A stretch of DNA of 64,000 bases from Candidatus Nitrosocosmicus oleophilus (GTDB taxonomy: Archaea; Thermoproteota; Nitrososphaeria; Nitrososphaerales; Nitrososphaeraceae): positions 1,736,001-1,800,000 of the forward strand of contig NZ_CP012850.1 in assembly GCF_000802205.1 (NCBI RefSeq). The letters are read 5' to 3'. This document shows, in pieces, positions 1 through 64,000 of this stretch. The notes below the pieces were generated by a model, which was not told the origin of the DNA, made no database searches, and worked only from the letters and a program-made list of their open reading frames with translations. Both the position numbers and the translations under genes were made by a program. Each line of letters opens with the position of its first letter. Position 1 is the stretch's first letter.

Positions 1-126
1 CTTGATGAAAGAGGCTCTTTATATATTCGTCTAGACAAACAAAAACTTTGTGCAAGGACTATTTTACTTTCTGATACAGATGCTGTTAGAATGATTTTCA
101 AAAAGAAAGGAAAATTTGAAAAATAG
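1..126 (+). CDS. C-terminal end of an unidentified protein (truncated by window edge)
   Basis: The frame is open from base 1 to a TAG at 124-126 and gives the last 41 residues of a protein that begins outside the window. The tail is rich in Lys and Arg and ends in FKKKGKFEK. It lies only 11 bases before the TTG start of the RNase P Rpp30 gene, so it is probably co-transcribed with it. Too little is present to name the protein. The basic tail would suit an RNA-binding or ribosome-associated product, but that is only a guess from context. Confidence 0.6.
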   Translation, partial: LDERGSLYIRLDKQKLCARTILLSDTDAVRMIFKKKGKFEK

Positions 127-137
127 ACTGATTACTG

Positions 138-734
138 TTGGCCAAAAATAGAAATATTATAGACCTCTCAATTGGTTTTTCTTTAACTCAAGAAACACTA
201 TCGTTCATAAAAAAATTTTTTTCCATAGATGTAATGGGAATCTACTACAGTAGCGCGCTAAGTACAGACAAGGATTCTATAGTGTTGAGGATAGAAAATA
301 CCAAACAAGATATCACTACCATCAAACAGAACTATTTTTATCTGTATTATCAAGATTTCAAAGAAAATCTTGATAATATATATAGCAATACAGATATCTT
401 TACAATAAATGATTTTTTTAATCCTAAAAATCTTTTGAGGAAATTAACAGGCAAGAATATTGGATTTGAATTTATGGTCTCAAAATTAAGATACTTATCT
501 ACATCGCAAGTAGGTAGATGGTTTTCATATATGAAATATTTTTATGGTCTCTGTAAAAGATACGGGCATCAATTAATAGTATCCAGTGGCGCAAAAAATA
601 TCTTTGAACTCACTTCTTCACGAGTAATTAACTCTATCCTTGATAGATTGGAGGTTTCTTCTACCGAATATTGGGCAGACCTAAACCAATGGTTATCGCG
701 TAAAAAAAGGGGTATGATTTATGACTCTCTCTAA
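138..734 (+). CDS. rnp3: RNase P protein subunit Rpp30 (RNP3)
   Basis: Protein subunit of archaeal RNase P, which trims the 5' leader from precursor tRNAs. The 198-residue product has the pattern of the PHP-like Rpp30 family. Its best segment is near residues 145-165, where LIVSSGAKN is followed by ELTSSRVINSIL; this matches the family's late 'SS.A.....LRSPRDL' region. The start is TTG. The reading frame overlaps the next gene, a Pop5/Rpp14-type subunit, by 14 bases, and this rnp3-rnp2 pairing is common in archaea and supports the call. The sequence is diverged, so the assignment rests on this motif, length and neighbour. Confidence 0.75.
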   Translation: MAKNRNIIDLSIGFSLTQETLSFIKKFFSIDVMGIYYSSALSTDKDSIVLRIENTKQDITTIKQNYFYLYYQDFKENLDNIYSNTDIFTINDFFNPKNLLRKLTGKNIGFEFMVSKLRYLSTSQVGRWFSYMKYFYGLCKRYGHQLIVSSGAKNIFELTSSRVINSILDRLEVSSTEYWADLNQWLSRKKRGMIYDSL

Positions 735-1086
735 AAAAAAATATCGTTATGTTGGCATTTTCCTATCTGATCGCTTATCTTTAAATAAATCTACGATTAT
801 AGAAGAAATTTCTGGAAGATACTTGGGATTATTTGGATCAATTGATTATAATAAAGCCCACATCCGAATTATCAAGATAAATGATACTCCTAATACAATT
901 GTCATATTAAAATGCCGATTGGAGTCTTTGACTAATACCTTGATATCTCTGAGCCTTATTAATTTGGAATTGATGGTTGTCTCTATATCAGGTACGCTAA
1001 AGCAACTCAAGAAAAAAATATTGATATTCTTGAGCTATGTTTCTGAGAATCAAGAAGGTCTGACGTCTAACTTCAGAGACAGCTAA
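721..1086 (+). CDS. rnp2: RNase P protein subunit Pop5/Rpp14 family (RNP2)
   Basis: Second RNase P protein, expected to pair with Rpp30 in stabilising the catalytic RNA. The 121-residue product begins KKKYRYVGIFLSD, has the central ...ARIIKIND.-like strand (HIRIIKINDTPNT) and ends with VSISGTLKQLKKK, matching the 'VSGTIK' end of archaeal Pop5 proteins. Its ATG lies inside the end of rnp3 (14-base overlap), indicating translational coupling. A thiolase-type PP-loop gene follows 43 bases downstream, so the three genes may form one tRNA-maturation transcript. Confidence 0.75.
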   Translation: MTLSKKKYRYVGIFLSDRLSLNKSTIIEEISGRYLGLFGSIDYNKAHIRIIKINDTPNTIVILKCRLESLTNTLISLSLINLELMVVSISGTLKQLKKKILIFLSYVSENQEGLTSNFRDS

Positions 1087-1129
1087 GTATAAAGATGTCA
1101 GTAAGCAACCATATACAATTCGAAAAATA

Positions 1130-2239
1130 ATGTCCAAATTAACTTCAATGAAATCAACATCGGAAGAAAAAAAAGAACTGTTCAACCATGATGCAAAGGA
1201 TACAAGTGATAAGGTAAAAACTAAGGCAGTAGCGTTATTATCGGGAGGTCTAGACAGCCACTTGGCAGTTAGGATGATGAAGGAACAAGGTATTGAGGTA
1301 GAGGCAGTTGCAATTAAGACGCCATTCTGCGATTTTGATTGTGGGAAGGGGTGTGGACACAAGGTTCTGGAAGTTGCCTCTGAACTTGATATAAAGTTAA
1401 AAACAGTTTACTTAGGTAAGGAATATCTCACCATGCTAAAGAATCCTAAACATGGGTATGGTTCTGGGATGAATCCTTGCATAGACTGTCGGATGATGAT
1501 GTACGATGAAGCTAAGAAACATATGGACGAGATTGGAGCCGATTTTATCATTACGGGTGAAGTCCTACATCAGAGGCCAATGAGTCAAAATTCAAACGCT
1601 CTGTCTATCATTGAAAAAGGCACCGAAACAGAAGGTAAGGTACTTAGACCTTTATCCGCACGGTTGTTGCCATTAACCAATCCGGAAAATAATGGATTGA
1701 TAAATCGTTCAATGCTTGGAGCGATACGAGGACGTTCCAGAAAGGGCCAACTAGATTTAGCCGATAAATATGGAATCGCAGATCCACCCAATTCTGCCGG
1801 CGGATGTCTTTTAACGGATCCTCAATTTTCAAAAAGAGTTAAAGATTTATACAAATTTTCAGTTTTGGAGCCAAGTATCAATGATGTAGAACTCTTGAAA
1901 ATAGGCAGGCATTTTAGACTGAATTCCTTCTCAAAACTAATTGTAGGGCGCAACCATGCGGAGAATGAGATGATTAAATCCTTGTGCAATGATACTGATT
2001 ATATAGTACAGCCTGTGACTATCCCAGGTCCAACTTCTATATTGAGACTAAATGTTCGTCCAGATCTACGAAAGCATAAGAGCCTATTGCAATTAACTAT
2101 ACAAATTACGTTGCGTTATTCTGACACTGAGGCGGAATCTGAATACGAAGTTTCAGTAATTAATAAGGGAAAAAAATTAGTTAGGACAGTTTCATCTATG
2201 CCATGTACAGAAAATATAGTAGAAGGTTACAGAATTTGA
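1130..2239 (+). CDS. MnmA/ThiI-like PP-loop tRNA-modifying enzyme with C-terminal NFACT-R-like domain
   Basis: The PP-loop signature LLSGGLDSHLA near residue 37 shows an ATP-pyrophosphatase that adenylates its substrate, as in tRNA thiolation enzymes. Downstream are paired cysteines (CDFDCGKGCG, then NPCIDCR) and a GEVLHQRPMSQN segment typical of the MnmA-like family that carries a C-terminal DUF814/NFACT-R region. That region is visible here as KIGRHFRL and IVGRNHAEN. At 369 residues it is complete. The position behind two RNase P proteins supports a tRNA role. Which base it thiolates cannot be read from sequence. The first 30 residues are hydrophilic and a later start is possible. Confidence 0.7.
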   Translation: MSKLTSMKSTSEEKKELFNHDAKDTSDKVKTKAVALLSGGLDSHLAVRMMKEQGIEVEAVAIKTPFCDFDCGKGCGHKVLEVASELDIKLKTVYLGKEYLTMLKNPKHGYGSGMNPCIDCRMMMYDEAKKHMDEIGADFIITGEVLHQRPMSQNSNALSIIEKGTETEGKVLRPLSARLLPLTNPENNGLINRSMLGAIRGRSRKGQLDLADKYGIADPPNSAGGCLLTDPQFSKRVKDLYKFSVLEPSINDVELLKIGRHFRLNSFSKLIVGRNHAENEMIKSLCNDTDYIVQPVTIPGPTSILRLNVRPDLRKHKSLLQLTIQITLRYSDTEAESEYEVSVINKGKKLVRTVSSMPCTENIVEGYRI

Positions 2240-2322
2240 ATGTGCTGTTACATATTGCCTTTGGAATCTTTCAATCTTCTTATTAATCGAGTAAGTATTT
2301 CACTAATTATATAACTGATAAT

Positions 2323-2610
2323 ATGCAAACAAAGAAAATTGGGGAAAGGCCCATTTATTTAAAGACTTTTACGCTTCGTAATTCAAAGGATATTATTGAA
2401 ATTAAAAGAGATATTGAAAAAAATATGATAATTATAATCAGAATAACACCGTTAGCACAGAGAGATGTTGAAGAGCTGAAGATGGTCGTAGAAGATCTGT
2501 ATAAATCCGTTACAATCTTGGGGGGAGATATTGCAAGGCTGGGTGAAGAACGTATCATAATCACGCCTCCCGAGGTAAAAATATGGCAGAGCAGTCAAGA
2601 TGCATCATAA
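2323..2610 (+). CDS. sepF: SepF-like cell division protein
   Basis: A 95-residue protein matching the archaeal SepF/DUF552 family almost end to end. The signatures are IIRITPLAQRDVEELK (residues about 38-53) and the closing GGDIARLGEERIIITP. In archaea that use FtsZ, SepF links the FtsZ ring to the membrane. The N-terminus here starts directly before the folded core and shows no obvious amphipathic membrane-targeting helix, and I found no in-frame upstream start that would add one. The gene stands alone and converges on the beta-CASP nuclease, with 26 bases between their stops. Confidence 0.85.
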   Translation: MQTKKIGERPIYLKTFTLRNSKDIIEIKRDIEKNMIIIIRITPLAQRDVEELKMVVEDLYKSVTILGGDIARLGEERIIITPPEVKIWQSSQDAS

Positions 2611-2636
2611 TACCCAGGTCTAACAAATATGTTACA

Positions 2637-4541
2637 TTACAAAAATTTTATGGCTTCTTGATTTTGTAAGTACTGTGTGGAAATGTTATGAACTTTACTA
2701 GAATAACCAGAAAAGTTTTGGACTTTGGATTTCTCGCCGTGATTTACAAGTATTTTTCTGAGTTTTGGTCTAAGTCTAGAAATATATGCATTTAGTTGAT
2801 TAAAATCGGAATGCGAATTAAATGTGTACATTGTTTCAATAGTGCATTTTATCTCAAAGTCCTCGTCATTTAAAGAAAATTTTCTTTGCCCATCTACAAT
2901 CTCTTTCCCTAAAGTCACACCAGTTGGTTTAGTTGTGAAAATTATTAGATTGCCTGGATCAGCGGATACCTTTTTTAAGTAATCATTTGAGTAGATGCAA
3001 CTAAACATTGAAGAAGGATAAATGATGATCCCCGGGTCCAATTCTTGCGTATTTATGTCTGAAATTGATGTAATATTTCTTGACCGGAAGGGATTATAAT
3101 CATTTGAGATAATAGATTGTTGTAACTCTCGATTTAAGAATTCGAAGTTGAATTCGTGTATAGAATTAATTTCGGTTACCAACTTATCAATATATAGTTT
3201 GCATTTCTTTATTTTTTTCTGTTTTATGAGCATATCCAACGTAATTAGTAATTCTTGAGATGTTCCAATCAACTGAGAGGGCATCAAAACCAATTTTTGA
3301 TTTCTGATTACCTTATTGATTTCTTCTATTAATCTTTCTTGCGCATCTTCTCGAGATAAATATGAGTCTTCTCTTCCACCGTTTGTTCCTTCAATTAGTA
3401 GTGTTTCTACTCTGGGGTAATTCCATACTGCATTTTCCAGATATGAACTTTTTCCAAATTTTATATCACCAGTATACACAAAATTGTGGTCCCCATTACC
3501 TAAATGGAGATGAAACGAGGCAGAACCAAGAACATGTCCAGCATTGTAAAATGTGACCTTGATATCAGGAGCAACGTCCGTAACGATATTGTAATTAAGA
3601 TGAATTAGGTGCGAAAAAATCTTTTCAAATTCCTTGTCTGTATAATGTGCATCCGATCCATAACGTTTGATATATTCTCTATACAGAACATACATTAGGT
3701 ATGAAGTGGGCTCTGTACAATACACAGGACCATCGTAACCGTACTTGAATAACATAGGCAAAAATCCCGTATGGTCAAAATGGGCATGTGTTAATAAAAC
3801 AGCGTCAATTTCAGAGAGCTTGATTCCGGTAGAGTCAAATCGTGGAAACCTAGACAAAGGATCTTTCGTATATAAGTTCATACCACAGTCCAACAAAACG
3901 TTACTTTCATTGGTGCTTAATATCATAGAGGATCTTCCAATTTCTGCAAATCCTCCCAGGGAGGTTAAATTGGCTTCAATATTTGGATCCAGCTTTTCCC
4001 GAAATATTTTTTCACCTATTCTCTTGTAAAACTGAATGCGATATTCTGAAGCATTCCTGATAATCTTGTTAATATTCTTGATTGTGACCATGCTTTTTGG
4101 GGTCTTATTAAAAGATATTTTCCAACCAGATTCTAGTATGATATTGTTTGCGATCTTTTCATCCTTCATTATTTCAGATATTTTTCTTACAAATATGGTG
4201 GCTTCTCCTAACGCAGGATCAAACAATATGTCAGTTATCCCTGATTCCTGAGGAACATGCTTTTCAGCTACCTTTTGAACTTCTCTCTCGTCAATTCTGA
4301 TGGATTCGTCTATCCTTAATACTATTCGTTTTTTTATTTGGCCAACTATGTTAGACAGGATTTTGTTATTCTCGAGCAAAAACTGAGGTTTGTTAGTGTG
4401 AAGTGCGATCCTAGGCCCTTCATATTCTATTTTCGTAAGAGAACATTCTTTAGGAAGATTCTGCAAAATTGTTGCCATTACCGATTGACTCTCTTGCAAG
4501 TTTTGGCTCGATTCAAAGGACCTCGAGTACATTTGAATCAC
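2637..4541 (-). CDS. KH-domain beta-CASP ribonuclease, FttA/aCPSF1 family (diverged)
   Basis: FttA-type proteins cleave nascent RNA and terminate transcription in archaea. The product has an N-terminal KH region (to about residue 180), a metallo-beta-lactamase core and a beta-CASP domain. Zinc ligands are visible as HAHFDH (252-257), AGHVLGS (334-340) and YTGDIKFG (356-363). The beta-CASP motifs are altered: IEGTNGG (383-389) in place of the usual ESTYGG, and NSHSDF (575-580) in place of SGHSDR, though their Glu and His are kept; NHGE (600-603) is also present. It may be a paralogue rather than the main FttA. The first codon given is GTG; an ATG three codons later (4532) is equally likely. 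Confidence 0.8.
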   Translation of the reverse strand: MIQMYSRSFESSQNLQESQSVMATILQNLPKECSLTKIEYEGPRIALHTNKPQFLLENNKILSNIVGQIKKRIVLRIDESIRIDEREVQKVAEKHVPQESGITDILFDPALGEATIFVRKISEIMKDEKIANNIILESGWKISFNKTPKSMVTIKNINKIIRNASEYRIQFYKRIGEKIFREKLDPNIEANLTSLGGFAEIGRSSMILSTNESNVLLDCGMNLYTKDPLSRFPRFDSTGIKLSEIDAVLLTHAHFDHTGFLPMLFKYGYDGPVYCTEPTSYLMYVLYREYIKRYGSDAHYTDKEFEKIFSHLIHLNYNIVTDVAPDIKVTFYNAGHVLGSASFHLHLGNGDHNFVYTGDIKFGKSSYLENAVWNYPRVETLLIEGTNGGREDSYLSREDAQERLIEEINKVIRNQKLVLMPSQLIGTSQELLITLDMLIKQKKIKKCKLYIDKLVTEINSIHEFNFEFLNRELQQSIISNDYNPFRSRNITSISDINTQELDPGIIIYPSSMFSCIYSNDYLKKVSADPGNLIIFTTKPTGVTLGKEIVDGQRKFSLNDEDFEIKCTIETMYTFNSHSDFNQLNAYISRLRPKLRKILVNHGEKSKVQNFSGYSSKVHNISTQYLQNQEAIKFL

Positions 4542-4671
4542 AGTTTTTGATTAAAACCAAATAGTAAAACAATTAACAAGGAACTTTTGAATATAAAAAC
4601 CTATTTCTTTATATTTCTATTGATGTTGAACGTATTTATAAGATGATTTCCAATATCTAATAGTTCAAACT

Positions 4672-4851
4672 ATGGCAGATTCTTTTGACAATTTGGTTTT
4701 TTCATCATCAATTATTATATTTGTAGTCGCTTTGATTTGCATATTTGCTTATGAGTTTATCTTTAGGAGTCAAGGCAATATTGTAGAAAAAATAAATAAA
4801 AAGGGTTCTAAACTTAAGCAAAACCAACAGCCTGATAGAGTTGAAAAGTAG
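4672..4851 (+). CDS. Small single-span membrane protein (59 aa)
   Basis: An ATG at 4672 opens 59 codons ending in TAG at 4849-4851. Residues about 9-30 are a hydrophobic stretch (SSSIIIFVVALICIFAYEF), followed by a Lys/Gln-rich basic tail, predicting one membrane helix with a cytoplasmic tail. The stop overlaps the TTG start of the Lhr helicase by 11 bases, so translation is probably coupled. No family is recognised. A TATA-like run lies upstream in the AT-rich gap shared with the divergent nuclease gene. Confidence 0.6.
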   Translation: MADSFDNLVFSSSIIIFVVALICIFAYEFIFRSQGNIVEKINKKGSKLKQNQQPDRVEK

Positions 4852-7633
4852 TTACGCTCAGTTAGAACAACATATATTAAACAAATTTTCAAAAGAATCC
4901 TTTGCAAAATTAACTTCCATCCAGGACCAGTCATATAGAGTTTTGGCACGAAGGCGGGATTCTCTATTGGTAGCTCCTACAGGTTCGGGAAAAACTGAAT
5001 CTGCGATAATTCCTGTAATTACTATGTTGGCTGATGACAAAGGTGAGGCATCAGCGGATGGGGACGGTATAAGGTGTTTGTATGTTACACCACAACGCTC
5101 ACTCAATAACGATGTTTTCAGAAGAATTATAAAGTATGCTACTTCCGAAAATCTAAAAGTCGAAATAAGGCATGGTGACACGTCATATACCAAGCGTAAA
5201 AAAATCTATCAAAATCCGCCTGACATATTGATAACAACTCCAGAATCCTTGTCAATTATTTTAGTTAATGAAAAGATGGGTCATTTGTTGAAGACTGTAA
5301 GATGGATTATCATCGATGAAATTCACGAGATAATATCATCCAAACGAGGGTCATACCTATCATTATGCCTGGAACGCCTAACTTTTTTTTCTACTTGTTT
5401 TTGTAGAATCGGTATTTCAGCTACTGTTGGAAATCATTCTGAGGCAGCTCGTTTTTTGGTAGGTAGAAATAAAAAATGTGCAATATTAGTAGACAAGACA
5501 CTTAGAAAATATGATATTGAACTTAAGCATATAGATGGTTCAATCAAAGAAGTTTCTACATATATTTTAGACCACGTGTCTAAAACTCATTCAGACTCTT
5601 CTGTTTTGTTATTTACCAATACTCGGGATGAATCTGAATTTATGGGTACTGTGTTGAAAAATCATTGTAATTTACAAGTTCAGGTACACCATGGTTCGCT
5701 ATCAAGAGACGCTCGAGAAGAAACTGAAAAATTTTTGAGGGCTGGTACCCCTGGAATTGTCGTATGTACGTCTTCCCTTGAATTAGGTATAGATATCGGA
5801 TCGATTGATCTTGTAATACATTACGGATCCCCAAGACAAGTTTCAAAATTAATACAAAGGATTGGACGTAGTAGGCATACTCGGAGATCATCAGCTAAGG
5901 GGTTGATAATTACAAATAACTATGATGATTTTTTAGAATCATTGAGCATAATCCAAAGAGTTAGAAAAGGATCCATTGAAGATCAATTTCCACATGATTG
6001 CCCACTTGATGTGTTGGCACATAATATTGTCGGAATGACATTGCAAACTAGAGAAAAGTTGAATTTGGAAAAACTATATGGGATCTTTTCCTCTGCTCAC
6101 TTGTTCAGATCTTTATCATTTTTTGATTTCATGGATTGCATAAACATACTTCTAAATAGCTTTCTTATCCGATTAGACATGGAAAAAAAACATATTACGA
6201 GAACTGGAAAGTCTTATAGATACTATTATGAAAATGTTTCTACAATACCACACATTGTGAAATTCGATGTAATTGATTCGATATCAAAAAAGAGAATTGG
6301 TACATTGGATCAACAATTTGTGGGAGATTACGGTGAAAAAGGTAATGTCTTTGTATTAAAAGGCTCACAGTGGAGAATACTAGTAATAGATGAGGGAAAA
6401 TTTCAAGTTCACGTTGAACCGCTAAGCGGTGCTCCAATCAATGTCCCATATTGGGTAGGGGAGATGATACCGGTTGATTATGAAACTGCTATGATTGTAG
6501 GCAAATTAAGAAAAAAAATTAGGGAAGGACATTCTAAAAAAATTGATATTAGCTCCTGTAATACGGATCCAAAAATAATAGCCAATATGTCTAGAAATAT
6601 GAAATCGTTGGATGTAATTCCGGATTCATCAAATCTAGTCTTTGAGACAATACCTACCGAAAGTATTATAGTAATCCACAGTACCCTTGGCTCAAAAATC
6701 AATAACACCTTAGGTTCATTATTATCTACATTTCTTTCATCAAAGACCGGTTACATAATTGAAACCCGATCGGATCCATATAGAATATTATTAAGTTCTA
6801 CAAGTATTAGATTGAGACAGAATCATGTTTTCTCTTTGTTTGATGATGAATTTGATGTGGAATCGGTACTAATAGCTTCTTTTAGTGGCACATATAACAT
6901 CAATTGGAAAGTGTGGGGTGTAGCAAAGCGATTTGGAATCATAAAAAAAGAATCCATTTACGATAAGAGGATGGCACGAATGCTTTACGATAGATATTAT
7001 AAGACTTCTCTTAGTAAGGAATCAATTAGAGAATTAATTCACGATAAGTATGATATAAAAAAGACATCACAGATAATTAAGGACATAAAATCTGGAACCA
7101 TCAATTTGCACTGGGTAGACACCCGTGAATTTTCCGGACTCGCCCAACCGATATTGTCACGTTCTAAGAAATCAATTTCGGCCCCACTTGGCATAGAAAA
7201 TGGGGTATTGGAATTAGTAAAGGAACGTTTGACCACAACAAAACATAAGCTAATTTGCATGAGATGTGGTAAATGGGAAAGGATATTTGAAACCAAGGAT
7301 ATCCCGATAAAAGTGGGTTGTCCATTCTGCAAATCCAGATTGGTTTCGGCTACTTTTTGGAAGGATGACAATCTTGGTATTATCATAGGTAGGAAAATTA
7401 CAGGCGCTCCGCTCTCAAAAGATGAAGAACATAAGTTTGATAGAGCCTGGAAAATAGCTTCTTTAATAAATAATTTTGGTAAAATGGCCGTTTTTGTGTT
7501 ATCGGGTCATGGGATAGGAGCTGATACTTGTGCTAGGATCTTACGTAACTATACTGATGATGAGAACTTGTTGAAAACAATCTATGAAGCTGAAAAACAA
7601 TATGTAATGACTAGAGGATTTTGGGACAATTGA
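4841..7633 (+). CDS. lhr: Lhr-type superfamily 2 ATP-dependent helicase
   Basis: Large helicase related to Lhr, a 3'-5' DNA/RNA helicase tied to repair. All SF2 motifs are present: APTGSGKTE (45-53), DEIH (159-162), ISATVGN, FTNTRDESE, SSLELGIDIG and QRIGRSRH. The remaining ~550 residues match the long Lhr C-terminal region, and a zinc-binding module with CMRCG and CPFC occurs near residues 805-830. At 930 residues it is full length. The start is TTG, overlapping the small membrane protein gene. It converges on the RPA-like gene, with 54 bases between the stops. Confidence 0.9.
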   Translation: MKSSYAQLEQHILNKFSKESFAKLTSIQDQSYRVLARRRDSLLVAPTGSGKTESAIIPVITMLADDKGEASADGDGIRCLYVTPQRSLNNDVFRRIIKYATSENLKVEIRHGDTSYTKRKKIYQNPPDILITTPESLSIILVNEKMGHLLKTVRWIIIDEIHEIISSKRGSYLSLCLERLTFFSTCFCRIGISATVGNHSEAARFLVGRNKKCAILVDKTLRKYDIELKHIDGSIKEVSTYILDHVSKTHSDSSVLLFTNTRDESEFMGTVLKNHCNLQVQVHHGSLSRDAREETEKFLRAGTPGIVVCTSSLELGIDIGSIDLVIHYGSPRQVSKLIQRIGRSRHTRRSSAKGLIITNNYDDFLESLSIIQRVRKGSIEDQFPHDCPLDVLAHNIVGMTLQTREKLNLEKLYGIFSSAHLFRSLSFFDFMDCINILLNSFLIRLDMEKKHITRTGKSYRYYYENVSTIPHIVKFDVIDSISKKRIGTLDQQFVGDYGEKGNVFVLKGSQWRILVIDEGKFQVHVEPLSGAPINVPYWVGEMIPVDYETAMIVGKLRKKIREGHSKKIDISSCNTDPKIIANMSRNMKSLDVIPDSSNLVFETIPTESIIVIHSTLGSKINNTLGSLLSTFLSSKTGYIIETRSDPYRILLSSTSIRLRQNHVFSLFDDEFDVESVLIASFSGTYNINWKVWGVAKRFGIIKKESIYDKRMARMLYDRYYKTSLSKESIRELIHDKYDIKKTSQIIKDIKSGTINLHWVDTREFSGLAQPILSRSKKSISAPLGIENGVLELVKERLTTTKHKLICMRCGKWERIFETKDIPIKVGCPFCKSRLVSATFWKDDNLGIIIGRKITGAPLSKDEEHKFDRAWKIASLINNFGKMAVFVLSGHGIGADTCARILRNYTDDENLLKTIYEAEKQYVMTRGFWDN

Positions 7634-7687
7634 TAAATTGTGTCCTTTTCTAAAATCATTATGTAATTATTATCCAACTTGCCTGCC

Positions 7688-9130
7688 TTAACTTATTTTC
7701 ATAATATTTGAATAAGGTTTGAGGGATAACTCGATATTACCTTCTTTGCCACTTGCAGCATTTACCGCTAGAATTCTTACTCTTTCACCTATCTTGAGAT
7801 CACTTACTAAACCACTATTCTCTCTCCAACCAACTAGTCTAATTTCTCCAGTGTCGTCACCCACTATGGTATCAGCTACTGACACGGTTTCTCCACTCTT
7901 GGTGTTTACTTCCATCTTATTTGGATTCTGAAGAACTATGACCTCGACTACATATGGCTTGTTCAGGCTATCTACATCCATTATTTTGCTTTCAAACTGT
8001 CCAGTTTTGGGTATATTTTTGTCCTCCTTCAAGATCTGTAAGTATGAATCTTGATCAGTTATTTCGATAGTATTTCCGAGAACCCTACTAGGGTAACATT
8101 CGATTATGTCATCAGTTTCGACTTGAACATCAAATAATTTAGTATCTATTAATAACAAATATGACTTACTATCTTTGTCAATTGCCATACAATGCGTTTT
8201 CCTCTCTGTTGGATCGAGCCTTGCAGAGATAATCCTCAATGTATAGCTCTCCACAGGATCTATTTGTTCCACAAATTCAAATCCCGTCCCCTCGTCACCG
8301 TGTATTTCTAAATCACCGTTACTAAAATTAGGGTTACCTATTTTTGTCTTTACACCAATCAATTTAATTTTTGAGCCAGCCATTAAAGACTTTGGTATCT
8401 TCTCATCATTAATATTCCAAATAATAGATCTGACCTTTCTTGTGTTGCTATCATTTGACAACTCCATGTGTAATGATTTTGCACGTTCTCCTCTACTATT
8501 TGTGAATGAAGATATTCTCGGATCTGAAGTGATTCTTCCAGAAATAACCATGTTTTCCTTTGGAATATCAAGATCATCGATCGTTTGAGTTATATCAGAG
8601 AGTAAAGGAATTTCATATTTTCTATCTTCTAGAACTATTTCAATTGACCCATTGCCGCTCAAGTTGATAATGGGTTTATTATCCATCCCAGCTTTGACTT
8701 GTCCCTTTGAAACTTTAATCAAATCTCCCAACTTTAAGTCAAGCTGTTCAGGGAGATCTACAAAATCATCCCAGAGCTTTATTTTGATATTTGAGTCCTT
8801 ATCGTAAATATGGATAATTCTATTCTTTGATTCCTGGTTTGAATCCCTTTTTAGAAAAGTTTTGATTGGATTAATGGTCATGATTCTACCGACGGTAGTT
8901 ACATCTCTGGCTCCTACGAATATATCTTTGAGGCTATATTCTGAATTTGGATTTTTTTCCAGGGAAATACCTAAATCTGCGGCGACTAGGAACAAAGCTC
9001 CTTGGTCTGTCAAATATCCTGCACCTACATTGGTCTTTTTTTCTTCAATCATTGTCTTTAATTTCTCAAAATTTAGATCCTGTTTTTCTTCCAATATTAT
9101 TTCAATCATTTTATTATAGTCCAGTGCCAA
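7688..9130 (-). CDS. RPA-like single-stranded DNA-binding protein (multi-OB fold)
   Basis: A 480-residue protein of replication factor A type, which coats single-stranded DNA in replication and repair. The N-terminus contains YLTDQGALFLVAADLGI, a segment found in archaeal RPA proteins, and successive OB-fold strands such as SLKDIFVGARDVTTVGRI, EISGRI-like VISGRITSDPR and KIGERVRILAVNA near the C-terminus. At least three or four OB folds fit the length. I see no CxxC zinc finger, unlike some euryarchaeal RPA41 proteins. The gene ends 54 bases from the Lhr helicase stop on the other strand. Confidence 0.8.
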   Translation of the reverse strand: MALDYNKMIEIILEEKQDLNFEKLKTMIEEKKTNVGAGYLTDQGALFLVAADLGISLEKNPNSEYSLKDIFVGARDVTTVGRIMTINPIKTFLKRDSNQESKNRIIHIYDKDSNIKIKLWDDFVDLPEQLDLKLGDLIKVSKGQVKAGMDNKPIINLSGNGSIEIVLEDRKYEIPLLSDITQTIDDLDIPKENMVISGRITSDPRISSFTNSRGERAKSLHMELSNDSNTRKVRSIIWNINDEKIPKSLMAGSKIKLIGVKTKIGNPNFSNGDLEIHGDEGTGFEFVEQIDPVESYTLRIISARLDPTERKTHCMAIDKDSKSYLLLIDTKLFDVQVETDDIIECYPSRVLGNTIEITDQDSYLQILKEDKNIPKTGQFESKIMDVDSLNKPYVVEVIVLQNPNKMEVNTKSGETVSVADTIVGDDTGEIRLVGWRENSGLVSDLKIGERVRILAVNAASGKEGNIELSLKPYSNIMKIS

Positions 9131-9663
9131 TTATGATGATCTAATTCACATTAGATATTTTAATTTAAAAAAATTTTCGTAGTATGTTAACTGATACGTA
9201 TGTATATAATTCTTATCTTAAATTCAAGCTTCATGTGAATTTGTTAGAATTTGCTTATCTAATAATATGAATTTGTTAAAAAACCAATTTGACAGATGAA
9301 TATTGAGGAATTTGAAACGATAAAGTTGATTATTTTATGAATCATAAGAGGTATTTCTGCGCAACCGGTTATGGACTAATAAATATTCCTAGATAGGAAT
9401 GTAGAGTAAGTTCTAGGTTTGTGCAATTATTTTTTAAAAATATTAATATCCAAAGGGAAAATCCGCTGATTGATAGGCAACATTTAGTGATTTAATGTAA
9501 CATAATTTCAGTCCCTTGCTCAATCAAGTAAAATAGCTATATTAAGAGCATCGGGACATATCTTTGATTTTTCAACTATAATAGTTTCTGAGTGTTAAAG
9601 GCACATAATGTTGTTATCATTGTACTAGATACACTGCCAAAGTACGCAAATTGGCCCGTGTTT
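9131..9663. other. Non-coding stretch between RPA-like gene and surface-protein gene
   Basis: About 530 bases of AT-rich sequence. It holds the upstream (promoter) region of the minus-strand RPA-like gene at its left edge and the 3' flank of the surface-protein gene at its right. A short perfect inverted repeat (ATTCCT-agat-AGGAAT) lies at 9385-9400. No ORF of convincing length and no tRNA or rRNA pattern was recognised. Confidence 0.6.
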
Positions 9664-10899
9664 CTATTTACTCGATTTAACCTTACTCTTGCGATACTTC
9701 AGATATACAACAACTATAATTATACCGAGAAAGATTGAAATACTAGGTACCAAGAAAGAGGGGTTTTGATCGCCACCTGGGATATCATTAGATTTAGAAA
9801 TACCAAACCCGGACTGATTTTGACTGGTCATGTTATTAAGTTCCGTACCGATGATTTTGATTACTCTAGCATCTTTTCCAAATTCTATTATTAATTTTCT
9901 AATATCATTATCTAAAGTATATTCTCCAGATGATGTATTGCTCCCTACACTGGGAGATGTTATATTTGAATTATTCTTGTCAATTATCTCCTGATATTTT
10001 GCTGGTTGGTTATTGACAAGTACTGTAAAGTTCTTATCTTCATCGTATATCCTCGAATCTATTATGTTTCGAGGCAGATCAATTGATAGTTCGCCATTTT
10101 CGTTATACGATATAATATCAAGAATTAAAGTCTTGATTTTTGAATTTGATTCTAATTGGAGATCATTTAGGCTTCCGCCTTTTAGCTGGACGCTTGTGTA
10201 ATGAATTTTATTATTAACTATTATGGGAATAATTTGTCGTAATATCTTGTCTAACCCGGACTGATTTTGACTGGTCATGTTATTAAGTTCCGTACCGATG
10301 ATTTTGATTACTCTAGCATCTTTTCCAAATTCTATTATTAATTTTCTAATATCATTATCTAAAGTATATTCTCCAGATGATGTATTGCTCCCTACACTGG
10401 GAGATGTTATATTTGAATTATTCTTGTCAATTATCTCCTGATATTTTGCTGGTTGGTTATTGACAAGTACTGTAAAGTTCTTATCTTCATCGTATATCCT
10501 CGAATCTATTATGTTTCGAGGCAGATCAATTTCTAGAATACCTGACTTGTTTTGACTTGGGGTCAATACAAGAATGATGGTCCTTTGATCATTATCATAA
10601 AGAATGTTATTAATTCTGTCTCCTGCATTAGAGATTGATAATGCATTCAAAATGCTACCAGTTTTGACCTGATAATAAATATAGTTCTTGAAAGATTGAT
10701 AACCATATTGATTTCCATTCATGATGTTTCCAAAGATTTGGTCATGATTGTTAGAAGTGCCAGTAGTAGTGTTATTTCCATTATTCACACTAGCCAATGC
10801 ATCTCCAAAATCAAAGTTAATTGAACTAAATATTCCTACTAATATTGACATCGTGAGTAGGCCTATTCCAATCAACACCGAACTTCCACACTTCCACAA
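9664..10899 (-). CDS. Membrane-anchored extracellular protein with internal duplication
   Basis: A 411-residue protein with an N-terminal hydrophobic segment (LIGIGLLTMSILVGIFSSI, signal peptide or anchor), a long Asn/Ser/Thr-rich outer part, and a C-terminal membrane helix (VPSISIFLGIIIVVVYLKY) followed by a basic tail. The topology is a surface protein held by its C-terminus. Two copies of a 93-residue unit (IDLPRNIIDSRIYDEDKNF to MTSQNQSG) are identical in protein and DNA. Each copy carries several N-x-S/T sites for N-glycosylation. No enzymatic domain is recognised; similar proteins with stalk-like repeats occur in thaumarchaeal envelopes. A structural or adhesive role is inferred. Confidence 0.7.
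   Translation of the reverse strand: MWKCGSSVLIGIGLLTMSILVGIFSSINFDFGDALASVNNGNNTTTGTSNNHDQIFGNIMNGNQYGYQSFKNYIYYQVKTGSILNALSISNAGDRINNILYDNDQRTIILVLTPSQNKSGILEIDLPRNIIDSRIYDEDKNFTVLVNNQPAKYQEIIDKNNSNITSPSVGSNTSSGEYTLDNDIRKLIIEFGKDARVIKIIGTELNNMTSQNQSGLDKILRQIIPIIVNNKIHYTSVQLKGGSLNDLQLESNSKIKTLILDIISYNENGELSIDLPRNIIDSRIYDEDKNFTVLVNNQPAKYQEIIDKNNSNITSPSVGSNTSSGEYTLDNDIRKLIIEFGKDARVIKIIGTELNNMTSQNQSGFGISKSNDIPGGDQNPSFLVPSISIFLGIIIVVVYLKYRKSKVKSSK
9806..10084. repeat. 279-bp perfect direct repeat, copy A
   Basis: Read base by base, this segment is identical to 10253-10531 with an offset of 447 bases. Identity stops sharply at both ends (different bases before AACCCGG and after CAGATCAATT). It encodes 93 residues of the surface protein in the same frame as copy B. 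Confidence 0.97.
10253..10531. repeat. 279-bp perfect direct repeat, copy B
   Basis: Second copy of the 279-bp unit in the surface-protein gene. The 168 bases between the copies encode a non-repeated linker. The 447-base period is a multiple of three, so gain or loss of a unit by recombination keeps the frame. Confidence 0.97.
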
Positions 10900-11230
10900 T
10901 AGTTTAGTATAGATTCAGTCATATGATATAAGAATTCTGCAGAGTGATTTACTATAGCAGTCAAAGTGCGTTATTCATTGTCGCTATTATTGATAACGGT
11001 GTGATGTACGAGGTATATTTTTTTCAGATAGACTATTATGAAATTGTTATTTGAATAGCAACATCGCAATTTCATTTCTAACAACGAGATACAATTGAAT
11101 TTCGGGATTATTTTACCATCTTTTGTATATCCTGATGGAATATTATATATATTCGATTACAGCTTTATTCGATACTTGACATTTATTTTGTTATTATGTG
11201 ATTCAGTAATTGGTATGGAGGATTTGTACA
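10900..11230. promoter_or_regulatory. Divergent intergenic region upstream of the RNA polymerase operon
   Basis: This AT-rich gap of 331 bases must contain the promoters for the minus-strand surface protein and the plus-strand rpoH-rpoB-rpoA operon. Candidate TATA elements for the operon are TATTATATATATT at 11141-11153 and ATTTATTTT near 11181. A Shine-Dalgarno-like GGAGG lies at 11217-11221, nine bases before the TTG start of rpoH. No RNA gene was recognised. Confidence 0.5.
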
Positions 11231-11482
11231 TTGTCAGCTGAAAAGAAAGAAATAAGAATAGTTGATCATATTTACCAGCCTAAACATGAAATTCTAACAA
11301 AAGATGAAGCTGAACTTGTTTTTAAGAAATTCAATTCTAAACCTAGTCAATTTCCTTATATGATGTCTTCTGATAAAGGCATCCAAGGGTTAGAAGCTCA
11401 ACCAGGTGATGTTATTAAAATAACCCGAAAGAGTTCTACTGCAGGTGAAAGTGTATATTACCGATATGTAGTAGAAGGTTGA
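11231..11482 (+). CDS. rpoH: DNA-directed RNA polymerase subunit H (RpoH/Rpb5 C-terminal type)
   Basis: Small archaeal RNA polymerase subunit equivalent to the C-terminal part of eukaryotic Rpb5, placed at the jaw of the enzyme. The 83-residue product contains VDHIYQPKHEIL and ends with GDVIKITRKSSTAGESVYYRYVV, both standard for RpoH. The TTG at 11231 is chosen over an upstream in-frame TTG at 11210 because a GGAGG sits nine bases before it and family members begin close to this point. It opens the operon rpoH-rpoB-rpoA, the archaeal order. Confidence 0.93.
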   Translation: MSAEKKEIRIVDHIYQPKHEILTKDEAELVFKKFNSKPSQFPYMMSSDKGIQGLEAQPGDVIKITRKSSTAGESVYYRYVVEG

Positions 11483-11490
11483 TCTAGGGA

Positions 11491-14400
11491 ATGACAGTCA
11501 GTATTAGCAACAATTCTATAGATATGTGGCCTATAATAAACGATATTTTAAGACGAGAGGGAGTCGCAAGACAACATCTTAATTCTTACAATGAATTCAT
11601 TGAAAGGGGGCTTCAAAGCATAATTGACGAAGTTAATGAGATAGAAATCGAAACGGCTGAATATCCATATAAGATTAAGTTGGGAAAAATTAAAATGCAG
11701 CAACCTAGAATCATGGAGTTAGACGGTTCGATTACACACGTGGCTCCAGTTGAAGCTAGGCTACGCAACTTAACTTATGCATCTCCGATTATGTTGGAAT
11801 GCAGCATAGTTGAAGAGGGCAAAACATTGGAATCCAGATTTATACATATTGGTGATATGCCGGTAATGGTGAAGTCAAACGCTTGTATGCTTCATAATTA
11901 TTCTGAATCAAAATTAGTCGATGTAGGGGAAGACCCAAAGGATCCTGGTGGATATTTCATCATAAACGGTTCAGAAAGGGTAATAGTTGGATTGGAGGAT
12001 CTTTCGTATAATAAGATCATCGTTGATATCGAGGAAACATCAGGTACCATGTTATACAAGGCAAAAGTATATTCTTCGATTGTTGGATATCGTGCAAAAC
12101 TAGAGTTGATAATGAGGCCTGATGGTTCCATTGTTTCAAAGATTCCAGGCTCTCCAGTTGATATCCCACTTATCATATTAGTACGTGCTTTGGGCTTGGA
12201 GTCTGATAAAGATATTGCAAATGCAGTTTCCTTGAATGATACTATCCAAGACGAGCTGGAACCCTCTTTTGAAAAATCTGGCGAAGTTGCAACCAGCAGA
12301 GATGCCATAATCTACATAAGCAAAAGAATCGCACCAGGCATGCTAGAGGAGTTTCAAATAAAACGAGCGGAAACATTATTGGACTGGGGACTATTGCCTC
12401 ATCTTGGTAAGAATCCTGATAACCGATACGAAAAGGCATTATTCCTAGGCGAATCAGCATGCAAGTTGGTTGAATTAAACCTTAATTGGATAGAACCAGA
12501 TGATAAGGATCATTATGGGAATAAAGTCATAAAATTCGCAGGTCAGATGCTAGCAGACTTGTTCAGGACCGCTTTTAGGAATTTAATTAGAGACATGAAG
12601 TATCAATTAGAAAGATCTGGTCAGAAGCGAGGAATCAACGCAGTTGCAGCTGCTGTCAGACCTGGAATTATCTCTGACAAATTAAATAATGCTATAGCTA
12701 CAGGAAATTGGGGTAGAGGTAGGGTAGGTGTTACCCAACTTCTGGATCGAACAAATTATATGTCCACAGTTAGCCACTTAAGAAGAATCCAGTCACCACT
12801 AAGCCGAAGCCAACCCAATTTTGAGGCTAGGGATTTACATGCAACTCATTTTGGGCGTATATGTCCATCCGAAACTCCAGAAGGTTCAAATTGTGGTTTG
12901 GTTAAAAACTTGGCACTATCTGCAGTAATATCAGTCAGCGTCTTGTCTTCAGATGTAATTGAAAAGTTATACGAATTGGGTGTCCAAAATGTAAACGAGA
13001 CAAATGATGATTTAAAACAGAAAGGTGCTAGGATATTTGTCGATGGTCGGTTAATTGGATACATAGAGGATGGTCGTAATTTATCAAATAGGTTGCGCAC
13101 TATGAGGCGTTCTGGCAGAATGCACCCCCACATGGGAATCTATTTCTATTCTTCCTTAAATGACAATGCAACAAAAAGGTTGTATATCAGCTGTAACTCG
13201 GGCAGGGTTTTGCGACCACTAGCAATTGTGAAAGATGGGAATATACTACTGACAAAGGAAGTTATCGAAAAAATTTCAAAGAAATTTTTATCATGGACTG
13301 ATCTTTTATACATGGGGATTATAGAACTGGTAGATGCCAATGAGGAAGAAAATTGTTATATTGCAAGTGAATTAAGAAACATAACAAACGATCACACTCA
13401 TGTTGAGATTTTTTTGTCTTCGATTTTGGGTGTAGGTGCCTCTATTATTCCATACCCAGAACATAATCAATCACCTAGAAATACATACGAGAGTGCGATG
13501 GCAAAACAAAGTTTGGGGTTTTCAACTCCATTAATGAATGCAAGTACATATGTGAGACAACATTTCATGTTATATCCGCAGATGCCTGTTGTAAGTACTA
13601 AAGCAATAAACTTATTGGGATTAGATGAACGGCCAACAGGTCAAAATTGTGTGGTAGCGGTTTTGCCATTTGAAGGGTACAATATTGAAGATGCTGTGGT
13701 ATTTAGTAAATCATCTGTAGATAGAGGGTTAGCGCGTACTTTTTTCTACCGTGTTTATGAGGCTGAAGCTAAACAATATCCTGGTGGAATGAAAGATACT
13801 TTTGAGATCCCATCTTCTGAAGCCAACATTCGGGGTTATCGTGGTGAAAAATCTTATCGTTTGTTAGAACAAGATGGTGCGATAATGCATGAATCAGTAG
13901 TTAATGGTGGTGATATTTTGATTGGCCGAACCTCTCCACCCAGATTCATGGAGGAATACAAAGAGTTTGAAGTAAAGGGTCCATATCGACGCGATACATC
14001 AATCGGTGTTAGACCATCGGAAAACGGTGTGGTCGATACTGTTATCATGACGCAGTCAGTAGAAGGAGGTAAGATGTATAAGATTCGAGTCAGGGATATG
14101 CGAATTCCTGAGATAGGGGATAAATTTGCCTCGCGTCATGGTCAAAAAGGAGTTGTTGGAATGCTTGTAAACCAAGAGGACTTACCATATACGGAAGATG
14201 GCGTAGTCCCAGATGTAATGATCAACCCTCACGCTTTTCCTTCTAGAATGACTGTTGGGATGTTCATGGAATCATTGGGTGGTAAAGCTGCTTCTTTGAG
14301 AGGCAAAATTGTTGACGGTTCTGCATTTTTGGGAGAAAAGTTGAATGATATTAAGGATGTAATGGAGTCATACGGATTCAAGCATAGTGGAAAGGAAGTA

Positions 14401-14853
14401 ATGTATGACGGGAGGACTGGAAAGAGATTCCCTGTTGACGTATATGTTGGAGTAGTATATTACCAAAAACTACATCATATGGTAGCCGATAAGATCCATA
14501 GCAGGGCTAGAGGTCAAGTTCAAATGTTAACAAAGCAACCCACAGAAGGTAGAGCACGCGGAGGTGGGTTGAGGTTTGGAGAAATGGAAAGAGACTGTTT
14601 AATCGCTTATGGCGCGTCTATGATGCTAAAGGATAGATTGTTAGAAGAATCTGACAAGGCAGAGATAAACGTGTGCGAGAGATGTGGTTTGCTATCATAT
14701 TTTGATACGAAACAAAGAAAATATGTATGTAGGGTCTGCGGTGACAAGGCAAAAATTTCCAGTGTCATAATTGCATATGCCTTTAAATTGTTATTGCAAG
14801 AAATGATGAGTTTAAATGTCGCTCCACGCTTATTGGTAAAGGAGAAGGTTTAA
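11491..14853 (+). CDS. rpoB: DNA-directed RNA polymerase subunit B (unsplit)
   Basis: The second-largest RNA polymerase subunit, forming one side of the active cleft. The 1120-residue chain is undivided, whereas many methanogens split it into B' and B''. Visible landmarks are the rifampicin-region-like SHLRRIQSPL and CPSETPEGSNCG (about residues 425-475), GQNCVVAVLPFEGYNIEDA, GDKFASRHGQKG, and a C-terminal zinc site CERCG...CRVCG. The ATG lies eight bases after the rpoH stop. Length and order of motifs are normal. Confidence 0.98.
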   Translation: MTVSISNNSIDMWPIINDILRREGVARQHLNSYNEFIERGLQSIIDEVNEIEIETAEYPYKIKLGKIKMQQPRIMELDGSITHVAPVEARLRNLTYASPIMLECSIVEEGKTLESRFIHIGDMPVMVKSNACMLHNYSESKLVDVGEDPKDPGGYFIINGSERVIVGLEDLSYNKIIVDIEETSGTMLYKAKVYSSIVGYRAKLELIMRPDGSIVSKIPGSPVDIPLIILVRALGLESDKDIANAVSLNDTIQDELEPSFEKSGEVATSRDAIIYISKRIAPGMLEEFQIKRAETLLDWGLLPHLGKNPDNRYEKALFLGESACKLVELNLNWIEPDDKDHYGNKVIKFAGQMLADLFRTAFRNLIRDMKYQLERSGQKRGINAVAAAVRPGIISDKLNNAIATGNWGRGRVGVTQLLDRTNYMSTVSHLRRIQSPLSRSQPNFEARDLHATHFGRICPSETPEGSNCGLVKNLALSAVISVSVLSSDVIEKLYELGVQNVNETNDDLKQKGARIFVDGRLIGYIEDGRNLSNRLRTMRRSGRMHPHMGIYFYSSLNDNATKRLYISCNSGRVLRPLAIVKDGNILLTKEVIEKISKKFLSWTDLLYMGIIELVDANEEENCYIASELRNITNDHTHVEIFLSSILGVGASIIPYPEHNQSPRNTYESAMAKQSLGFSTPLMNASTYVRQHFMLYPQMPVVSTKAINLLGLDERPTGQNCVVAVLPFEGYNIEDAVVFSKSSVDRGLARTFFYRVYEAEAKQYPGGMKDTFEIPSSEANIRGYRGEKSYRLLEQDGAIMHESVVNGGDILIGRTSPPRFMEEYKEFEVKGPYRRDTSIGVRPSENGVVDTVIMTQSVEGGKMYKIRVRDMRIPEIGDKFASRHGQKGVVGMLVNQEDLPYTEDGVVPDVMINPHAFPSRMTVGMFMESLGGKAASLRGKIVDGSAFLGEKLNDIKDVMESYGFKHSGKEVMYDGRTGKRFPVDVYVGVVYYQKLHHMVADKIHSRARGQVQMLTKQPTEGRARGGGLRFGEMERDCLIAYGASMMLKDRLLEESDKAEINVCERCGLLSYFDTKQRKYVCRVCGDKAKISSVIIAYAFKLLLQEMMSLNVAPRLLVKEKV

Positions 14854-14887
14854 TCTTTTTGTTTTTGTACAATGGAGGTCTTTTTGA

Positions 14888-17800
14888 ATGAATGATGAAT
14901 CTGTAAAGATATTAGATGGTATTAGATTTAGCATATGGTCGCCTGTCGAGGTAAGGAAGTTTAGTGTTACTGAGGTGACCGCACCCGAAACTTACGATGA
15001 AGATGGAATGCCTGTTCAAGGGGGATTAATGGACAACAGACTGGGAACGCTGGAGCCTGGTCAAAAATGTGCTACCTGCGGAAATACATCTGCTAGATGT
15101 CCTGGGCATTTTGGTCATATTGAACTTGCCGAACCCGTTCTACACATCGCCTTTATCGATGATATTCATAAACTGCTTTTGATTACTTGCAGATCGTGTA
15201 ATCGTATTAAACTTAGTAACGAAGATTTAGAAAAATACAAAAATTTACGCGATAGCAAGGCCGCTTATGCCGTAATTACTCTTGAAAACGTTAAAGATGA
15301 GATAATTGAGAAAGCAAAGAAAGTTAAAGTTTGTCCACATTGCCAAAAAGAACAATATGATCTCATTTTTACAAAACCTACAATCTTTGTTGAAAAAACT
15401 GATGTAGGGGAGAATAGGTTATTACCCATTACCATTAGGGAGAGGCTGTTAAATGTTTCAAATGATGACTTGATACTATTAGGATATGACCCAAAGACTG
15501 CTCGACCAGAATGGTTCATTCTCCAAGTATTGCCCGTACCACCAGTAACAGTTAGACCCTCTATTATTCTAGAAACAGGTATCCGATCAGAGGACGACTT
15601 GACTCACAAACTAGTGGATATAATCCGAGTAAACCAGAGACTCAAAGAGAGCAAAGAAGCTGGAACACCACCTTTAATTGTTCAAGATTTGGTAGATTTA
15701 TTACAGTATCATGTTACGACTTACTTTGACAATGAAGTTTCGGGCATTCCTCAGGCCCATCACAGGTCTGGAAGACCATTAAAAACCATAACCCAAAGGC
15801 TAAAGGGTAAAGAGGGTCGATTTAGAGGATCACTATCAGGCAAGCGCGTTGATTTTTCAAGCAGAACCGTAATTTCGCCTGATCCAAATCTTACCATATC
15901 AGACGTGGGTGTACCAAGTGATGTCGCAAAAAAGCTCACAATACCAGAAACTGTTTCTACATGGAATATTGATAAACTGAAAAGTCTTGTTCTAAATGGG
16001 CCTAACAATTATCCCGGAGCTAATTACATTATTCGGCCGGACGGAGTAAAAATAAGATTGGACTATGTCACGGATAGAGCTGCTATTGCTGATTCAATAA
16101 TGAATGGCTATACTGTGGAGCGACACCTGATGAATGGGGATGTTGTAATATTTAATCGACAACCATCTTTGCACAGGATGTCTATTATGGCTCACAATGT
16201 AAGAGTACTTCCATATCGTACTTTTAGGCTTCATCCGGCGGTATGTCCACCTTATAACGCAGACTTTGATGGTGACGAGATGAATTTACACGTACCACAA
16301 AGCCAGGAGGCAAGGGCTGAGGCGGCCTTGTTAATGCGTGTTCAGGACCAGTTGATATCACCAAGATATGGAGGACCCATTATCGGTGGTATACGTGATT
16401 TCATAACTGGAGCATTCTTATTAACAAAAGATGAAACCATACTAACTGCTGATGAAATAGCTAATTTTGCATATTTGGGTGGATTTAGTGGACCTTTACC
16501 TAAGCCTCATTTAGAGAAAGACGGAAAGGCATTTTTTACTGGCAAACAGTTATTTTCACTTTTCTTACCAAAGGATTTCAACTTTGTAATCACTTCAAAA
16601 TGGAATAAAGCTTCAAAGTTGCAAGGGAAGGATGTAGTCATTAAAAACGGTCAATTGATCTCAGGTGTAATCGATAAAGCTTCAATAGGCGCAGAAGAAC
16701 CTGATAGCGTACTTCACCGAATTGCAAAAGACTATGGTAACGACGAGGCAAAAAAATTCCTTGACGCTATACTTGTTATGTTAAAGACCTACATTACTCA
16801 CAAGGGATTTAGTTATGGGTACTCTGATTTGTGGCTGAGTGACGAAACTCGAAAAGAGATTCAAGATGTAATTCAAAAAACTTACAATAAAATCGACGAA
16901 TTGATCAAACAATATCATGATGGTACATTACCTTTAACCAGAGGTTTATCCCCAGAGGAGGCCTTGGAGCTATATGTTGTTAATGAACTCTCAAGAGCAA
17001 GAGACAGAGCCGGAAAAATTGCCGACCGATCGTTTCCTGATGACAACTCTGGCGTAATCATGGCTTCAACCGGGGCAAGAGGTTCAACTTTAAATATTGG
17101 ACAGATGACTGCAGCTTTGGGTCAACAATCAATCCGTGGAAAAAGGATTATCAAAGGGTACAGGAACAGAGCGTTACCACATTTTAGGCCCGGTGACCAA
17201 AATCCAGATTCTAAGGGTTTTGTTAAATCCAATTATAGAGATGGACTTAATCCAATCGAATTTTTCTTTCATGCCATGGGAGGAAGAGAAGGTCTAGTTG
17301 ATACCGCAGTTCGTACTCAACAATCAGGATATATGCAGCGTAGACTCATAAATGCTTTAGAACATCTCAAAATTGAATATGATTTAACTGTTCGTGACCC
17401 ACATGGAAATATCATTCAATATGTTTATGGGGATGATGGGATTGATCCAGCCAAAAGCGATCACGGTGATGCCGTAAATATCACTAGGCTGGTAGAGAGT
17501 GAATCCGTTATTGATGAAGGAGTTAAAACCAGCGAGTCTGAAGTGAAGGATTTGTTGCTAAAATTCAAGGAGAAGATGAATCCTAAGTTGACTCAGGAAA
17601 TTGAAGCAGCATTGTTATCCTATCCACTGAGCAAGACTGGGATTAAGAAAGTAGTGCACAAAATAATGGATTTGTTCGAAAAAGCCATGATAGAGCCAGG
17701 AGAAGCAGCGGGAGTTGTTACAGCTCAGTCTATTGGTGAACCAGGTACACAGATGACCCTGAGAACTTTTCATTTTGCAGGAGTAAAAGAAAGAAATGTA

Positions 17801-18682
17801 ACGCTAGGCCTACCAAGGCTTATTGAGCTAGTAGATGCAAGAAAGAAACCCGTTACTCCTACTATGGATATTTATCTTGACGATGAACACAAATTATCCA
17901 GGGAAAAAGCCCTGGAAGTTGCAAAAAGGATTATTTTTACGCGGATATCCGATCTAGTAAACAAAGTGGATACTGATTACAGTGGAAATTTGTCATTTTT
18001 CTTTTCTGAAAAGAAGATAGCCGACAGAGGAACGTCTATACAAGAAATCCATGAAGTGTTGAAAAGTTCTAAGAAGAGATACGAAGTTACCATAAATGAA
18101 GATATTCTAGTCATAAAAGTTTCCCTATCCCAAGAACCAGATGCTCAAACTTTACTAACATTACGTAATAAATTATTGAACGCGCGTGTTAAGGGAGTCC
18201 CTGATATCGAAAGAGTAACAATTGTAAAACAAAATGATGAATGGGTGATTCAGACAGCTGGATCAAATTTGGCGAAAGTGGTACTAGTAGAAGGAATAGA
18301 TGTATCAAGAATCACCACAAACAATGTGTTCGAAATATGGCAAACTCTTGGGATTGAAGCCGCAAGAACTGCACTAGTCAAAGAAGTCACTAATACTTTG
18401 GAGGAACAGGGTTTGGAAGTTGATATCCGACATATTATGTTAGTAGCAGATTTAATGACATCAAAGGGATACTTACAACAAATTGGCCGTCACGGTATAG
18501 CAGGGACAAAGACTTCAGTATTAGCAAGGGCAGCTTTTGAAATTACTGTCCCTACAATCGCTAGAGCTGCACTAGAGGGGCAAGTGGAACCGTTAAAAGG
18601 AGTTACTGAAAATGTAATAGTCGGAGCAACTGTACCAGTTGGCACTGGAATGATTGATCTATATATGAGTGTCAAGGAATAG
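14888..18682 (+). CDS. rpoA: DNA-directed RNA polymerase subunit A, A' and A'' fused
   Basis: The largest subunit and holder of the catalytic magnesium, coordinated by NADFDGDEMNLH near residue 456. N-terminal zinc motifs CATCG...CPGHFGH and CRSC...CPHC are present. In most archaea the chain is split into A' (rpoA1) and A'' (rpoA2). Here the trigger-loop region (QSIGEPGTQMTLRTFHFAG, near residue 945) and the final KGVTENVI segment follow in the same frame, giving one chain of 1264 residues. This fused form is characteristic of Thaumarchaeota and eukaryotic-like. A strong GGAGGTC at 14874-14880 precedes the ATG. Confidence 0.98.
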   Translation: MNDESVKILDGIRFSIWSPVEVRKFSVTEVTAPETYDEDGMPVQGGLMDNRLGTLEPGQKCATCGNTSARCPGHFGHIELAEPVLHIAFIDDIHKLLLITCRSCNRIKLSNEDLEKYKNLRDSKAAYAVITLENVKDEIIEKAKKVKVCPHCQKEQYDLIFTKPTIFVEKTDVGENRLLPITIRERLLNVSNDDLILLGYDPKTARPEWFILQVLPVPPVTVRPSIILETGIRSEDDLTHKLVDIIRVNQRLKESKEAGTPPLIVQDLVDLLQYHVTTYFDNEVSGIPQAHHRSGRPLKTITQRLKGKEGRFRGSLSGKRVDFSSRTVISPDPNLTISDVGVPSDVAKKLTIPETVSTWNIDKLKSLVLNGPNNYPGANYIIRPDGVKIRLDYVTDRAAIADSIMNGYTVERHLMNGDVVIFNRQPSLHRMSIMAHNVRVLPYRTFRLHPAVCPPYNADFDGDEMNLHVPQSQEARAEAALLMRVQDQLISPRYGGPIIGGIRDFITGAFLLTKDETILTADEIANFAYLGGFSGPLPKPHLEKDGKAFFTGKQLFSLFLPKDFNFVITSKWNKASKLQGKDVVIKNGQLISGVIDKASIGAEEPDSVLHRIAKDYGNDEAKKFLDAILVMLKTYITHKGFSYGYSDLWLSDETRKEIQDVIQKTYNKIDELIKQYHDGTLPLTRGLSPEEALELYVVNELSRARDRAGKIADRSFPDDNSGVIMASTGARGSTLNIGQMTAALGQQSIRGKRIIKGYRNRALPHFRPGDQNPDSKGFVKSNYRDGLNPIEFFFHAMGGREGLVDTAVRTQQSGYMQRRLINALEHLKIEYDLTVRDPHGNIIQYVYGDDGIDPAKSDHGDAVNITRLVESESVIDEGVKTSESEVKDLLLKFKEKMNPKLTQEIEAALLSYPLSKTGIKKVVHKIMDLFEKAMIEPGEAAGVVTAQSIGEPGTQMTLRTFHFAGVKERNVTLGLPRLIELVDARKKPVTPTMDIYLDDEHKLSREKALEVAKRIIFTRISDLVNKVDTDYSGNLSFFFSEKKIADRGTSIQEIHEVLKSSKKRYEVTINEDILVIKVSLSQEPDAQTLLTLRNKLLNARVKGVPDIERVTIVKQNDEWVIQTAGSNLAKVVLVEGIDVSRITTNNVFEIWQTLGIEAARTALVKEVTNTLEEQGLEVDIRHIMLVADLMTSKGYLQQIGRHGIAGTKTSVLARAAFEITVPTIARAALEGQVEPLKGVTENVIVGATVPVGTGMIDLYMSVKE

Positions 18683-18690
18683 AGAATTAT

Positions 18691-18993
18691 ATGAATGAAA
18701 AGAAATTGGCAAAAATCCTGAAGGAAGGTGTAAAAAATAACAAAATAAAAACCGGGTATAAAGAAGTATCGCAGTACATCAAAGGCACAAAGTTAATAGT
18801 ACTTTCAAAGACCTTGACCCCCGAAAAAGAAGAAAAAATAAAGAAGTCTGCTGAAGAAAGCGCTATTTCTGTGATATCATATCCCGGAAATGCCGTTCTA
18901 CTTGGAAGGCTTTGCAGCTTATCATATGGAGCCAGTGTGGTTTCATTAAAAAATGTCTCTGATGATGATGTTAAAGAGTTAATGAGTAGCTAA
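18691..18993 (+). CDS. rpl30e: Ribosomal protein eL30 (L30e)
   Basis: A 100-residue member of the L7Ae/L30e RNA-binding fold, part of the large ribosomal subunit. Features are the early LKEGVKNNKIKTGYKEVSQYI segment and the GNAVLLGRLCSLSYGASVVSL core. It follows rpoA by eight bases, as in most archaeal RNA polymerase operons. The upstream context makes a stand-alone L7Ae role unlikely. Confidence 0.92.
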   Translation: MNEKKLAKILKEGVKNNKIKTGYKEVSQYIKGTKLIVLSKTLTPEKEEKIKKSAEESAISVISYPGNAVLLGRLCSLSYGASVVSLKNVSDDDVKELMSS

Positions 18994-19111
18994 TTATCTC
19001 TTATAATAGAAATTCTGGTAAAAAAAATACGGCGGTTCCATATTTTATTATTATTCACATACCCTAAATTTCAATCTTAAAATAGACTTAAATTGGGATA
19101 ACTTTGAGAGA

Positions 19112-19123
19112 GTTATTTATACT
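19112..19123 (+). promoter_or_regulatory. Candidate TATA box upstream of nusA
   Basis: GTTATTTATACT sits in a 167-base gap between rpl30e and nusA. Transcription would begin about 25 bases on, near 19143, leaving a short leader before the ATG at 19161. It suggests that nusA-rps12-rps7 can be transcribed separately from the polymerase genes. Confidence 0.5.
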
Positions 19124-19160
19124 TGGATGAATTATTCTTTTGTTATTGGGTGCACATTAA

Positions 19161-19631
19161 ATGAGTGAAAAAATTAAGTTATCTCCAGATGAATTTCGAT
19201 TATTATCATTATTTCAGACTGTCACTGCCGCTGATGCCAGGGACTGCATAATTGATGAAAAAATGGAACGTGTAATTTTTGTTGTAAATAAAGGACAAAT
19301 GGGAATGGCAATAGGCAAGGGGGGATCCAATATTAAGCAGCTACAAAACGTGATTAATAAGAAAATAGAGTTGGTTGAACATTCTGAGAATCCAACTGAT
19401 TTTGTCAAGAATATATTCAATTCAAATATTATTCAAGAAATTCGCATAAACGATCGTATGGATGGAACCAAAATAGCCCTAGTGGTCGCAGACGCAAAGA
19501 AAAAGGGACTAGTCGTAGGTAAGGATGGAAGGAATGTAGACAAAGCGCGGCTTCTTGCGAAGAGATATTTTAATATTACAAACGTCCTGGTCATTAGTCC
19601 GGAACAATTAATTAAAAGTGAAAAGATGTGA
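19161..19631 (+). CDS. nusA: NusA-like transcription factor with two KH domains
   Basis: Archaeal NusA consists of the two RNA-binding KH domains only. Both are visible in this 156-residue protein: KGQMGMAIGKGGSNIKQLQ (about 54-72) and KKKGLVVGKDGRNVDKAR (about 112-129), each with the GxxG loop. It is the usual neighbour of rps12 and rps7. The function in archaeal elongation or termination is inferred from bacterial NusA. Confidence 0.93.
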   Translation: MSEKIKLSPDEFRLLSLFQTVTAADARDCIIDEKMERVIFVVNKGQMGMAIGKGGSNIKQLQNVINKKIELVEHSENPTDFVKNIFNSNIIQEIRINDRMDGTKIALVVADAKKKGLVVGKDGRNVDKARLLAKRYFNITNVLVISPEQLIKSEKM

Positions 19632-19637
19632 TATTTA

Positions 19638-20075
19638 TTGAGTAAATCACCGTTAGGATTATTCTCGGGTAGAGTTTTGAAAACCAAACGAAAACGCTCC
19701 CGATGGTCAAACAAGTATTATAAACGTAGAATGTTGATGTTGGATAAGAAGGCTAATCCGTTGGAGGGTGCTCCACAGGCCAGAGGTATTGTTTTAGAGA
19801 AGGTTGGTATTGAATCAAAACAGCCTAATTCTGCAGTCCGAAAATGTGTACGGGTCCAATTAATAAAAAATGGAAAATCAATTACTGCCTTTTTACCAAG
19901 AGATGGTGCATTAAACTTCGTAGATGAACATGATGAAGTAGTCTTAGAAGGGATAGGAGGCTCAATGGGAGGAGCAATGGGTGATATACCAGGGGTTAGA
20001 TGGCAAGTATTCAAAGTTAATGGTGTATCCCTTAATCAATTAGTAAGAGGAAAGAAGGAGAAACCAAGGCGATAA
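19638..20075 (+). CDS. rps12: Ribosomal protein uS12 (S12)
   Basis: Small-subunit decoding-centre protein. The product has 145 residues and carries the hallmark [19 protein letters not shown] (about 72-90) and [20 protein letters not shown]. The start is TTG six bases after the nusA stop. Length and sequence are typical of archaeal S12. Confidence 0.97.
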
Positions 20076-20077
20076 CA

Positions 20078-20686
20078 ATGAGTGGAAAAGAACAAGTAAA
20101 TATGCTTCTGTTTAACAAGTGGGATACAAGAGATATTGAAATTGTCGATGAAGGGCTGAAAAACGTAATCCATTTACATCCCTCAATGACAATACCTGTA
20201 ACCTTTGGACGTCATGAGCATCAACGATTGAAAAAAGCAGAGGTCAATATTATTGAACGACTGGTCAACAAACTTATGCATTTTGGAAAAAGATATGCCA
20301 AAAATACTGGACGAATGGGTGGTAAAAAGACAAAGGTTATGAACGTAGTAAAAACTGCACTTGAAATCATATCCATAGAAACCGGTAAGAATCCTGTAGA
20401 ATTACTTATAAGGGCGATAGAAAATGCCGCTCCAAATGAAGATACTACCAGAATAGTTTATGGTGGTGTGGTGTATCATGTTTCAGTTGATGTTTCACCT
20501 TTAAGAAGGGTAGATCTAGCTTTGCGATTCGTTGCCGAAGGAGTACGCGAGTCGACCTATTCTTCACCTCAAGCCATGGAAGAGGTACTTGCCAGAGAAA
20601 TAATGTTGGCTTCTGAGAACGACATGAACAGTTATGCGATAAAAAAGAAAAATGAGCAGGAAAGGATTGCAATGTCATCTAGATGA
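20078..20686 (+). CDS. rps7: Ribosomal protein uS7 (S7)
   Basis: Small-subunit head protein that nucleates 16S rRNA folding. The 202-residue chain shows NVVKTALEIISIETGKNPVELL and PLRRVDLALRFVAEG, standard for archaeal uS7. Its ATG follows the rps12 stop by two bases. It closes the polymerase-ribosomal cluster. Confidence 0.97.
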   Translation: MSGKEQVNMLLFNKWDTRDIEIVDEGLKNVIHLHPSMTIPVTFGRHEHQRLKKAEVNIIERLVNKLMHFGKRYAKNTGRMGGKKTKVMNVVKTALEIISIETGKNPVELLIRAIENAAPNEDTTRIVYGGVVYHVSVDVSPLRRVDLALRFVAEGVRESTYSSPQAMEEVLAREIMLASENDMNSYAIKKKNEQERIAMSSR

Positions 20687-20727
20687 TTACAAACTATCAA
20701 TTTTTATCATTTATTTAGTGACATTCA

Positions 20728-21855
20728 ATGAGTGGAAAGGATGACTATATTTTTAAGAAACAGAATTTATTGACGACCCAATCCGGTAGAAAAATTTTTA
20801 AAAGTGGTTTGATCAGGGACAAAAAATATAATTCATTTAAATTTTATCTTGATAAATCAAAAAAAGAGTATGATGGCTTTGTACAAAGATACAGAGATGG
20901 GATATATGCATTAATAAAGTCCGATTCTTCTCCAATGCAGACACACAGGGATTTTATAAAAGAGATTGGTGGTACTCCCGAATTAGAGATTACCCCTAAA
21001 GAACTTGAATCGCTAAAGTTAAAGTTAGAAGATCCAGCCAATTTATTTGACAGGATAAATAGAATACTTAATTCTAATTTTATAAAAATGACTTTTCCCG
21101 TATTCTATGCTCTTTTTGACGGCTATGCCGAGAGTATTGGCTTAAATGATTACAAAATGAGAGACAATGTGATAGATGGACACCTCATTGCCATTGATTT
21201 GAGCGAGCCTATGGATAGGATTTTAGATAAAGATGAAGACCTTGAATATCTTGAAGACTACAAATTCATTAATCCATACATACTATTATTGGCAAAGCAA
21301 AAGATAAGTGCTACAGCACCTGAGGTACTAGAAGAATTTCAATCCGGTTTTGATGATGCCCTGTTAGGTCAACAAATTGATTATGAATTGAAAACCAAAA
21401 AGCTTGAACTCACTTACGATAATTTAGAACGAAGTTACAAGAAATACCGATCTGTGCTTGGAACTGCCGGTAGAAATATGAGTCTTAATCAGAGGCCTTT
21501 GTCAGAAATTTATTATATAGGCATGGCAAAAGCTGCAGAGTGCGTTGGATGCGGAAATGAGATCCAAGATGCAATTATTACTAAGGGAATCAAGTCACCA
21601 TCGTGGCCTCTTTTTTATTCAAACCTTACTCATGATGTAAAATTAGGGTTCAGGTTGACTTTGGAAAAGAGTAAGTCATATTTATCTGAGGCATCATTAG
21701 CTTTAGAAATGCTGGATAATGATATGAAGATCAAACCCTTCCTCGAATTTTTGTTCTTAACAGTTAGTCATTATAACGAATTCTGGTATAGAGAGCTTGT
21801 AACTAAAAGAGCAGATCTTCTTAATACATTTCAGAAAGAACTAGATAAAAAATAG
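20728..21855 (+). CDS. Protein of unknown function, 375 aa, between rps7 and RFC
   Basis: Not recognised. The chain is hydrophilic and mainly helical, with no signal peptide or membrane segment, so a cytoplasmic protein is likely. The first 25 residues (KDDYIFKKQNLL and on) are basic. A possible half zinc site, ECVGCG, occurs near residue 271, without an obvious second CxxC. It begins like S7 (MSGK) but is unrelated. It lies 41 bases after rps7 and 33 bases before the RFC large subunit, in what looks like one transcription unit, so a link to translation or replication is possible but unproven. Confidence 0.75.
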   Translation: MSGKDDYIFKKQNLLTTQSGRKIFKSGLIRDKKYNSFKFYLDKSKKEYDGFVQRYRDGIYALIKSDSSPMQTHRDFIKEIGGTPELEITPKELESLKLKLEDPANLFDRINRILNSNFIKMTFPVFYALFDGYAESIGLNDYKMRDNVIDGHLIAIDLSEPMDRILDKDEDLEYLEDYKFINPYILLLAKQKISATAPEVLEEFQSGFDDALLGQQIDYELKTKKLELTYDNLERSYKKYRSVLGTAGRNMSLNQRPLSEIYYIGMAKAAECVGCGNEIQDAIITKGIKSPSWPLFYSNLTHDVKLGFRLTLEKSKSYLSEASLALEMLDNDMKIKPFLEFLFLTVSHYNEFWYRELVTKRADLLNTFQKELDKK

Positions 21856-21888
21856 CTTTTAGTTTAATGAGAAGGATTGTAAGAAATA

Positions 21889-23130
21889 ATGTGGGTAGAA
21901 AAATATCGAATAAGTGAATTTGACAATTTTTTTGGGAATGAAAAATCACGACTTCTAGTAATAAACTGGTTAAGAAACTGGATTAAGGGCGCAAAACCTC
22001 TTCTAATTGTAGGTCCTCCAGGGACTGGAAAGACTTCGTTTGTAAAGTCATTGGCTAAATTACTAGATTTAGATTTGATCGAACTTAATGCCAGTGACCT
22101 CCGTAACAAGATTAACCTAGAGATTATCATCAATCCAATACTACTAAACAAAAGTATTTTTGGAAAGCAGATGTTGTTGTTCTTAGATGAGGTAGATGGC
22201 ATCTCTGGGAGGGATGACTATGGTGGAATGCCGTTCTTGTCAAACATATTAAAGAATGCTGATGTTCCGATCATTATGGCCTCAAATTCAAAGAGTTACA
22301 AAATGAAAGACTTAATAAAAAATAGCAAGCTTGTTGAATTTAGACCCTTGTCGTCATTTGCAAGTTATATGTTGCTCCAAAATGTCATGAGGCGGGAGAG
22401 AAAGAATTTAAAAAGTTCGGAGCAGTTTAAGATTATTAGTCAATGTCGTGGCGATGCCAGGACCCTTTTGAATACTTTGCAAGCAAAGCTGGAAGGAGAA
22501 GTTAATTCCGATGGTAACACCGGTACTGAATCGTCAATAGAAGAGTGTATTAACAACTTTTTTTCTCTAACTGACATTTCACAAGCAAAAAAGTTGTTGA
22601 TAACATCCTCAATTCGTTATACAACGCCAAAATACGGCTATACCTCGGAAGAACGTAGCAAAGATTTCTTAAATGCTTTGTATACTAGCATTGTTAGCAG
22701 TGAGAGAAAGTTGAAATCAGATGATTTGGCTAATTTACTAGAAAAGCTTTCGGAGATTGATTTATTTGTAGACAGGATTTATGAAAAACGGAATTGGAGC
22801 TTACTCAGATACGCAAACGACTTGTTCCTCAACAAATTATTTAGGATTAGTAGAGATAAGGCAATAGAATATAATCAATATTCTGTTCCATTCTCGGCGA
22901 TGGGTCCAATATTTATGAGGGGGCAATCATTAAGACCTCTTAGAACGGAACTGTCAAAGATTTTTCACACAAGCGTATCTAAAATTGGTCTTTTCTATTA
23001 TTCCAACTTCATTATGATAATGAAAAATCTAGCGATTAAAGATCTTGGTTTCGATAATCCTGACAACTTAAAGTTTAATGAACTCATTAACAAGGAAATT
23101 GAAAAACAATCAAGCAAAACAAAACTTTAA
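21889..23130 (+). CDS. rfcL: Replication factor C large subunit
   Basis: AAA+ subunit of the clamp loader that opens the PCNA ring on DNA. The 413-residue protein starts MWVEKYRI, has Walker A GPPGTGKTS (about 43-51), Walker B FLDEVDGISG (about 103-112) and the sensor 1 IMASNS. The DEVDG form is typical of the large subunit, as DEAD-like boxes mark the small one. The C-terminus ends in Lys without a clear PCNA-interacting box. No small-subunit gene is adjacent here. Confidence 0.93.
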   Translation: MWVEKYRISEFDNFFGNEKSRLLVINWLRNWIKGAKPLLIVGPPGTGKTSFVKSLAKLLDLDLIELNASDLRNKINLEIIINPILLNKSIFGKQMLLFLDEVDGISGRDDYGGMPFLSNILKNADVPIIMASNSKSYKMKDLIKNSKLVEFRPLSSFASYMLLQNVMRRERKNLKSSEQFKIISQCRGDARTLLNTLQAKLEGEVNSDGNTGTESSIEECINNFFSLTDISQAKKLLITSSIRYTTPKYGYTSEERSKDFLNALYTSIVSSERKLKSDDLANLLEKLSEIDLFVDRIYEKRNWSLLRYANDLFLNKLFRISRDKAIEYNQYSVPFSAMGPIFMRGQSLRPLRTELSKIFHTSVSKIGLFYYSNFIMIMKNLAIKDLGFDNPDNLKFNELINKEIEKQSSKTKL

Positions 23131-23168
23131 ACAATGGATCTCGTTCTCATACGTAAATAGATTCTACT

Positions 23169-23612
23169 ATGGATAAGGCTCCATTACTATCCCGTGATTG
23201 GATAAAGATGACTATGAAATATCCAGGGTTTTGCTTAATTTGTAAACAGAAGATCAACTCAGCAGAAGTAGGTTATTGGTCAAGGGCAGCTAAGTCCATC
23301 CTTCATGAGAATTGTTATAATCTTTCTGAACTTCATGATAACAAGAATCAGGATTTATTAAACAACAAAACGGACCAGAGCAAAAATAAAGAGGACAACC
23401 TGTTAGCCAACTTTATTACACAACGACAAAATAAGGAAAAATGTTTCATTTGCGGTAGTCAGGTAGACTTTCGTGATACTCTGATACTGGCCCTTCTAAA
23501 ACTTGAAAGAAATATCGGTACTTTAGAAACATTCTTTTGTTCCGAGTGTTTATCTATCTCAGACCTTAATGTATTTGAAGAATACAAACATGCCTTTTCA
23601 AAAAATCTATAA
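23169..23612 (+). CDS. Small zinc-binding protein of unknown function (147 aa)
   Basis: Not recognised as a named family. Two cysteine-paired modules stand out: GFCLICKQKI near residue 18, with HENCY following, and KCFICGSQVDF near residue 94, with FCSEC later. Each could bind zinc as a treble clef or zinc ribbon. Between them is a charged Asn/Lys-rich linker. It is 38 bases downstream of the RFC large subunit gene and may be co-transcribed with it. Confidence 0.7.
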   Translation: MDKAPLLSRDWIKMTMKYPGFCLICKQKINSAEVGYWSRAAKSILHENCYNLSELHDNKNQDLLNNKTDQSKNKEDNLLANFITQRQNKEKCFICGSQVDFRDTLILALLKLERNIGTLETFFCSECLSISDLNVFEEYKHAFSKNL

Positions 23613-23687
23613 TCCTGTTAGTATAACCTAGTTAACACTTTAAAAAGATTAAAATGTATAATCCTATACGATATGATGTAGTGATAT

Positions 23688-23918
23688 ATGTTGTCAAGTG
23701 AATATGAATATAATGTTAGTAAGCTCTTGGCAGAAAAAGTAAGAAGATTACAAGAATTGCAAAATTCAGATAAATCCTCTAACTATGAAAAGGATTTCTT
23801 AAGAATGGAAATCGAAACCCTTGAATCCTTATATGAAAATTATAACCTTGGTTTGAATTATTTTAGAAGGGCTAAGGGAGGCAGGAATGGGTTACGTGAA
23901 CTTCGAGAAAAGGACTAA
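23688..23918 (+). CDS. Small helical protein of unknown function (76 aa)
   Basis: A 76-residue ORF beginning MLSSEYEYN, dominated by Leu/Glu/Lys helices with coiled-coil character (LAEKVRRLQELQNS, LRMEIETLESLYENY) and a basic Gly/Arg patch (RRAKGGRNGLRELR). No family is recognised. It has its own AT-rich upstream region (TTAAAA near 23640) and lies before the acyl-CoA carboxylase genes. Confidence 0.55.
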   Translation: MLSSEYEYNVSKLLAEKVRRLQELQNSDKSSNYEKDFLRMEIETLESLYENYNLGLNYFRRAKGGRNGLRELREKD

Positions 23919-24005
23919 ATAAATCCGCTTGGTTCAAAAGATGAATCAGCAATTATTCATAACAAAATCTATATTTAATACGGTTAAGGATTAAAAACAT
24001 AATAT

Positions 24006-25550
24006 ATGCGTGAGGAAAAACTAAAACAATATTATGACCGAAAACACAGTGCTGAAGCAGGTGGAGGTCCAGATAAAGTTGAAGCTCAGCATTCGAAGGG
24101 GAAGCTAACTGCGAGAGAGCGCATAAATCTTTTATTAGATCCAAATACGTTTACGGAAATTGACAAATTTGTAACTCATAGAGGTGATGACCCTGAAGTA
24201 AAAAAATATTATGGTGATGGTTTGATTACTGGTTTTGGCACTATTAGCGGTAGACAAGTGTTTATCTACGTATATGATTTTACTGTTTTGGGTGGTTCGT
24301 TAGGAGAAATGGCTGGAAAAAAGGTATCTAAAGTAATGACACTCGCACTGAAGGTGGGATGTCCAATTATTGGTATACTTGATTCAGGCGGGGCAAGGAT
24401 CCAAGAGGGTGTATCAAGTCTAGATGGGTATGGTGATATTTTTCTCAAGAATGCTCTTGCTTCGGGTGTTATCCCTCAAATAACTGCCAGTATTGGACCG
24501 TGTGCTGGTGGAGCTGTGTATTCTCCTGCTATGACAGATTTTGTCATAATGGTTGATAATGTAGGACAAATGTTTGTGACAGGACCGGAAGTTGTAAAAG
24601 AAGTTCTGAGTCAAGAAGTTACATTTGAGGATTTGGGAGGTGCTAGGACTCATGCTACAAAATCAGGAGTTGCACATTTCGTGGCGAAGGACGAGGTTGA
24701 TTGTATGGATAAAATTAAAACATTGCTCTCTTACCTTCCTCAAAATAATAAAGAGGAACCAGAAATTTTAGCAGCTGATGTTGACGACCCTAACCGTTTA
24801 GATACTAATTTGATAAGTGTATTGCCGGACAATCCATATCAGTCTTACGATATGAAGGAAATCATTACTTCTATTGTTGATAGTGGTAATTTCTTCGAAG
24901 TTCACGAACTATTTGCGGAAAACATAGTGGTTGGATTTGCAAGGATGGGCGGTAGATCTGTAGGTATCATTGCAAATCAGCCTTTATTTTTAGCTGGTGC
25001 ATTAGACATACACTCTTCTAATAAAGCTGCAAGATTTGTTAGATTTTGTGATTCGTTTAATATTCCCATAATTACGCTTGTAGATACTCCTGGATATTTA
25101 CCAGGAGCTGATCAAGAACACAATGGGATTATCAGACATGGGAGTAAGCTTTTATTCGCATATTGCGAGGCGACTGTTCCAAAAATTACGTGTATTATCG
25201 GTAAAGCATATGGAGGAGCTTATATTGCGATGGGAAGTAAGAATCTTGGTACCGATTTGAACATTGCATGGCCAACAGCTGAAATCGCAGTACTAGGACC
25301 GGAAGCAGCAATCACTATTATACATAGGAAAAGTCTAAAAGATTCTTCTGATGCAGCAAGCAAAAAGAAAAGTTTGGCAAAAGAGTATCGAAACAAGTTT
25401 GCAAACCCATACATAGCTGCCGAAAGAGGAACAATTGACTCTGTCGTTGATCCCATGGAGACCAGACCATTAATCATAAGCGCTCTCAATGCCCTTTCTA
25501 GCAAAAAAGAGAATAGACCATGGAAAAAGCATGGGAATATTAATTTGTAA
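24006..25550 (+). CDS. pccB: Acetyl-/propionyl-CoA carboxylase, carboxyltransferase subunit
   Basis: Transfers the carboxyl group from biotin to acetyl-CoA or propionyl-CoA. In ammonia-oxidising archaea this bifunctional enzyme is a CO2-fixing step of the 3-hydroxypropionate/4-hydroxybutyrate cycle. The 514-residue chain has the two crotonase-like halves with oxyanion-hole glycines: SGGARIQEGVSSLDGYG (about 120) and GPCAGGAVYSPA, then IGKAYGGAYIAMGSK in the second half. It heads a three-gene unit with biotin carboxylase (12 bases on) and the biotin carrier. Substrate preference cannot be told from sequence alone. Confidence 0.93.
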   Translation: MREEKLKQYYDRKHSAEAGGGPDKVEAQHSKGKLTARERINLLLDPNTFTEIDKFVTHRGDDPEVKKYYGDGLITGFGTISGRQVFIYVYDFTVLGGSLGEMAGKKVSKVMTLALKVGCPIIGILDSGGARIQEGVSSLDGYGDIFLKNALASGVIPQITASIGPCAGGAVYSPAMTDFVIMVDNVGQMFVTGPEVVKEVLSQEVTFEDLGGARTHATKSGVAHFVAKDEVDCMDKIKTLLSYLPQNNKEEPEILAADVDDPNRLDTNLISVLPDNPYQSYDMKEIITSIVDSGNFFEVHELFAENIVVGFARMGGRSVGIIANQPLFLAGALDIHSSNKAARFVRFCDSFNIPIITLVDTPGYLPGADQEHNGIIRHGSKLLFAYCEATVPKITCIIGKAYGGAYIAMGSKNLGTDLNIAWPTAEIAVLGPEAAITIIHRKSLKDSSDAASKKKSLAKEYRNKFANPYIAAERGTIDSVVDPMETRPLIISALNALSSKKENRPWKKHGNINL

Positions 25551-25562
25551 ATAGGTGATTGG

Positions 25563-27071
25563 ATGTCAAAACAAATAAGTAGTATATTGATTGCAAACCG
25601 CGGAGAGATTGCCCTAAGAATCATTAGGGCCTGTAAGGAGCTGGAAATAAAGTCAGTTTCAGTATATTCTGATGAAGATAAGACTTCTATCCACGTTAAA
25701 AGGGCTGATGAGGCGTATCATATTGGACCCGCGGCTCCTGCTCAAAGCTATTTGAACATGAGCCGCATTATGGAAGTTGCTACAAAAGCAGGGGTGGATG
25801 CGATCCATCCAGGATATGGATTTCTTTCAGAAAATGAGACTTTTGCTGAATTATGTGAGAAGAACAATATTATTTTCATCGGGCCTAAGAGTCTAGCTAT
25901 GGAACTGACCGGAGATAAAATGAAGTGTAAACGCATAATGAAACAGGCTGAAGTTCCCACAGTTCCGGGTAGTGAAGGAGTTATTGATGACGTTGATAAA
26001 GCAGTGGAAATTGCAAACGAAGCCGGATACCCTGTTTTACTAAAATCAGCGTACGGTGGGGGGGGACGCGGTATCAGACTTGCAAAGGACGAAAAAGAGT
26101 TGAGGCAAGAATTTGAAATGGCCTCTGCAGAGTCGAAAGCTGCGTTCGGCAAGGCTGCTCTATTTGTGGAAAAGTTCTTGGAGAAAATTCGCCACATAGA
26201 ATTTCAATTGGTAAGGGATTCACACGGTAACACCAGACATTTGTTTGAGCGGGAATGTTCCATTCAAAGAAGGCATCAAAAATTAATTGAGATGTCTCCT
26301 TCACCTATAATGACCGCCGAAAAGAGAAATGAAATTGGAGAAATAGCAAAGAGAGCTGCTGATGCAGTTGACTATCTTAATGCAGGAACAGCTGAATTTC
26401 TGTGCGATCCACAAGGTAATTATTATTTTATAGAGATTAATTCTAGGTTACAGGTTGAACATCCTGTAACCGAGCTTGTTACGGGTCTTGATTTGGTAAA
26501 GTTGCAAATATCAATTGCAAATGGCGAACCAATCCCCTTTAAGCAACAGGATCTAACGTTTAATGGTGCTGCAATGGAATGTCGTATTAATGCGGAAGAT
26601 CCATTCTATGATTTTGCACCCTCAGTAGGTAAAGTACCTTATTGCAATTTACCATATGGTCCAGGCATACGTGTGGATACTTATTTGTACCCTGGATGCA
26701 CTGTCTCAGGTTTTTATGACTCTTTAACCGCCAAGCTAATATCTTGGGGATCATCATTTGATGAATCGCGTCGAAGGATGAGAAATGCTTTGGATGAGTT
26801 CATAATTGAGGGAATAAATACTACTATCCCATTGTACAAAACCATAATGAATGATGAACACTTTATTAAGGGTGATTTGTCAACAGATTACCTTGATAGG
26901 TATTCTATCATAGAGAAAATGAGAAAAGAATTAAAAACCAGGAATTCTGATAGGCAAAAAAGACTTTTACCTGCAGTAGCATCTGCGATCATCCAAACTG
27001 AAAATGTGAAACGTCACTCAAAGAGAGATCACTCTGTTCAGAATAACTGGAAATTTGGTGGAGTTGCTTGA
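25563..27071 (+). CDS. accC: Biotin carboxylase subunit of acyl-CoA carboxylase
   Basis: ATP-grasp enzyme that carboxylates the biotin carried by the adjacent BCCP using bicarbonate and ATP. The 502-residue protein shows SSILIANRGEIALRIIRAC at the start, the glycine-rich ATP loop YGGGGRGIRL (about 163-172), ERECSIQRRHQK and the catalytic EINSRLQVEHPVTE (about 288-301). It lies between the carboxyltransferase and carrier genes with 12- and 6-base gaps, so all three should be made together. Confidence 0.95.
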   Translation: MSKQISSILIANRGEIALRIIRACKELEIKSVSVYSDEDKTSIHVKRADEAYHIGPAAPAQSYLNMSRIMEVATKAGVDAIHPGYGFLSENETFAELCEKNNIIFIGPKSLAMELTGDKMKCKRIMKQAEVPTVPGSEGVIDDVDKAVEIANEAGYPVLLKSAYGGGGRGIRLAKDEKELRQEFEMASAESKAAFGKAALFVEKFLEKIRHIEFQLVRDSHGNTRHLFERECSIQRRHQKLIEMSPSPIMTAEKRNEIGEIAKRAADAVDYLNAGTAEFLCDPQGNYYFIEINSRLQVEHPVTELVTGLDLVKLQISIANGEPIPFKQQDLTFNGAAMECRINAEDPFYDFAPSVGKVPYCNLPYGPGIRVDTYLYPGCTVSGFYDSLTAKLISWGSSFDESRRRMRNALDEFIIEGINTTIPLYKTIMNDEHFIKGDLSTDYLDRYSIIEKMRKELKTRNSDRQKRLLPAVASAIIQTENVKRHSKRDHSVQNNWKFGGVA

Positions 27072-27077
27072 AATAGA

Positions 27078-27590
27078 ATGGAAATAAAGGTTGATGATAT
27101 ACAAGAAGAATTTGAAGGTAAAGTTATAGGTTTTGATAAGGATAGTAATTTAGTTGTCCAAATTAATGGATCAGATCATCTTATAAAAGTATTAGATATG
27201 AAATCGGATAAATTTGAATTCTTGTTTGATAATGCTTTTCATGAAATCAAGATTCTTGAAGTCACAAGCACAGAATTAAAGATATTGTTAGATGGGCAAT
27301 CAATGGCTCTCAAGAAACATGCAAAACTAACTGAAATAATAGAAAAATCAAGAGCCAATTCAGGAGGTGTCGCCTCCATGAATACGATCTCCAGTCAGAT
27401 ACCTGGAAGGGTAATATCAATATCGGTAAATAAGGGTGATGCTGTCAAACAGGGGGATAACATCGTAGTTTTGGAATCCATGAAAATGCAAGTTGCCATA
27501 AAATCACCTAGAGATGGGACAGTAAGAGATCTCAAAGTTAAAGAAGGTCAGAGTATTTCAAGAAATGATGTTGTAGCAATTCTTGATTGA
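27078..27590 (+). CDS. accB: Biotin carboxyl carrier protein
   Basis: Carries the biotin moved between the two active sites of the acyl-CoA carboxylase. The C-terminal ~70 residues form a biotinyl/lipoyl domain with the acceptor lysine in VLESMKMQV (about residue 138) and the flanking IPGRVISISVNKGD and GQSISRNDVV turns. The N-terminal ~95 residues are not part of the biotinyl domain and resemble the beta-rich extension of propionyl-CoA carboxylase carrier proteins. It is the last gene of the unit. Confidence 0.93.
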   Translation: MEIKVDDIQEEFEGKVIGFDKDSNLVVQINGSDHLIKVLDMKSDKFEFLFDNAFHEIKILEVTSTELKILLDGQSMALKKHAKLTEIIEKSRANSGGVASMNTISSQIPGRVISISVNKGDAVKQGDNIVVLESMKMQVAIKSPRDGTVRDLKVKEGQSISRNDVVAILD

Positions 27591-27660
27591 TTTAGCAATA
27601 AATTGCCAATCATTGCTGCAAAAGATCAGTCATTTAAACAACTAAAAGAAAATCAGAGTT

Positions 27661-28173
27661 TCACGAGATTATGGTCTTGATTTCTTCATAGTTTGGTTCT
27701 AGGAGCGGATTATCTGATACCCATTTATATATTATCTTATCGTTGTTATTGTCCACAATGAATATAGATCTTTTAGCTACTTTGAAATCTCTTAATTTAC
27801 CTAAACTAGGCATTACAACATTGTACTTTTCGATCACTTCTCTATTATAGTCACTCAGAACTGGAAAGTTTAGGTTATGGTGCTCAGCAAAAACTTTATT
27901 TGCAAAAGGACTGTCTACCGATATACCCAAGATACTTATGTTTTCTTTTTTCAAACTACTAAGGGTATCTCTAAAATTACACATCTCCACCGTACAAACT
28001 GGAGAACCTGCGGCAGGGAAGAACGCCAAGATTGTCAATCCTTCTTTATTGTCCGATAATCTATGAACTTCCTGATTCGTGTCTAAGAGCTCAAAATCTG
28101 GCGCCTTATCGCCTACATTCATATTCTTACTAGTAGTCTCACTATTCAAATTGTTTTTCTGGTTCGAAGCCAT
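27661..28173 (-). CDS. Peroxiredoxin, Bcp/PrxQ type
   Basis: Thiol peroxidase that reduces hydrogen peroxide and organic peroxides. The peroxidatic and likely resolving cysteines lie five apart in GSPVCTVEMCNFRD, as in bacterioferritin-comigratory proteins. The fold also shows GDKAPDFELLDTN and LAFFPAAGSP. I chose the ATG at 28173 (MASNQ); an upstream in-frame start at 28197 would add eight residues with no family support. The gene stands alone between the carboxylase unit and the cysteine desulfurase. Confidence 0.88.
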   Translation of the reverse strand: MASNQKNNLNSETTSKNMNVGDKAPDFELLDTNQEVHRLSDNKEGLTILAFFPAAGSPVCTVEMCNFRDTLSSLKKENISILGISVDSPFANKVFAEHHNLNFPVLSDYNREVIEKYNVVMPSLGKLRDFKVAKRSIFIVDNNNDKIIYKWVSDNPLLEPNYEEIKTIIS

Positions 28174-28291
28174 ATTATGATAATATGCGATCAGCATTAA
28201 AAAGAATCTTTCTATATTACCCTCAGAATTTTCTTCAAGGTATACCTATTATTATGAATGCTAGATAATGGTGTAGTAGTTAACCTTTGCT

Positions 28292-29500
28292 TCACGCAAA
28301 ACTATTCCCGTTTATTTTTCTAAATTCTTTAATTAGGTTTTTTAAAGCGTCAATAGCAATTTTCAACTCCTCTTGAGTGTTTTGGTAACCTATGGAAAAC
28401 CTTATTGAACCACTAATTTGATCATACGTCAGTCCTAAAGCTTTTAGAACATGAGATGCTTTTTGTTTTTTGTTTGAAGAACAAGCAGAACCAGTAGAAG
28501 CCTCAATACCATATTCATCTAGTTTTATCAACAAGTCTTCTCCATTTATTCCAGAAAAAGAAAAGTTAACATTGTTGAAAATTCGATTCTCCATTGATCC
28601 ATTTAGTACAGAGCCTGGTATTTCATTAATTATTCTATCTATCATGTACTTTTGAAGTCCCTTAATCTTAATTTGGACGGATGCGAGCTTCTCCTTCCAA
28701 ATTTCACATGCTTTGCCAAATCCAACAATGGCAATTACATTCTCTGTTCCTGATCTTAGATTCATTTCTTGTCCGCCGCCAAATATTATCGGCTTTATGT
28801 GTATTCCTTGTTTTATGAACAGTGCTCCAATTCCTTTTGGTCCGTTTATCTTATGGGATGAAATCGTCATCATGTCTATTTTCAGGTCATTAACATTTAT
28901 CGGAATCTTCCCAAGAGCTTGAACGGCGTCTGAATGAAAAATAGTTTCATTATTTTTTGCTTTTGCGATTTCAACCATATCTCTGATGGGTTGTATAGTT
29001 CCTATTTCGTTATTTGCTAGCATAATACTAATCAAACCGGTTTTTGTTGATACCATTTCCCTAAAAATATCTAAATCAATTGATCCATCTTTCTCTATAG
29101 GTACATAATCTATCTCAAATCCCATGTCCTTCTCTATGAATTTGATAGTCTCTATTATGGAATCATGTTCTATCTTGGAAATCAATATTCTTTTACAAGT
29201 CGGTTTTAAATTACAGATCAGTCTTGCACTTCCAATCAGGGCTAAGTTATTAGATTCAGTACCTCCAGAGGTAAAATAAATTTCGTTAGATCTAGAGCCG
29301 ATTAATTTGGATATCTGTCTCCTAGCCTTAGAAACGGCGAGATTAGATTTTCTACCCAAACCGTGAAGTGATGAAGGATTACCATAAAAATCGGTTAAAA
29401 ATGGTAACATTTCATTTATTACACTAATGTCAATCGGAGAGGAAGATGCATTATCCAAATAAATGGGTTCCTTGGTTTTAGTAAGACTATTTTTTGACAT
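28292..29500 (-). CDS. Cysteine desulfurase (NifS/IscS family) linked to larE
   Basis: PLP enzyme that removes sulfur from cysteine and holds it as a persulfide. The 402-residue protein starts its fold with IYLDNASSSPID, has SSHKINGPKGIGALF with the PLP lysine (about 203), and the mobile active-site cysteine in ASTGSACSS (about 335). It overlaps the end of larE by 14 bases on the same strand and is the last gene of larC-larE-desulfurase. This tight coupling suggests its sulfur serves LarE, though a general Fe-S role remains possible. Confidence 0.9.
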   Translation of the reverse strand: MSKNSLTKTKEPIYLDNASSSPIDISVINEMLPFLTDFYGNPSSLHGLGRKSNLAVSKARRQISKLIGSRSNEIYFTSGGTESNNLALIGSARLICNLKPTCKRILISKIEHDSIIETIKFIEKDMGFEIDYVPIEKDGSIDLDIFREMVSTKTGLISIMLANNEIGTIQPIRDMVEIAKAKNNETIFHSDAVQALGKIPINVNDLKIDMMTISSHKINGPKGIGALFIKQGIHIKPIIFGGGQEMNLRSGTENVIAIVGFGKACEIWKEKLASVQIKIKGLQKYMIDRIINEIPGSVLNGSMENRIFNNVNFSFSGINGEDLLIKLDEYGIEASTGSACSSNKKQKASHVLKALGLTYDQISGSIRFSIGYQNTQEELKIAIDALKNLIKEFRKINGNSFA

Positions 29501-30368
29501 ATTTATCTATTGTTATTATCTCATCCTCATTGAGTTTTCCGATTTCTTTTTTTCCATATCCTTCTAGATCTAACGTTACATGTTTAAAGCCTAATTCTCT
29601 AATCTCAAATACTATTTTGTCAATTTTGTCTAGGTTGCATAACTTGCTGATTTCACTCCTCTCAATCTCAATTCTCGCTATTGTGTCATGATCCCTTACT
29701 CTTACTTGTCTAACACCAGACAATTTTTTTATTATCATCTCACATCTTTCAATGCGTCTTAATTTGACCGAATTAATTTCCGTTCCATGAGGAACACGTG
29801 ACGCTAAGCATGAATTCGAAGGTTTATCATGAACAGACAAATTGTTAATCTTAGCAAAGTGGCGGACTTCTTTCTTACCCAATCCAATATCTAATAGAGG
29901 ACTCTTAATTCCCATAGAATGTAATGCGATCATACCTGGCCTATCATCATCTACATCATCAAGGTTGGTACCATCTACAATTAGTGAGATGTTTTTCTCC
30001 TTTGCCACCTTCAGTAAATTGATGGCCAACTCATTTCTGCAGTGAAAACAACGAAGGCTGTCGTTCTTGGTGAAATTCGGATTATCTAATTCGTTATATT
30101 CTAACAAATGATGAATTACATCAATCTCTTTGGCCACTTTTTTAGCTGTTTCTAATTCTTCATTTGCCAAAGTCTGATAATTTGCTGTGATCGCTAGAAC
30201 ATTTTCTTTTCCTAGTGCTTGCCTTGCTGCGAGAGTCACTAATGCGCTATCTACTCCTCCAGACAGGGCGACTATAACCTTACAATTTCTGGATTTAAAC
30301 CAGTTAATTAGTAAGGGATATCTGCTTTGTTTTGAATCTTCCATACGTTTAGTTGAATTGGTCGACAT
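29487..30368 (-). CDS. larE: LarE, sulfur transferase of nickel-pincer nucleotide synthesis
   Basis: PP-loop ATP pyrophosphatase that converts the carboxyls of pyridinium-3,5-biscarboxylic acid mononucleotide into thiocarboxylates. The signature VALSGGVDSALVTLAA is at about 33-48, GTNLDDVDDDRPGM at about 130, and the sulfur-donor cysteine of the family lies in SNSCLASRVPHGTEI (about 187). A RCFHC pair is also present (about 110). It starts ten bases after larC and overlaps the cysteine desulfurase. In Lactiplantibacillus LarE the cysteine is sacrificed; whether this one is reloaded by the partner desulfurase is an open question. Confidence 0.93.
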   Translation of the reverse strand: MSTNSTKRMEDSKQSRYPLLINWFKSRNCKVIVALSGGVDSALVTLAARQALGKENVLAITANYQTLANEELETAKKVAKEIDVIHHLLEYNELDNPNFTKNDSLRCFHCRNELAINLLKVAKEKNISLIVDGTNLDDVDDDRPGMIALHSMGIKSPLLDIGLGKKEVRHFAKINNLSVHDKPSNSCLASRVPHGTEINSVKLRRIERCEMIIKKLSGVRQVRVRDHDTIARIEIERSEISKLCNLDKIDKIVFEIRELGFKHVTLDLEGYGKKEIGKLNEDEIITIDKYVKK

Positions 30369-30378
30369 CCTAGATCAG

Positions 30379-31638
30379 CTATATGTCGTATAGATTCCTT
30401 TGAAATATTAAATTATTGACTGTTTCCATTGTCTTCTTAAAAGGGAGACCTAGCTTGTTTGCAATTTCTCTTATATTTTCAAACTCTGGTTTTACGTTAA
30501 CTATTCTTCCTTGCTGATCCTTTGATATTTTTACACTTATGACATATTCATGGTTTTCTATTATGATGGGGAGCATTATGCTAAACCGCTCTAGTTTATA
30601 TCTTTCATTAATTGTTTTTCTAATCCCTAGTGTTCCTGTCTCATTGAATATTAATTCGATGATCCTTTTTTCAATGTCCTCAGAGCAAATAACCTTCAGA
30701 ATATGTACTGGTCTGTTCTTCTTTGTTATTCCGCTAACCAATGTAACATCCTTTACTCCTACATCCTGTTTTGATATCTTTTCTACCAAATCACCTATCA
30801 TCTCACCGGTCATGTCATCAATATTTGTCTCAAGAACCGATACTGTGTCTGATTGAATGGAGTTATGAATATTTGATTTTCCAATAGAAATTCTCAATAT
30901 ATTAGGGATGCCCTCAAATTTCTTAAATCCAGTACCATAGCCTATTTTATGAGGTATAAATTCAGGATACGTACTAATAATTCTAGGATTCAATCCAGCC
31001 AAGATGGCGGCTCCAGTAGGAGTGGTTATTTCAGAGTGGATTGGACCCCCAGTTATTGGTATCTCCAAAAGCTTAAAAATTTCCAACACCGCGTTAGTAG
31101 GATTTGGAATCGTCCCGTGTGAGAATTGGGTTATTCCACCACCAACGGCAACTTTGGTAGAATAAAAAGTTGTATTAAAGAAAAGATCCAAATCATCTAG
31201 AGCAGTTGCACTGCCAATTATGTCTGCAGCTGTGTCGATGCTAGAGGACTCGTGAAGATGTAGGTCTCCAACTTCTTTATTATGAATTCTTGATTCTATT
31301 CTAATTATGGTTTTTATCGTCTCCATTGCAAATTTTTTTGCCGTATCGGAAAGATTAGTAACGTTGCAGCAATTTGCCAGAATTCTTAACATCTCGGAAG
31401 CATTTCGTTCTAGTGAATTCTCTTCAATCTCAAAATGAAATTTAGTTGCTCTTATCCCATTTGATTCAGAATTTATGAATTCTACCTTTTTTATTCTGGT
31501 ATTGGAAAATAGTTTCTCTATCATCTTTATGTTATTTATGATTCTATTCTTATCGGCACCACAATCCACCAAAGCAGATAAGAACATATCCCCTGAAATT
31601 CCTGCGACCTGTGAGTCAATTACAACTATCTTTCTCAA
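30379..31638 (-). CDS. larC: LarC, nickel-insertion protein (single ORF)
   Basis: CTP-dependent cyclometallase that inserts nickel into the organic pincer cofactor. The 419-residue protein begins with SQVAGISGDMFLSALVDCGA, has HLHESSSIDTAADIIGSA (about 127-144), SHGTIPNPTNA and TPTGAAILA, all typical of the LarC/DUF111 family. In Lactiplantibacillus the gene is split as larC1/larC2 and needs ribosomal frameshifting; here it is one uninterrupted frame. It is the first gene of a minus-strand unit and diverges from malate dehydrogenase across a 154-base gap. Confidence 0.94.
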   Translation of the reverse strand: MRKIVVIDSQVAGISGDMFLSALVDCGADKNRIINNIKMIEKLFSNTRIKKVEFINSESNGIRATKFHFEIEENSLERNASEMLRILANCCNVTNLSDTAKKFAMETIKTIIRIESRIHNKEVGDLHLHESSSIDTAADIIGSATALDDLDLFFNTTFYSTKVAVGGGITQFSHGTIPNPTNAVLEIFKLLEIPITGGPIHSEITTPTGAAILAGLNPRIISTYPEFIPHKIGYGTGFKKFEGIPNILRISIGKSNIHNSIQSDTVSVLETNIDDMTGEMIGDLVEKISKQDVGVKDVTLVSGITKKNRPVHILKVICSEDIEKRIIELIFNETGTLGIRKTINERYKLERFSIMLPIIIENHEYVISVKISKDQQGRIVNVKPEFENIREIANKLGLPFKKTMETVNNLIFQRNLYDI

Positions 31639-31792
31639 CTATATTTTTATTATATGGCTCCTCTATAATGGGTTTTAAGGTCCAGATCAAATGTCAATGG
31701 GTAATGCTCTGTTAGTACATCCGTATGAATATTAGATCTGAATTTTAGAAAGAATTTAAAACTATAAATAAAAAAAATAATGTCACATTTGT
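31639..31792. promoter_or_regulatory. Divergent promoter region between larC and malate dehydrogenase
   Basis: A 154-base AT-rich spacer. On the plus strand ACTATAAATAAA at 31761-31772 is a good TATA box centred about 27 bases before the ATG of malate dehydrogenase, implying a leaderless message. On the minus strand CCTTAAAACCC (31669-31679 reversed) could serve larC. Both arms of the NPN locus could therefore be controlled from this one spacer. Confidence 0.65.
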
Positions 31793-32710
31793 ATGACAAT
31801 ATCTATAATTGGTTCTGGTAGAGTAGGGGCCTCAGTCGCCTTAAATTGCGGTATAAGAGAATTAGATCCTCAAATAAATCTGATTGACATAATCGAGGGA
31901 TTGCCACAGGGGGAAGCAATGGATATCAATCATCAATTGTCTGAACAAGGTATAGATAGTTTTGTCCAGGGCACCAATGACTTTAGTATTTTGAGGGATT
32001 CGGAGATAGTAATTTTAGTTGCAGGGATCGGGCGTAAACCTGGAATGACGAGAATGGATCTCCTAAAGACGAATGCTTCTATTGTTAAGGATGTTTCAAC
32101 AAAAATAGCTCAACATCGTCAAACATGCAAATTAATTATAGTAACCAATCCTTTGGATCCTATGACATATCTTGCACTAAAGACTACCAAATTTCCTAAG
32201 AATAATATAATGGGAATGGGAGGAATGCTGGACTTGTCAAGATTCTCTAGCTTCATCAATGAATATACTCGTTTGTCCCGAACTTCAATTTCAGCAATGG
32301 TGATTAGTGAACATGGAGAAAGAATGTTACCTTTAATTAGATTTTCTTCGATTTCTGGAATACCTTTAAGTCATTTCATAGATGAAAGGCAATCAAAAGA
32401 AATCTATGAAAAAACCAAACAAGTGGCTGCGGAAGTCATCAAATACAAAGGTGCTACAGTATATGCACCAGGTAATGCGGTGGCAACTATGGTTGAATCC
32501 ATAGTAAAAGACAAAAGAACTGTTATTCCATTATCTACATATCTTGATGGTGAATATGGAGTAAGTGATGTGTGTATAGGGGTTCCTGCAGTCCTTGGGA
32601 AAAACGGAGTAGAAAATATTATCGAATTGCCCCTTAACGAATTTGAACACCAAGAATTCACAAACGGAGTTAAAAATGTAAAAGAGGCAATCTCTCTTCT
32701 GCCGCTTTAA
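31793..32710 (+). CDS. mdh: Malate dehydrogenase (LDH/MDH superfamily)
   Basis: NAD(P)-dependent oxidation of malate to oxaloacetate. The chain of 305 residues has the Rossmann start [15 protein letters not shown], the active-site loop [14 protein letters not shown] and the catalytic His in [11 protein letters not shown]. Arg in GRKPGMTR, where lactate dehydrogenases carry Gln, favours malate over lactate. It diverges from larC and is followed immediately by larB, so it is embedded in the NPN cofactor locus. The promoter suggests a leaderless transcript. Confidence 0.9.
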
Positions 32711-32726
32711 CTTGTTTGCATGGTTT

Positions 32727-33503
32727 ATGGATCTAAGAAATATTCTATTAGACTATTACAATAACAAGAAAAGCCTTGATGAAGTGATCAAATCTATTTC
32801 ACTTTTTTCTGTTGAATACATCGAGAATGATGTAGCTCAAATTGATATTAACCGCGATTTTAGAAAATCTATTCCAGAGATTATTCTGGCGTCAAGCAAA
32901 AAATCTAGCGAATTAGTGATCATTATTAATCGAATCCTCGAGAAGAAAGGCTATGTCCTTGTGAGTAAAATTAAGCCTTTGGTAGTAGGCAAGTTAGAAG
33001 ATTATTATGGCAAAAAGGGTCTTATAGTAGACAGAAGCCGCAATGGAACTTCATTATTAATCTATGACTCGATATCTTCTCTTCCTGTAAGTAGAGGTGG
33101 TAAAGTGGGAATCATCTGTGCTGGGACTTCTGATGTGGGGATTGCTGAAGAGGCACGCTTGGCAACTTTGGCAATGGGTTGCACGTCTTATCTTGCTTAT
33201 GATGTGGGAATAGCTGGGATTCACAGATTGCTCAATTCATTGAAGCAAATGATGTCAAGTGATATTGATGTGATAGTAGCAGTTGCCGGAATGGAGGGGG
33301 CACTTCCAGCTGTAGTAACCTCTTTGGTATCAGTTCCGGTAATAGGAGTGCCTTGTTCTGTTGGATATGGTTATGGGGATAATGGTACAGGTGCTTTGGC
33401 GTCTATGCTTCAGACCTGTTCATTTGGTCTTTCTGTTGTAAATATAGACAACGGAATAGGGGGAGGCATTTTTGCAAGTATAATCGCTAACAAGGGCCGG
33501 TAG
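32727..33503 (+). CDS. larB: LarB, pyridinium biscarboxylate mononucleotide synthase
   Basis: PurE-like enzyme that carboxylates and hydrolyses nicotinic acid adenine dinucleotide in the first step of NPN cofactor synthesis. The ~259-residue chain has the PurE-like C-terminal half: GIICAGTSDVGIAEEA (about 130-145), VAVAGMEGALPAVVTSLV and GVPCSVGYGYGDNGTGAL. The N-terminal half is helical as in LarB. I take the ATG at 32727; an in-frame TTG at 32712 just after the mdh stop is an alternative. It completes the larB-larC-larE set; no larA lies in the window. Confidence 0.92.
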   Translation: MDLRNILLDYYNNKKSLDEVIKSISLFSVEYIENDVAQIDINRDFRKSIPEIILASSKKSSELVIIINRILEKKGYVLVSKIKPLVVGKLEDYYGKKGLIVDRSRNGTSLLIYDSISSLPVSRGGKVGIICAGTSDVGIAEEARLATLAMGCTSYLAYDVGIAGIHRLLNSLKQMMSSDIDVIVAVAGMEGALPAVVTSLVSVPVIGVPCSVGYGYGDNGTGALASMLQTCSFGLSVVNIDNGIGGGIFASIIANKGR

Positions 33504-34078
33504 AGAGTAAAAATACATTCATGATGTCTATGCAAAATGTATTTTAACCTTAGAATTTTTTGAGTCATTTGTAAGGTTTTTGATGTTGACAGCAGGTAAA
33601 TTATTTGTTAAAACCTTTCGTATTTTCGATACGAGGAAAGATGACAATTTAACTAATGTTCAACTAATTGCCATGATGCAGACATGTGAAGATCTAATGG
33701 ACTTTCCTTCCGATTGGGTTATCAGCATTTCAAAACTTTAACAGGATCTTCAAGTAACCATTTGCGAAAACTTAGGTTCACTGCTTTGTATAATCATACT
33801 TTTTTTCATGACTGAAAGTTTAACGATGATTAGAGTTGGAATCCAAATTGTACCAGGGCTTTTGGACTTGGTATAAAGTCTATCCTTCAAAACAAACTCA
33901 AAATGATTCAAATATTTTGGTTGATTGGCGGATTTAAAATGAATCTTATTTCAAGTTTGATGATAGGTGTGATCACTTAATTGGTCAGCATTATTTATTT
34001 TGTCTACTGTTTTAAAACGTTTATAAGAGATTTAAGAGAGTTTTTTTGATTGTTAGTATAAAGGAGAAGAGGTAATGA
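33504..34078. other. Intergenic stretch before rpl18
   Basis: About 575 AT-rich bases. A 52-codon ATG frame at 33583-33741 (MLTAGKLFVKTFRIFDTRKD at its start) is open but has no recognisable family or clear ribosome site, so I do not call it a gene. The right edge carries the rpl18 promoter. No tRNA or other RNA gene was recognised. Confidence 0.5.
34017..34028 (+). promoter_or_regulatory. Candidate TATA box for the rpl18-rps5-rpl30-rpl15-secY cluster
   Basis: ACGTTTATAAGAG-like sequence about 50 bases before the rpl18 ATG. A purine-rich GGAGAAGAGGT at 34063-34073 lies just before the start and should act as the ribosome-binding site. Confidence 0.55.
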
Positions 34079-34651
34079 ATGTCTTACATTAAAACGCTTA
34101 AAAGAATAAGAAATAATAAAACAAATTATAGAAAAAGAAAGGCTGTGTTAATTAGCAAAAGAAATTTCATAACGGTAAGAATAAGTAATCAAAATATTCA
34201 CTGTCAATTAATCAAACCGGCAATAAAAGGTGATATCGTCCTCTCGTTTTCCAGTAGTAAGGAACTGACTAAATTTGAGTGGAAAGGCTCTACCAACAAT
34301 TTATCAGCTTGTTATCTGGTCGGATTGATGCTTGGAAAAAAAATGCTTGCCAAAAAAATTGATTCTGCAATTTTATATACCGGTCAAGCATCATTCACAA
34401 GCAAGATAGCAGCTTGTCTTAAAGGCATTGCTGCTGCTGGGGTCAATATTCCATTATCTGAAGAAACTTTGCCTGATGAGAATCGAATAAATGGTTCACA
34501 CATATCTCAATATGCCACCATTCTGAAGGAGGATAAAAATAAATATGAGAAACAATTTTCTGGGTTATTTAGTAAGAACATTAATCCAGAAGAATATCCA
34601 AAACATTTTGAAGAAGTGAAAACACGAATTTCTGCTGGAAATTTCAATTAA
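34079..34651 (+). CDS. rpl18: Ribosomal protein uL18 (L18)
   Basis: Large-subunit protein that binds 5S rRNA. The 190-residue product shows NYRKRKAVLISKRNFITVRIS, the SFSSSKEL segment and the CLKGIAAAGVNIPLSE core of archaeal uL18. It opens the tail of the spc-type cluster; the usual upstream members (rpl6, rpl32e, rpl19e) are absent here and a long gap precedes it. The strong ribosome site before the ATG supports the start. Confidence 0.93.
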   Translation: MSYIKTLKRIRNNKTNYRKRKAVLISKRNFITVRISNQNIHCQLIKPAIKGDIVLSFSSSKELTKFEWKGSTNNLSACYLVGLMLGKKMLAKKIDSAILYTGQASFTSKIAACLKGIAAAGVNIPLSEETLPDENRINGSHISQYATILKEDKNKYEKQFSGLFSKNINPEEYPKHFEEVKTRISAGNFN

Positions 34652-34792
34652 GGTGAAACTATGACCACGAAAGTATTCACCGAAAGAATAATAAACAAAA
34701 AAATAATTGATTTTGATAAGGTACTGATGTGTTGAGAATGAAAGTTATTATGATTAATAGATTGCTAATGCCTTATGGATCGGGTGTAATTA

Positions 34793-35413
34793 ATGAGTAG
34801 GATGTCTAGACCTAGTGAACCTGAAGTAGAATGGAAGCCAAGAACTGCACTAGGTATTATGGTAGCCAATGGGAAAATAAACTCCATGGAGCAAATTTTT
34901 GAAAATGGTATGAGGATTCAAGAATCTGAGATTGTGAAACACCTTTTACCTGATATCAAGACTCAAGTAGTAAGTGTTGAAATAGTACAAAAACAAACCG
35001 ATGCAGGCGAACTCACTAGATTTAATGCTCTTGTGGCAATAGGCAATGAGTCTGGGTGGTTTGGAATTGGAAAAGGTAAAGCCTCACAAATGAGGAATGC
35101 TATCGACAAGGCCACCAATGCTTCTTACCTAAACGTCATCCCAGTAAAATTGGGATGTGGAAGTTGGGAATGTCGATGTCACCAAGCTCATTCAGTACCA
35201 TTTAAGGTACAGGGTAGAGGTGGCAGTGTAACGATTGAATTGATCCCTGGCCCTCGTGGATTAGGTATAGTGGCCGGTGAGAATATCAGAAACTTGTTGA
35301 AATTAGCAGGATTAAAGGACTGCTGGAGTAGGTCATTTGGATCTACCAACACAATGTCGTCTACCGCAAAAGCAATTTTTAGTGCATTGAGAAGTACGTT
35401 TATCACAGGATAG
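34793..35413 (+). CDS. rps5: Ribosomal protein uS5 (S5)
   Basis: Small-subunit protein important for decoding accuracy. The 206-residue chain contains RFNALVAIGNESGWFGIGKGKASQMRNAI in its double-stranded RNA-binding region and GPRGLGIVAGENIRNLLKLAG, both diagnostic. The 141-base gap after rpl18 holds only a short 24-codon frame and is longer than usual for this operon. Confidence 0.96.
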   Translation: MSRMSRPSEPEVEWKPRTALGIMVANGKINSMEQIFENGMRIQESEIVKHLLPDIKTQVVSVEIVQKQTDAGELTRFNALVAIGNESGWFGIGKGKASQMRNAIDKATNASYLNVIPVKLGCGSWECRCHQAHSVPFKVQGRGGSVTIELIPGPRGLGIVAGENIRNLLKLAGLKDCWSRSFGSTNTMSSTAKAIFSALRSTFITG

Positions 35414-35421
35414 GAATTGAA

Positions 35422-35892
35422 ATGGTGTATTTAGTAGTTAGAATGAAAGGGACTGTTAACATTCCCAATTGGGCAAATGTAACACTTGAAGGTTTACATC
35501 TTAACAAGAAATTTCGAGCAACCCTGATTCCAGAAAATGACCAAACGTTAGGTATGCTCAGGAAAATAAAAGAAATAGTTTCTTGGACATCTGTTGAGGA
35601 AAACTTTATCAGAGAATTTATCGAACAAAAAGGCCGTGCATCATCATCTAAGCTGTTATCCAACCAAAGGCATGAGGAATCTGGAAAAACATCCAATCCT
35701 GACATTGATAAGGTTGTCTCTGATATCTCTAAGAATGAAACATATCTTTCAAAATTAGATGGAATAAAACCATGGTTTGCGTTGAATCCTCCTAGAGGCG
35801 GATTTAAGAAAAAATCAAAGCTTTTGCACTCTCAAAACGGAATATTGGGGGAGAATAAAGATTTGTTAGAAATCGTAAAGAGGATGATGTAG
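35422..35892 (+). CDS. rpl30: Ribosomal protein uL30 (L30)
   Basis: Large-subunit protein of the L30/L7 family. The 156-residue product starts with YLVVRMKGTVNIPNWANVTLEGLHL and ends with the archaeal extension FALNPPRGGFKKKSK. It lies eight bases after rps5 and precedes rpl15, as is standard in archaea. It is distinct from the L30e gene at 18.7 kb. Confidence 0.93.
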   Translation: MVYLVVRMKGTVNIPNWANVTLEGLHLNKKFRATLIPENDQTLGMLRKIKEIVSWTSVEENFIREFIEQKGRASSSKLLSNQRHEESGKTSNPDIDKVVSDISKNETYLSKLDGIKPWFALNPPRGGFKKKSKLLHSQNGILGENKDLLEIVKRMM

Positions 35893-35991
35893 ATAATGAA
35901 TAATAATTGTTTGTCTGATAGCAAAGAATTGCAAACTTTAATATTTACACCCAAAGTTGCTTATCCACTAAGGGAAAATTGGTGATAACTG

Positions 35992-36429
35992 ATGGCTACT
36001 CGACTAAGAAAAAGTAGAAAACAACGTGGAAGTCGCTTCTGCGGATGGGGCCAAATTGGTCAACATAGAGCTTCGGGCAGTAGAGGAGGCGTTGGAGGCG
36101 CTGGAAAGCACAAACACTTCTTCATAAGAACAATTAAAGAGGAACCAAATCACTTTGGGCATGAGCAATTTCATGCATTAAGACCAAGTGATTCTTTAAA
36201 ATGGATAAATCTTAGAGACCTGAATGAATTGGTAAAATATTCAGAAACTAGTGAAGATGGTAAGGTCATACTTGATCTAGAAAAGTTAGGGTATGACAAG
36301 ATCTTAGGTGGCGGAGCTATAAACTCTGCCCTTACAGTTCGGGTAAAAAGAATCTCAGACTCTGCCAAAAACAAAATCACAGCAGCTGGAGGAGAGGTGC
36401 TAATTTTAGATGAGCTCAGTACAGAATGA
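35992..36429 (+). CDS. rpl15: Ribosomal protein uL15 (L15)
   Basis: Large-subunit assembly protein. The first 40 residues are rich in Arg and Gly (KSRKQRGSRFCGWGQIGQHR, then SRGGVGGAGKHK), the extended tail typical of uL15, and the fold ends with KNKITAAGGEVLIL. Its 3' end overlaps the secY start by 20 bases, so the two are translationally coupled. Confidence 0.94.
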   Translation: MATRLRKSRKQRGSRFCGWGQIGQHRASGSRGGVGGAGKHKHFFIRTIKEEPNHFGHEQFHALRPSDSLKWINLRDLNELVKYSETSEDGKVILDLEKLGYDKILGGGAINSALTVRVKRISDSAKNKITAAGGEVLILDELSTE

Positions 36430-37861
36430 TGGTATATTTAGAACAATCGTAAAGACAATCTCCCCTGTTATCCCTCAAGTTGAGAAACCTAAAAAGAAAA
36501 TTACTCTAACTAATAAACTAATATGGACGGGTATTGCAATGCTTATATACCTAGTAATGGGGCAGGTTCCATTATTTGGAGTAAATGTTGATCCTGCCGC
36601 CGATCCATTGGCATTTGCCAGAGTAATCTTTGCTGCCCAACAGAGAACCTTGTTGGAGCTTGGTATTGGTCCTATTGTTACTGCTGGATTGTTAATGCAG
36701 TTATTGAAAGGTTCGGATATTTTAAAACTAAACTTCAAGGATCCCAATGATAGATCCCTTTTTACATCTGCTACAAAAATAGTAACAATAATTGTAATCG
36801 TTGCAGAAACACTACTGTATGGTGTAAGTGTATATGGCGGTGCCACTCCATCGGGCTACCATCTGGCCGTATTAATAGCGCAGTTGATGGCCGCGTCCAT
36901 CGTGGTCATGTACTTGGATGAACTGGTTCAGAAGGGATGGGGACTTGGCTCTGGGATCAGTATATTCATCATGGCCGGGGTGGCACAAGGGATAATGTGG
37001 AGTATGTTTAATCCCTTACCGGTACCAGGTGGCACTGAGCCTAGTGGCTTGATACCCTTCATGATCACAAGCGGAATGGAGGGTAATATAGGAGACGCTG
37101 TACTCCGTTCGTCACCACCTGCACCTGTTCCAAATATGCCCAGTCTCTTTGGATTTGGGATGACCGCGGGGATATTGCTGCTATTGGTATACGTACAGGG
37201 TATACATGTGGACATACCAATAGTGTCGACGCGGTACCGTGGGTTTACAGCGACGTATCCAATCAAACTGCTTTATACGTCAAACATCCCTGTGATTTTG
37301 GCGTCTGCGCTGTTGGCGAACGCGCTTTTCATAGGGCAAATGCTCTGGGTAAATTACAATCCCAACAACGATAATCCTGCCTTCAACTACATAGCGCAAT
37401 ATGATGCACAATCTCAGAAGCCGACTGGAGGTCTATTCTATTACATAACTGCACCTAGATCCTTTGAGGCTGTCGTAGCGGATCCCGTCAGAGCGGTTGT
37501 ATATGTACTGTTCTTGACCACTATTGTTACCATCTTTGGCCGGCTTTGGGTAGAGCTAGGTGGACTCTCTGCGAAGGCAGCGGCAAAGAACCTATTGGAT
37601 GCGGATGTCCAAGTACCTGGGTTTAGACGGTCGGAAAGTTCGGTGGAATCCCTACTGAACAGATATATCCCGTCTGTGACAATAATAGGAGGAGTAATAA
37701 TCGGGTTATTGGCTTCGGTATCAGATTTATTCAACGTTTTCGGAACTGGAATAGGTTTGTTACTGATGGTAGATATACTTGTGAACTACTATAACTTGTT
37801 GGTCAGAGAACAAGTCGATGTTCATATGCCAAAATTGGCTTCCTTGTTAGGACGCACTTAG
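36410..37861 (+). CDS. secY: Preprotein translocase subunit SecY
   Basis: Pore of the Sec protein-export channel in the cytoplasmic membrane. The 483-residue chain has about ten hydrophobic segments, the plug-region ITAGLLMQLL-like TAGLLMQLLKGSDIL, and YRGFTATYPIKLLYTSNIPVIL, matching archaeal SecY/Sec61alpha. It closes the ribosomal cluster, as usual. The middle of the gene (about 36840-37690) is much richer in G+C than both ends and the surroundings, a change in codon use within one intact frame. Confidence 0.96.
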   Translation: MSSVQNDGIFRTIVKTISPVIPQVEKPKKKITLTNKLIWTGIAMLIYLVMGQVPLFGVNVDPAADPLAFARVIFAAQQRTLLELGIGPIVTAGLLMQLLKGSDILKLNFKDPNDRSLFTSATKIVTIIVIVAETLLYGVSVYGGATPSGYHLAVLIAQLMAASIVVMYLDELVQKGWGLGSGISIFIMAGVAQGIMWSMFNPLPVPGGTEPSGLIPFMITSGMEGNIGDAVLRSSPPAPVPNMPSLFGFGMTAGILLLLVYVQGIHVDIPIVSTRYRGFTATYPIKLLYTSNIPVILASALLANALFIGQMLWVNYNPNNDNPAFNYIAQYDAQSQKPTGGLFYYITAPRSFEAVVADPVRAVVYVLFLTTIVTIFGRLWVELGGLSAKAAAKNLLDADVQVPGFRRSESSVESLLNRYIPSVTIIGGVIIGLLASVSDLFNVFGTGIGLLLMVDILVNYYNLLVREQVDVHMPKLASLLGRT

Positions 37862-38006
37862 AGAATCAAGTCACATGATAATGATTTCAAATCAAAATCA
37901 TTATCATACCATTTATTTTCAAATTTTAATACAATGCACTTTATTCAAACTGGTATTGTCAATTATAAAGCTAAAAATAAAGGATTTATTTTCTAAATAG
38001 AATTAT

Positions 38007-38582
38007 ATGACTAAACGCGTTATGATAGTTGGTATTCCAGGTGTAGGAAAATCTACTGTTATAACAAATGTATTTAATTTACTCTCTCAAGAGGGTATCG
38101 ACACAAAAATCGCCGAATTTGGAAAGATTATGTTCGAACAAGCAAAACTCTTATCGATAAACAATCGCGACCAGCTGAGGAAGTTATCGATCGAACAGCA
38201 AAGGTCTTTACAAGAAATGACTGCGAACTATATTAATTCGCTAGGTAATGATGTTGTAATTATCGACACTCACTTATTTATCAGGACTGAACAAGGCTAT
38301 TATCCGGGTATTCCGCTAAAACTATTAACCATAATAAATCCGTCCCACTTGATTCTAATCACAGCAAAATCCGAAGAGATTCATAAAAGAAGGACTGATG
38401 ATAATAGCCGACAGAGAGACTTGATTTCCATTGACCGTATTAGCGATGATTTAAGACTATCTGAGAGTATGATATCTTCAAGTTCGATAATATCCGGTTG
38501 CCCTTTCTATATTATACAAAATAATACAGATGAGATTGAAAAGGCTACTGATGATATTCGTAAGGTCATATTAGGCAAATGA
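38007..38582 (+). CDS. adkA: Archaeal-type adenylate kinase
   Basis: Phosphorylates AMP to ADP. The 191-residue protein begins with the P-loop VGIPGVGKSTVI (about 8-19) and has the archaeal adkA segments IDTHLFIRTEQGYYPGIP and RRTDDNSRQRD (lid arginines). It follows secY by 145 bases, a conserved archaeal neighbourhood. It differs from the bacterial Adk family, which has a longer lid. Confidence 0.93.
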   Translation: MTKRVMIVGIPGVGKSTVITNVFNLLSQEGIDTKIAEFGKIMFEQAKLLSINNRDQLRKLSIEQQRSLQEMTANYINSLGNDVVIIDTHLFIRTEQGYYPGIPLKLLTIINPSHLILITAKSEEIHKRRTDDNSRQRDLISIDRISDDLRLSESMISSSSIISGCPFYIIQNNTDEIEKATDDIRKVILGK

Positions 38583-38604
38583 TAGAAGAAAAATCATTGA
38601 TAGC

Positions 38605-38614
38605 TTTATATATA
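38605..38614 (+). promoter_or_regulatory. Candidate TATA box for cmk
   Basis: TTTATATATA lies in the 64-base gap between adkA and cmk. A transcript would begin near 38632-38640, close to the GTG at 38647 and the ATG at 38656, so a nearly leaderless message is expected. Confidence 0.55.
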
Positions 38615-38646
38615 CATAGGTCACTATTGACCAAAATCTAGTTCTA

Positions 38647-39279
38647 GTGTTAAAAATGGGATCGAATCAAATTAAGGATATTAAGAAAGGTGAAGACCAT
38701 GCGGATCGCAGGATGAGTATTGTAATTTCTGGATGGCCCGCCGTAGGAAAGACTACGATTGCTGAAAATCTAGCAAAGGATTTTAATCTAAAACTGTGGA
38801 ACGGTGGAGACATATTAAAGATGATGGCCTATGAACGTGGCTACTCATCATCACTCAATCATGATTGGTGGGATACAGAAGAGGCAGCTAGATTTATGAA
38901 TGAGCGTAACAATAATCCAAACTTTGACAGAGAGGTGGATGATCGTTTGATAGAGCTTGTCAAAGAGGGAAACGTCGTCATTACTAGTTATACGTTACCA
39001 TGGATCTCAGACGCAACAATAAATTTTTGGCTGCAGGGTTCTGTAGATAATAGATCAAAACGGATGTCAATGAGAGACAAAATAGATATCAATATAGCCA
39101 AGAAAATAGTACAACGACGCGATGTTGAAAATAAGTTAATTTACCAAAAACTTTATCAGTTCGAATTTGGGGAAAAGCTTGATGTATTCGACTTTGCCAT
39201 GAATACTGATATATTGTCATTAGAATCTTTAATTATTATTTCAAAAAACATAGTAGAGAATGTAATAAGTTCATCTTGA
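38647..39279 (+). CDS. cmk: Cytidylate kinase, archaeal type
   Basis: Phosphorylates CMP and dCMP. The P-loop is ISGWPAVGKTTIAENLA (about 27-43), and SVDNRSKRMSMRDKI with YQFEFGEKLDVFDF follow the archaeal Cmk pattern. The 210-residue chain includes a hydrophilic N-terminal stretch; the ATG at 38656 is an equally likely start. It sits between adkA and cbf5, as in many archaea. Confidence 0.85.
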   Translation: MLKMGSNQIKDIKKGEDHADRRMSIVISGWPAVGKTTIAENLAKDFNLKLWNGGDILKMMAYERGYSSSLNHDWWDTEEAARFMNERNNNPNFDREVDDRLIELVKEGNVVITSYTLPWISDATINFWLQGSVDNRSKRMSMRDKIDINIAKKIVQRRDVENKLIYQKLYQFEFGEKLDVFDFAMNTDILSLESLIIISKNIVENVISSS

Positions 39280-39310
39280 ATAGCATGGAATTTAAAGGTA
39301 ACGAAAATTC

Positions 39311-40360
39311 ATGGAATTTAACCTCCCTCAATTAAATAAACTAGTAAAAATAAATGATGGGACGTCCGATGAGAAATTTGGATACTATCCTAATAATAGA
39401 CCTATTGCACAATTATTAAGTTATGGTCTGATTTTGTTGGATAAACCACCAGGCACTACAAGTCACGAAATTGTTTCATACGTTAAGAAAATACTTGGAT
39501 TGGAAAAAGCTGGTCATAGCGGTACTTTGGATCCAGGGACAACCGGATTACTACCTATCGGTTTAGATGAAGGAACAAAAATAGTTCCAGTACTACTCAT
39601 GGGGCCAAAGGAATATGTTGCCCTGGCTAGACTTCATAGCCACGTTTCCAGTGAAAAACTGGTTCAAGTATTGAAGGAATTTACTGGTCCTATCTATCAA
39701 AAGCCACCCCAAAGATCTTCTGTAAAACGTCAAACGCGTATTAGGACTATTTACGAATTGGAATTAGAAGATCAATTTGATCGATTGTTATTGTTAAGAA
39801 CATTATGTGAGTCTGGAACATACATTCGTAAGCTGATATATGATATAGGAGAAGTTCTTGAAGTTGGTGCCTCAATGATAGAGTTACGGAGGACTAAGGT
39901 TTGCAATTTTGTAGATGAAACCGACTTTGTTAGACTACATGATCTGGTAGATGCATTTCAGTTGCATAAAGAATCTGGCAATGAAGAGAAACTTCGAAGA
40001 ATAATACTTCCAATTGAAATGGCTATGACTCATATTCCAGCAATAACTATTAGAGATACTGCAATTGATGCTCTATGCCATGGCGCACAGTTAGCGCTTC
40101 CAGGCATAGTGTCTATTCCTCAAAATCTAAAAAAGGGCGATTTAGTAGGTATCTATTCACTAAAAGGAGAAATCGTTGGACTGGGTATTTCTGTATTAGA
40201 CTTTGATGAATTTCTTAGTAAAAAGAAGGGGATTTGCTTCCAAATAAAGAGGATCGTTATGAAACCAAACACGTATCCCAAATTTTGGTCAACATCCGAC
40301 ACTAATGCGAGCTCAACCACCTCTAATGACACAAGTAGTGATGAATCGATCTTCACTTAA
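39311..40360 (+). CDS. cbf5: tRNA/rRNA pseudouridine synthase Cbf5 (TruB family)
   Basis: Catalytic subunit of H/ACA ribonucleoproteins, which isomerise uridines in rRNA and tRNA. The catalytic Asp is in AGHSGTLDPGTTGLLP (about 75-90), preceded by LILLDKPPGTTSHEIV. A C-terminal PUA domain follows (AQLALPGIVSIPQNLKKGDLV), then a Ser/Thr/Asn-rich tail. The 349-residue length fits archaeal Cbf5. It follows cmk by 31 bases. Confidence 0.95.
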   Translation: MEFNLPQLNKLVKINDGTSDEKFGYYPNNRPIAQLLSYGLILLDKPPGTTSHEIVSYVKKILGLEKAGHSGTLDPGTTGLLPIGLDEGTKIVPVLLMGPKEYVALARLHSHVSSEKLVQVLKEFTGPIYQKPPQRSSVKRQTRIRTIYELELEDQFDRLLLLRTLCESGTYIRKLIYDIGEVLEVGASMIELRRTKVCNFVDETDFVRLHDLVDAFQLHKESGNEEKLRRIILPIEMAMTHIPAITIRDTAIDALCHGAQLALPGIVSIPQNLKKGDLVGIYSLKGEIVGLGISVLDFDEFLSKKKGICFQIKRIVMKPNTYPKFWSTSDTNASSTTSNDTSSDESIFT

Positions 40361-40440
40361 TTTTGAATTTCTGACCTGACTATAGCCTGTGATTGTCAAG
40401 CAATTTTAGCCTAGGCACATCGGTCAGAATCTATATATTT

Positions 40441-40599
40441 TTAAATAGTCTCTCCGAATCCTGGATTTGTTTTATCTAGCATTGATATCTTTCTTGCGAG
40501 ATTTTCCATAGTACCGGGCAGATGACAATTACACATGCATTCATCACATTCTATGTGTTTTAAATTCTTGCAAGAGTTTGAAAGTTGTAATTTTTCCAT
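40441..40599 (-). CDS. Cys-rich mini-protein (52 aa), possible zinc knuckle
   Basis: An ATG at 40599 (minus strand) opens 52 codons to a TAA at 40441-40443. The product MEKLQLSNSCKNL... carries a dense cysteine/histidine cluster, HIECDECMCNCHLPG, followed by a helix (TMENLARKISMLD). Four Cys within eight residues plus His suggest metal binding. It is divergent from priL, with 68 bases between the starts. No family is recognised; the call rests on the ordered motif and a plausible divergent promoter. Confidence 0.5.
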   Translation of the reverse strand: MEKLQLSNSCKNLKHIECDECMCNCHLPGTMENLARKISMLDKTNPGFGETI

Positions 40600-40667
40600 A
40601 TACCTATCTTTTGATAACGTGTTCTAAATTTAATTGTTTAATCCATAGAAAATTTTATTTAATTTTG

Positions 40668-41744
40668 ATGTGTTATATCACTAAGTACAATTTGGTGGTG
40701 AAATTTGGTAATAAGGATCTGGCTAAATATCCTTTCTTAAAAGAAGCATTTTCGTATATCACTAAATATGATTTTAAACTCGAGGATCTGAATAATAGAG
40801 ATTATCTCCATCTCATAGAGAAGGCTAATAAAAAAATAGAGCAATATTTGTTTTTTGGAAGGAATGAATATCAAATTAATTACAGCAAAACACATGAAAC
40901 GATAGTACAGGAAGAGGTTATCTTATTCCTTATCTCATTGTTATTTGTCAAATCTATTTCAATCGACGCAGTGACTAAAAAATTTGCTTTATTGGAATCA
41001 ATGAGATTTGAAAAGTATCTTATTTCTGATTTGAATACATCGAACCGAGATGACAAAACTATCAAACTGATACTTTACAAGATTTTTGAGGATTTATTTA
41101 ATACTAAAATCTTGTTAGAAGAAAATGTTTATAACTTTTACAAAATCCGAATATCTGATTATTTGGATCACCCAATTGCATTCCAGGAGAAAGAATGGAA
41201 TCTAGTTAATAGAACTATTCACAATGGATTTGTGTATTTGGACGGAAATGAAATAGTAAGGTTATTCAGAAATGAACTTTATTTACTAATAATTGACAGG
41301 ATCAAGAAGATGAATATTGACAAGGTCCCAGATACCATAATGGCGATTTCAAAATCTATCAAAATTCAGTGGGAACAAATGCACCCGTTACCCAATCCCA
41401 CTGTTTATAAAGCGGTTACTCCTCCTTGCATTCAGCATATATATGATCAAATCCGTAAAGGTGAGAATTTGCCACATCCTGCAAGATTGCTTTTGGGCAC
41501 ATTTCTAATTTATTCCAATAAGACTCTGGAGGAGATGTTAGAACTTTTCAAACGATTACCCGATTTCGATGAAAAAATTACAAGATATCAATTGGAACAT
41601 CTTGCAGGAAAAAAAGGTGGTTCTAAAAAATATTATGTTCCCTCTTGTGAAAAGATCAAACTAGAAAATTTATGCTATGAGACAAAAGTATGTCATGGAA
41701 TTAGCAATCCTATTCAGCTTGTAAGAAAGAAATCGAAAATCTAG
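40668..41744 (+). CDS. priL: DNA primase large subunit PriL (4Fe-4S)
   Basis: Regulatory subunit of archaeal/eukaryotic primase. The C-terminal domain has the four expected iron-sulfur cysteines in PPCIQHIYD, PSCEKIKLENLCYE and VCHG, and the helical N-terminal half (FLISLLFVKSISIDAVTKKF) fits. The frame is open from 40578, but the extra 30 residues are poorly matched and would overlap the divergent Cys-rich gene, so I start at the ATG at 40668. It is two bases upstream of priS. Confidence 0.88.
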   Translation: MCYITKYNLVVKFGNKDLAKYPFLKEAFSYITKYDFKLEDLNNRDYLHLIEKANKKIEQYLFFGRNEYQINYSKTHETIVQEEVILFLISLLFVKSISIDAVTKKFALLESMRFEKYLISDLNTSNRDDKTIKLILYKIFEDLFNTKILLEENVYNFYKIRISDYLDHPIAFQEKEWNLVNRTIHNGFVYLDGNEIVRLFRNELYLLIIDRIKKMNIDKVPDTIMAISKSIKIQWEQMHPLPNPTVYKAVTPPCIQHIYDQIRKGENLPHPARLLLGTFLIYSNKTLEEMLELFKRLPDFDEKITRYQLEHLAGKKGGSKKYYVPSCEKIKLENLCYETKVCHGISNPIQLVRKKSKI

Positions 41745-41745
41745 A

Positions 41746-42972
41746 ATGTCAGATGCGCTATCTTTTGATTCAAATGATTCCATCAAAAAGGACAAGAATA
41801 AACCCAAATACCAAAATGCCGAGCCGGACGATAAGAACAAGAATTGGCTTGAAGAAATATTTAGGAGATATTACTTTTATCATTACTCACAACTTGAAGT
41901 GGGTGAGTTGATAAATGAACATGAATTTGGATTTAGACTTTTTGACGGAAAAATCCATAGACATTTATCCTTTAACGATAAGAAAGAGTTGTACGCATAT
42001 ATTATAAAATTTTCTCCTTCCGACATCTTTATTTCCTCTGCCAGGTATCAAAATCCGAAGGCGGAAATCGATCAAAAAGGTTGGAATGGGTCTGACCTTA
42101 TATTTGATATTGATGGAAAGGATCTTCATTTAGAGTGTGCTCAAAGTCATAACTTAGTTTTATGTAAGGATTGTAACCTTATTTCTAAAGGCATCGTCTC
42201 CACATGTGAAGGCTGCAAAAGTAGTCGATTGCAAATTATCGATATGCCGTGCACCAGGTGTATCAAATCTTTAAACGGGGAAGTCAAAAAGATAACAGAG
42301 ATACTTTGTGATGATTTTGGCATTGATAAAGAATATATATTTGTATACTTTTCGGGTAACAACGGATATCACATTCACGTTGTCGATAAGATTTTTTATG
42401 GTGCATCTGCTCAGAAAAGAAACGCTTTTGCACAATATTTGATGTGCAAAGGTTATATGATTGAGAATTTGGGTATTAGAAAAAACACCGAAGGCGTACT
42501 TATTCCGATGCAAAATAAGATTCTATATAACCAGGGCTGGAGGAAAAGAATTTTTGAATCCATGCATTTACCCATTCAGAATCATAGGATTGATGATAAG
42601 TTTGTCAAGAAATACCATCGCATGCAGGATGTAAATAGTAACAATATAAGTGACATTATTAGTACTCATATTTTTGACCTATCTGCAAAAATCGATCCTA
42701 ATGTCACTATGGACATTCATCGAATATTCAGACTCGCCGGCTCCATTAACAGTAAGAGTGGGTTGATCAAAGCTTTTTGCAAAGACTTGGATTCATTCAA
42801 TCCATTTGCGGATGCATGCTTAATCGGAGATTCTAGCGTTGAAATAGAATCTAAATTAAATGTCAAAATATCGTTGAAAGGTAAGCAATTTAGCATAAAA
42901 ACTGGAACAAATAGTCTTCCAGAGTACGCAGCTGCTTATGTGGTTTGTAAAGGCATTGGAGATATTCAATAA
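41746..42972 (+). CDS. priS: DNA primase small (catalytic) subunit PriS
   Basis: Synthesises RNA/DNA primers. The metal-binding acidic motif is LIFDIDGKDL (about 118-127), the zinc module is CKDCNLISKG with CEGCKSS (about 139-160), and the nucleotide-binding YFSGNNGYHIHV follows (about 203-214). The 408-residue length is typical. It is coupled to priL (two-base gap), so both subunits of the heterodimer are made together. Confidence 0.95.
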   Translation: MSDALSFDSNDSIKKDKNKPKYQNAEPDDKNKNWLEEIFRRYYFYHYSQLEVGELINEHEFGFRLFDGKIHRHLSFNDKKELYAYIIKFSPSDIFISSARYQNPKAEIDQKGWNGSDLIFDIDGKDLHLECAQSHNLVLCKDCNLISKGIVSTCEGCKSSRLQIIDMPCTRCIKSLNGEVKKITEILCDDFGIDKEYIFVYFSGNNGYHIHVVDKIFYGASAQKRNAFAQYLMCKGYMIENLGIRKNTEGVLIPMQNKILYNQGWRKRIFESMHLPIQNHRIDDKFVKKYHRMQDVNSNNISDIISTHIFDLSAKIDPNVTMDIHRIFRLAGSINSKSGLIKAFCKDLDSFNPFADACLIGDSSVEIESKLNVKISLKGKQFSIKTGTNSLPEYAAAYVVCKGIGDIQ

Positions 42973-43008
42973 TAGGCAGAGTATTAAATCTTAAAGCACA
43001 TGTTATGA

Positions 43009-43386
43009 GTGATGGACCAAGGATCAGACGTTGAACCTCCTGAAGAATACTGGGTCATTGCATTTTTTAAATCATATTCAAAAAATAAAACATATTACAG
43101 GCAATTCATGGCTGCTGGCTTTTATGAAGCTTTTGATACTGTGATGACTTTTTCTGAAAAAACATCTTGCCAAATTCTATGGTACAAAGAGAAACGAAAG
43201 TGTGATTCAAAATTCACAAAACTAGGCATACCTTTATTGGAGAGCTTTTGTACTTTTTGCAATAAAGAATTTAATAATATTGAGCCAATAAAGTGTAATT
43301 ATGAAAAAAATGATTTCAGTTGCAAGTCTGAATTTTGTTCTCTAGATTGTAAGCAGGAACATTTTTACTTTAAACACATTAGATGA
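43009..43386 (+). CDS. Cys-rich protein of unknown function (125 aa)
   Basis: Not recognised. The N-terminal half has aromatic residues and the C-terminal half holds ordered cysteines: FCTFCNKEF, CNYEKNDFSC, EFCSLDCKQEHFYFKH. This looks like one or two treble-clef or MYND-like zinc modules. The first codon is GTG with an ATG next (43012). It lies 36 bases behind priS and may share its transcript, so a role with primase or replication is possible but not shown. Confidence 0.65.
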   Translation: MMDQGSDVEPPEEYWVIAFFKSYSKNKTYYRQFMAAGFYEAFDTVMTFSEKTSCQILWYKEKRKCDSKFTKLGIPLLESFCTFCNKEFNNIEPIKCNYEKNDFSCKSEFCSLDCKQEHFYFKHIR

Positions 43387-43401
43387 CTATTTTGATTTTT
43401 T

Positions 43402-43827
43402 TTATGATCGGGTTGCTTTTCTTACAATTTCTAAGTATCTATTGACCATATCCGGATCAATTACCCCTTGAACCACAGAGGGAACGCCAGATTCCAAAAC
43501 TATATCCATTGCTACTGCACTGTATGGGATATCAAATTCCTCAATCTCTTGTGAATCTTGAGTTTCATAAATTTGTTCATCGATTTTTCCAATCATCTTG
43601 AATGCCAAAATCTTGTCAATCTTACGCATACCGGATCCTCCCCCCCTGCCTCCAGCTGATCCGCTCGATTCTTTAACCATCAAAACAAATATTGTATTTT
43701 CTCTCCTATTACTATCATCTGTGATGTTCAAATTAATTTCCTGAGATGAAACTATTAATTTCCGCCTTGGATTTTGCAGTATGGGTGATATTTTAAAGAT
43801 CATGCGATTAAGAGAATGCATTGTCAT
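43402..43827 (-). CDS. Protein of unknown function with Gly-rich linker (about 141 aa)
   Basis: Not recognised. The first ~45 residues look beta-rich (MIFKISPILQ... IFVLMVK), a short Ser/Gly linker (GSAGGRGGGSG) follows, then a domain with FKMIGKIDEQIY and ending VIDPDMVNRYLEIVRK. The frame continues to 44133, but that extension overlaps mtnA antisense; I start at the ATG at 43827 and note a second ATG at 43821. It diverges from mtnA across 67 bases. Confidence 0.6.
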   Translation of the reverse strand: MTMHSLNRMIFKISPILQNPRRKLIVSSQEINLNITDDSNRRENTIFVLMVKESSGSAGGRGGGSGMRKIDKILAFKMIGKIDEQIYETQDSQEIEEFDIPYSAVAMDIVLESGVPSVVQGVIDPDMVNRYLEIVRKATRS

Positions 43828-43894
43828 AAAAATATTTATTGTATCTTTTATGCTGGTAGAAATAAATAATGAATAGAAATGTAATTTATCAATT

Positions 43895-44962
43895 ATGGCT
43901 AAGCCTAACGACGGGAAATATCTTACTACAATCGCTTGGGAAAATGATGGTGTGAAATTGATTGACCAAACTAAATTACCTGAATCGCTAGAGTACATAA
44001 TCTGTAAGAACCATCTGGACATCGCTGATGCAATAAAGAAGTTGGCAATCCGGGGCGCACCTGCTATTGGCGTTGCTGCTGCTATGGGGCTGGCCCTATG
44101 TGCTAACAATAGCACCTGCAGTAATAAGGTCAAGATGATGGAAGAGTTAGAACTTGCCTACGATGTTTTGCTCAAAACCAGACCCACTGCGATTAACCTA
44201 AAATGGGGATTAGACAGAGTATTTGAGGAAGCAAAGAAATACGATGAAGTGGACGATATCAGGAAACATGTAATTCTTCAAGCAATCAAAATGTCTCATG
44301 ATGATGTTACAACCAACAAGCTGTTGGGGAGATTTGGCTCAGATTTGATCAATGATGGGGAAGTAGTAATGACTCATTGTAACGCTGGAGCATTGGCTAC
44401 TGTTTCATATGGAACAGCCCTAGGTGTAATAAGGTCAGTAATGGAGTCAGGGAAAAAGATCAGTGTTATTGCAACAGAGACCCGGCCTGTAATGCAAGGA
44501 TCAAGACTTACTGCATTTGAGCTTGTACATGATGGTATCGACGTTAGTTTAATTCCAGATACCGCGGTTGGTTATCTAATGGCAAATAAGATGATTGATA
44601 AAGTGGTGGTGGGAGCTGATCGAATACTAAAATCGGGCCATGTTTTTAATAAGATAGGTACTTATCAGGTGGCTTTACTTGCAAAAGCTCATAATATCCC
44701 GTTTTATGTTGCCGCACCATTGTCAACTTTTGATATGCATAATAACGAAGAAGATATCGTTATTGAAGAGCGTTCCGTCGATGAAGTAGTAAGAATAGGC
44801 GAAAAAAGAATAGCACCAACAGGGGTAAGGATTTTTAATCCTGCTTTTGATGTAACCTCTCCAGAGCTGATTGCTGGGATAATCACGGAGAAGGGTGTGA
44901 TATATCCACCATTTGAATCAAACCTGAAGCCACTGTTTGAGTCGACAAATAATAAGGTCTGA
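43895..44962 (+). CDS. mtnA: S-methyl-5-thioribose-1-phosphate isomerase (MtnA family)
   Basis: Isomerase of methionine salvage, in the eIF2B-like superfamily. The 355-residue product has KLAIRGAPAIGVAAAMGLAL (about 48-67), the catalytic cysteine in THCNAGALATVSYGTALG (about 165-182), ETRPVMQGSRLTA and the catalytic Asp in VVGADRI, then IPFYVAAPLSTFD. These match MtnA better than ribose-1,5-bisphosphate isomerase, but the two are related. It stands alone on the plus strand. Confidence 0.88.
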   Translation: MAKPNDGKYLTTIAWENDGVKLIDQTKLPESLEYIICKNHLDIADAIKKLAIRGAPAIGVAAAMGLALCANNSTCSNKVKMMEELELAYDVLLKTRPTAINLKWGLDRVFEEAKKYDEVDDIRKHVILQAIKMSHDDVTTNKLLGRFGSDLINDGEVVMTHCNAGALATVSYGTALGVIRSVMESGKKISVIATETRPVMQGSRLTAFELVHDGIDVSLIPDTAVGYLMANKMIDKVVVGADRILKSGHVFNKIGTYQVALLAKAHNIPFYVAAPLSTFDMHNNEEDIVIEERSVDEVVRIGEKRIAPTGVRIFNPAFDVTSPELIAGIITEKGVIYPPFESNLKPLFESTNNKV

Positions 44963-44984
44963 CCTTAAAGGACCAATCAAAAAA

Positions 44985-44994
44985 ATTTAAAAAG
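44985..44994 (+). promoter_or_regulatory. Candidate TATA box for the MIP18-PqqD gene
   Basis: ATTTAAAAAG is centred 27 bases before the GTG start at 45016, the spacing expected for a leaderless archaeal transcript. It supports choosing the GTG start. Confidence 0.6.
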
Positions 44995-45015
44995 CGGTTG
45001 ACTACACATTGAATA

Positions 45016-45627
45016 GTGCATACAGAGCAAATAACTAAGGACAGGGTCTTTTCTGAATTAAGAAAATGTATGGATCCAGAAATTCCAGTTAATGTAGTAG
45101 ATCTTGGTTTGATTTATAATGTGGATGTTTCTGAAAAAAATAATATTGATATTAAAATGACTATGACTACTCGTGGGTGTCCCTTGCACGATACTTTAGT
45201 GAGTGACGTAAAAAAATATGTTAATACCATAGAGGGTGTTGGGGATATTAATGTACAAATAGTGTGGGATCCTCCCTGGTCTATTGAAAAAATGAATCCA
45301 GCGGTTAGGGATAAACTCGGATTCGGCAAACCAACATTGAGATTTAAGATTGACTACGAAAAGTATATGCCCATGAAGGCCGGCCAAGTGACTAAACAGG
45401 AGGATGGATCATTAGCATTGGTCAATGAAAAAGGCCAAGGATTCATGGTAAATGAAAATATCATCGAGTTTTGGGAAAATTGTACTGGAGATAAAACCAT
45501 AAACCAATTAGCTGACAATTTCTCAGAAAAATTAAGTCTCCCACGACAACAGGTAGAACAGGAGGTAGTTCAGTTAATTCAGCAACTGATGGAAGCAGAG
45601 TTGTTAATGGCTACTAATGAGAACTAA
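45016..45627 (+). CDS. MIP18/SufT-family (DUF59) protein fused to a PqqD-like domain
   Basis: Residues 1-100 are a MIP18/DUF59 domain, used in Fe-S cluster assembly and related processes: MDPEIPVNVVDLGLIY, TMTTRGCPLHDTLVSDV with its conserved Cys, and IVWDPPWSIEKM. Residues about 120-198 match PqqD: GFMVNENIIEFWENCTG, then DKTINQLADNF and VVQLIQQLMEAELL. PqqD-like domains are the peptide-recognition element of RiPP enzymes. The start is GTG, with a well-placed TATA. The two domains together are unusual and the partner is unknown. Confidence 0.85.
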   Translation: MHTEQITKDRVFSELRKCMDPEIPVNVVDLGLIYNVDVSEKNNIDIKMTMTTRGCPLHDTLVSDVKKYVNTIEGVGDINVQIVWDPPWSIEKMNPAVRDKLGFGKPTLRFKIDYEKYMPMKAGQVTKQEDGSLALVNEKGQGFMVNENIIEFWENCTGDKTINQLADNFSEKLSLPRQQVEQEVVQLIQQLMEAELLMATNEN

Positions 45628-45671
45628 TGAGAACTAATAAGGTTAAGTTAGGTAGGTAGGTAGGTCTAACC
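45614..45671. repeat. Short tandem repeats and a stem-loop after the MIP18-PqqD gene
   Basis: The 10-base unit CTAATGAGAA is repeated at 45614-45623 and 45624-45633, spanning the stop codon. It is followed by GGTAGGTAGGTAGGT at 45651-45665, flanked by GGTTA (45641) and TAACC (45667), which could pair. It may act in 3'-end formation. Confidence 0.6.
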
Positions 45672-45712
45672 ATCTCAGTCTGCTCAAGGCATGATGAGGC
45701 TTTAATTTAGTA

Positions 45713-46087
45713 TCAATTCGGTTCTTTATTGCGAGTTTCTTTCAATTTCAATGAGATTAAATTTCTTAAATCATCGTCTACCATGTCTTCCGAATTTATG
45801 TTCAATGATTTGGCAATAATTTCTAGTTTTTCCCGTTCAGATGATATCGGCCCTTGAATCTGTGGTCCTTTGTAAACGTGGTCATCGTCAGTCATTGAAG
45901 TATCTGAAACAAACATATTTTTTTGATCCATAATTTTCCCCTTGGCTTTTTCGTATTCGCCTACAAATTTACCCATAGTTTTAGAAATACTTCCAATCTT
46001 CTTTGGAAATATGAAAATAATTATGACAATAAAAATGATAAACCATTCAGAACCTGCGATATTTAACGCATAGCTTGGAAAAAACAT
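45713..46087 (-). CDS. tatA: Twin-arginine translocase TatA/TatB-like protein
   Basis: Pore-forming component of the Tat system that exports folded proteins. A single N-terminal membrane helix (EWFIIFIVIIIFIFPKKIG, about 13-31) is followed by the amphipathic helix SISKTMGKFVGEYEKAKG and a long acidic tail (124 residues total), which is the TatA plan. The FPKK hinge and the Gly at its end are characteristic. It is monocistronic. Confidence 0.85.
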   Translation of the reverse strand: MFFPSYALNIAGSEWFIIFIVIIIFIFPKKIGSISKTMGKFVGEYEKAKGKIMDQKNMFVSDTSMTDDDHVYKGPQIQGPISSEREKLEIIAKSLNINSEDMVDDDLRNLISLKLKETRNKEPN

Positions 46088-46235
46088 TGCCTAATATAAT
46101 TGGGCAAAAGCAGTAATTTTTCTTTTACTAGTGTAATAATTTCCAAAAGAACTTGTCTTAGACTCGAGCGTTTCTTAGGGGAAAAATGAGCATATTTGTC
46201 AAAATATAATAACAAGATGATAAAATATTCAAATT

Positions 46236-47639
46236 GTGAAATCAGGCGGAAACAAGGATAAGCCTAATAATCCTTTACAAGGCGATGTAATCTTAGAACC
46301 TTTCGACACTCTAATTAGAAAATTCAAATCAGGTGAATACATCGTATCAGTTTACGGCTTAGGTCATGTGGGAGCGCCAATTGCTTCTGCTTGGTTGAGG
46401 TCAGGTGTGACTGTAATCGGCGTTGATAAATCAGCAAAAGTCTTAGAAAATGCTCGCAAAGGGTTAACACATATTCCGGAACCAATGGTTAATGAAACTT
46501 TTACCAATGGCTTAAACAATAACAAATTTTTGGTTTATGATGACCCAATTCAAGCATCCCGTACTTCAAAATTGAAGATGATATGCGTTCCTGTCTTAAT
46601 AAGAAAAAACAAAGCTGATTTGGATGCTGTAAAAGAGGTGACCTTGGCGATAGGAACTGGTTTGAAGAGAAACGACATCGTGTCTGTACACCCATCAATC
46701 CCACCTGGAACTACTGAAAAGTTTTTGATACCTATTTTAGAGAAATCAAGTGGAATGAGAGCTGCATCGGATTTCTTTGTGATTTATAATCCTGAAAGAA
46801 TTTACGAAGGTCGTGCCATTTTTGACATCGAAGAGGGTCATCCTGGAATAGTGTCTTCCAATGATAATTATAGCCTAGATCTTGCGGAAAAATTGTTTGG
46901 TCTTATCTATAAGAAAGGATTAGTAAAAATCTTGGGAATTAAAACCGCTGAAGCGGAAAAGTTATTTGAAGGTGTCTACAGGGATGTGAATATAGCTCTA
47001 GCAAATGAGCTTGCACGGTTAAGTGATAGATTAAATATTGATTTTTGGCAAGCCAAGAAGGCAGCCAACTCACAGAATTTCTGTCATATCCATGATCCAG
47101 GGATTGGGGTAGGCGGTGCATGTATCCCAATCTATCCTCAATTCATTCTTGATGTTGCGATAAAAAATAAGATAAATTGTAGAATTACTAAAACAGCCAG
47201 AACAATTAACAATGATATGCCTTCGTACTCTTTAACCAACGCATTAAAAATGCTTCCAAGAAAGGTAATGAGGAAATCAAAAGTAACAATTTTAGGTCTT
47301 GCCTTTCGTGGAGGAGTTTCTGATACAAGACTTTCACCTACTTACGATATCCTAAAAGAATTGACCAGATTAAAAATTAAGGACGTTATAGTTCATGATC
47401 CGCTGGTAAAACAAGACAATCTAATTTTAAAATATAAAAATGTAGAACTAGTGAATAATTTGGATTATGCTGTTACCAATCGCGATCTAATAGTCTTGGC
47501 CACCAATCATCAAGAATATTTGAAGCTTAATGCCTCCATAATCGGTCAAACTCCCATTTACGATGGTAGAGGTTTGCTTAACCCCGACGAATTTGAAAAA
47601 AAACTTTATAGAGGAATAGGGAGACCAATTCAGCCATGA
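46236..47639 (+). CDS. UDP-sugar dehydrogenase (UDP-glucose/UDP-ManNAc 6-dehydrogenase family)
   Basis: Oxidises a UDP-hexose to the uronic acid for surface glycans. The 467-residue chain has a Rossmann start VYGLGHVGAPIASAWL (about 38-53), SIPPGTTEKFLIPIL, the NPERIYEGRA loop and the catalytic Cys in GVGGACIPIYP (about 288-298), then GLAFRGGVSDTRLSPT. The GRAIFDI wording leans to UDP-N-acetylmannosamine/glucosamine dehydrogenases. The start is GTG. It lies alone, not in an obvious glycan cluster. Confidence 0.88.
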   Translation: MKSGGNKDKPNNPLQGDVILEPFDTLIRKFKSGEYIVSVYGLGHVGAPIASAWLRSGVTVIGVDKSAKVLENARKGLTHIPEPMVNETFTNGLNNNKFLVYDDPIQASRTSKLKMICVPVLIRKNKADLDAVKEVTLAIGTGLKRNDIVSVHPSIPPGTTEKFLIPILEKSSGMRAASDFFVIYNPERIYEGRAIFDIEEGHPGIVSSNDNYSLDLAEKLFGLIYKKGLVKILGIKTAEAEKLFEGVYRDVNIALANELARLSDRLNIDFWQAKKAANSQNFCHIHDPGIGVGGACIPIYPQFILDVAIKNKINCRITKTARTINNDMPSYSLTNALKMLPRKVMRKSKVTILGLAFRGGVSDTRLSPTYDILKELTRLKIKDVIVHDPLVKQDNLILKYKNVELVNNLDYAVTNRDLIVLATNHQEYLKLNASIIGQTPIYDGRGLLNPDEFEKKLYRGIGRPIQP

Positions 47640-47704
47640 TTCGTGACTCTGCGGCAATTTGATATCTGATAACATTTTTATTTATTTTCATAACCAACAA
47701 TCTA

Positions 47705-48259
47705 ATGGTCAAGACACAGTCTTCACAAAAACTGATAGCTGGATCTCAGGCACCTGATTTCTCACTAAAAGGGGTTGACAGTAAAAAATACTCTTTAAAT
47801 GATATTAATTCGCGTGCCCTTTTGATAGTGTTTATTTGTAATCATTGTCCTTACGTTAAAGCAAGAATAAGTGATTTGATTTCATTGCAAGCTAAATTTG
47901 ATAGCTCTGATCTACAGATAATTGGAATAAATAGTAACGACCCAAGTTATGATGGAGAGGGATTTGATAACATGGTGAAATTTGCTCGAGAATATTCTCT
48001 CAATTTCCCATATCTTATTGATGAAACCCAAATGGTGGCCAAAAATTTTGGAGCAGTGTGTACCCCAGATCCATTTTTATTTGATGAATCTAAGAAACTT
48101 GCTTTTCATGGTAAAATAAATGACGCCATAGAACCTAGCTCTAATGCCACAGTCAACATTATGGAAAACAATATTCAAAAAATTCTGGATGGAAAGAAAT
48201 CTAGCATCGAAAAGGATTTTGATCCTTCGATTGGTTGTTCAATCAAATGGAGTAGCTAG
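47705..48259 (+). CDS. Thioredoxin-fold redoxin (AhpC/TSA-like)
   Basis: A 184-residue thioredoxin-like protein with GSQAPDFSLKGVDSKKYSL at the start and the redox pair in IVFICNHCPYVKARI (about 37-51). The CNHCPY motif marks a widespread redoxin subfamily, not classic peroxiredoxins, and FGAVCTPDPFLFD includes the cis-Pro loop. It likely acts as a cytoplasmic thiol reductase. A poly-T run at 48293-48300 just after it could be its terminator. Confidence 0.85.
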   Translation: MVKTQSSQKLIAGSQAPDFSLKGVDSKKYSLNDINSRALLIVFICNHCPYVKARISDLISLQAKFDSSDLQIIGINSNDPSYDGEGFDNMVKFAREYSLNFPYLIDETQMVAKNFGAVCTPDPFLFDESKKLAFHGKINDAIEPSSNATVNIMENNIQKILDGKKSSIEKDFDPSIGCSIKWSS

Positions 48260-48292
48260 AACGTTAAAAATAAAAATTTAAAGGGAAAAGCC

Positions 48293-48300
48293 TTTTTTTT
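48293..48300 (+). terminator. Poly-T run, possible archaeal terminator of the redoxin gene
   Basis: Eight consecutive T residues 33 bases after the redoxin stop, on its coding strand and before the promoter area of pepA. Archaeal terminators are often simple T-runs; no strong hairpin precedes it. Confidence 0.4.
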
Positions 48301-48342
48301 ATAATCAGTTAAGTAATTATAAAATGTGAATTCAATAAATCT

Positions 48343-49863
48343 ATGGTAAAAATATCAATAGAGAGTGTTGATAATGTAAATATTTTTGAAGGATTATTTG
48401 TCATCGGACTGGATGAAAGTAATAAAGATCTAAATTACCTCAAGAAAAATACTAAATTGATGGATGCTTTGAATACTCACAAATTCATCCATGAGGGACA
48501 TTTAGAAAATATAGGAAAATTTGGAAAAAATATAATTCTTTACATGAATGATGATGATAAGATAATAAAGATCATGTTATTAGGTATTGGAGATGGTAAA
48601 AAACTCAATGAAGATAAATTTAGACAACTTGGTGGAATAATCTCCCTTAAATCAAAGGAGTTAAATTTTCACAATGTTATAATATCTAATTTCTATTCGA
48701 GTCCTACCAATGTGGAATCAATAATCGAGGGCTTAGTCTTGTCATTGTACGAATTTAATAAATTTAAGGAAGATAGAGCAGATAAATCTCCACCAACCTT
48801 TTATGAAAATTATTCTGTGAGCATTATCACCACAGACGATTCTAATCTTAAGAATGAGATTGAAATTGGCAAGATAGTAAATATATGTGAAGCAGTCTTT
48901 TATGCCAGAGACTTAGCAAATTCTCCACCAAATGTGATAGATCCAAATGCTTTAGCGAATTCCGCAAAAACTCTAGAAAAAATGAAAAACATTCATGTTG
49001 ACATATTAAATCAAAATCAAATAAAGGACTTGGGTATGAATGGCATTATCTCGGTTGGAAAAGGAAGTGAAAATGAACCTAAGTTGATCATAGTAGAATA
49101 CAATAATTCAACCGCATCCAAAGGCAAACCAATAGTTCTTGTGGGAAAAGCAGTAACGTTTGATACTGGCGGTATATCGATCAAACCCAGCGACAGGATG
49201 GATGAAATGAAATTCGATAAGAGCGGGGGTTGTACAGTTTTAGGCATAATGAAGGCATTGGGAAATTTGGACGTCCCAATCAATGTGGTAGCGATTATCC
49301 CGGCAGTAGAAAATATGCCTTCGGGATCTTCGTACAGACCAGGGGATATTATTAGAATGTACAATGGTAAGACTGTCGAAGTTTTGAACACGGATGCTGA
49401 GGGCAGGTTGATCTTGGCTGATGCACTGGCTTATGGTATTGCCAAATATTCTCCAAAATATATTCTTGATTTTGCTACATTAACAGGTGCATGCATAATT
49501 GCCCTTGGAACAAACATAGCAGGAATTATAGGGAATGACGATAAATTGGTTAGTAAATTAGTATCACTATCCCGTATTACTGGTGAGAAGATCTGGCAAT
49601 TGCCATTATCAGAGGAGTTTTCAGATCTAATAAAGAGTAATGTTGCTACTATTAAGAACATTGGGGGCAGAACTGGTGGGACGATTACAGCTGCAGCATT
49701 TTTGTCACATTTTGTAAGTGATGTTCCATGGGCTCATTTTGATATCGCTGGAACTGCGTGGACTCAAGATGGAACTGCAGATAAGAGTTATAATCCTAAA
49801 GGCTCTACTGGATTTGGAATTCGTACTATTGTAAAATTCCTCGAAGAGAATCAAGACCAGTAA
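48343..49863 (+). CDS. pepA: Leucyl aminopeptidase (M17 family)
   Basis: Two-metal peptidase releasing N-terminal residues. The 506-residue protein has metal-binding LVGKAVTFDTGGISIKPSD (about 266-284), FDKSGGCTVLG and the family signature VEVLNTDAEGRLILADAL (about 344-361). The N-terminal macro-like domain (to about 170) is present. Length and motifs are complete, so it should be active. A TATA-like ATTATAAAATG lies at about 48316. Confidence 0.93.
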   Translation: MVKISIESVDNVNIFEGLFVIGLDESNKDLNYLKKNTKLMDALNTHKFIHEGHLENIGKFGKNIILYMNDDDKIIKIMLLGIGDGKKLNEDKFRQLGGIISLKSKELNFHNVIISNFYSSPTNVESIIEGLVLSLYEFNKFKEDRADKSPPTFYENYSVSIITTDDSNLKNEIEIGKIVNICEAVFYARDLANSPPNVIDPNALANSAKTLEKMKNIHVDILNQNQIKDLGMNGIISVGKGSENEPKLIIVEYNNSTASKGKPIVLVGKAVTFDTGGISIKPSDRMDEMKFDKSGGCTVLGIMKALGNLDVPINVVAIIPAVENMPSGSSYRPGDIIRMYNGKTVEVLNTDAEGRLILADALAYGIAKYSPKYILDFATLTGACIIALGTNIAGIIGNDDKLVSKLVSLSRITGEKIWQLPLSEEFSDLIKSNVATIKNIGGRTGGTITAAAFLSHFVSDVPWAHFDIAGTAWTQDGTADKSYNPKGSTGFGIRTIVKFLEENQDQ

Positions 49864-49930
49864 CATATTTCTATTTTTGTCATGATTTCTATTGTAATTG
49901 TTTTACTCTGGGTGAAAATGATTAAATTAA

Positions 49931-50049
49931 AGGTGCCAGCACTGCTGTTTCCCAACGGCTCACGCACGTCAGTATCCAGCAGCGACATCAGGTTTGACTT
50001 CCGGGTTCGGAATGGGACCGGGTCGGGCCCTAACGCTATGGCCGGCTAT
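49931..50049 (-). rRNA. rrf: 5S ribosomal RNA (stand-alone)
   Basis: On the minus strand the segment reads with the universal 5S core CCATTCCGAACCCGGAAGTC (about 50015 to 49996). The 5' GCCGGC (50041-50046 reversed) can pair with GCTGGC (49935-49940 reversed) to form helix I, giving a molecule of roughly 117-119 bases. Its GC content is far above the flanks. No 16S or 23S gene is near, so it is an unlinked 5S gene, as in many thaumarchaea. Ends are approximate. The plus-strand open frame across it is spurious. Confidence 0.93.
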
Positions 50050-50647
50050 CTTTTATTATGTTTCCATCAATTTAATCCTTCCTATGTGTTCTACCTGTGA
50101 ATCAAGAATTCCAAAACCTAGGTGGCATAATAAATTTATGAATCAGGTATATTACATATGTGATTACTGACCCAGTTTTTAAGAATGGGGATAACAATCA
50201 TTACTTAGCATATCAAATTATACAATTTTCATTATAGATTTGCAAACAACAATATCTGTATGAGGATGTTTCCCAATGTAAGAAACCTATGAGATATTTA
50301 AGACATTGTTTATTTACAACCGTGATAGTTTCATTATATGCAAGGCTTGTAGTTTTGCTAAGTGAAAGATTGGTGGATAGTCAGCTGGAGGATAAAGACC
50401 CTGGTGTACACACTATGATTGTAAGAACCTGCATGTAGCAAATTTATTGCATCAATTTTGATAGAAATTCATTGATTTCTGCTTATATTATAATCTCTTT
50501 GGTCTTTGGTAGTTTGTTTAATTCTTCTAGTTAAAGACAATATTTGCTTTCAAGATTAACAAAATATTTTAGATGCTGCCTTTTGACTATTTTCCTCACT
50601 CTAATTCACGATTTATATAAAAGATTTGTGAATATTATACTAAGCAA
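50050..50647. other. Intergenic region between 5S rRNA and ABCE1
   Basis: About 600 AT-rich bases that must hold the 5S promoter (left) and the ABCE1 promoter (right). A less AT-rich patch at 50335-50440 has ends that can pair (ATATGCAAGG with CCTGCATGTA, one bulge) and could be a small structured RNA, but no known family was recognised. No credible protein gene. Confidence 0.5.
50612..50623 (+). promoter_or_regulatory. TATA box of the ABCE1 gene
   Basis: TTTATATAAAAG centred about 31 bases before the TTG start at 50648, consistent with a leaderless or nearly leaderless transcript. Confidence 0.65.
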
Positions 50648-52456
50648 TTGGATAAACATGGAAATTTGACTCATAGAGTTGCTGTTTTAGACCAGGAATT
50701 GTGCCAACCAAGAAAGTGTGGTCTTGAGTGCATCATCTATTGTCCTGTAAACAAGACTGGTGGGGAATGTATTATTCAAAGGCCAGATGATGGGAAGGCT
50801 GTTATTTCTGAGGAATTGTGTACTGGATGTACTATTTGTATTAAAAAGTGTCCTTTTGATGCTATTGTAATAGTAAATCTGGCTCAGGAAATTGGTGTAG
50901 ACAAAATACATCAATATGGAGTCAATAGCTTTAGGTTATATAAAATTCCTATACCAAAGGAAGGGACTGTAACAGGTATTGTGGGTAGGAACGGTATGGG
51001 AAAGTCTACAATAATAAATCTGCTTTCAGGAAATATAAAACCTAATTTTGGTAACTATGATAAGGAATTAGGTTGGGATGAAATTTTAACAAAGTTATCA
51101 AACATCGAGCTTCGGAAACACTTTGAGAAAATTCAATCCAAATCATTACGTACATCAATAAAACCTCAGCTTGTATATCTAATTCCTAAGGTTTTCAAAG
51201 GTACAGTATCTGAATTACTGAAAAAATATGATGAGCGGGGGGTTTCGGATTTATTGATAGAAGAGTTAAGTCTAAAATATTCCCTGGATAGGGACCTTTC
51301 TACCCTAAGTGGTGGAGAATTACAAAGGGTAGCAGTTGCCGTTGCTGCTGCCAAGGATGCAGAATATTACTTTTTTGATGAACCTTCTTCTTTTAATGAT
51401 ATTTATCAGCGATTGGCTGTGGGACGGGTTATTAATAATTTGGCTAAAGAGGGTAAAACTGTAATGATTGTAGAACATGATATGTCTTTACTTGATTACT
51501 TATCAGATAACATCTACATCACTTATGGAGAACCTGGTGCCTATGGTATCGTATCGTCACTTCAAAGCACTAAAGTTGGCATAAATAATTTCTTAGAAGG
51601 GTATATTCCTACTGAAAATGTTAGGTTCAGAGATAAAGCGTATAAATTTGATATATCCAGTATTACCGAGACTGTTCTCTCATCTTCACCTATAGTGGAA
51701 TATACTGCTCTAACGAAAACCCTTGGTCAATTCTCTCTGACTGTTGATAAGGGGGAAATTCATGAAGGGGAGGTAGTTGGAATTGTTGGGGCAAATGCCT
51801 TGGGTAAGACTACCTTTATGCGAATGCTGGCTGGCATTGAAAAAATTGATAAAGGTAGCCTCGACACTACCGTAAGAATATCCTACAAACCTCAATATCT
51901 CAACCAAGATATAGATGGCGATGTTCGTTCGCTAATCTATTCTACAAACGGTGGGCCATTCGAAGGCACTACGGTAGAAGAGCATGTCTTTTCTCCACTA
52001 GGAATCAAAAAGTTGTATGACAAATCCATAAAGGGGCTCAGTGGGGGTGAATTGCAAAAGGTGGCTATATCACTATCCCTGATAAGGCCGGCTGATGTGT
52101 ACGCGCTAGATGAACCCTCTGCATTTCTCGATATTGAAGATAGAATAACATTTGCGAAATTCATACAAAGATTTACTAAATCAAATGGCAAGTCTGCACT
52201 AATTATAGACCATGACATTCAATTAATAGATCTGGTTTCGGATAGGTTGGTTATGTTTGAAGGCATCCCTGGTATAAATGGGACCGGCACGTCTCCCACT
52301 ACCAAGGAAATTGGGATGAACAATTTTCTTCAATCCCTTTCGATTTCATTTAGAAGAGATGAGACAACTGGTAGACCTAGAGTTAACAAAGATAGCAGCA
52401 GGCTGGACAGACAGCAAAAAACAGATGGTAATTACTACTACTTGAAAAACAAATAG
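50648..52456 (+). CDS. ABCE1/Rli1 ribosome-recycling ATPase
   Basis: Splits ribosomes after termination. The N-terminus has eight cysteines in two 4Fe-4S motifs (CQPRKCGLECIIYC and CTGCTICIKKCPFD). Two ABC domains follow: Walker A VGRNGMGKST and GANALGKTTF, signatures LSGGELQRV and LSGGELQKV, Walker B FFDEPSS and ALDEPSAF. The chain of 602 residues matches the family along its length. The start is TTG. A Ser/Arg-rich tail ends the protein. It probably shares a transcript with the Trm5-like gene 21 bases on. Confidence 0.97.
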   Translation: MDKHGNLTHRVAVLDQELCQPRKCGLECIIYCPVNKTGGECIIQRPDDGKAVISEELCTGCTICIKKCPFDAIVIVNLAQEIGVDKIHQYGVNSFRLYKIPIPKEGTVTGIVGRNGMGKSTIINLLSGNIKPNFGNYDKELGWDEILTKLSNIELRKHFEKIQSKSLRTSIKPQLVYLIPKVFKGTVSELLKKYDERGVSDLLIEELSLKYSLDRDLSTLSGGELQRVAVAVAAAKDAEYYFFDEPSSFNDIYQRLAVGRVINNLAKEGKTVMIVEHDMSLLDYLSDNIYITYGEPGAYGIVSSLQSTKVGINNFLEGYIPTENVRFRDKAYKFDISSITETVLSSSPIVEYTALTKTLGQFSLTVDKGEIHEGEVVGIVGANALGKTTFMRMLAGIEKIDKGSLDTTVRISYKPQYLNQDIDGDVRSLIYSTNGGPFEGTTVEEHVFSPLGIKKLYDKSIKGLSGGELQKVAISLSLIRPADVYALDEPSAFLDIEDRITFAKFIQRFTKSNGKSALIIDHDIQLIDLVSDRLVMFEGIPGINGTGTSPTTKEIGMNNFLQSLSISFRRDETTGRPRVNKDSSRLDRQQKTDGNYYYLKNK

Positions 52457-52477
52457 GTCTACTAGTTGTAATTCTAG

Positions 52478-53323
52478 ATGAGTAAATTTTTAAAAAAACT
52501 TCTCAAAGGGGTATTGGCAGAAGAAGACCTCGAAAAAGTTTATTCTTCATTTGATATGATAGGCGATATAGCCATCATCAAAATACCCGATTCTTTATTA
52601 ACAAAAAAAAATATCATTGGAGAAGTCATACTTGAAAGTATAAAAAACCTAAAAACCGTTTTTTTACAGAGGTCTTCAGTTTCTGGTGAATACAGGCTAC
52701 GAGGGCTAGAAGTTATTGCTGGAAATGAGAAATACGTTACTTACTATCGGGAGTATGGTTGCAAATTTTTAGTTAATGTAGCCACTACATATTTCTCACC
52801 TAGATTGTCCACCGAACGACTCCGAATTTCAAACTTGGTTTCTCCTGGAGAAATAGTAGTAAATATGTTTGCAGGAGTCGGAACATTTTCAGTAATAATG
52901 GCAAAAAAGCATCAAATCAAGGTTTATAATATTGATTCTAACTTGGATGCTTATATCTTGAGCATTATGAATTCAAGAATAAACAGATTAACGGATCGCA
53001 TCTTTTCAATACATGGAGATTCTCAGTATGTACTAAGTTCAAACAGCTTCAAAAACCGCATTGATAGAGTGCTACTTCCATTACCTGAAAGGGCTCATGA
53101 GTTTGTAGATGTTTCCATAAATTGCCTAAGACCCACTGGAGGGCGTTTACATTTCTTCTCGCATATAAAAAGTGATACCAAAGCTGGGGTTGTCCCAACT
53201 TCTGAGGCCCATATTCACAACCTCTTCTCAAAGTACGATTTTGAAATAGAACATACCCAAATAGTTAGAGATGTAGCTCCACGACTCTATCAAACAGTTA
53301 CGGACCTTTTTATTTCCAAATGA
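52478..53323 (+). CDS. Trm5/TYW2-family tRNA methyltransferase
   Basis: Class I SAM methyltransferase expected to act at position 37 of tRNA. The SAM site is VVNMFAGVGTFSVIMAKK (about 127-144), with the acidic VYNIDSN after it, and the family's catalytic NLP-type motif appears as VLLPLPERAHEF. The N-terminal IGDIAIIKIPDSLL and SGEYRLRGLEVI match Trm5. At 281 residues it is short for Trm5 with its D1 domain, so TYW2-like activity is an alternative. It follows ABCE1 by 21 bases. Confidence 0.8.
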   Translation: MSKFLKKLLKGVLAEEDLEKVYSSFDMIGDIAIIKIPDSLLTKKNIIGEVILESIKNLKTVFLQRSSVSGEYRLRGLEVIAGNEKYVTYYREYGCKFLVNVATTYFSPRLSTERLRISNLVSPGEIVVNMFAGVGTFSVIMAKKHQIKVYNIDSNLDAYILSIMNSRINRLTDRIFSIHGDSQYVLSSNSFKNRIDRVLLPLPERAHEFVDVSINCLRPTGGRLHFFSHIKSDTKAGVVPTSEAHIHNLFSKYDFEIEHTQIVRDVAPRLYQTVTDLFISK

Positions 53324-53347
53324 ACCGATTTATTTAGCAAGGGAATC

Positions 53348-53557
53348 TTACTTTGCATTAGTATTTTTTTCATTGACTGTAAGTGTAACCCCAATCCACC
53401 CTACTATAAAGAATATTACGCCTACTATCACAACAATAGTTAACTTTAGTAATAAAATACCCAAATCCGTTGCAAAGAGAGTATAAGTATAAGCAGCGAA
53501 AAAAGAGATTGCTATCAAGATTAATACGATGCCCTTGATTCTTTCGATTCCATTCAT
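53348..53557 (-). CDS. Small two-span membrane protein (69 aa)
   Basis: Two hydrophobic segments, about 10-28 (VLILIAISFFAAYTYTLF) and 35-58 (LLKLTIVVIVGVIFFIVGWI), separated by a short loop, with a hydrophilic Asn/Lys tail. It is a plausible small inner-membrane protein; no family is recognised. It lies between the stop of the Trm5-like gene (24 bases) and the cobT-like stop region. Confidence 0.65.
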   Translation of the reverse strand: MNGIERIKGIVLILIAISFFAAYTYTLFATDLGILLLKLTIVVIVGVIFFIVGWIGVTLTVNEKNTNAK

Positions 53558-53624
53558 AGTTTTCTCATTCTAAAACTCTTGTATTTAAACTATCGAATTG
53601 TTAATAAATTAAAAGTTTGGCATA

Positions 53625-54824
53625 CTATTTGTTTGTATAGACCAACCGAGGCTTTTCAATTGTTCTGACGTAGTTCTCCTCTAACTTGTGTAAGAATTGT
53701 TCTCTGGTTAAATTGTGATTATTAAGAAAGGCAGCAATGGATGTACCGCCCGCACCCGCACCTTCCTTTACAAAACCTTCCGAATAAGATCTTAATCCTT
53801 TTTTAGTTGAATTTTCTAAAAGGAGATCGATGTAGAAAATAGGTACTTCATCTGAAATGGTATTCATCAATCCCAAAATATCTGATTTTTTATCATTAAT
53901 TATGTAAGAAGTTGTTCCAATACAGATGTTATCTCTTAAACTTACATTTAATGATTTTAATAAAGCTAGAATACAACACATTTGAGTTCCTCCTGCTAAG
54001 ATAATTTTATGCTTACGGGAAATGATTTCTTCAGCTAACCCTACAATTGTGGGCATTAGGGGATCGCCAAAATTTGCTATAGCCCTAAAGGGGTCGTTTG
54101 AACAATCTCCAGATCTCATTTTTGATCTCAGGAGAGCTTTCTCTACTACCATGTTTTTCAATTCATTAGGGTTGTCAGGCATGCTACTGCTGACCTTGTT
54201 ATATCCATCAAATCCCAGAGCCTGCATGACACCCAAAGCGGTTGTTGTACCACCCGGAATACTTTCTCCTATAATTATAGTTTCATTTATTTTGGTCAAT
54301 TCCTTCCCAAGCAATTTGCCCATATCATAGTTTTTTATTACATTGTCTATTTCTAGAGCCGGCTCTTGAAGAATGTTCTTGCCAGAATCTGAATCAATAT
54401 TAACATAAGGTAAAATGGGTTTGATTTTGGACCCCGAGTCAACTATTGATATTGGGATATTTGATAAATCAAGTGCAGTTTTTGAAATTATTGCAGGCGT
54501 TGGTTTTCCATCCGGTGTCGCGGGAATTGTATCAATGCATTTACATTTACCATAATAAATATACTCTGCATCAGCAGCGGGTGTATATTTCAATAGTTCT
54601 GTATTAGCTCCTGCAACTGTTAGCCCGGGAATAGTAGATGTCTCCGTGTAGGATATTGCCAAAATAAAAGAAGTTCTATTTGATTTAAAAGACAATAAAT
54701 CATTACTGCCTCCTTTAGAAGGGAGACTTTGGATAACGTCAGTAATCAACAAAATTCTGTCAAAGTCTATTAATAATAACCTTTGCTGGTTGGAAGCCCG
54801 CCTAAAGGAAGAGAAGGAATACAA
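53625..54824 (-). CDS. CobT-like nicotinate-nucleotide phosphoribosyltransferase (UPF0284 family)
   Basis: Archaeal UPF0284 proteins are thought to activate the lower ligand base in cobalamin synthesis. The 399-residue chain has SFILAISYTETSTIPGLTVAG (about 51), KYTPAADAEYIYYGK, IIGESIPGGTTTALGVMQAL (about 191) and the closing VKEGAGAGGTSIAA (about 360), all family hallmarks. The TTG start gives a longer N-terminus than usual; a later start is possible. Thaumarchaea make cobalamin de novo, so the role fits. Confidence 0.85.
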   Translation of the reverse strand: MYSFSSFRRASNQQRLLLIDFDRILLITDVIQSLPSKGGSNDLLSFKSNRTSFILAISYTETSTIPGLTVAGANTELLKYTPAADAEYIYYGKCKCIDTIPATPDGKPTPAIISKTALDLSNIPISIVDSGSKIKPILPYVNIDSDSGKNILQEPALEIDNVIKNYDMGKLLGKELTKINETIIIGESIPGGTTTALGVMQALGFDGYNKVSSSMPDNPNELKNMVVEKALLRSKMRSGDCSNDPFRAIANFGDPLMPTIVGLAEEIISRKHKIILAGGTQMCCILALLKSLNVSLRDNICIGTTSYIINDKKSDILGLMNTISDEVPIFYIDLLLENSTKKGLRSYSEGFVKEGAGAGGTSIAAFLNNHNLTREQFLHKLEENYVRTIEKPRLVYTNK

Positions 54825-55081
54825 AATGGTAGTTGTTTATGCCATTAAACGGTTCTCCAACCACGCATTGTCTTTTGCATTCCATAAGGAAGGTTGGGTA
54901 GGACACTGCAGAAGCGGCAGTTGAAACAAGAGCCGCAGCTGCTAATGGAGCAAAATGGAGTGAATGGGAAGGTGGGAGTGAAAGGGAGGAGAGTGGGAAG
55001 GTGAGTTATGAGTTGATGTTGTTGATGTTGTTGAGGAAGATAATAAAAATGATGATGAGGCAGAGGGTGGGGTTTCTGTCC
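54825..55081. other. Purine-biased, low-complexity gap upstream of the cobT-like gene
   Basis: This 257-base stretch is unlike its AT-rich neighbours: 54901-54960 is about half G+C, and 54940-55080 is strongly purine-rich on the plus strand with GTTGATGTT and ATGATG repeats. It contains a four-run GGG pattern at 54966-54997. A plus-strand frame is open from 54902 to about 55159 but has no good start and is probably not a gene. No riboswitch motif was recognised. Confidence 0.55.
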
Positions 55082-55696
55082 TTACGATCTCATGAATTTA
55101 AGGAACTCGCCCTCATTCTTGAACTTGAAAACAAAATTAGATTCAAATTCTTTTTGTAATGTTGACGTTTTACTTGAACCATAATGATGACCGGGCAGGA
55201 TTGTCAAATTTCCATCCAAGTTTACTAGTTTACCATATATTGAGTCAAACATTTCGTGTGGATTACCTCCGGGTAGATCAAGTCTTCCACAACTACCCAC
55301 GAAAACGGTATCTCCTGTAAGCATGACTTTGTCATCAATTATTAGACAAATACTATCCTTAGAGTGTCCCGGAGTGTGGATTATTTTGATTTTTGAATCA
55401 CCGAATTCAATAATTTCTCCATCATCTACCTCAATGTCTTTCTCTAATGGTGATGACTTATGCTGTATCACCTTTGCACCTGTGGTACTCTTTACTTTTT
55501 CATTACCAAATATGTGATCAAAATGTGAATGTGTGTTTAGTATATACCTATTACTGAGTGAATTATTTTTCAAATATTCAAAGATAATTTCCAAGTTCCA
55601 GGAGGGATCTACGATTATCGAATCCTTATTTTTTTCATCCACGATGACGTAAGTGAAATTTGCCATGTCTCCTACCAGAAATTGCTCTATCTTCAA
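55082..55696 (-). CDS. Metallo-beta-lactamase fold hydrolase, ETHE1/glyoxalase II-like
   Basis: The 204-residue protein has the metal motif NTHSHFDHIFG (about 54-64), HTPGHSKDS (about 108), GDTVFVGSCGRLDLPGG (about 128) and LPGHHYG. The phrase GSCGRLDLPGG is typical of ETHE1-type persulfide dioxygenases and related hydrolases. Either glutathione-independent thioester hydrolysis or persulfide oxidation is possible. Its start (55696) lies six bases after the stop of the NAD(P)HX epimerase gene, so the two form one unit. Confidence 0.8.
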   Translation of the reverse strand: MKIEQFLVGDMANFTYVIVDEKNKDSIIVDPSWNLEIIFEYLKNNSLSNRYILNTHSHFDHIFGNEKVKSTTGAKVIQHKSSPLEKDIEVDDGEIIEFGDSKIKIIHTPGHSKDSICLIIDDKVMLTGDTVFVGSCGRLDLPGGNPHEMFDSIYGKLVNLDGNLTILPGHHYGSSKTSTLQKEFESNFVFKFKNEGEFLKFMRS

Positions 55697-55702
55697 GCTC
55701 TG

Positions 55703-56446
55703 TCACACTACCCCTTTTTCTGTCTCAAATGGAATACCAATCTTTTTAACTATTAACCTTCCAACGTTCTCCGGATTCTTGAGTAAACCATGTTTTGGTC
55801 GATGAAAAGTTATCGTGGCGTCTGCACTAATCGCTTTATCAATAATTTTTCCACTGTCTGGATCTAATCCTGAAGGGATATCAACTGCCAAAATAAAAGT
55901 AGTTCCTTTGTTATCATTTATTGTTTCTATGATTTTTGAATAGGGTTCTTTTATTTCTCCTTTAATTCCTGTTCCAAAAATCCCATCCAAAATAATATTT
56001 GCCTTTTTGATCTCATCTTCAATTTCAGCGATATTGTTTGAGTCTAAAATAAGTCTTCTAATAGAACCCATTTTGCTTATGATTTGCCAATTTAGAATGG
56101 ATTCTTCGGTTTTAAAGTCCTCAGGGGAACATAAGATGATCACTGATAAGTTGATTTTATTTTTAGCTTTATTTCGTGCTAGAATGTATCCTGATAGATG
56201 ACGTATTGCAACCATCGAATCACCACCGTTATTACCCTTCCCACAAACGGCTACAATAGAATTCTCTAGTATGTTTTCTTTGAATTCATCAATCAAGAAA
56301 TCTGCAATTCTAGATCCAGCATTTTCCATCATCAAAGTTTTCTTCATAGAATAAATGGATTCTCCGTTGTTTTCTATCTCGTACATTTGACCCGAAGATA
56401 TCGACTCATATCCTTTCTCTATAGCATGATTGCTTTTCATATCCAT
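55703..56446 (-). CDS. nnrE: NAD(P)H-hydrate epimerase (YjeF N-terminal type)
   Basis: Repairs the R form of damaged hydrated NAD(P)H. The 247-residue protein has LMMENAGSRIADFL (about 38-51), VAVCGKGNNGGDSMVAIRHL (about 65-84), ILDGIFGTGIKGEI and AVDIPSGLDPDSGK, all YjeF_N hallmarks. The C-terminal ADP-dependent dehydratase domain, fused in many organisms, is absent. It lies directly upstream of the hydrolase gene. Confidence 0.93.
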   Translation of the reverse strand: MDMKSNHAIEKGYESISSGQMYEIENNGESIYSMKKTLMMENAGSRIADFLIDEFKENILENSIVAVCGKGNNGGDSMVAIRHLSGYILARNKAKNKINLSVIILCSPEDFKTEESILNWQIISKMGSIRRLILDSNNIAEIEDEIKKANIILDGIFGTGIKGEIKEPYSKIIETINDNKGTTFILAVDIPSGLDPDSGKIIDKAISADATITFHRPKHGLLKNPENVGRLIVKKIGIPFETEKGVV

Positions 56447-56508
56447 AAATTTACTTATCTTAAAGACTGTATTAATAAATTTTTTACAAAAAAATGAATG
56501 ACAGTCTT

Positions 56509-56754
56509 TTACTGATATGAGTGTAATCTCTTTTCTTCATGAGTTTTTATTTTCTTATCAAGGGAGTCTTTATGATTTTTTGTGATATGTATTTTATGAC
56601 ATTCATCATGAAGGATCCCTATTTCGCAGAATTCACATGATGTTACAAATTCTAAATCTTTGAAATCATTCTTGCAAAAACTGCATTTTTCATTGGGTAA
56701 TGACTCAGTTGACAATGGTTTTAGCCATCCTTCTCTCCATAAGACGTTGACCAA
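56509..56754 (-). CDS. Small zinc-binding protein of unknown function (81 aa)
   Basis: Contains CSFCKNDF (about 24), CEFCEIGILHDECHKIH (about 40-56), a Cys/His arrangement suited to one or two zinc ions, and a Lys/His-rich tail. The start is TTG. It lies 34 bases downstream of the Hjc stop on the same strand and may be co-transcribed with it. The fold resembles a treble clef but no family is named. Confidence 0.6.
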   Translation of the reverse strand: MVNVLWREGWLKPLSTESLPNEKCSFCKNDFKDLEFVTSCEFCEIGILHDECHKIHITKNHKDSLDKKIKTHEEKRLHSYQ

Positions 56755-56788
56755 TAAACAAATGATAATCTAATCCCTTAAATATCTG

Positions 56789-57277
56789 TTATACATTAAA
56801 AGGCATCAAATAATTTTTTAACTTAACTTTCTTTATTTTAGAATTATATATTGCATAAGTATCCCCGTTGTAATTACATTTGATGATTGGAAATATTGTA
56901 GGTTTTTTCTTAAATCTTACTATTTTGTAGTATTCTTTAGTTTTTCTTGGTAGGTATTTTATTTCCCCCTTAACTATTAGTCTTTGTTTTCTCATAAACT
57001 TAAAAGCCAAAATTATATATCTTTCTTGGTAAGCCTCAAACATTTCTGTAATGAGATAACATCTGTAAATTTGATCTTGGGGAACATAAATGCTATTGCT
57101 TGTAGCGGTTTTTGCCTCGATTGATAATAATATGGAATCTGGGTTATTTACTGCTACAATGTCAGGTAAGCCCGTACTCGATCCTCCCAATCTTCGCGCA
57201 ATCCATTCTCCAGAATTTAGTTGCTTTACCAAACGATACTCAAAATTATAACCTCTGCTTCTGCGAATATTGGTCAT
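56789..57277 (-). CDS. hjc: Holliday junction resolvase Hjc family
   Basis: Archaeal nuclease that cuts four-way DNA junctions. The PD-(D/E)xK core is visible: RRSRGYNFEYRLVKQL at the start, GSSTGLPDIVAV with the Asp, then ILLSIEAKTATS with E-x-K, and VPQDQIYR. The frame is open to 57388, but the family begins at the ATG at 57277 (MTNIRRSRG), and the longer form would overlap the divergent translin gene. TGTATAAAAAAAAA upstream on the minus strand is a good TATA. The ~70-residue C-terminal extension is longer than in typical Hjc. Confidence 0.85.
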   Translation of the reverse strand: MTNIRRSRGYNFEYRLVKQLNSGEWIARRLGGSSTGLPDIVAVNNPDSILLSIEAKTATSNSIYVPQDQIYRCYLITEMFEAYQERYIILAFKFMRKQRLIVKGEIKYLPRKTKEYYKIVRFKKKPTIFPIIKCNYNGDTYAIYNSKIKKVKLKNYLMPFNV

Positions 57278-57362
57278 CCATCTCAACGTTTGATTTAGAT
57301 GCCATAAATTTTTTTTTATACACTCATAGCAACTATTTATAACGAGCCGCGAAACTCTAATT

Positions 57363-57998
57363 ATGACTTTTGATATTGATTCTGCCAAATTACAGGATTC
57401 GCTGAATGAGTTTTCTTCTTATCTAAAACAAGTGGAATCAAGTAGGGAGAAACTAATAAAGGAAAATAGGGAGATTATTGCTTTGAGTAGCAAGGCTATT
57501 ATATTGCTGCACAGCGGAAAAACTGTTGAAGCAACTGAATTAATTAATGATGCTTTTTCTTTGCTTTCTGAACTCAAAAAATATGTTATTTCTGATTTAG
57601 AACGTTATTTGTGGCCTGCGGAACAAGAATACGTTGAAGCTGCTATTTTAAAAGAGATTGTTGAAAGGAAGGAGCATTTTAGCGGACATGTCGAGCTGCA
57701 GGTTTCATTAAACGCATATGTTACAGGACTGCTAGACTGCATAGGTGAAATCAAGCGTATGATCTATGATAATCTTAGGAAGGATGATTTTGAATCAGCA
57801 TTGTCTTTATTTACTATAATGCAATCCCTTTATGATTTAATATACCCATTTTCTTTCTACGACAATATTGTTTCTGGGGTCAGAAAGAAACTAGATGTTG
57901 GCAAGAGGATAATTGATGACGTTCGTATCTCCATAACCGAGGAATACAGGCGAAAGAGCTTTCTTGATCGGATTGACCAAGTGTCCCTAGTTAGATGA
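57363..57998 (+). CDS. Translin family protein
   Basis: All-helical nucleic-acid-binding protein; archaeal translins form octamers and bind RNA or single-stranded DNA. The 211-residue chain fits the family: REIIALSSKAIILLHSG (about 37-53), AEQEYVEAAILKEIV (about 85), LNAYVTGLLDCIGEIKRM (about 116) and PFSFYDNIVSGVRKKLDVGKRIIDDVR. It is divergent from hjc, with 85 bases between the starts. The physiological role in archaea is not settled. Confidence 0.83.
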   Translation: MTFDIDSAKLQDSLNEFSSYLKQVESSREKLIKENREIIALSSKAIILLHSGKTVEATELINDAFSLLSELKKYVISDLERYLWPAEQEYVEAAILKEIVERKEHFSGHVELQVSLNAYVTGLLDCIGEIKRMIYDNLRKDDFESALSLFTIMQSLYDLIYPFSFYDNIVSGVRKKLDVGKRIIDDVRISITEEYRRKSFLDRIDQVSLVR

Positions 57999-58073
57999 TG
58001 TGCTTATTTGGTTCTGATAAATACCTAAAGGCACGGAGCATTCTTTTTTGGTGCTTAATTCAAAATATAGAGC

Positions 58074-59534
58074 TTAGGTGAATTTGGCAAAAGCTTCAGA
58101 TAGATGCCCATTAAGCTTTTTAGACCATTCGGGGAATCCTTCTGATGTATCGGGATAGTTTCTATAATGCTTGACCAGCTCCTCATTCATTTGAGAAGTA
58201 AATTTCAAGTCCTCTGCAAGTTTCTTGTTTAGTGCTCCTCTTATCATCATACCTAATTTGCTAACAGTGCTAAATTCTGGATGTTCTCCATTAGTTATCT
58301 TATCAATGTCCATTTTTGACAAAAAGTGCTTCATTCCATAATTGATCTGCTCGTTGGTGAGTTGTTGGAGCATTCTTCTGAATACTTCTAGACCTGCGGT
58401 CTTATAGCCATATTCGTTAATGAAATTCTTATTGTATTTCCAAAGCCCATTTTCTGAAACGTCTCCTGATTCTATTGCTTCAACTATATCTTTTCCAGCT
58501 ATTGTGGCTGCAATTATTGCAGGTCCTATGCCACCAGCATCCAGCGGCTTTGGCATCCATGCCGAGTCCCCAACCATGATATACCCATTGGCAACCATGC
58601 AATCGTTCTGTCTCCTTACAGATACCTGCCATGTGCCCCATTCATTGCCTAGGTCCTCCTCTCCTATTGATAACCTTGGATTTGATATAACTGGATTAAC
58701 ACTGACATAATCGTCTATTAACTTCTTCAAATCCCTCTTTTTTCCAATTTCCTTGTTTGCTTTGTCAAACAGCTTTTGTTGAACACCCAAACCAATATTC
58801 ACTTTATTTTCTCCTTTCGGAAACACCCATCCATAACCCCCGGGAGCCAAATTTTGATCCAGGTGAATTATACAATATTCTGGGTCAAAAAACGTCTTGT
58901 CTTCATTACCTTTTTTATCAAAATCGTAAATATATCTGCCAGTAGATTCTAGATCATTCCTATCTATCCTTCTTTGTATGTGTGAATTAATAGGCAGATT
59001 TGTTCGTAGTACTGAAGTAACACCAGTGCAATCAACTACTACTTTAGCAGTTTTCTTAAATATTTCCTTAGTTTTTGTATTTTCGCCTTCAACACCTACA
59101 ATAAAGTTATTCTCAGTTGTTAGTTGTCTAATCATGATATTGCTAGCTATTTCAACGCCCATTTTGGTTGCCTCACTAACTTGCTTTTGAGGTAACCGTT
59201 TTCGATTTAAAATATATCCTTCTCCATCAAATGACACTCGGGTTTCGTGATCCGGTGAAAAGGCTACTACTCCCTTCACTGGATGTTCGATTTCTGGGTA
59301 ACCCCATGATATTTTAATTCTATCGGTCATGTAATCAACAGTGTTTTTGCCAACTGCATCACCACAAATCCAACCAGAAATGGTTTTCCTTCCTTGAATG
59401 TCGATGGAGTTCCTATCTAGTACTAAAACCTTCATTCTTTGTTTAGAATAGTAAGCTGCAGATGAGGCTACTATTAGTCCAGCTAACCCTCCACCTGCTA
59501 CTATGATGTCATAATCTGTTTTTGACAGGCTCAT
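58074..59534 (-). CDS. Geranylgeranyl reductase family FAD protein
   Basis: Flavoprotein that saturates isoprenoid chains of archaeal membrane lipids or quinones. The FAD-binding site is DIIVAGGGLAGLIVASSAAYY near the N-terminus, with the middle motif GYGWVFPKGENKVNIGLGV and the late YIMVGDSAWMPKPLDAGGIG. The frame is open to 59666, but the extra 44 residues lack family features; I start at the ATG at 59534 (MSLSKTDYD). The C-terminal region is long and helical. Exact substrate not known. Confidence 0.88.
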   Translation of the reverse strand: MSLSKTDYDIIVAGGGLAGLIVASSAAYYSKQRMKVLVLDRNSIDIQGRKTISGWICGDAVGKNTVDYMTDRIKISWGYPEIEHPVKGVVAFSPDHETRVSFDGEGYILNRKRLPQKQVSEATKMGVEIASNIMIRQLTTENNFIVGVEGENTKTKEIFKKTAKVVVDCTGVTSVLRTNLPINSHIQRRIDRNDLESTGRYIYDFDKKGNEDKTFFDPEYCIIHLDQNLAPGGYGWVFPKGENKVNIGLGVQQKLFDKANKEIGKKRDLKKLIDDYVSVNPVISNPRLSIGEEDLGNEWGTWQVSVRRQNDCMVANGYIMVGDSAWMPKPLDAGGIGPAIIAATIAGKDIVEAIESGDVSENGLWKYNKNFINEYGYKTAGLEVFRRMLQQLTNEQINYGMKHFLSKMDIDKITNGEHPEFSTVSKLGMMIRGALNKKLAEDLKFTSQMNEELVKHYRNYPDTSEGFPEWSKKLNGHLSEAFAKFT

Positions 59535-60054
59535 CTTTTCCTGATATTTGGTACAGGCAAGGATAATTAAAGCTATGTTGTCAATAACTGCTGTCAAAAT
59601 TGTCCTTCCAGGTCTAGAATGATCGATAAGCACAAAATGCATATTATGAGCGGGAATTGATATCAAAAAACCGCCATTTTAGGCATGAAACATTTCCTTA
59701 TCTGAAAAGCATTAAAAATAACCGACCCTGTTACAATTGGAGAATATCACACCAAAAAAAGGGAAATTATAGTGATTTAAAATCTGTTTTCAAATAGACG
59801 AGTAAAAAGTGACAAAATTTATATATAAAGTTATTTCTGGCTTTTAGTTGGTTTGCCTTATTATTATTTCTGGCCGAATTTGAGTAAAATGCTAATTTGG
59901 TTTTTTGTTTCAGAAAGTATTGGTAACATAGACAAATGTTGTATGACGATTGCTACAAAAGAGCTATCTGGCAATAAATGAGTCCTTATTATATTTGTAT
60001 GAGATGACTTTAAGTATCTAAAAGCTCAAGTATCATGGGTAGATTATTAATAGA
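59535..60054. other. Gene-poor AT-rich stretch with an orphan TATA element
   Basis: Holds the promoter side of the geranylgeranyl reductase gene. A strong TATA-like TTTATATATAAAG at 59818-59830 has no protein gene at a fitting distance on the plus strand. No ORF or known RNA family was recognised in the stretch. Confidence 0.5.
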
Positions 60055-60213
60055 GTGACGACAGAAATCGATCAATTTTTTCGAAATATCAAGTGTGATC
60101 ACTGTAATAAAATAATCGAAAAAAAGGTAAAGTATTATTTTGATCAACCAAATGTTGTTTTGCTATCAGTTGATGTGTGTACCGATTGTAGCTACCGCAT
60201 AAGTTTGAAATAA
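60055..60213 (+). CDS. Mini zinc-ribbon protein (52 aa)
   Basis: A GTG at 60055 opens 52 codons to TAA at 60211-60213. The product has two CxxC pairs, IKCDHCNKII (about 12-21) and DVCTDCSYRI (about 40-49), with about 27 residues between, the spacing of a zinc ribbon, and mixed beta-like sequence between them (VVLLSVDV). No family is named. It is too short for routine ORF calling, but the ordered cysteines make it credible. Confidence 0.6.
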   Translation: MTTEIDQFFRNIKCDHCNKIIEKKVKYYFDQPNVVLLSVDVCTDCSYRISLK

Positions 60214-60660
60214 CTCTGGATCGGCGTATCTAAACATATAGCAAATAACATAAGTTTTCCGATTCATACATTCTTTACTTTACCTGGGATTTTAGAATAT
60301 TCTGTATACTTTTCTAATTTCACTATTTCCGTCCTTATTATTAATTCATAGCAATAATAGACTCTGGATGGATGGGTGGATGGGCTATGAATGAATGAAT
60401 GAATCAGGATCCTCGCCCTTAATTTGATTACATCTCATGATACAAGAAAAACCGTTTCTAAAAACAGGTTATATCTGTTATTGCTCTTGATTAGGATAAA
60501 TGATCACCGCAAGTTAATCTTAACCAAGAAACGTATTTCTTAATTCTGTACAATTATTGCATAAGTTGGTTTAAGATTCAAAGTATGTCAATACTTATGG
60601 AAACCCGATGATTACACAAAAATATAAAACGAGTTAGTCCCTTAACTATATTATAAAAAA
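60214..60660. other. Intergenic region with tetranucleotide repeats
   Basis: AT-rich, without a convincing gene. It includes GGATGGATGGGTGGATGGG at 60366-60384 followed by four ATGA units from 60387. AATATAAAAC at 60621-60630 is a candidate TATA box for the mini-protein that begins at 60661. Confidence 0.55.
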
Positions 60661-60819
60661 TTGGAGCGAGAAATAGACACCATAAAACCTAACCAAAAAA
60701 GAACAAAAATGGAGTGTATTAGGTGTGGTTCGATAATGGGGGAAATTACAGTATGTCATCTAAAATGCCTAAACTGTGGCGCCGAATTGACTTGTTCAGA
60801 TAAAGGAAATTTTTGGTAA
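60661..60819 (+). CDS. Mini zinc-ribbon protein (52 aa) ending GAELTCSDKGNFW
   Basis: A TTG at 60661 opens 52 codons to TAA at 60817-60819. The N-terminal 16 residues are basic; then MECIRCGSIMGE and KCLNCGAELTCSD form a compact two-knuckle zinc ribbon, ending in KGNFW. Such short ribbons are common in Nitrososphaerota, but I cannot assign a function. A TATA-like AATATAAAAC about 35 bases upstream suggests a short leader. Confidence 0.65.
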   Translation: MEREIDTIKPNQKRTKMECIRCGSIMGEITVCHLKCLNCGAELTCSDKGNFW

Positions 60820-61123
60820 CCACCATTTAAGCATTATATATCCATTAGAAATCTAAGATACTGGAATTAGGATAACTAAATCTACACAATTTATCATTTA
60901 TCCTCAAATGTTCTATCTGAATTTGGCATTAAACAGTAACTTGTTGCCAATTTCATTCTCGTGAGCATGTATTGCTTCTTGTAATTGCATCTACATAGGT
61001 ATTCTTCTCTAAGCTCCCAAGTAACAACCTCTTAATCACCTAAATACCTAATCGCCTCTCTCGAACACAGCTTCTGATCCCGAATCTCTAAATCAGTTAG
61101 AATAAATTCTAGATTTCTTAACA
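60820..61123. other. Intergenic region upstream of the cupin gene
   Basis: About 300 bases with C/T-rich runs on the plus strand (for example near 61000-61090). I see no gene or RNA pattern in it. Confidence 0.5.
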
Positions 61124-61690
61124 ATGAATGTGAATAAGAAAAATCTTTACAATTCAAGTGAAAAAAAAGTTAATCCTTATTATTTTGATGGCGAAGTAAC
61201 AATTAGAGAAATCTATAACGAATCTAGTAGTAATGATCAGGAAGTATATTTTGTAGAATTTTCTAGAGGCGCATTGACCACAATTCATTTCCATGAGACC
61301 GAACAATTCCTAGTCCCTTTGTACGGAAATGGCGTAATAGGCGAAATCGATATTAACACATCCGGTTCCTTGTTGGAATTTACTTTTGAGAATCTGATCA
61401 TAAAATCACTCAATGTTGGCGAAATTGTATCGATTAAACCAAACATTCTACATTTTCATGGCGCTTGTCCCGGTCAAAATTTTTCACATATGGCATTTAG
61501 AAAGATGTATGAAACTGTACCAGGTCCTGAAATGACAGAACAAGTTCATACACAAACTATCTGGGGTTATGAAATGATATCTAAAGCACTAGGCTCTGAA
61601 GATCGATCTCAAATATTAAGTGAATTGAATCGAATTTCTGAAAAAATTCGCGATGCTGTTACTACATGGGCAAAGGACAATAATCTCTGA
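61124..61690 (+). CDS. Cupin-fold protein of unknown specificity
   Basis: A 188-residue protein with cupin motif 1 as TTIHFHETEQFLVPLYGNG (about 56-74) and motif 2 as GEIVSIKPNILHFHGA (about 103-118); the HxHxxEQ and the later His residues could hold a metal. C-terminal to the barrel is a helical tail (SEKIRDAVTTWAKD). It may be a dioxygenase, isomerase or sugar-binding protein; sequence alone does not decide. It is monocistronic. Confidence 0.75.
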   Translation: MNVNKKNLYNSSEKKVNPYYFDGEVTIREIYNESSSNDQEVYFVEFSRGALTTIHFHETEQFLVPLYGNGVIGEIDINTSGSLLEFTFENLIIKSLNVGEIVSIKPNILHFHGACPGQNFSHMAFRKMYETVPGPEMTEQVHTQTIWGYEMISKALGSEDRSQILSELNRISEKIRDAVTTWAKDNNL

Positions 61691-61739
61691 GCCAATAAAA
61701 CATAATAAAAAGTGTAGCCTGGATCAAAAAATATGATGA

Positions 61740-61982
61740 TTAATTACTTTGGTTTTCGTTAATTGAAAGACTGTCCTCTAGATCATTTGCTGGATTGCTG
61801 ATGGTTGTATCGTTATCTAAAACTGCAGTGTCATTTCCTTCTATTACTTCAAAATCTCCGACTGTTTCGGTGTTGTTAGGATACATTTCAGTTGTATTTT
61901 GTGCAAATGCATTACCCAAGCTAAAGCTCACCAGAATGGCTGCAAAAGCAAAAACTGCGATAATGCCTGTCTTATTTTCCAT
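61740..61982 (-). CDS. Small secreted acidic protein (80 aa)
   Basis: A classic signal peptide occupies residues about 1-27 (KTGIIAVFAFAAILVSFSLG, then NAFAQ with a likely AxA cleavage). The mature ~52 residues are Asp/Glu/Asn/Thr-rich with several N-x-S/T sites and no cysteine. It is probably an exported, glycosylated peptide. No family is recognised. Confidence 0.65.
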   Translation of the reverse strand: MENKTGIIAVFAFAAILVSFSLGNAFAQNTTEMYPNNTETVGDFEVIEGNDTAVLDNDTTISNPANDLEDSLSINENQSN

Positions 61983-62091
61983 TAGATAAAAAAGTATTAA
62001 TGTATTATAAAAGTATATTGAAGGTTAATATCATATTTCAAACTGGCCTTATCACTAAATGAATACGGAAGTAACTGGATTGATTCTTGTA

Positions 62092-63078
62092 TTATTTTGT
62101 AAGGTTGTTAAGCCATCCTAATTTCCTGAAATAGTAAAGCATTATGATTACCGATCCAACTGAAAAACACACGGTAACGATTAAGGGCATAAAATCTATT
62201 AGGCTGTAGCTATAATTCGTACTTCCTGGGATATTAATATTCATTCCATAAAATGTTCCGACTACTGTTACTGGAATTGATAACGTAAATAAGATTGTCA
62301 AGAAACTCAATATCTTGTTAGTTTTCTCACTGCTTAACATATGATCTGTATCTTTGTAAATCTCGATGGTTTCCTTTGACTCGTCTAACGCTTCGAGTAC
62401 CTTGGAAACATGATCATTTATATCATTAAAATACGAAATAAGGTCTTCTTCTTCTACGTCGGTAGAGAATTTTCTTACGTCCCTTGAAATAACTTCAAGC
62501 ATAATTCTCTTTAGAGGCAGTACTATTCGCCGAAGAGTGGTTATTTCTCGCCTCAGCATGGAAATTTCTTTTGCGACAGCCACCTTGTCATCAAAAACTG
62601 CATCCTCAATATCATCCAAGTTGCCGATCACCTTCATCAATATGTGAAGCAAATCATCCACCAGAGCGTCCAATATAGAATGTAAGAGATATCCTGGGGA
62701 ATTTCCCATTATGTTTTGTTTGTTCTTTCCATTATCCATTTTGCAAGCCTGAAATAGTTCAGAAAGTGGCCTCAAGTCACCGTGCTGAATGGATATTAGA
62801 AAGTCTTTTCCAATGAATAACGAGAGTTGACTAAATCCGGGTGAAGTCTTTTGCTTCTGGGTCGTCGGGAATTGTAAGATAATAAAAACATGATCCTCGT
62901 ACCTATCTATTTTAGGTAATTGATTTTTGGACAAACAATCTTCTATGTTTAACTCATGGAGAGAATACTCCTTGGAAACCAAATCCATTTTTTCCCTTGT
63001 AGGCTGTTCGATATACACCCATTCCAATCCTCTACTACCCAGTGAATCCAACCCTTGAAATCGATTAGATAACTTCAT
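62092..63078 (-). CDS. corA: CorA-family divalent metal ion transporter
   Basis: Magnesium/cobalt channel. The 328-residue protein has a large cytoplasmic N-terminal domain with long helices and two C-terminal membrane spans. The first ends in the selectivity motif YGMNINIPG (GMN, about 280), and the second is LIVTVCFSVGSVIIMLYYF, followed by the short basic end RKLGWL. Length and topology are standard for CorA. It is monocistronic. Confidence 0.92.
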   Translation of the reverse strand: MKLSNRFQGLDSLGSRGLEWVYIEQPTREKMDLVSKEYSLHELNIEDCLSKNQLPKIDRYEDHVFIILQFPTTQKQKTSPGFSQLSLFIGKDFLISIQHGDLRPLSELFQACKMDNGKNKQNIMGNSPGYLLHSILDALVDDLLHILMKVIGNLDDIEDAVFDDKVAVAKEISMLRREITTLRRIVLPLKRIMLEVISRDVRKFSTDVEEEDLISYFNDINDHVSKVLEALDESKETIEIYKDTDHMLSSEKTNKILSFLTILFTLSIPVTVVGTFYGMNINIPGSTNYSYSLIDFMPLIVTVCFSVGSVIIMLYYFRKLGWLNNLTK

Positions 63079-63169
63079 CCTACATAACCTTTGTTAGTCT
63101 CAATTAACTTCAATAACTCCCTACTAATTAATCTACTACGGACCAAATCTCTACTTCTTAAATATATAA

Positions 63170-63550
63170 CTACTTTCTAGGTGGAAAGTCCTTCAAATTA
63201 TCTGACTTACACCTGTGGCAATTCATTGACTCCGATGAGGAGAGGTAATTAATATAATAACAGTTTGAACATTGTTTTCGTACAAACCTGGATTTTAAGA
63301 TGATTTTACCAGTATCTTTTTTGACGATCAAAACATTCCTATCATGGAGATCATATATAACAGTATTAAATAATTTGGTTATTTCTTCCACTTTCCAATC
63401 CCTATATTTGAGGTAGTTTTCTTTCATATAACTGCAGATTTCGTTATTATCAAATATGCTCTCAAAATCCTCACCATTTCTATTGTTTACCCGAAAGAAA
63501 TAATCTCGCAAATACCATTCAAATTCAAATGACAGAATTTCAGTATTCAA
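63170..63550 (-). CDS. Protein of unknown function with C-terminal zinc ribbon (126 aa)
   Basis: The N-terminal ~85 residues look helical (FEWYLRDYFFRV, VEEITKLFNTVIYDLHDRNVL), resembling a small winged-helix-like unit. The C-terminus has QCSNCYYI and NCHRCKSDNL, a two-knuckle zinc ribbon. The start is TTG. No family is named; a nucleic-acid-binding role is a guess. Confidence 0.6.
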   Translation of the reverse strand: MNTEILSFEFEWYLRDYFFRVNNRNGEDFESIFDNNEICSYMKENYLKYRDWKVEEITKLFNTVIYDLHDRNVLIVKKDTGKIILKSRFVRKQCSNCYYINYLSSSESMNCHRCKSDNLKDFPPRK

Positions 63551-63652
63551 GTTCTTTTTTAATAAATACCATTATTTTTTAATTCTTTCGGTTTGAATGT
63601 TCAAAGTAATAATGACTTTTTATTTGATCAACCGGTTGATGGATTATAGAGT

Positions 63653-64000
63653 TCATGAAGTTGAAGGCAAATCTGCAACTTGCATGGAAATTAGCTTCTT
63701 TAATCTCGGCAGATTGTAACCCAAATGAGCAGAAATAGGTATAATATGATCTATGTTTTCAGTTACATTCAACTCGTTCATCTTGTTCATTATTTCATTA
63801 TTTTTTACCATGTCTATCTTGTTTAAGACTAGTATGCATTTTTGAAATGGAATTTGCAATTTTGATAAGATTTCTAGTGAACTCATCAATTTTTTCTTTA
63901 TAATTGGAACATCGTCGGTAAAATCAATTATCAATAAGATCACGTTAGCATAATTCAGTTCAGATAGCGTAGACTTGAATGCTTCGATCATGTATGGTGG
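63653..64000 (-). CDS. hflX: GTPase HflX, C-terminal part (truncated by window edge)
   Basis: The frame runs off the window (codons before the Met at 63991 read Pro-Pro-Tyr). The visible part matches the HflX GTPase domain after G3: PPYMIEAFKSTLSEL, then ANVILLIIDFTDD and the G4 motif LVLNKIDMVKN, with PISAHLGYNLPRLKKLI as G5. HflX rescues or splits stalled ribosomes. The start, N-terminal domain and Walker A lie outside. Confidence 0.85.
   Translation of the reverse strand, partial: PPYMIEAFKSTLSELNYANVILLIIDFTDDVPIIKKKLMSSLEILSKLQIPFQKCILVLNKIDMVKNNEIMNKMNELNVTENIDHIIPISAHLGYNLPRLKKLISMQVADLPSTS

Follow-up and report, generated by a model that had tools for sequence, protein, structure and literature searches.

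The window, i.e., the whole stretch of 64,000 nucleotides (64 kb) that was analysed and which is part of a single contig of 3,430,706 nt, contains a gene with two copies of a 279-nt sequence that show 0 mismatches, and the question raised by this locus is how the two copies came to be, and to remain, identical. They occupy positions 9806-10084 and 10253-10531 of the minus strand with a period of 447 nt and, as already noticed in a first reading of the sequence, both are in frame within a single minus-strand open reading frame of 411 amino acids (9664-10899). A wider repeat pair, 9806-10089 and 10253-10536, extends over 284 nt with 99% identity. This pair is the only direct repeat of at least 40 nt occurring in the window, and an exact repeat of 279 nt lies far beyond what chance produces.

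Organization of the gene and of its two domains

The reading frame, which comprises 411 codons plus the stop and opens with a TTG start, encodes a putative membrane-anchored two-domain surface protein. From the N-terminus, a predicted hydrophobic helix (residues 7-26; 10822-10881), probably acting as a signal for export or as an anchor, is followed by two domains, a second predicted hydrophobic helix (residues 383-404; 9688-9753), which is probably a membrane anchor, and a basic tail, all encoded on the minus strand. The first domain consists of a first half, A (10532-10683), and a second half, R1 (10253-10531); the linker and the first half of the second domain form M (10085-10252), and its second half is R2 (9806-10084), R1 and R2 being the two identical copies of 279 nt, collectively designated R. 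The protein architecture is that of tandem β-sandwich domains, A-R and M-R, which are probably exposed at the cell surface.

The sequence separating the two copies had been described as unrelated in the sequence-only reading. This description has to be abandoned, since A and M both match the same half-domain profile, built from other genera, which recognised 13 of the 18 halves at E ≤ 0.01 and, after shuffling, 9 out of 1800. Comparing the profiles of A and M directly with each other gave no significant match, and their homology therefore depends on the matches to the external profile. Judging by these sequence matches, A and M are long-diverged versions of one half-domain. The β-sandwich domain is widespread in the family to which Nitrosocosmicus belongs: both domains match a profile made from 21 domains of proteins from other genera of the family, many of these proteins ending in VPEFG. 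The named relatives matched with the protein itself come from two Candidatus Nitrosocosmicus metagenome genomes and from a further one labelled Nitrosopumilus.

The model of a single domain consists of a β-sandwich (pLDDT 81.5), in which R would start in the fifth strand and end with the last strand, and would include a serine- and asparagine-rich loop modelled with low confidence; the model of the full-length protein is poor (pLDDT 58.3). Scans of Pfam and NCBIfam with the window protein gave nothing over the curated cut-offs, and the weak Pfam matches obtained with 34 members of the domain were each common to at most four of them. Compared by sequence with solved structures, the protein gave a best E of 0.47, i.e., no convincing relative; a Foldseek search with the domain returned nothing at E ≤ 0.001, and the best VIA-align match (Z 7.5, rmsd 3.9, 94 aligned) falls within the range of common arrangements. 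No assignment to a fold family is claimed. A plasmid search gave no match.

With respect to its β-sandwich domain, the protein resembles the PEFG-CTERM surface proteins of Nitrososphaeria (NCBIfam TIGR04296). Membership of this group was considered and rejected on account of the C-terminus, whose helix has no PEFG-CTERM match, TIGR04296 giving no match to the window protein at E ≤ 0.1. In another genus, the syntenic locus L084, located beside rpoH, combines the domain with a PEFG-CTERM tail (32.7 bits versus a cut-off of 25) and, unlike the window protein, carries an MG2-like region (below the Pfam cut-off) in place of the second domain. The same locus (L084:451-1281, genome G026) also shows a weak match to the S-layer SlaB model (E 3.9e-08, 32.6 bits versus a cut-off of 700). 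In other genera of the family, a gene for the domain occurs next to rpoH in 6 of 17 loci, one of them partial, and each of the five complete genes has one domain copy. Taking these 17 loci together, the doubled form may be a feature of Nitrosocosmicus. In four proteins from outside the genus that carry two domains of this family, the longest exact tract measures 11 nt or less, so that the domain as such does not entail homogenisation.

Identity of R within genomes and divergence between species

All 15 genomes compared within the genus, one per species, contain the gene or a fragment of it. Two units occur in nine genomes (G000, G001, G002, G003, G004, G008, G009, G010 and G013), a single unit occurs in four (G005, G007, G012 and G014), and the gene is cut in two others (G006 and G011) by contig ends located at or in R. 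When the limits of the R core are set by protein motifs instead of by identity itself, R1 and R2 differ at 0 positions in each of the nine two-unit genomes (2,250 nt in total, with about 473 synonymous sites), six of which are drafts whose assembly could mask minor differences between the copies. The exact tracts extend over 259-292 nt; in L011, one mismatch occurs past the core, at position 276 of a tract of 281, and in L012, whose threonine run is alike in both copies, the tract stops at a gap of N. Across the species, R measures about 260-290 nt and the spacing from R1 to R2 varies from 447 to 498 nt.

Between species, the core of R differs at 6-54% of its nucleotides, with dS values of 0.13-0.50 in the closer pairs and saturation in most others, and the R copies are more alike within a genome than between orthologues in all nine two-unit genomes. 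Purifying selection acting on the protein alone could be invoked to keep the copies alike, and R is indeed constrained, dN being lower than dS in close pairs, but such a selection cannot fix the synonymous sites, which saturate between species. The identity at these sites excludes selection at the protein level as the sole cause, and the probability that we leave to it is practically nil.

The first halves of the domains behave differently. In the tree they separate into two clades of nine species each, one for A and one for M, which are reciprocally monophyletic with a support of 100/100, whereas the R copies are paired by species in nine cases out of nine. Since A and M form separate clades across nine species, the duplication predates these species, and since R is paired by species in spite of the old age of A and M, it must have been homogenised repeatedly after the duplication. 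The sequence-only reading had proposed a recent duplication or gene conversion; the separate clades of A and M, associated with the identity of R within species, speak in favour of conversion and against a recent duplication. Two long-diverged copies in the orthologues, which the same reading had considered as contrary to its proposal, are found for A and M and not for R. A recent tandem duplication of a one-unit gene, taking place independently in each lineage and leaving R young everywhere, would account for the identity of R within genomes and agrees with the existence of one-unit genes. Yet the orthologous M sequences, which form a single clade over nine species apart from A, are no fresh copies of A, and nine independent events would have to share almost identical edges, which makes this explanation extremely improbable.

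With selection on the protein excluded and a fresh duplication disfavoured, recombination between the direct repeats remains, in the form of conversion, unequal exchange or template switching. Concerted evolution of R by recombination between the repeats of an old two-domain gene is very probably the explanation. Gene conversion is the molecular step that we infer as the simplest one, together with other recombination between the repeats; the pattern would look alike after unequal exchange or template switching. According to the proposed mechanism, in a pair of domains that predates the species sampled from the genus, A and M would have diverged out of the reach of homologous recombination, and R1 and R2 would be recopied so frequently that they stay identical and change jointly along each lineage. 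Selection for the retention of both A and M would presumably remove most of the deletion products of the A-R-C type, some of which may have been fixed in some lineages.

The synonymous divergence between R1 and R2 is at most 0.63% (95% bound), from which homogenisation per site is estimated to exceed mutation by a factor of at least about 300, using an equilibrium 2u/c model and genomes that are not independent. For repeats near 300 nt, ordinary recombination could plausibly reach a 300-fold rate, so that no special machinery is needed. Three-unit genes number 0 among the 13 resolved genes, which counts against the explanation by concerted evolution because unequal exchange should produce some of them.

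Number of units and edges of the homogenised tract

An alignment of the orthologues had been suggested to find out whether the number of units differs, and it does differ between species, with four one-unit genes among the 13 resolved, all four from draft genomes. The one-unit genes display an A-R-C layout, as deletion products should do, and are in frame in G005, G007 and G014. Four state changes are needed on the tree, so that a loss of units would be recurrent. A search for M gave no match in G005, G006, G007, G012 and G014, and weak matches only in G011 (E 0.31 and 0.69); as the drafts may have dropped short M contigs, a real loss and an assembly collapse both fit this result. A change of copy number between species seems plausible from the available sequences, bearing in mind that the count of units may be wrong in draft genomes. 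Each copy of R contains 3 to 7 N-X-S/T motifs, and losing one unit would therefore change the number of potential glycosylation sites, the use of which is putative.

In G012 (L004, L017), a duplicate of about 64 nt is located at the end of R together with a frameshift, the C-terminal anchor being out of frame, which corresponds either to a real deletion scar or to a scaffolding error. The bases located directly after the first R of this genome resemble the start of M, a hint that M was formerly there or was lost in scaffolding.

The odd duplicate of G012, the ends of the G006 and G011 contigs and the length of R, which exceeds the word length of short reads, are all points in favour of an assembly artefact, by which one copy of R would have been duplicated, or two differing copies merged, by the assembler. 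Such an artefact, which the sequence-only reading had retained as a possible objection, is very improbable in view of the two units found in all three single-contig genomes of the genus and in nine genomes with separate assemblies, and of the orthologous M that sits between the R copies.

A phase-variable switch, in which a population would use recombination between R1 and R2 to alternate between proteins with two domains and with one, appears quite unlikely. It could draw on the in-frame one-unit genes and on the 96-98% identity in A, R and C between the one-unit gene of G007 (L006) and the two-unit gene of G002 (L002), which differ in the number of units. However, a simple deletion of M is irreversible without a two-unit donor, the one-unit genes all originate from drafts in a comparison between species and not populations, and the three-unit form is missing from the resolved genes.

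Concerning the borders of the homogenised tract, identity extends upstream past the first core codon by 4-16 nt at the left edge, and downstream past the last one by 1-40 nt at the right edge. Upstream of the left edge it drops to about 34%. The left edge is near-constant, within 4-16 nt of one codon, and in the close trio L001-L003 its extension amounts to 4 nt in all three. This steadiness exceeds what simple edge erosion predicts and counts against concerted evolution in its plain form: since simple conversion should erode the edges, either selection would hold the edge motifs or recombination would reach up to the border of heterology. A more elaborate reading, which is unlikely but deserves mention, would regard the R half-domain as coupled, accepted changes spreading by recombination to both domains at a time when A and M stay distinct, and the exposed face being doubled on the A and M scaffolds and evolving in step, with an edge near [DEQ][LI]PR set by selection and a coexistence of one-unit and two-unit cells.

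Comparison with known systems and with other repeats

Rib-type surface proteins show length variation and possess repeats that are identical at the DNA level. The window protein resembles these tandem-repeat surface proteins, as described in PMC6936399, by its repeated in-frame domains. It differs from them, whose whole units occur in many copies, and from the tandem-repeat phase-variable type in general, where whole units are identical and usually present in several copies, by the number of units, which is one or two in all 13 resolved genes, and by the restriction of identity to the second half of the unit.

Long-lasting concerted evolution of paralogues has been described for 26 prokaryotic genes, with gene conversion as the proposed cause, in a study that qualifies such cases as rare for whole genes and leaves partial cases for later (PMC6053082). 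Like these paralogues, the R copies are alike within species at both synonymous and non-synonymous sites and diverged between species, but the paralogues are separate whole genes, the authors stating that they considered full-length cases, whereas half a domain inside one gene is concerned here. Spider silk genes, as outlined in PMC3933166, similarly contain intragenic repeats homogenised in each species; unlike this animal fibre gene with its many repeats, the archaeal surface gene has two copies, each with a diverged half beside it. The process is known, and the case is unusual in dealing with half a domain, in two copies, on a genus-wide scale; it was not found in the searched open literature on gene conversion and on Nitrosocosmicus or Thaumarchaeota. 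The gene represents a clean archaeal natural experiment in concerted evolution, with a homogenised half beside an escaped half in one gene of nine species, which sets a bound on the ratio of homogenisation to mutation and permits asking why conversion ends at one place.

According to PMC11559005, the genus Nitrosocosmicus is devoid of a canonical S-layer and has a glycocalyx-like coat; a probable surface protein encoded in all 15 genomes of the genus would thus be a reasonable candidate component of this coat.

Exact direct repeats of at least 100 nt with a period of 100-2000 were also counted elsewhere. In G000, the genome to which the window belongs, a sample of 400 kb made up of twenty 20-kb stretches contains 8 ORFs with such repeats, 4 of the 8 being short tandem runs; samples of the same size (400 kb) contain 1 such ORF in G003 and 2 in G026. 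The frequency of exact intragenic repeats elsewhere in G000 makes the case of the window less surprising. A second pair of partial domains occurs in G026 (L143:14083-16425), with 153 identical nt at a period of 297 and first parts that differ; this half-domain repeat has no match in the 17 other genomes of its genus. In G000, a calcium-repeat-like surface protein (L061:4312) exhibits an exact direct repeat of 263 nt with a period of 237, and an exported-looking protein (L101:11211-12155) consists of two tandem domains of ~157 residues, in which exact identity is patchy (140 and 155 nt, period 471) and looks as if these domains had been partly converted.
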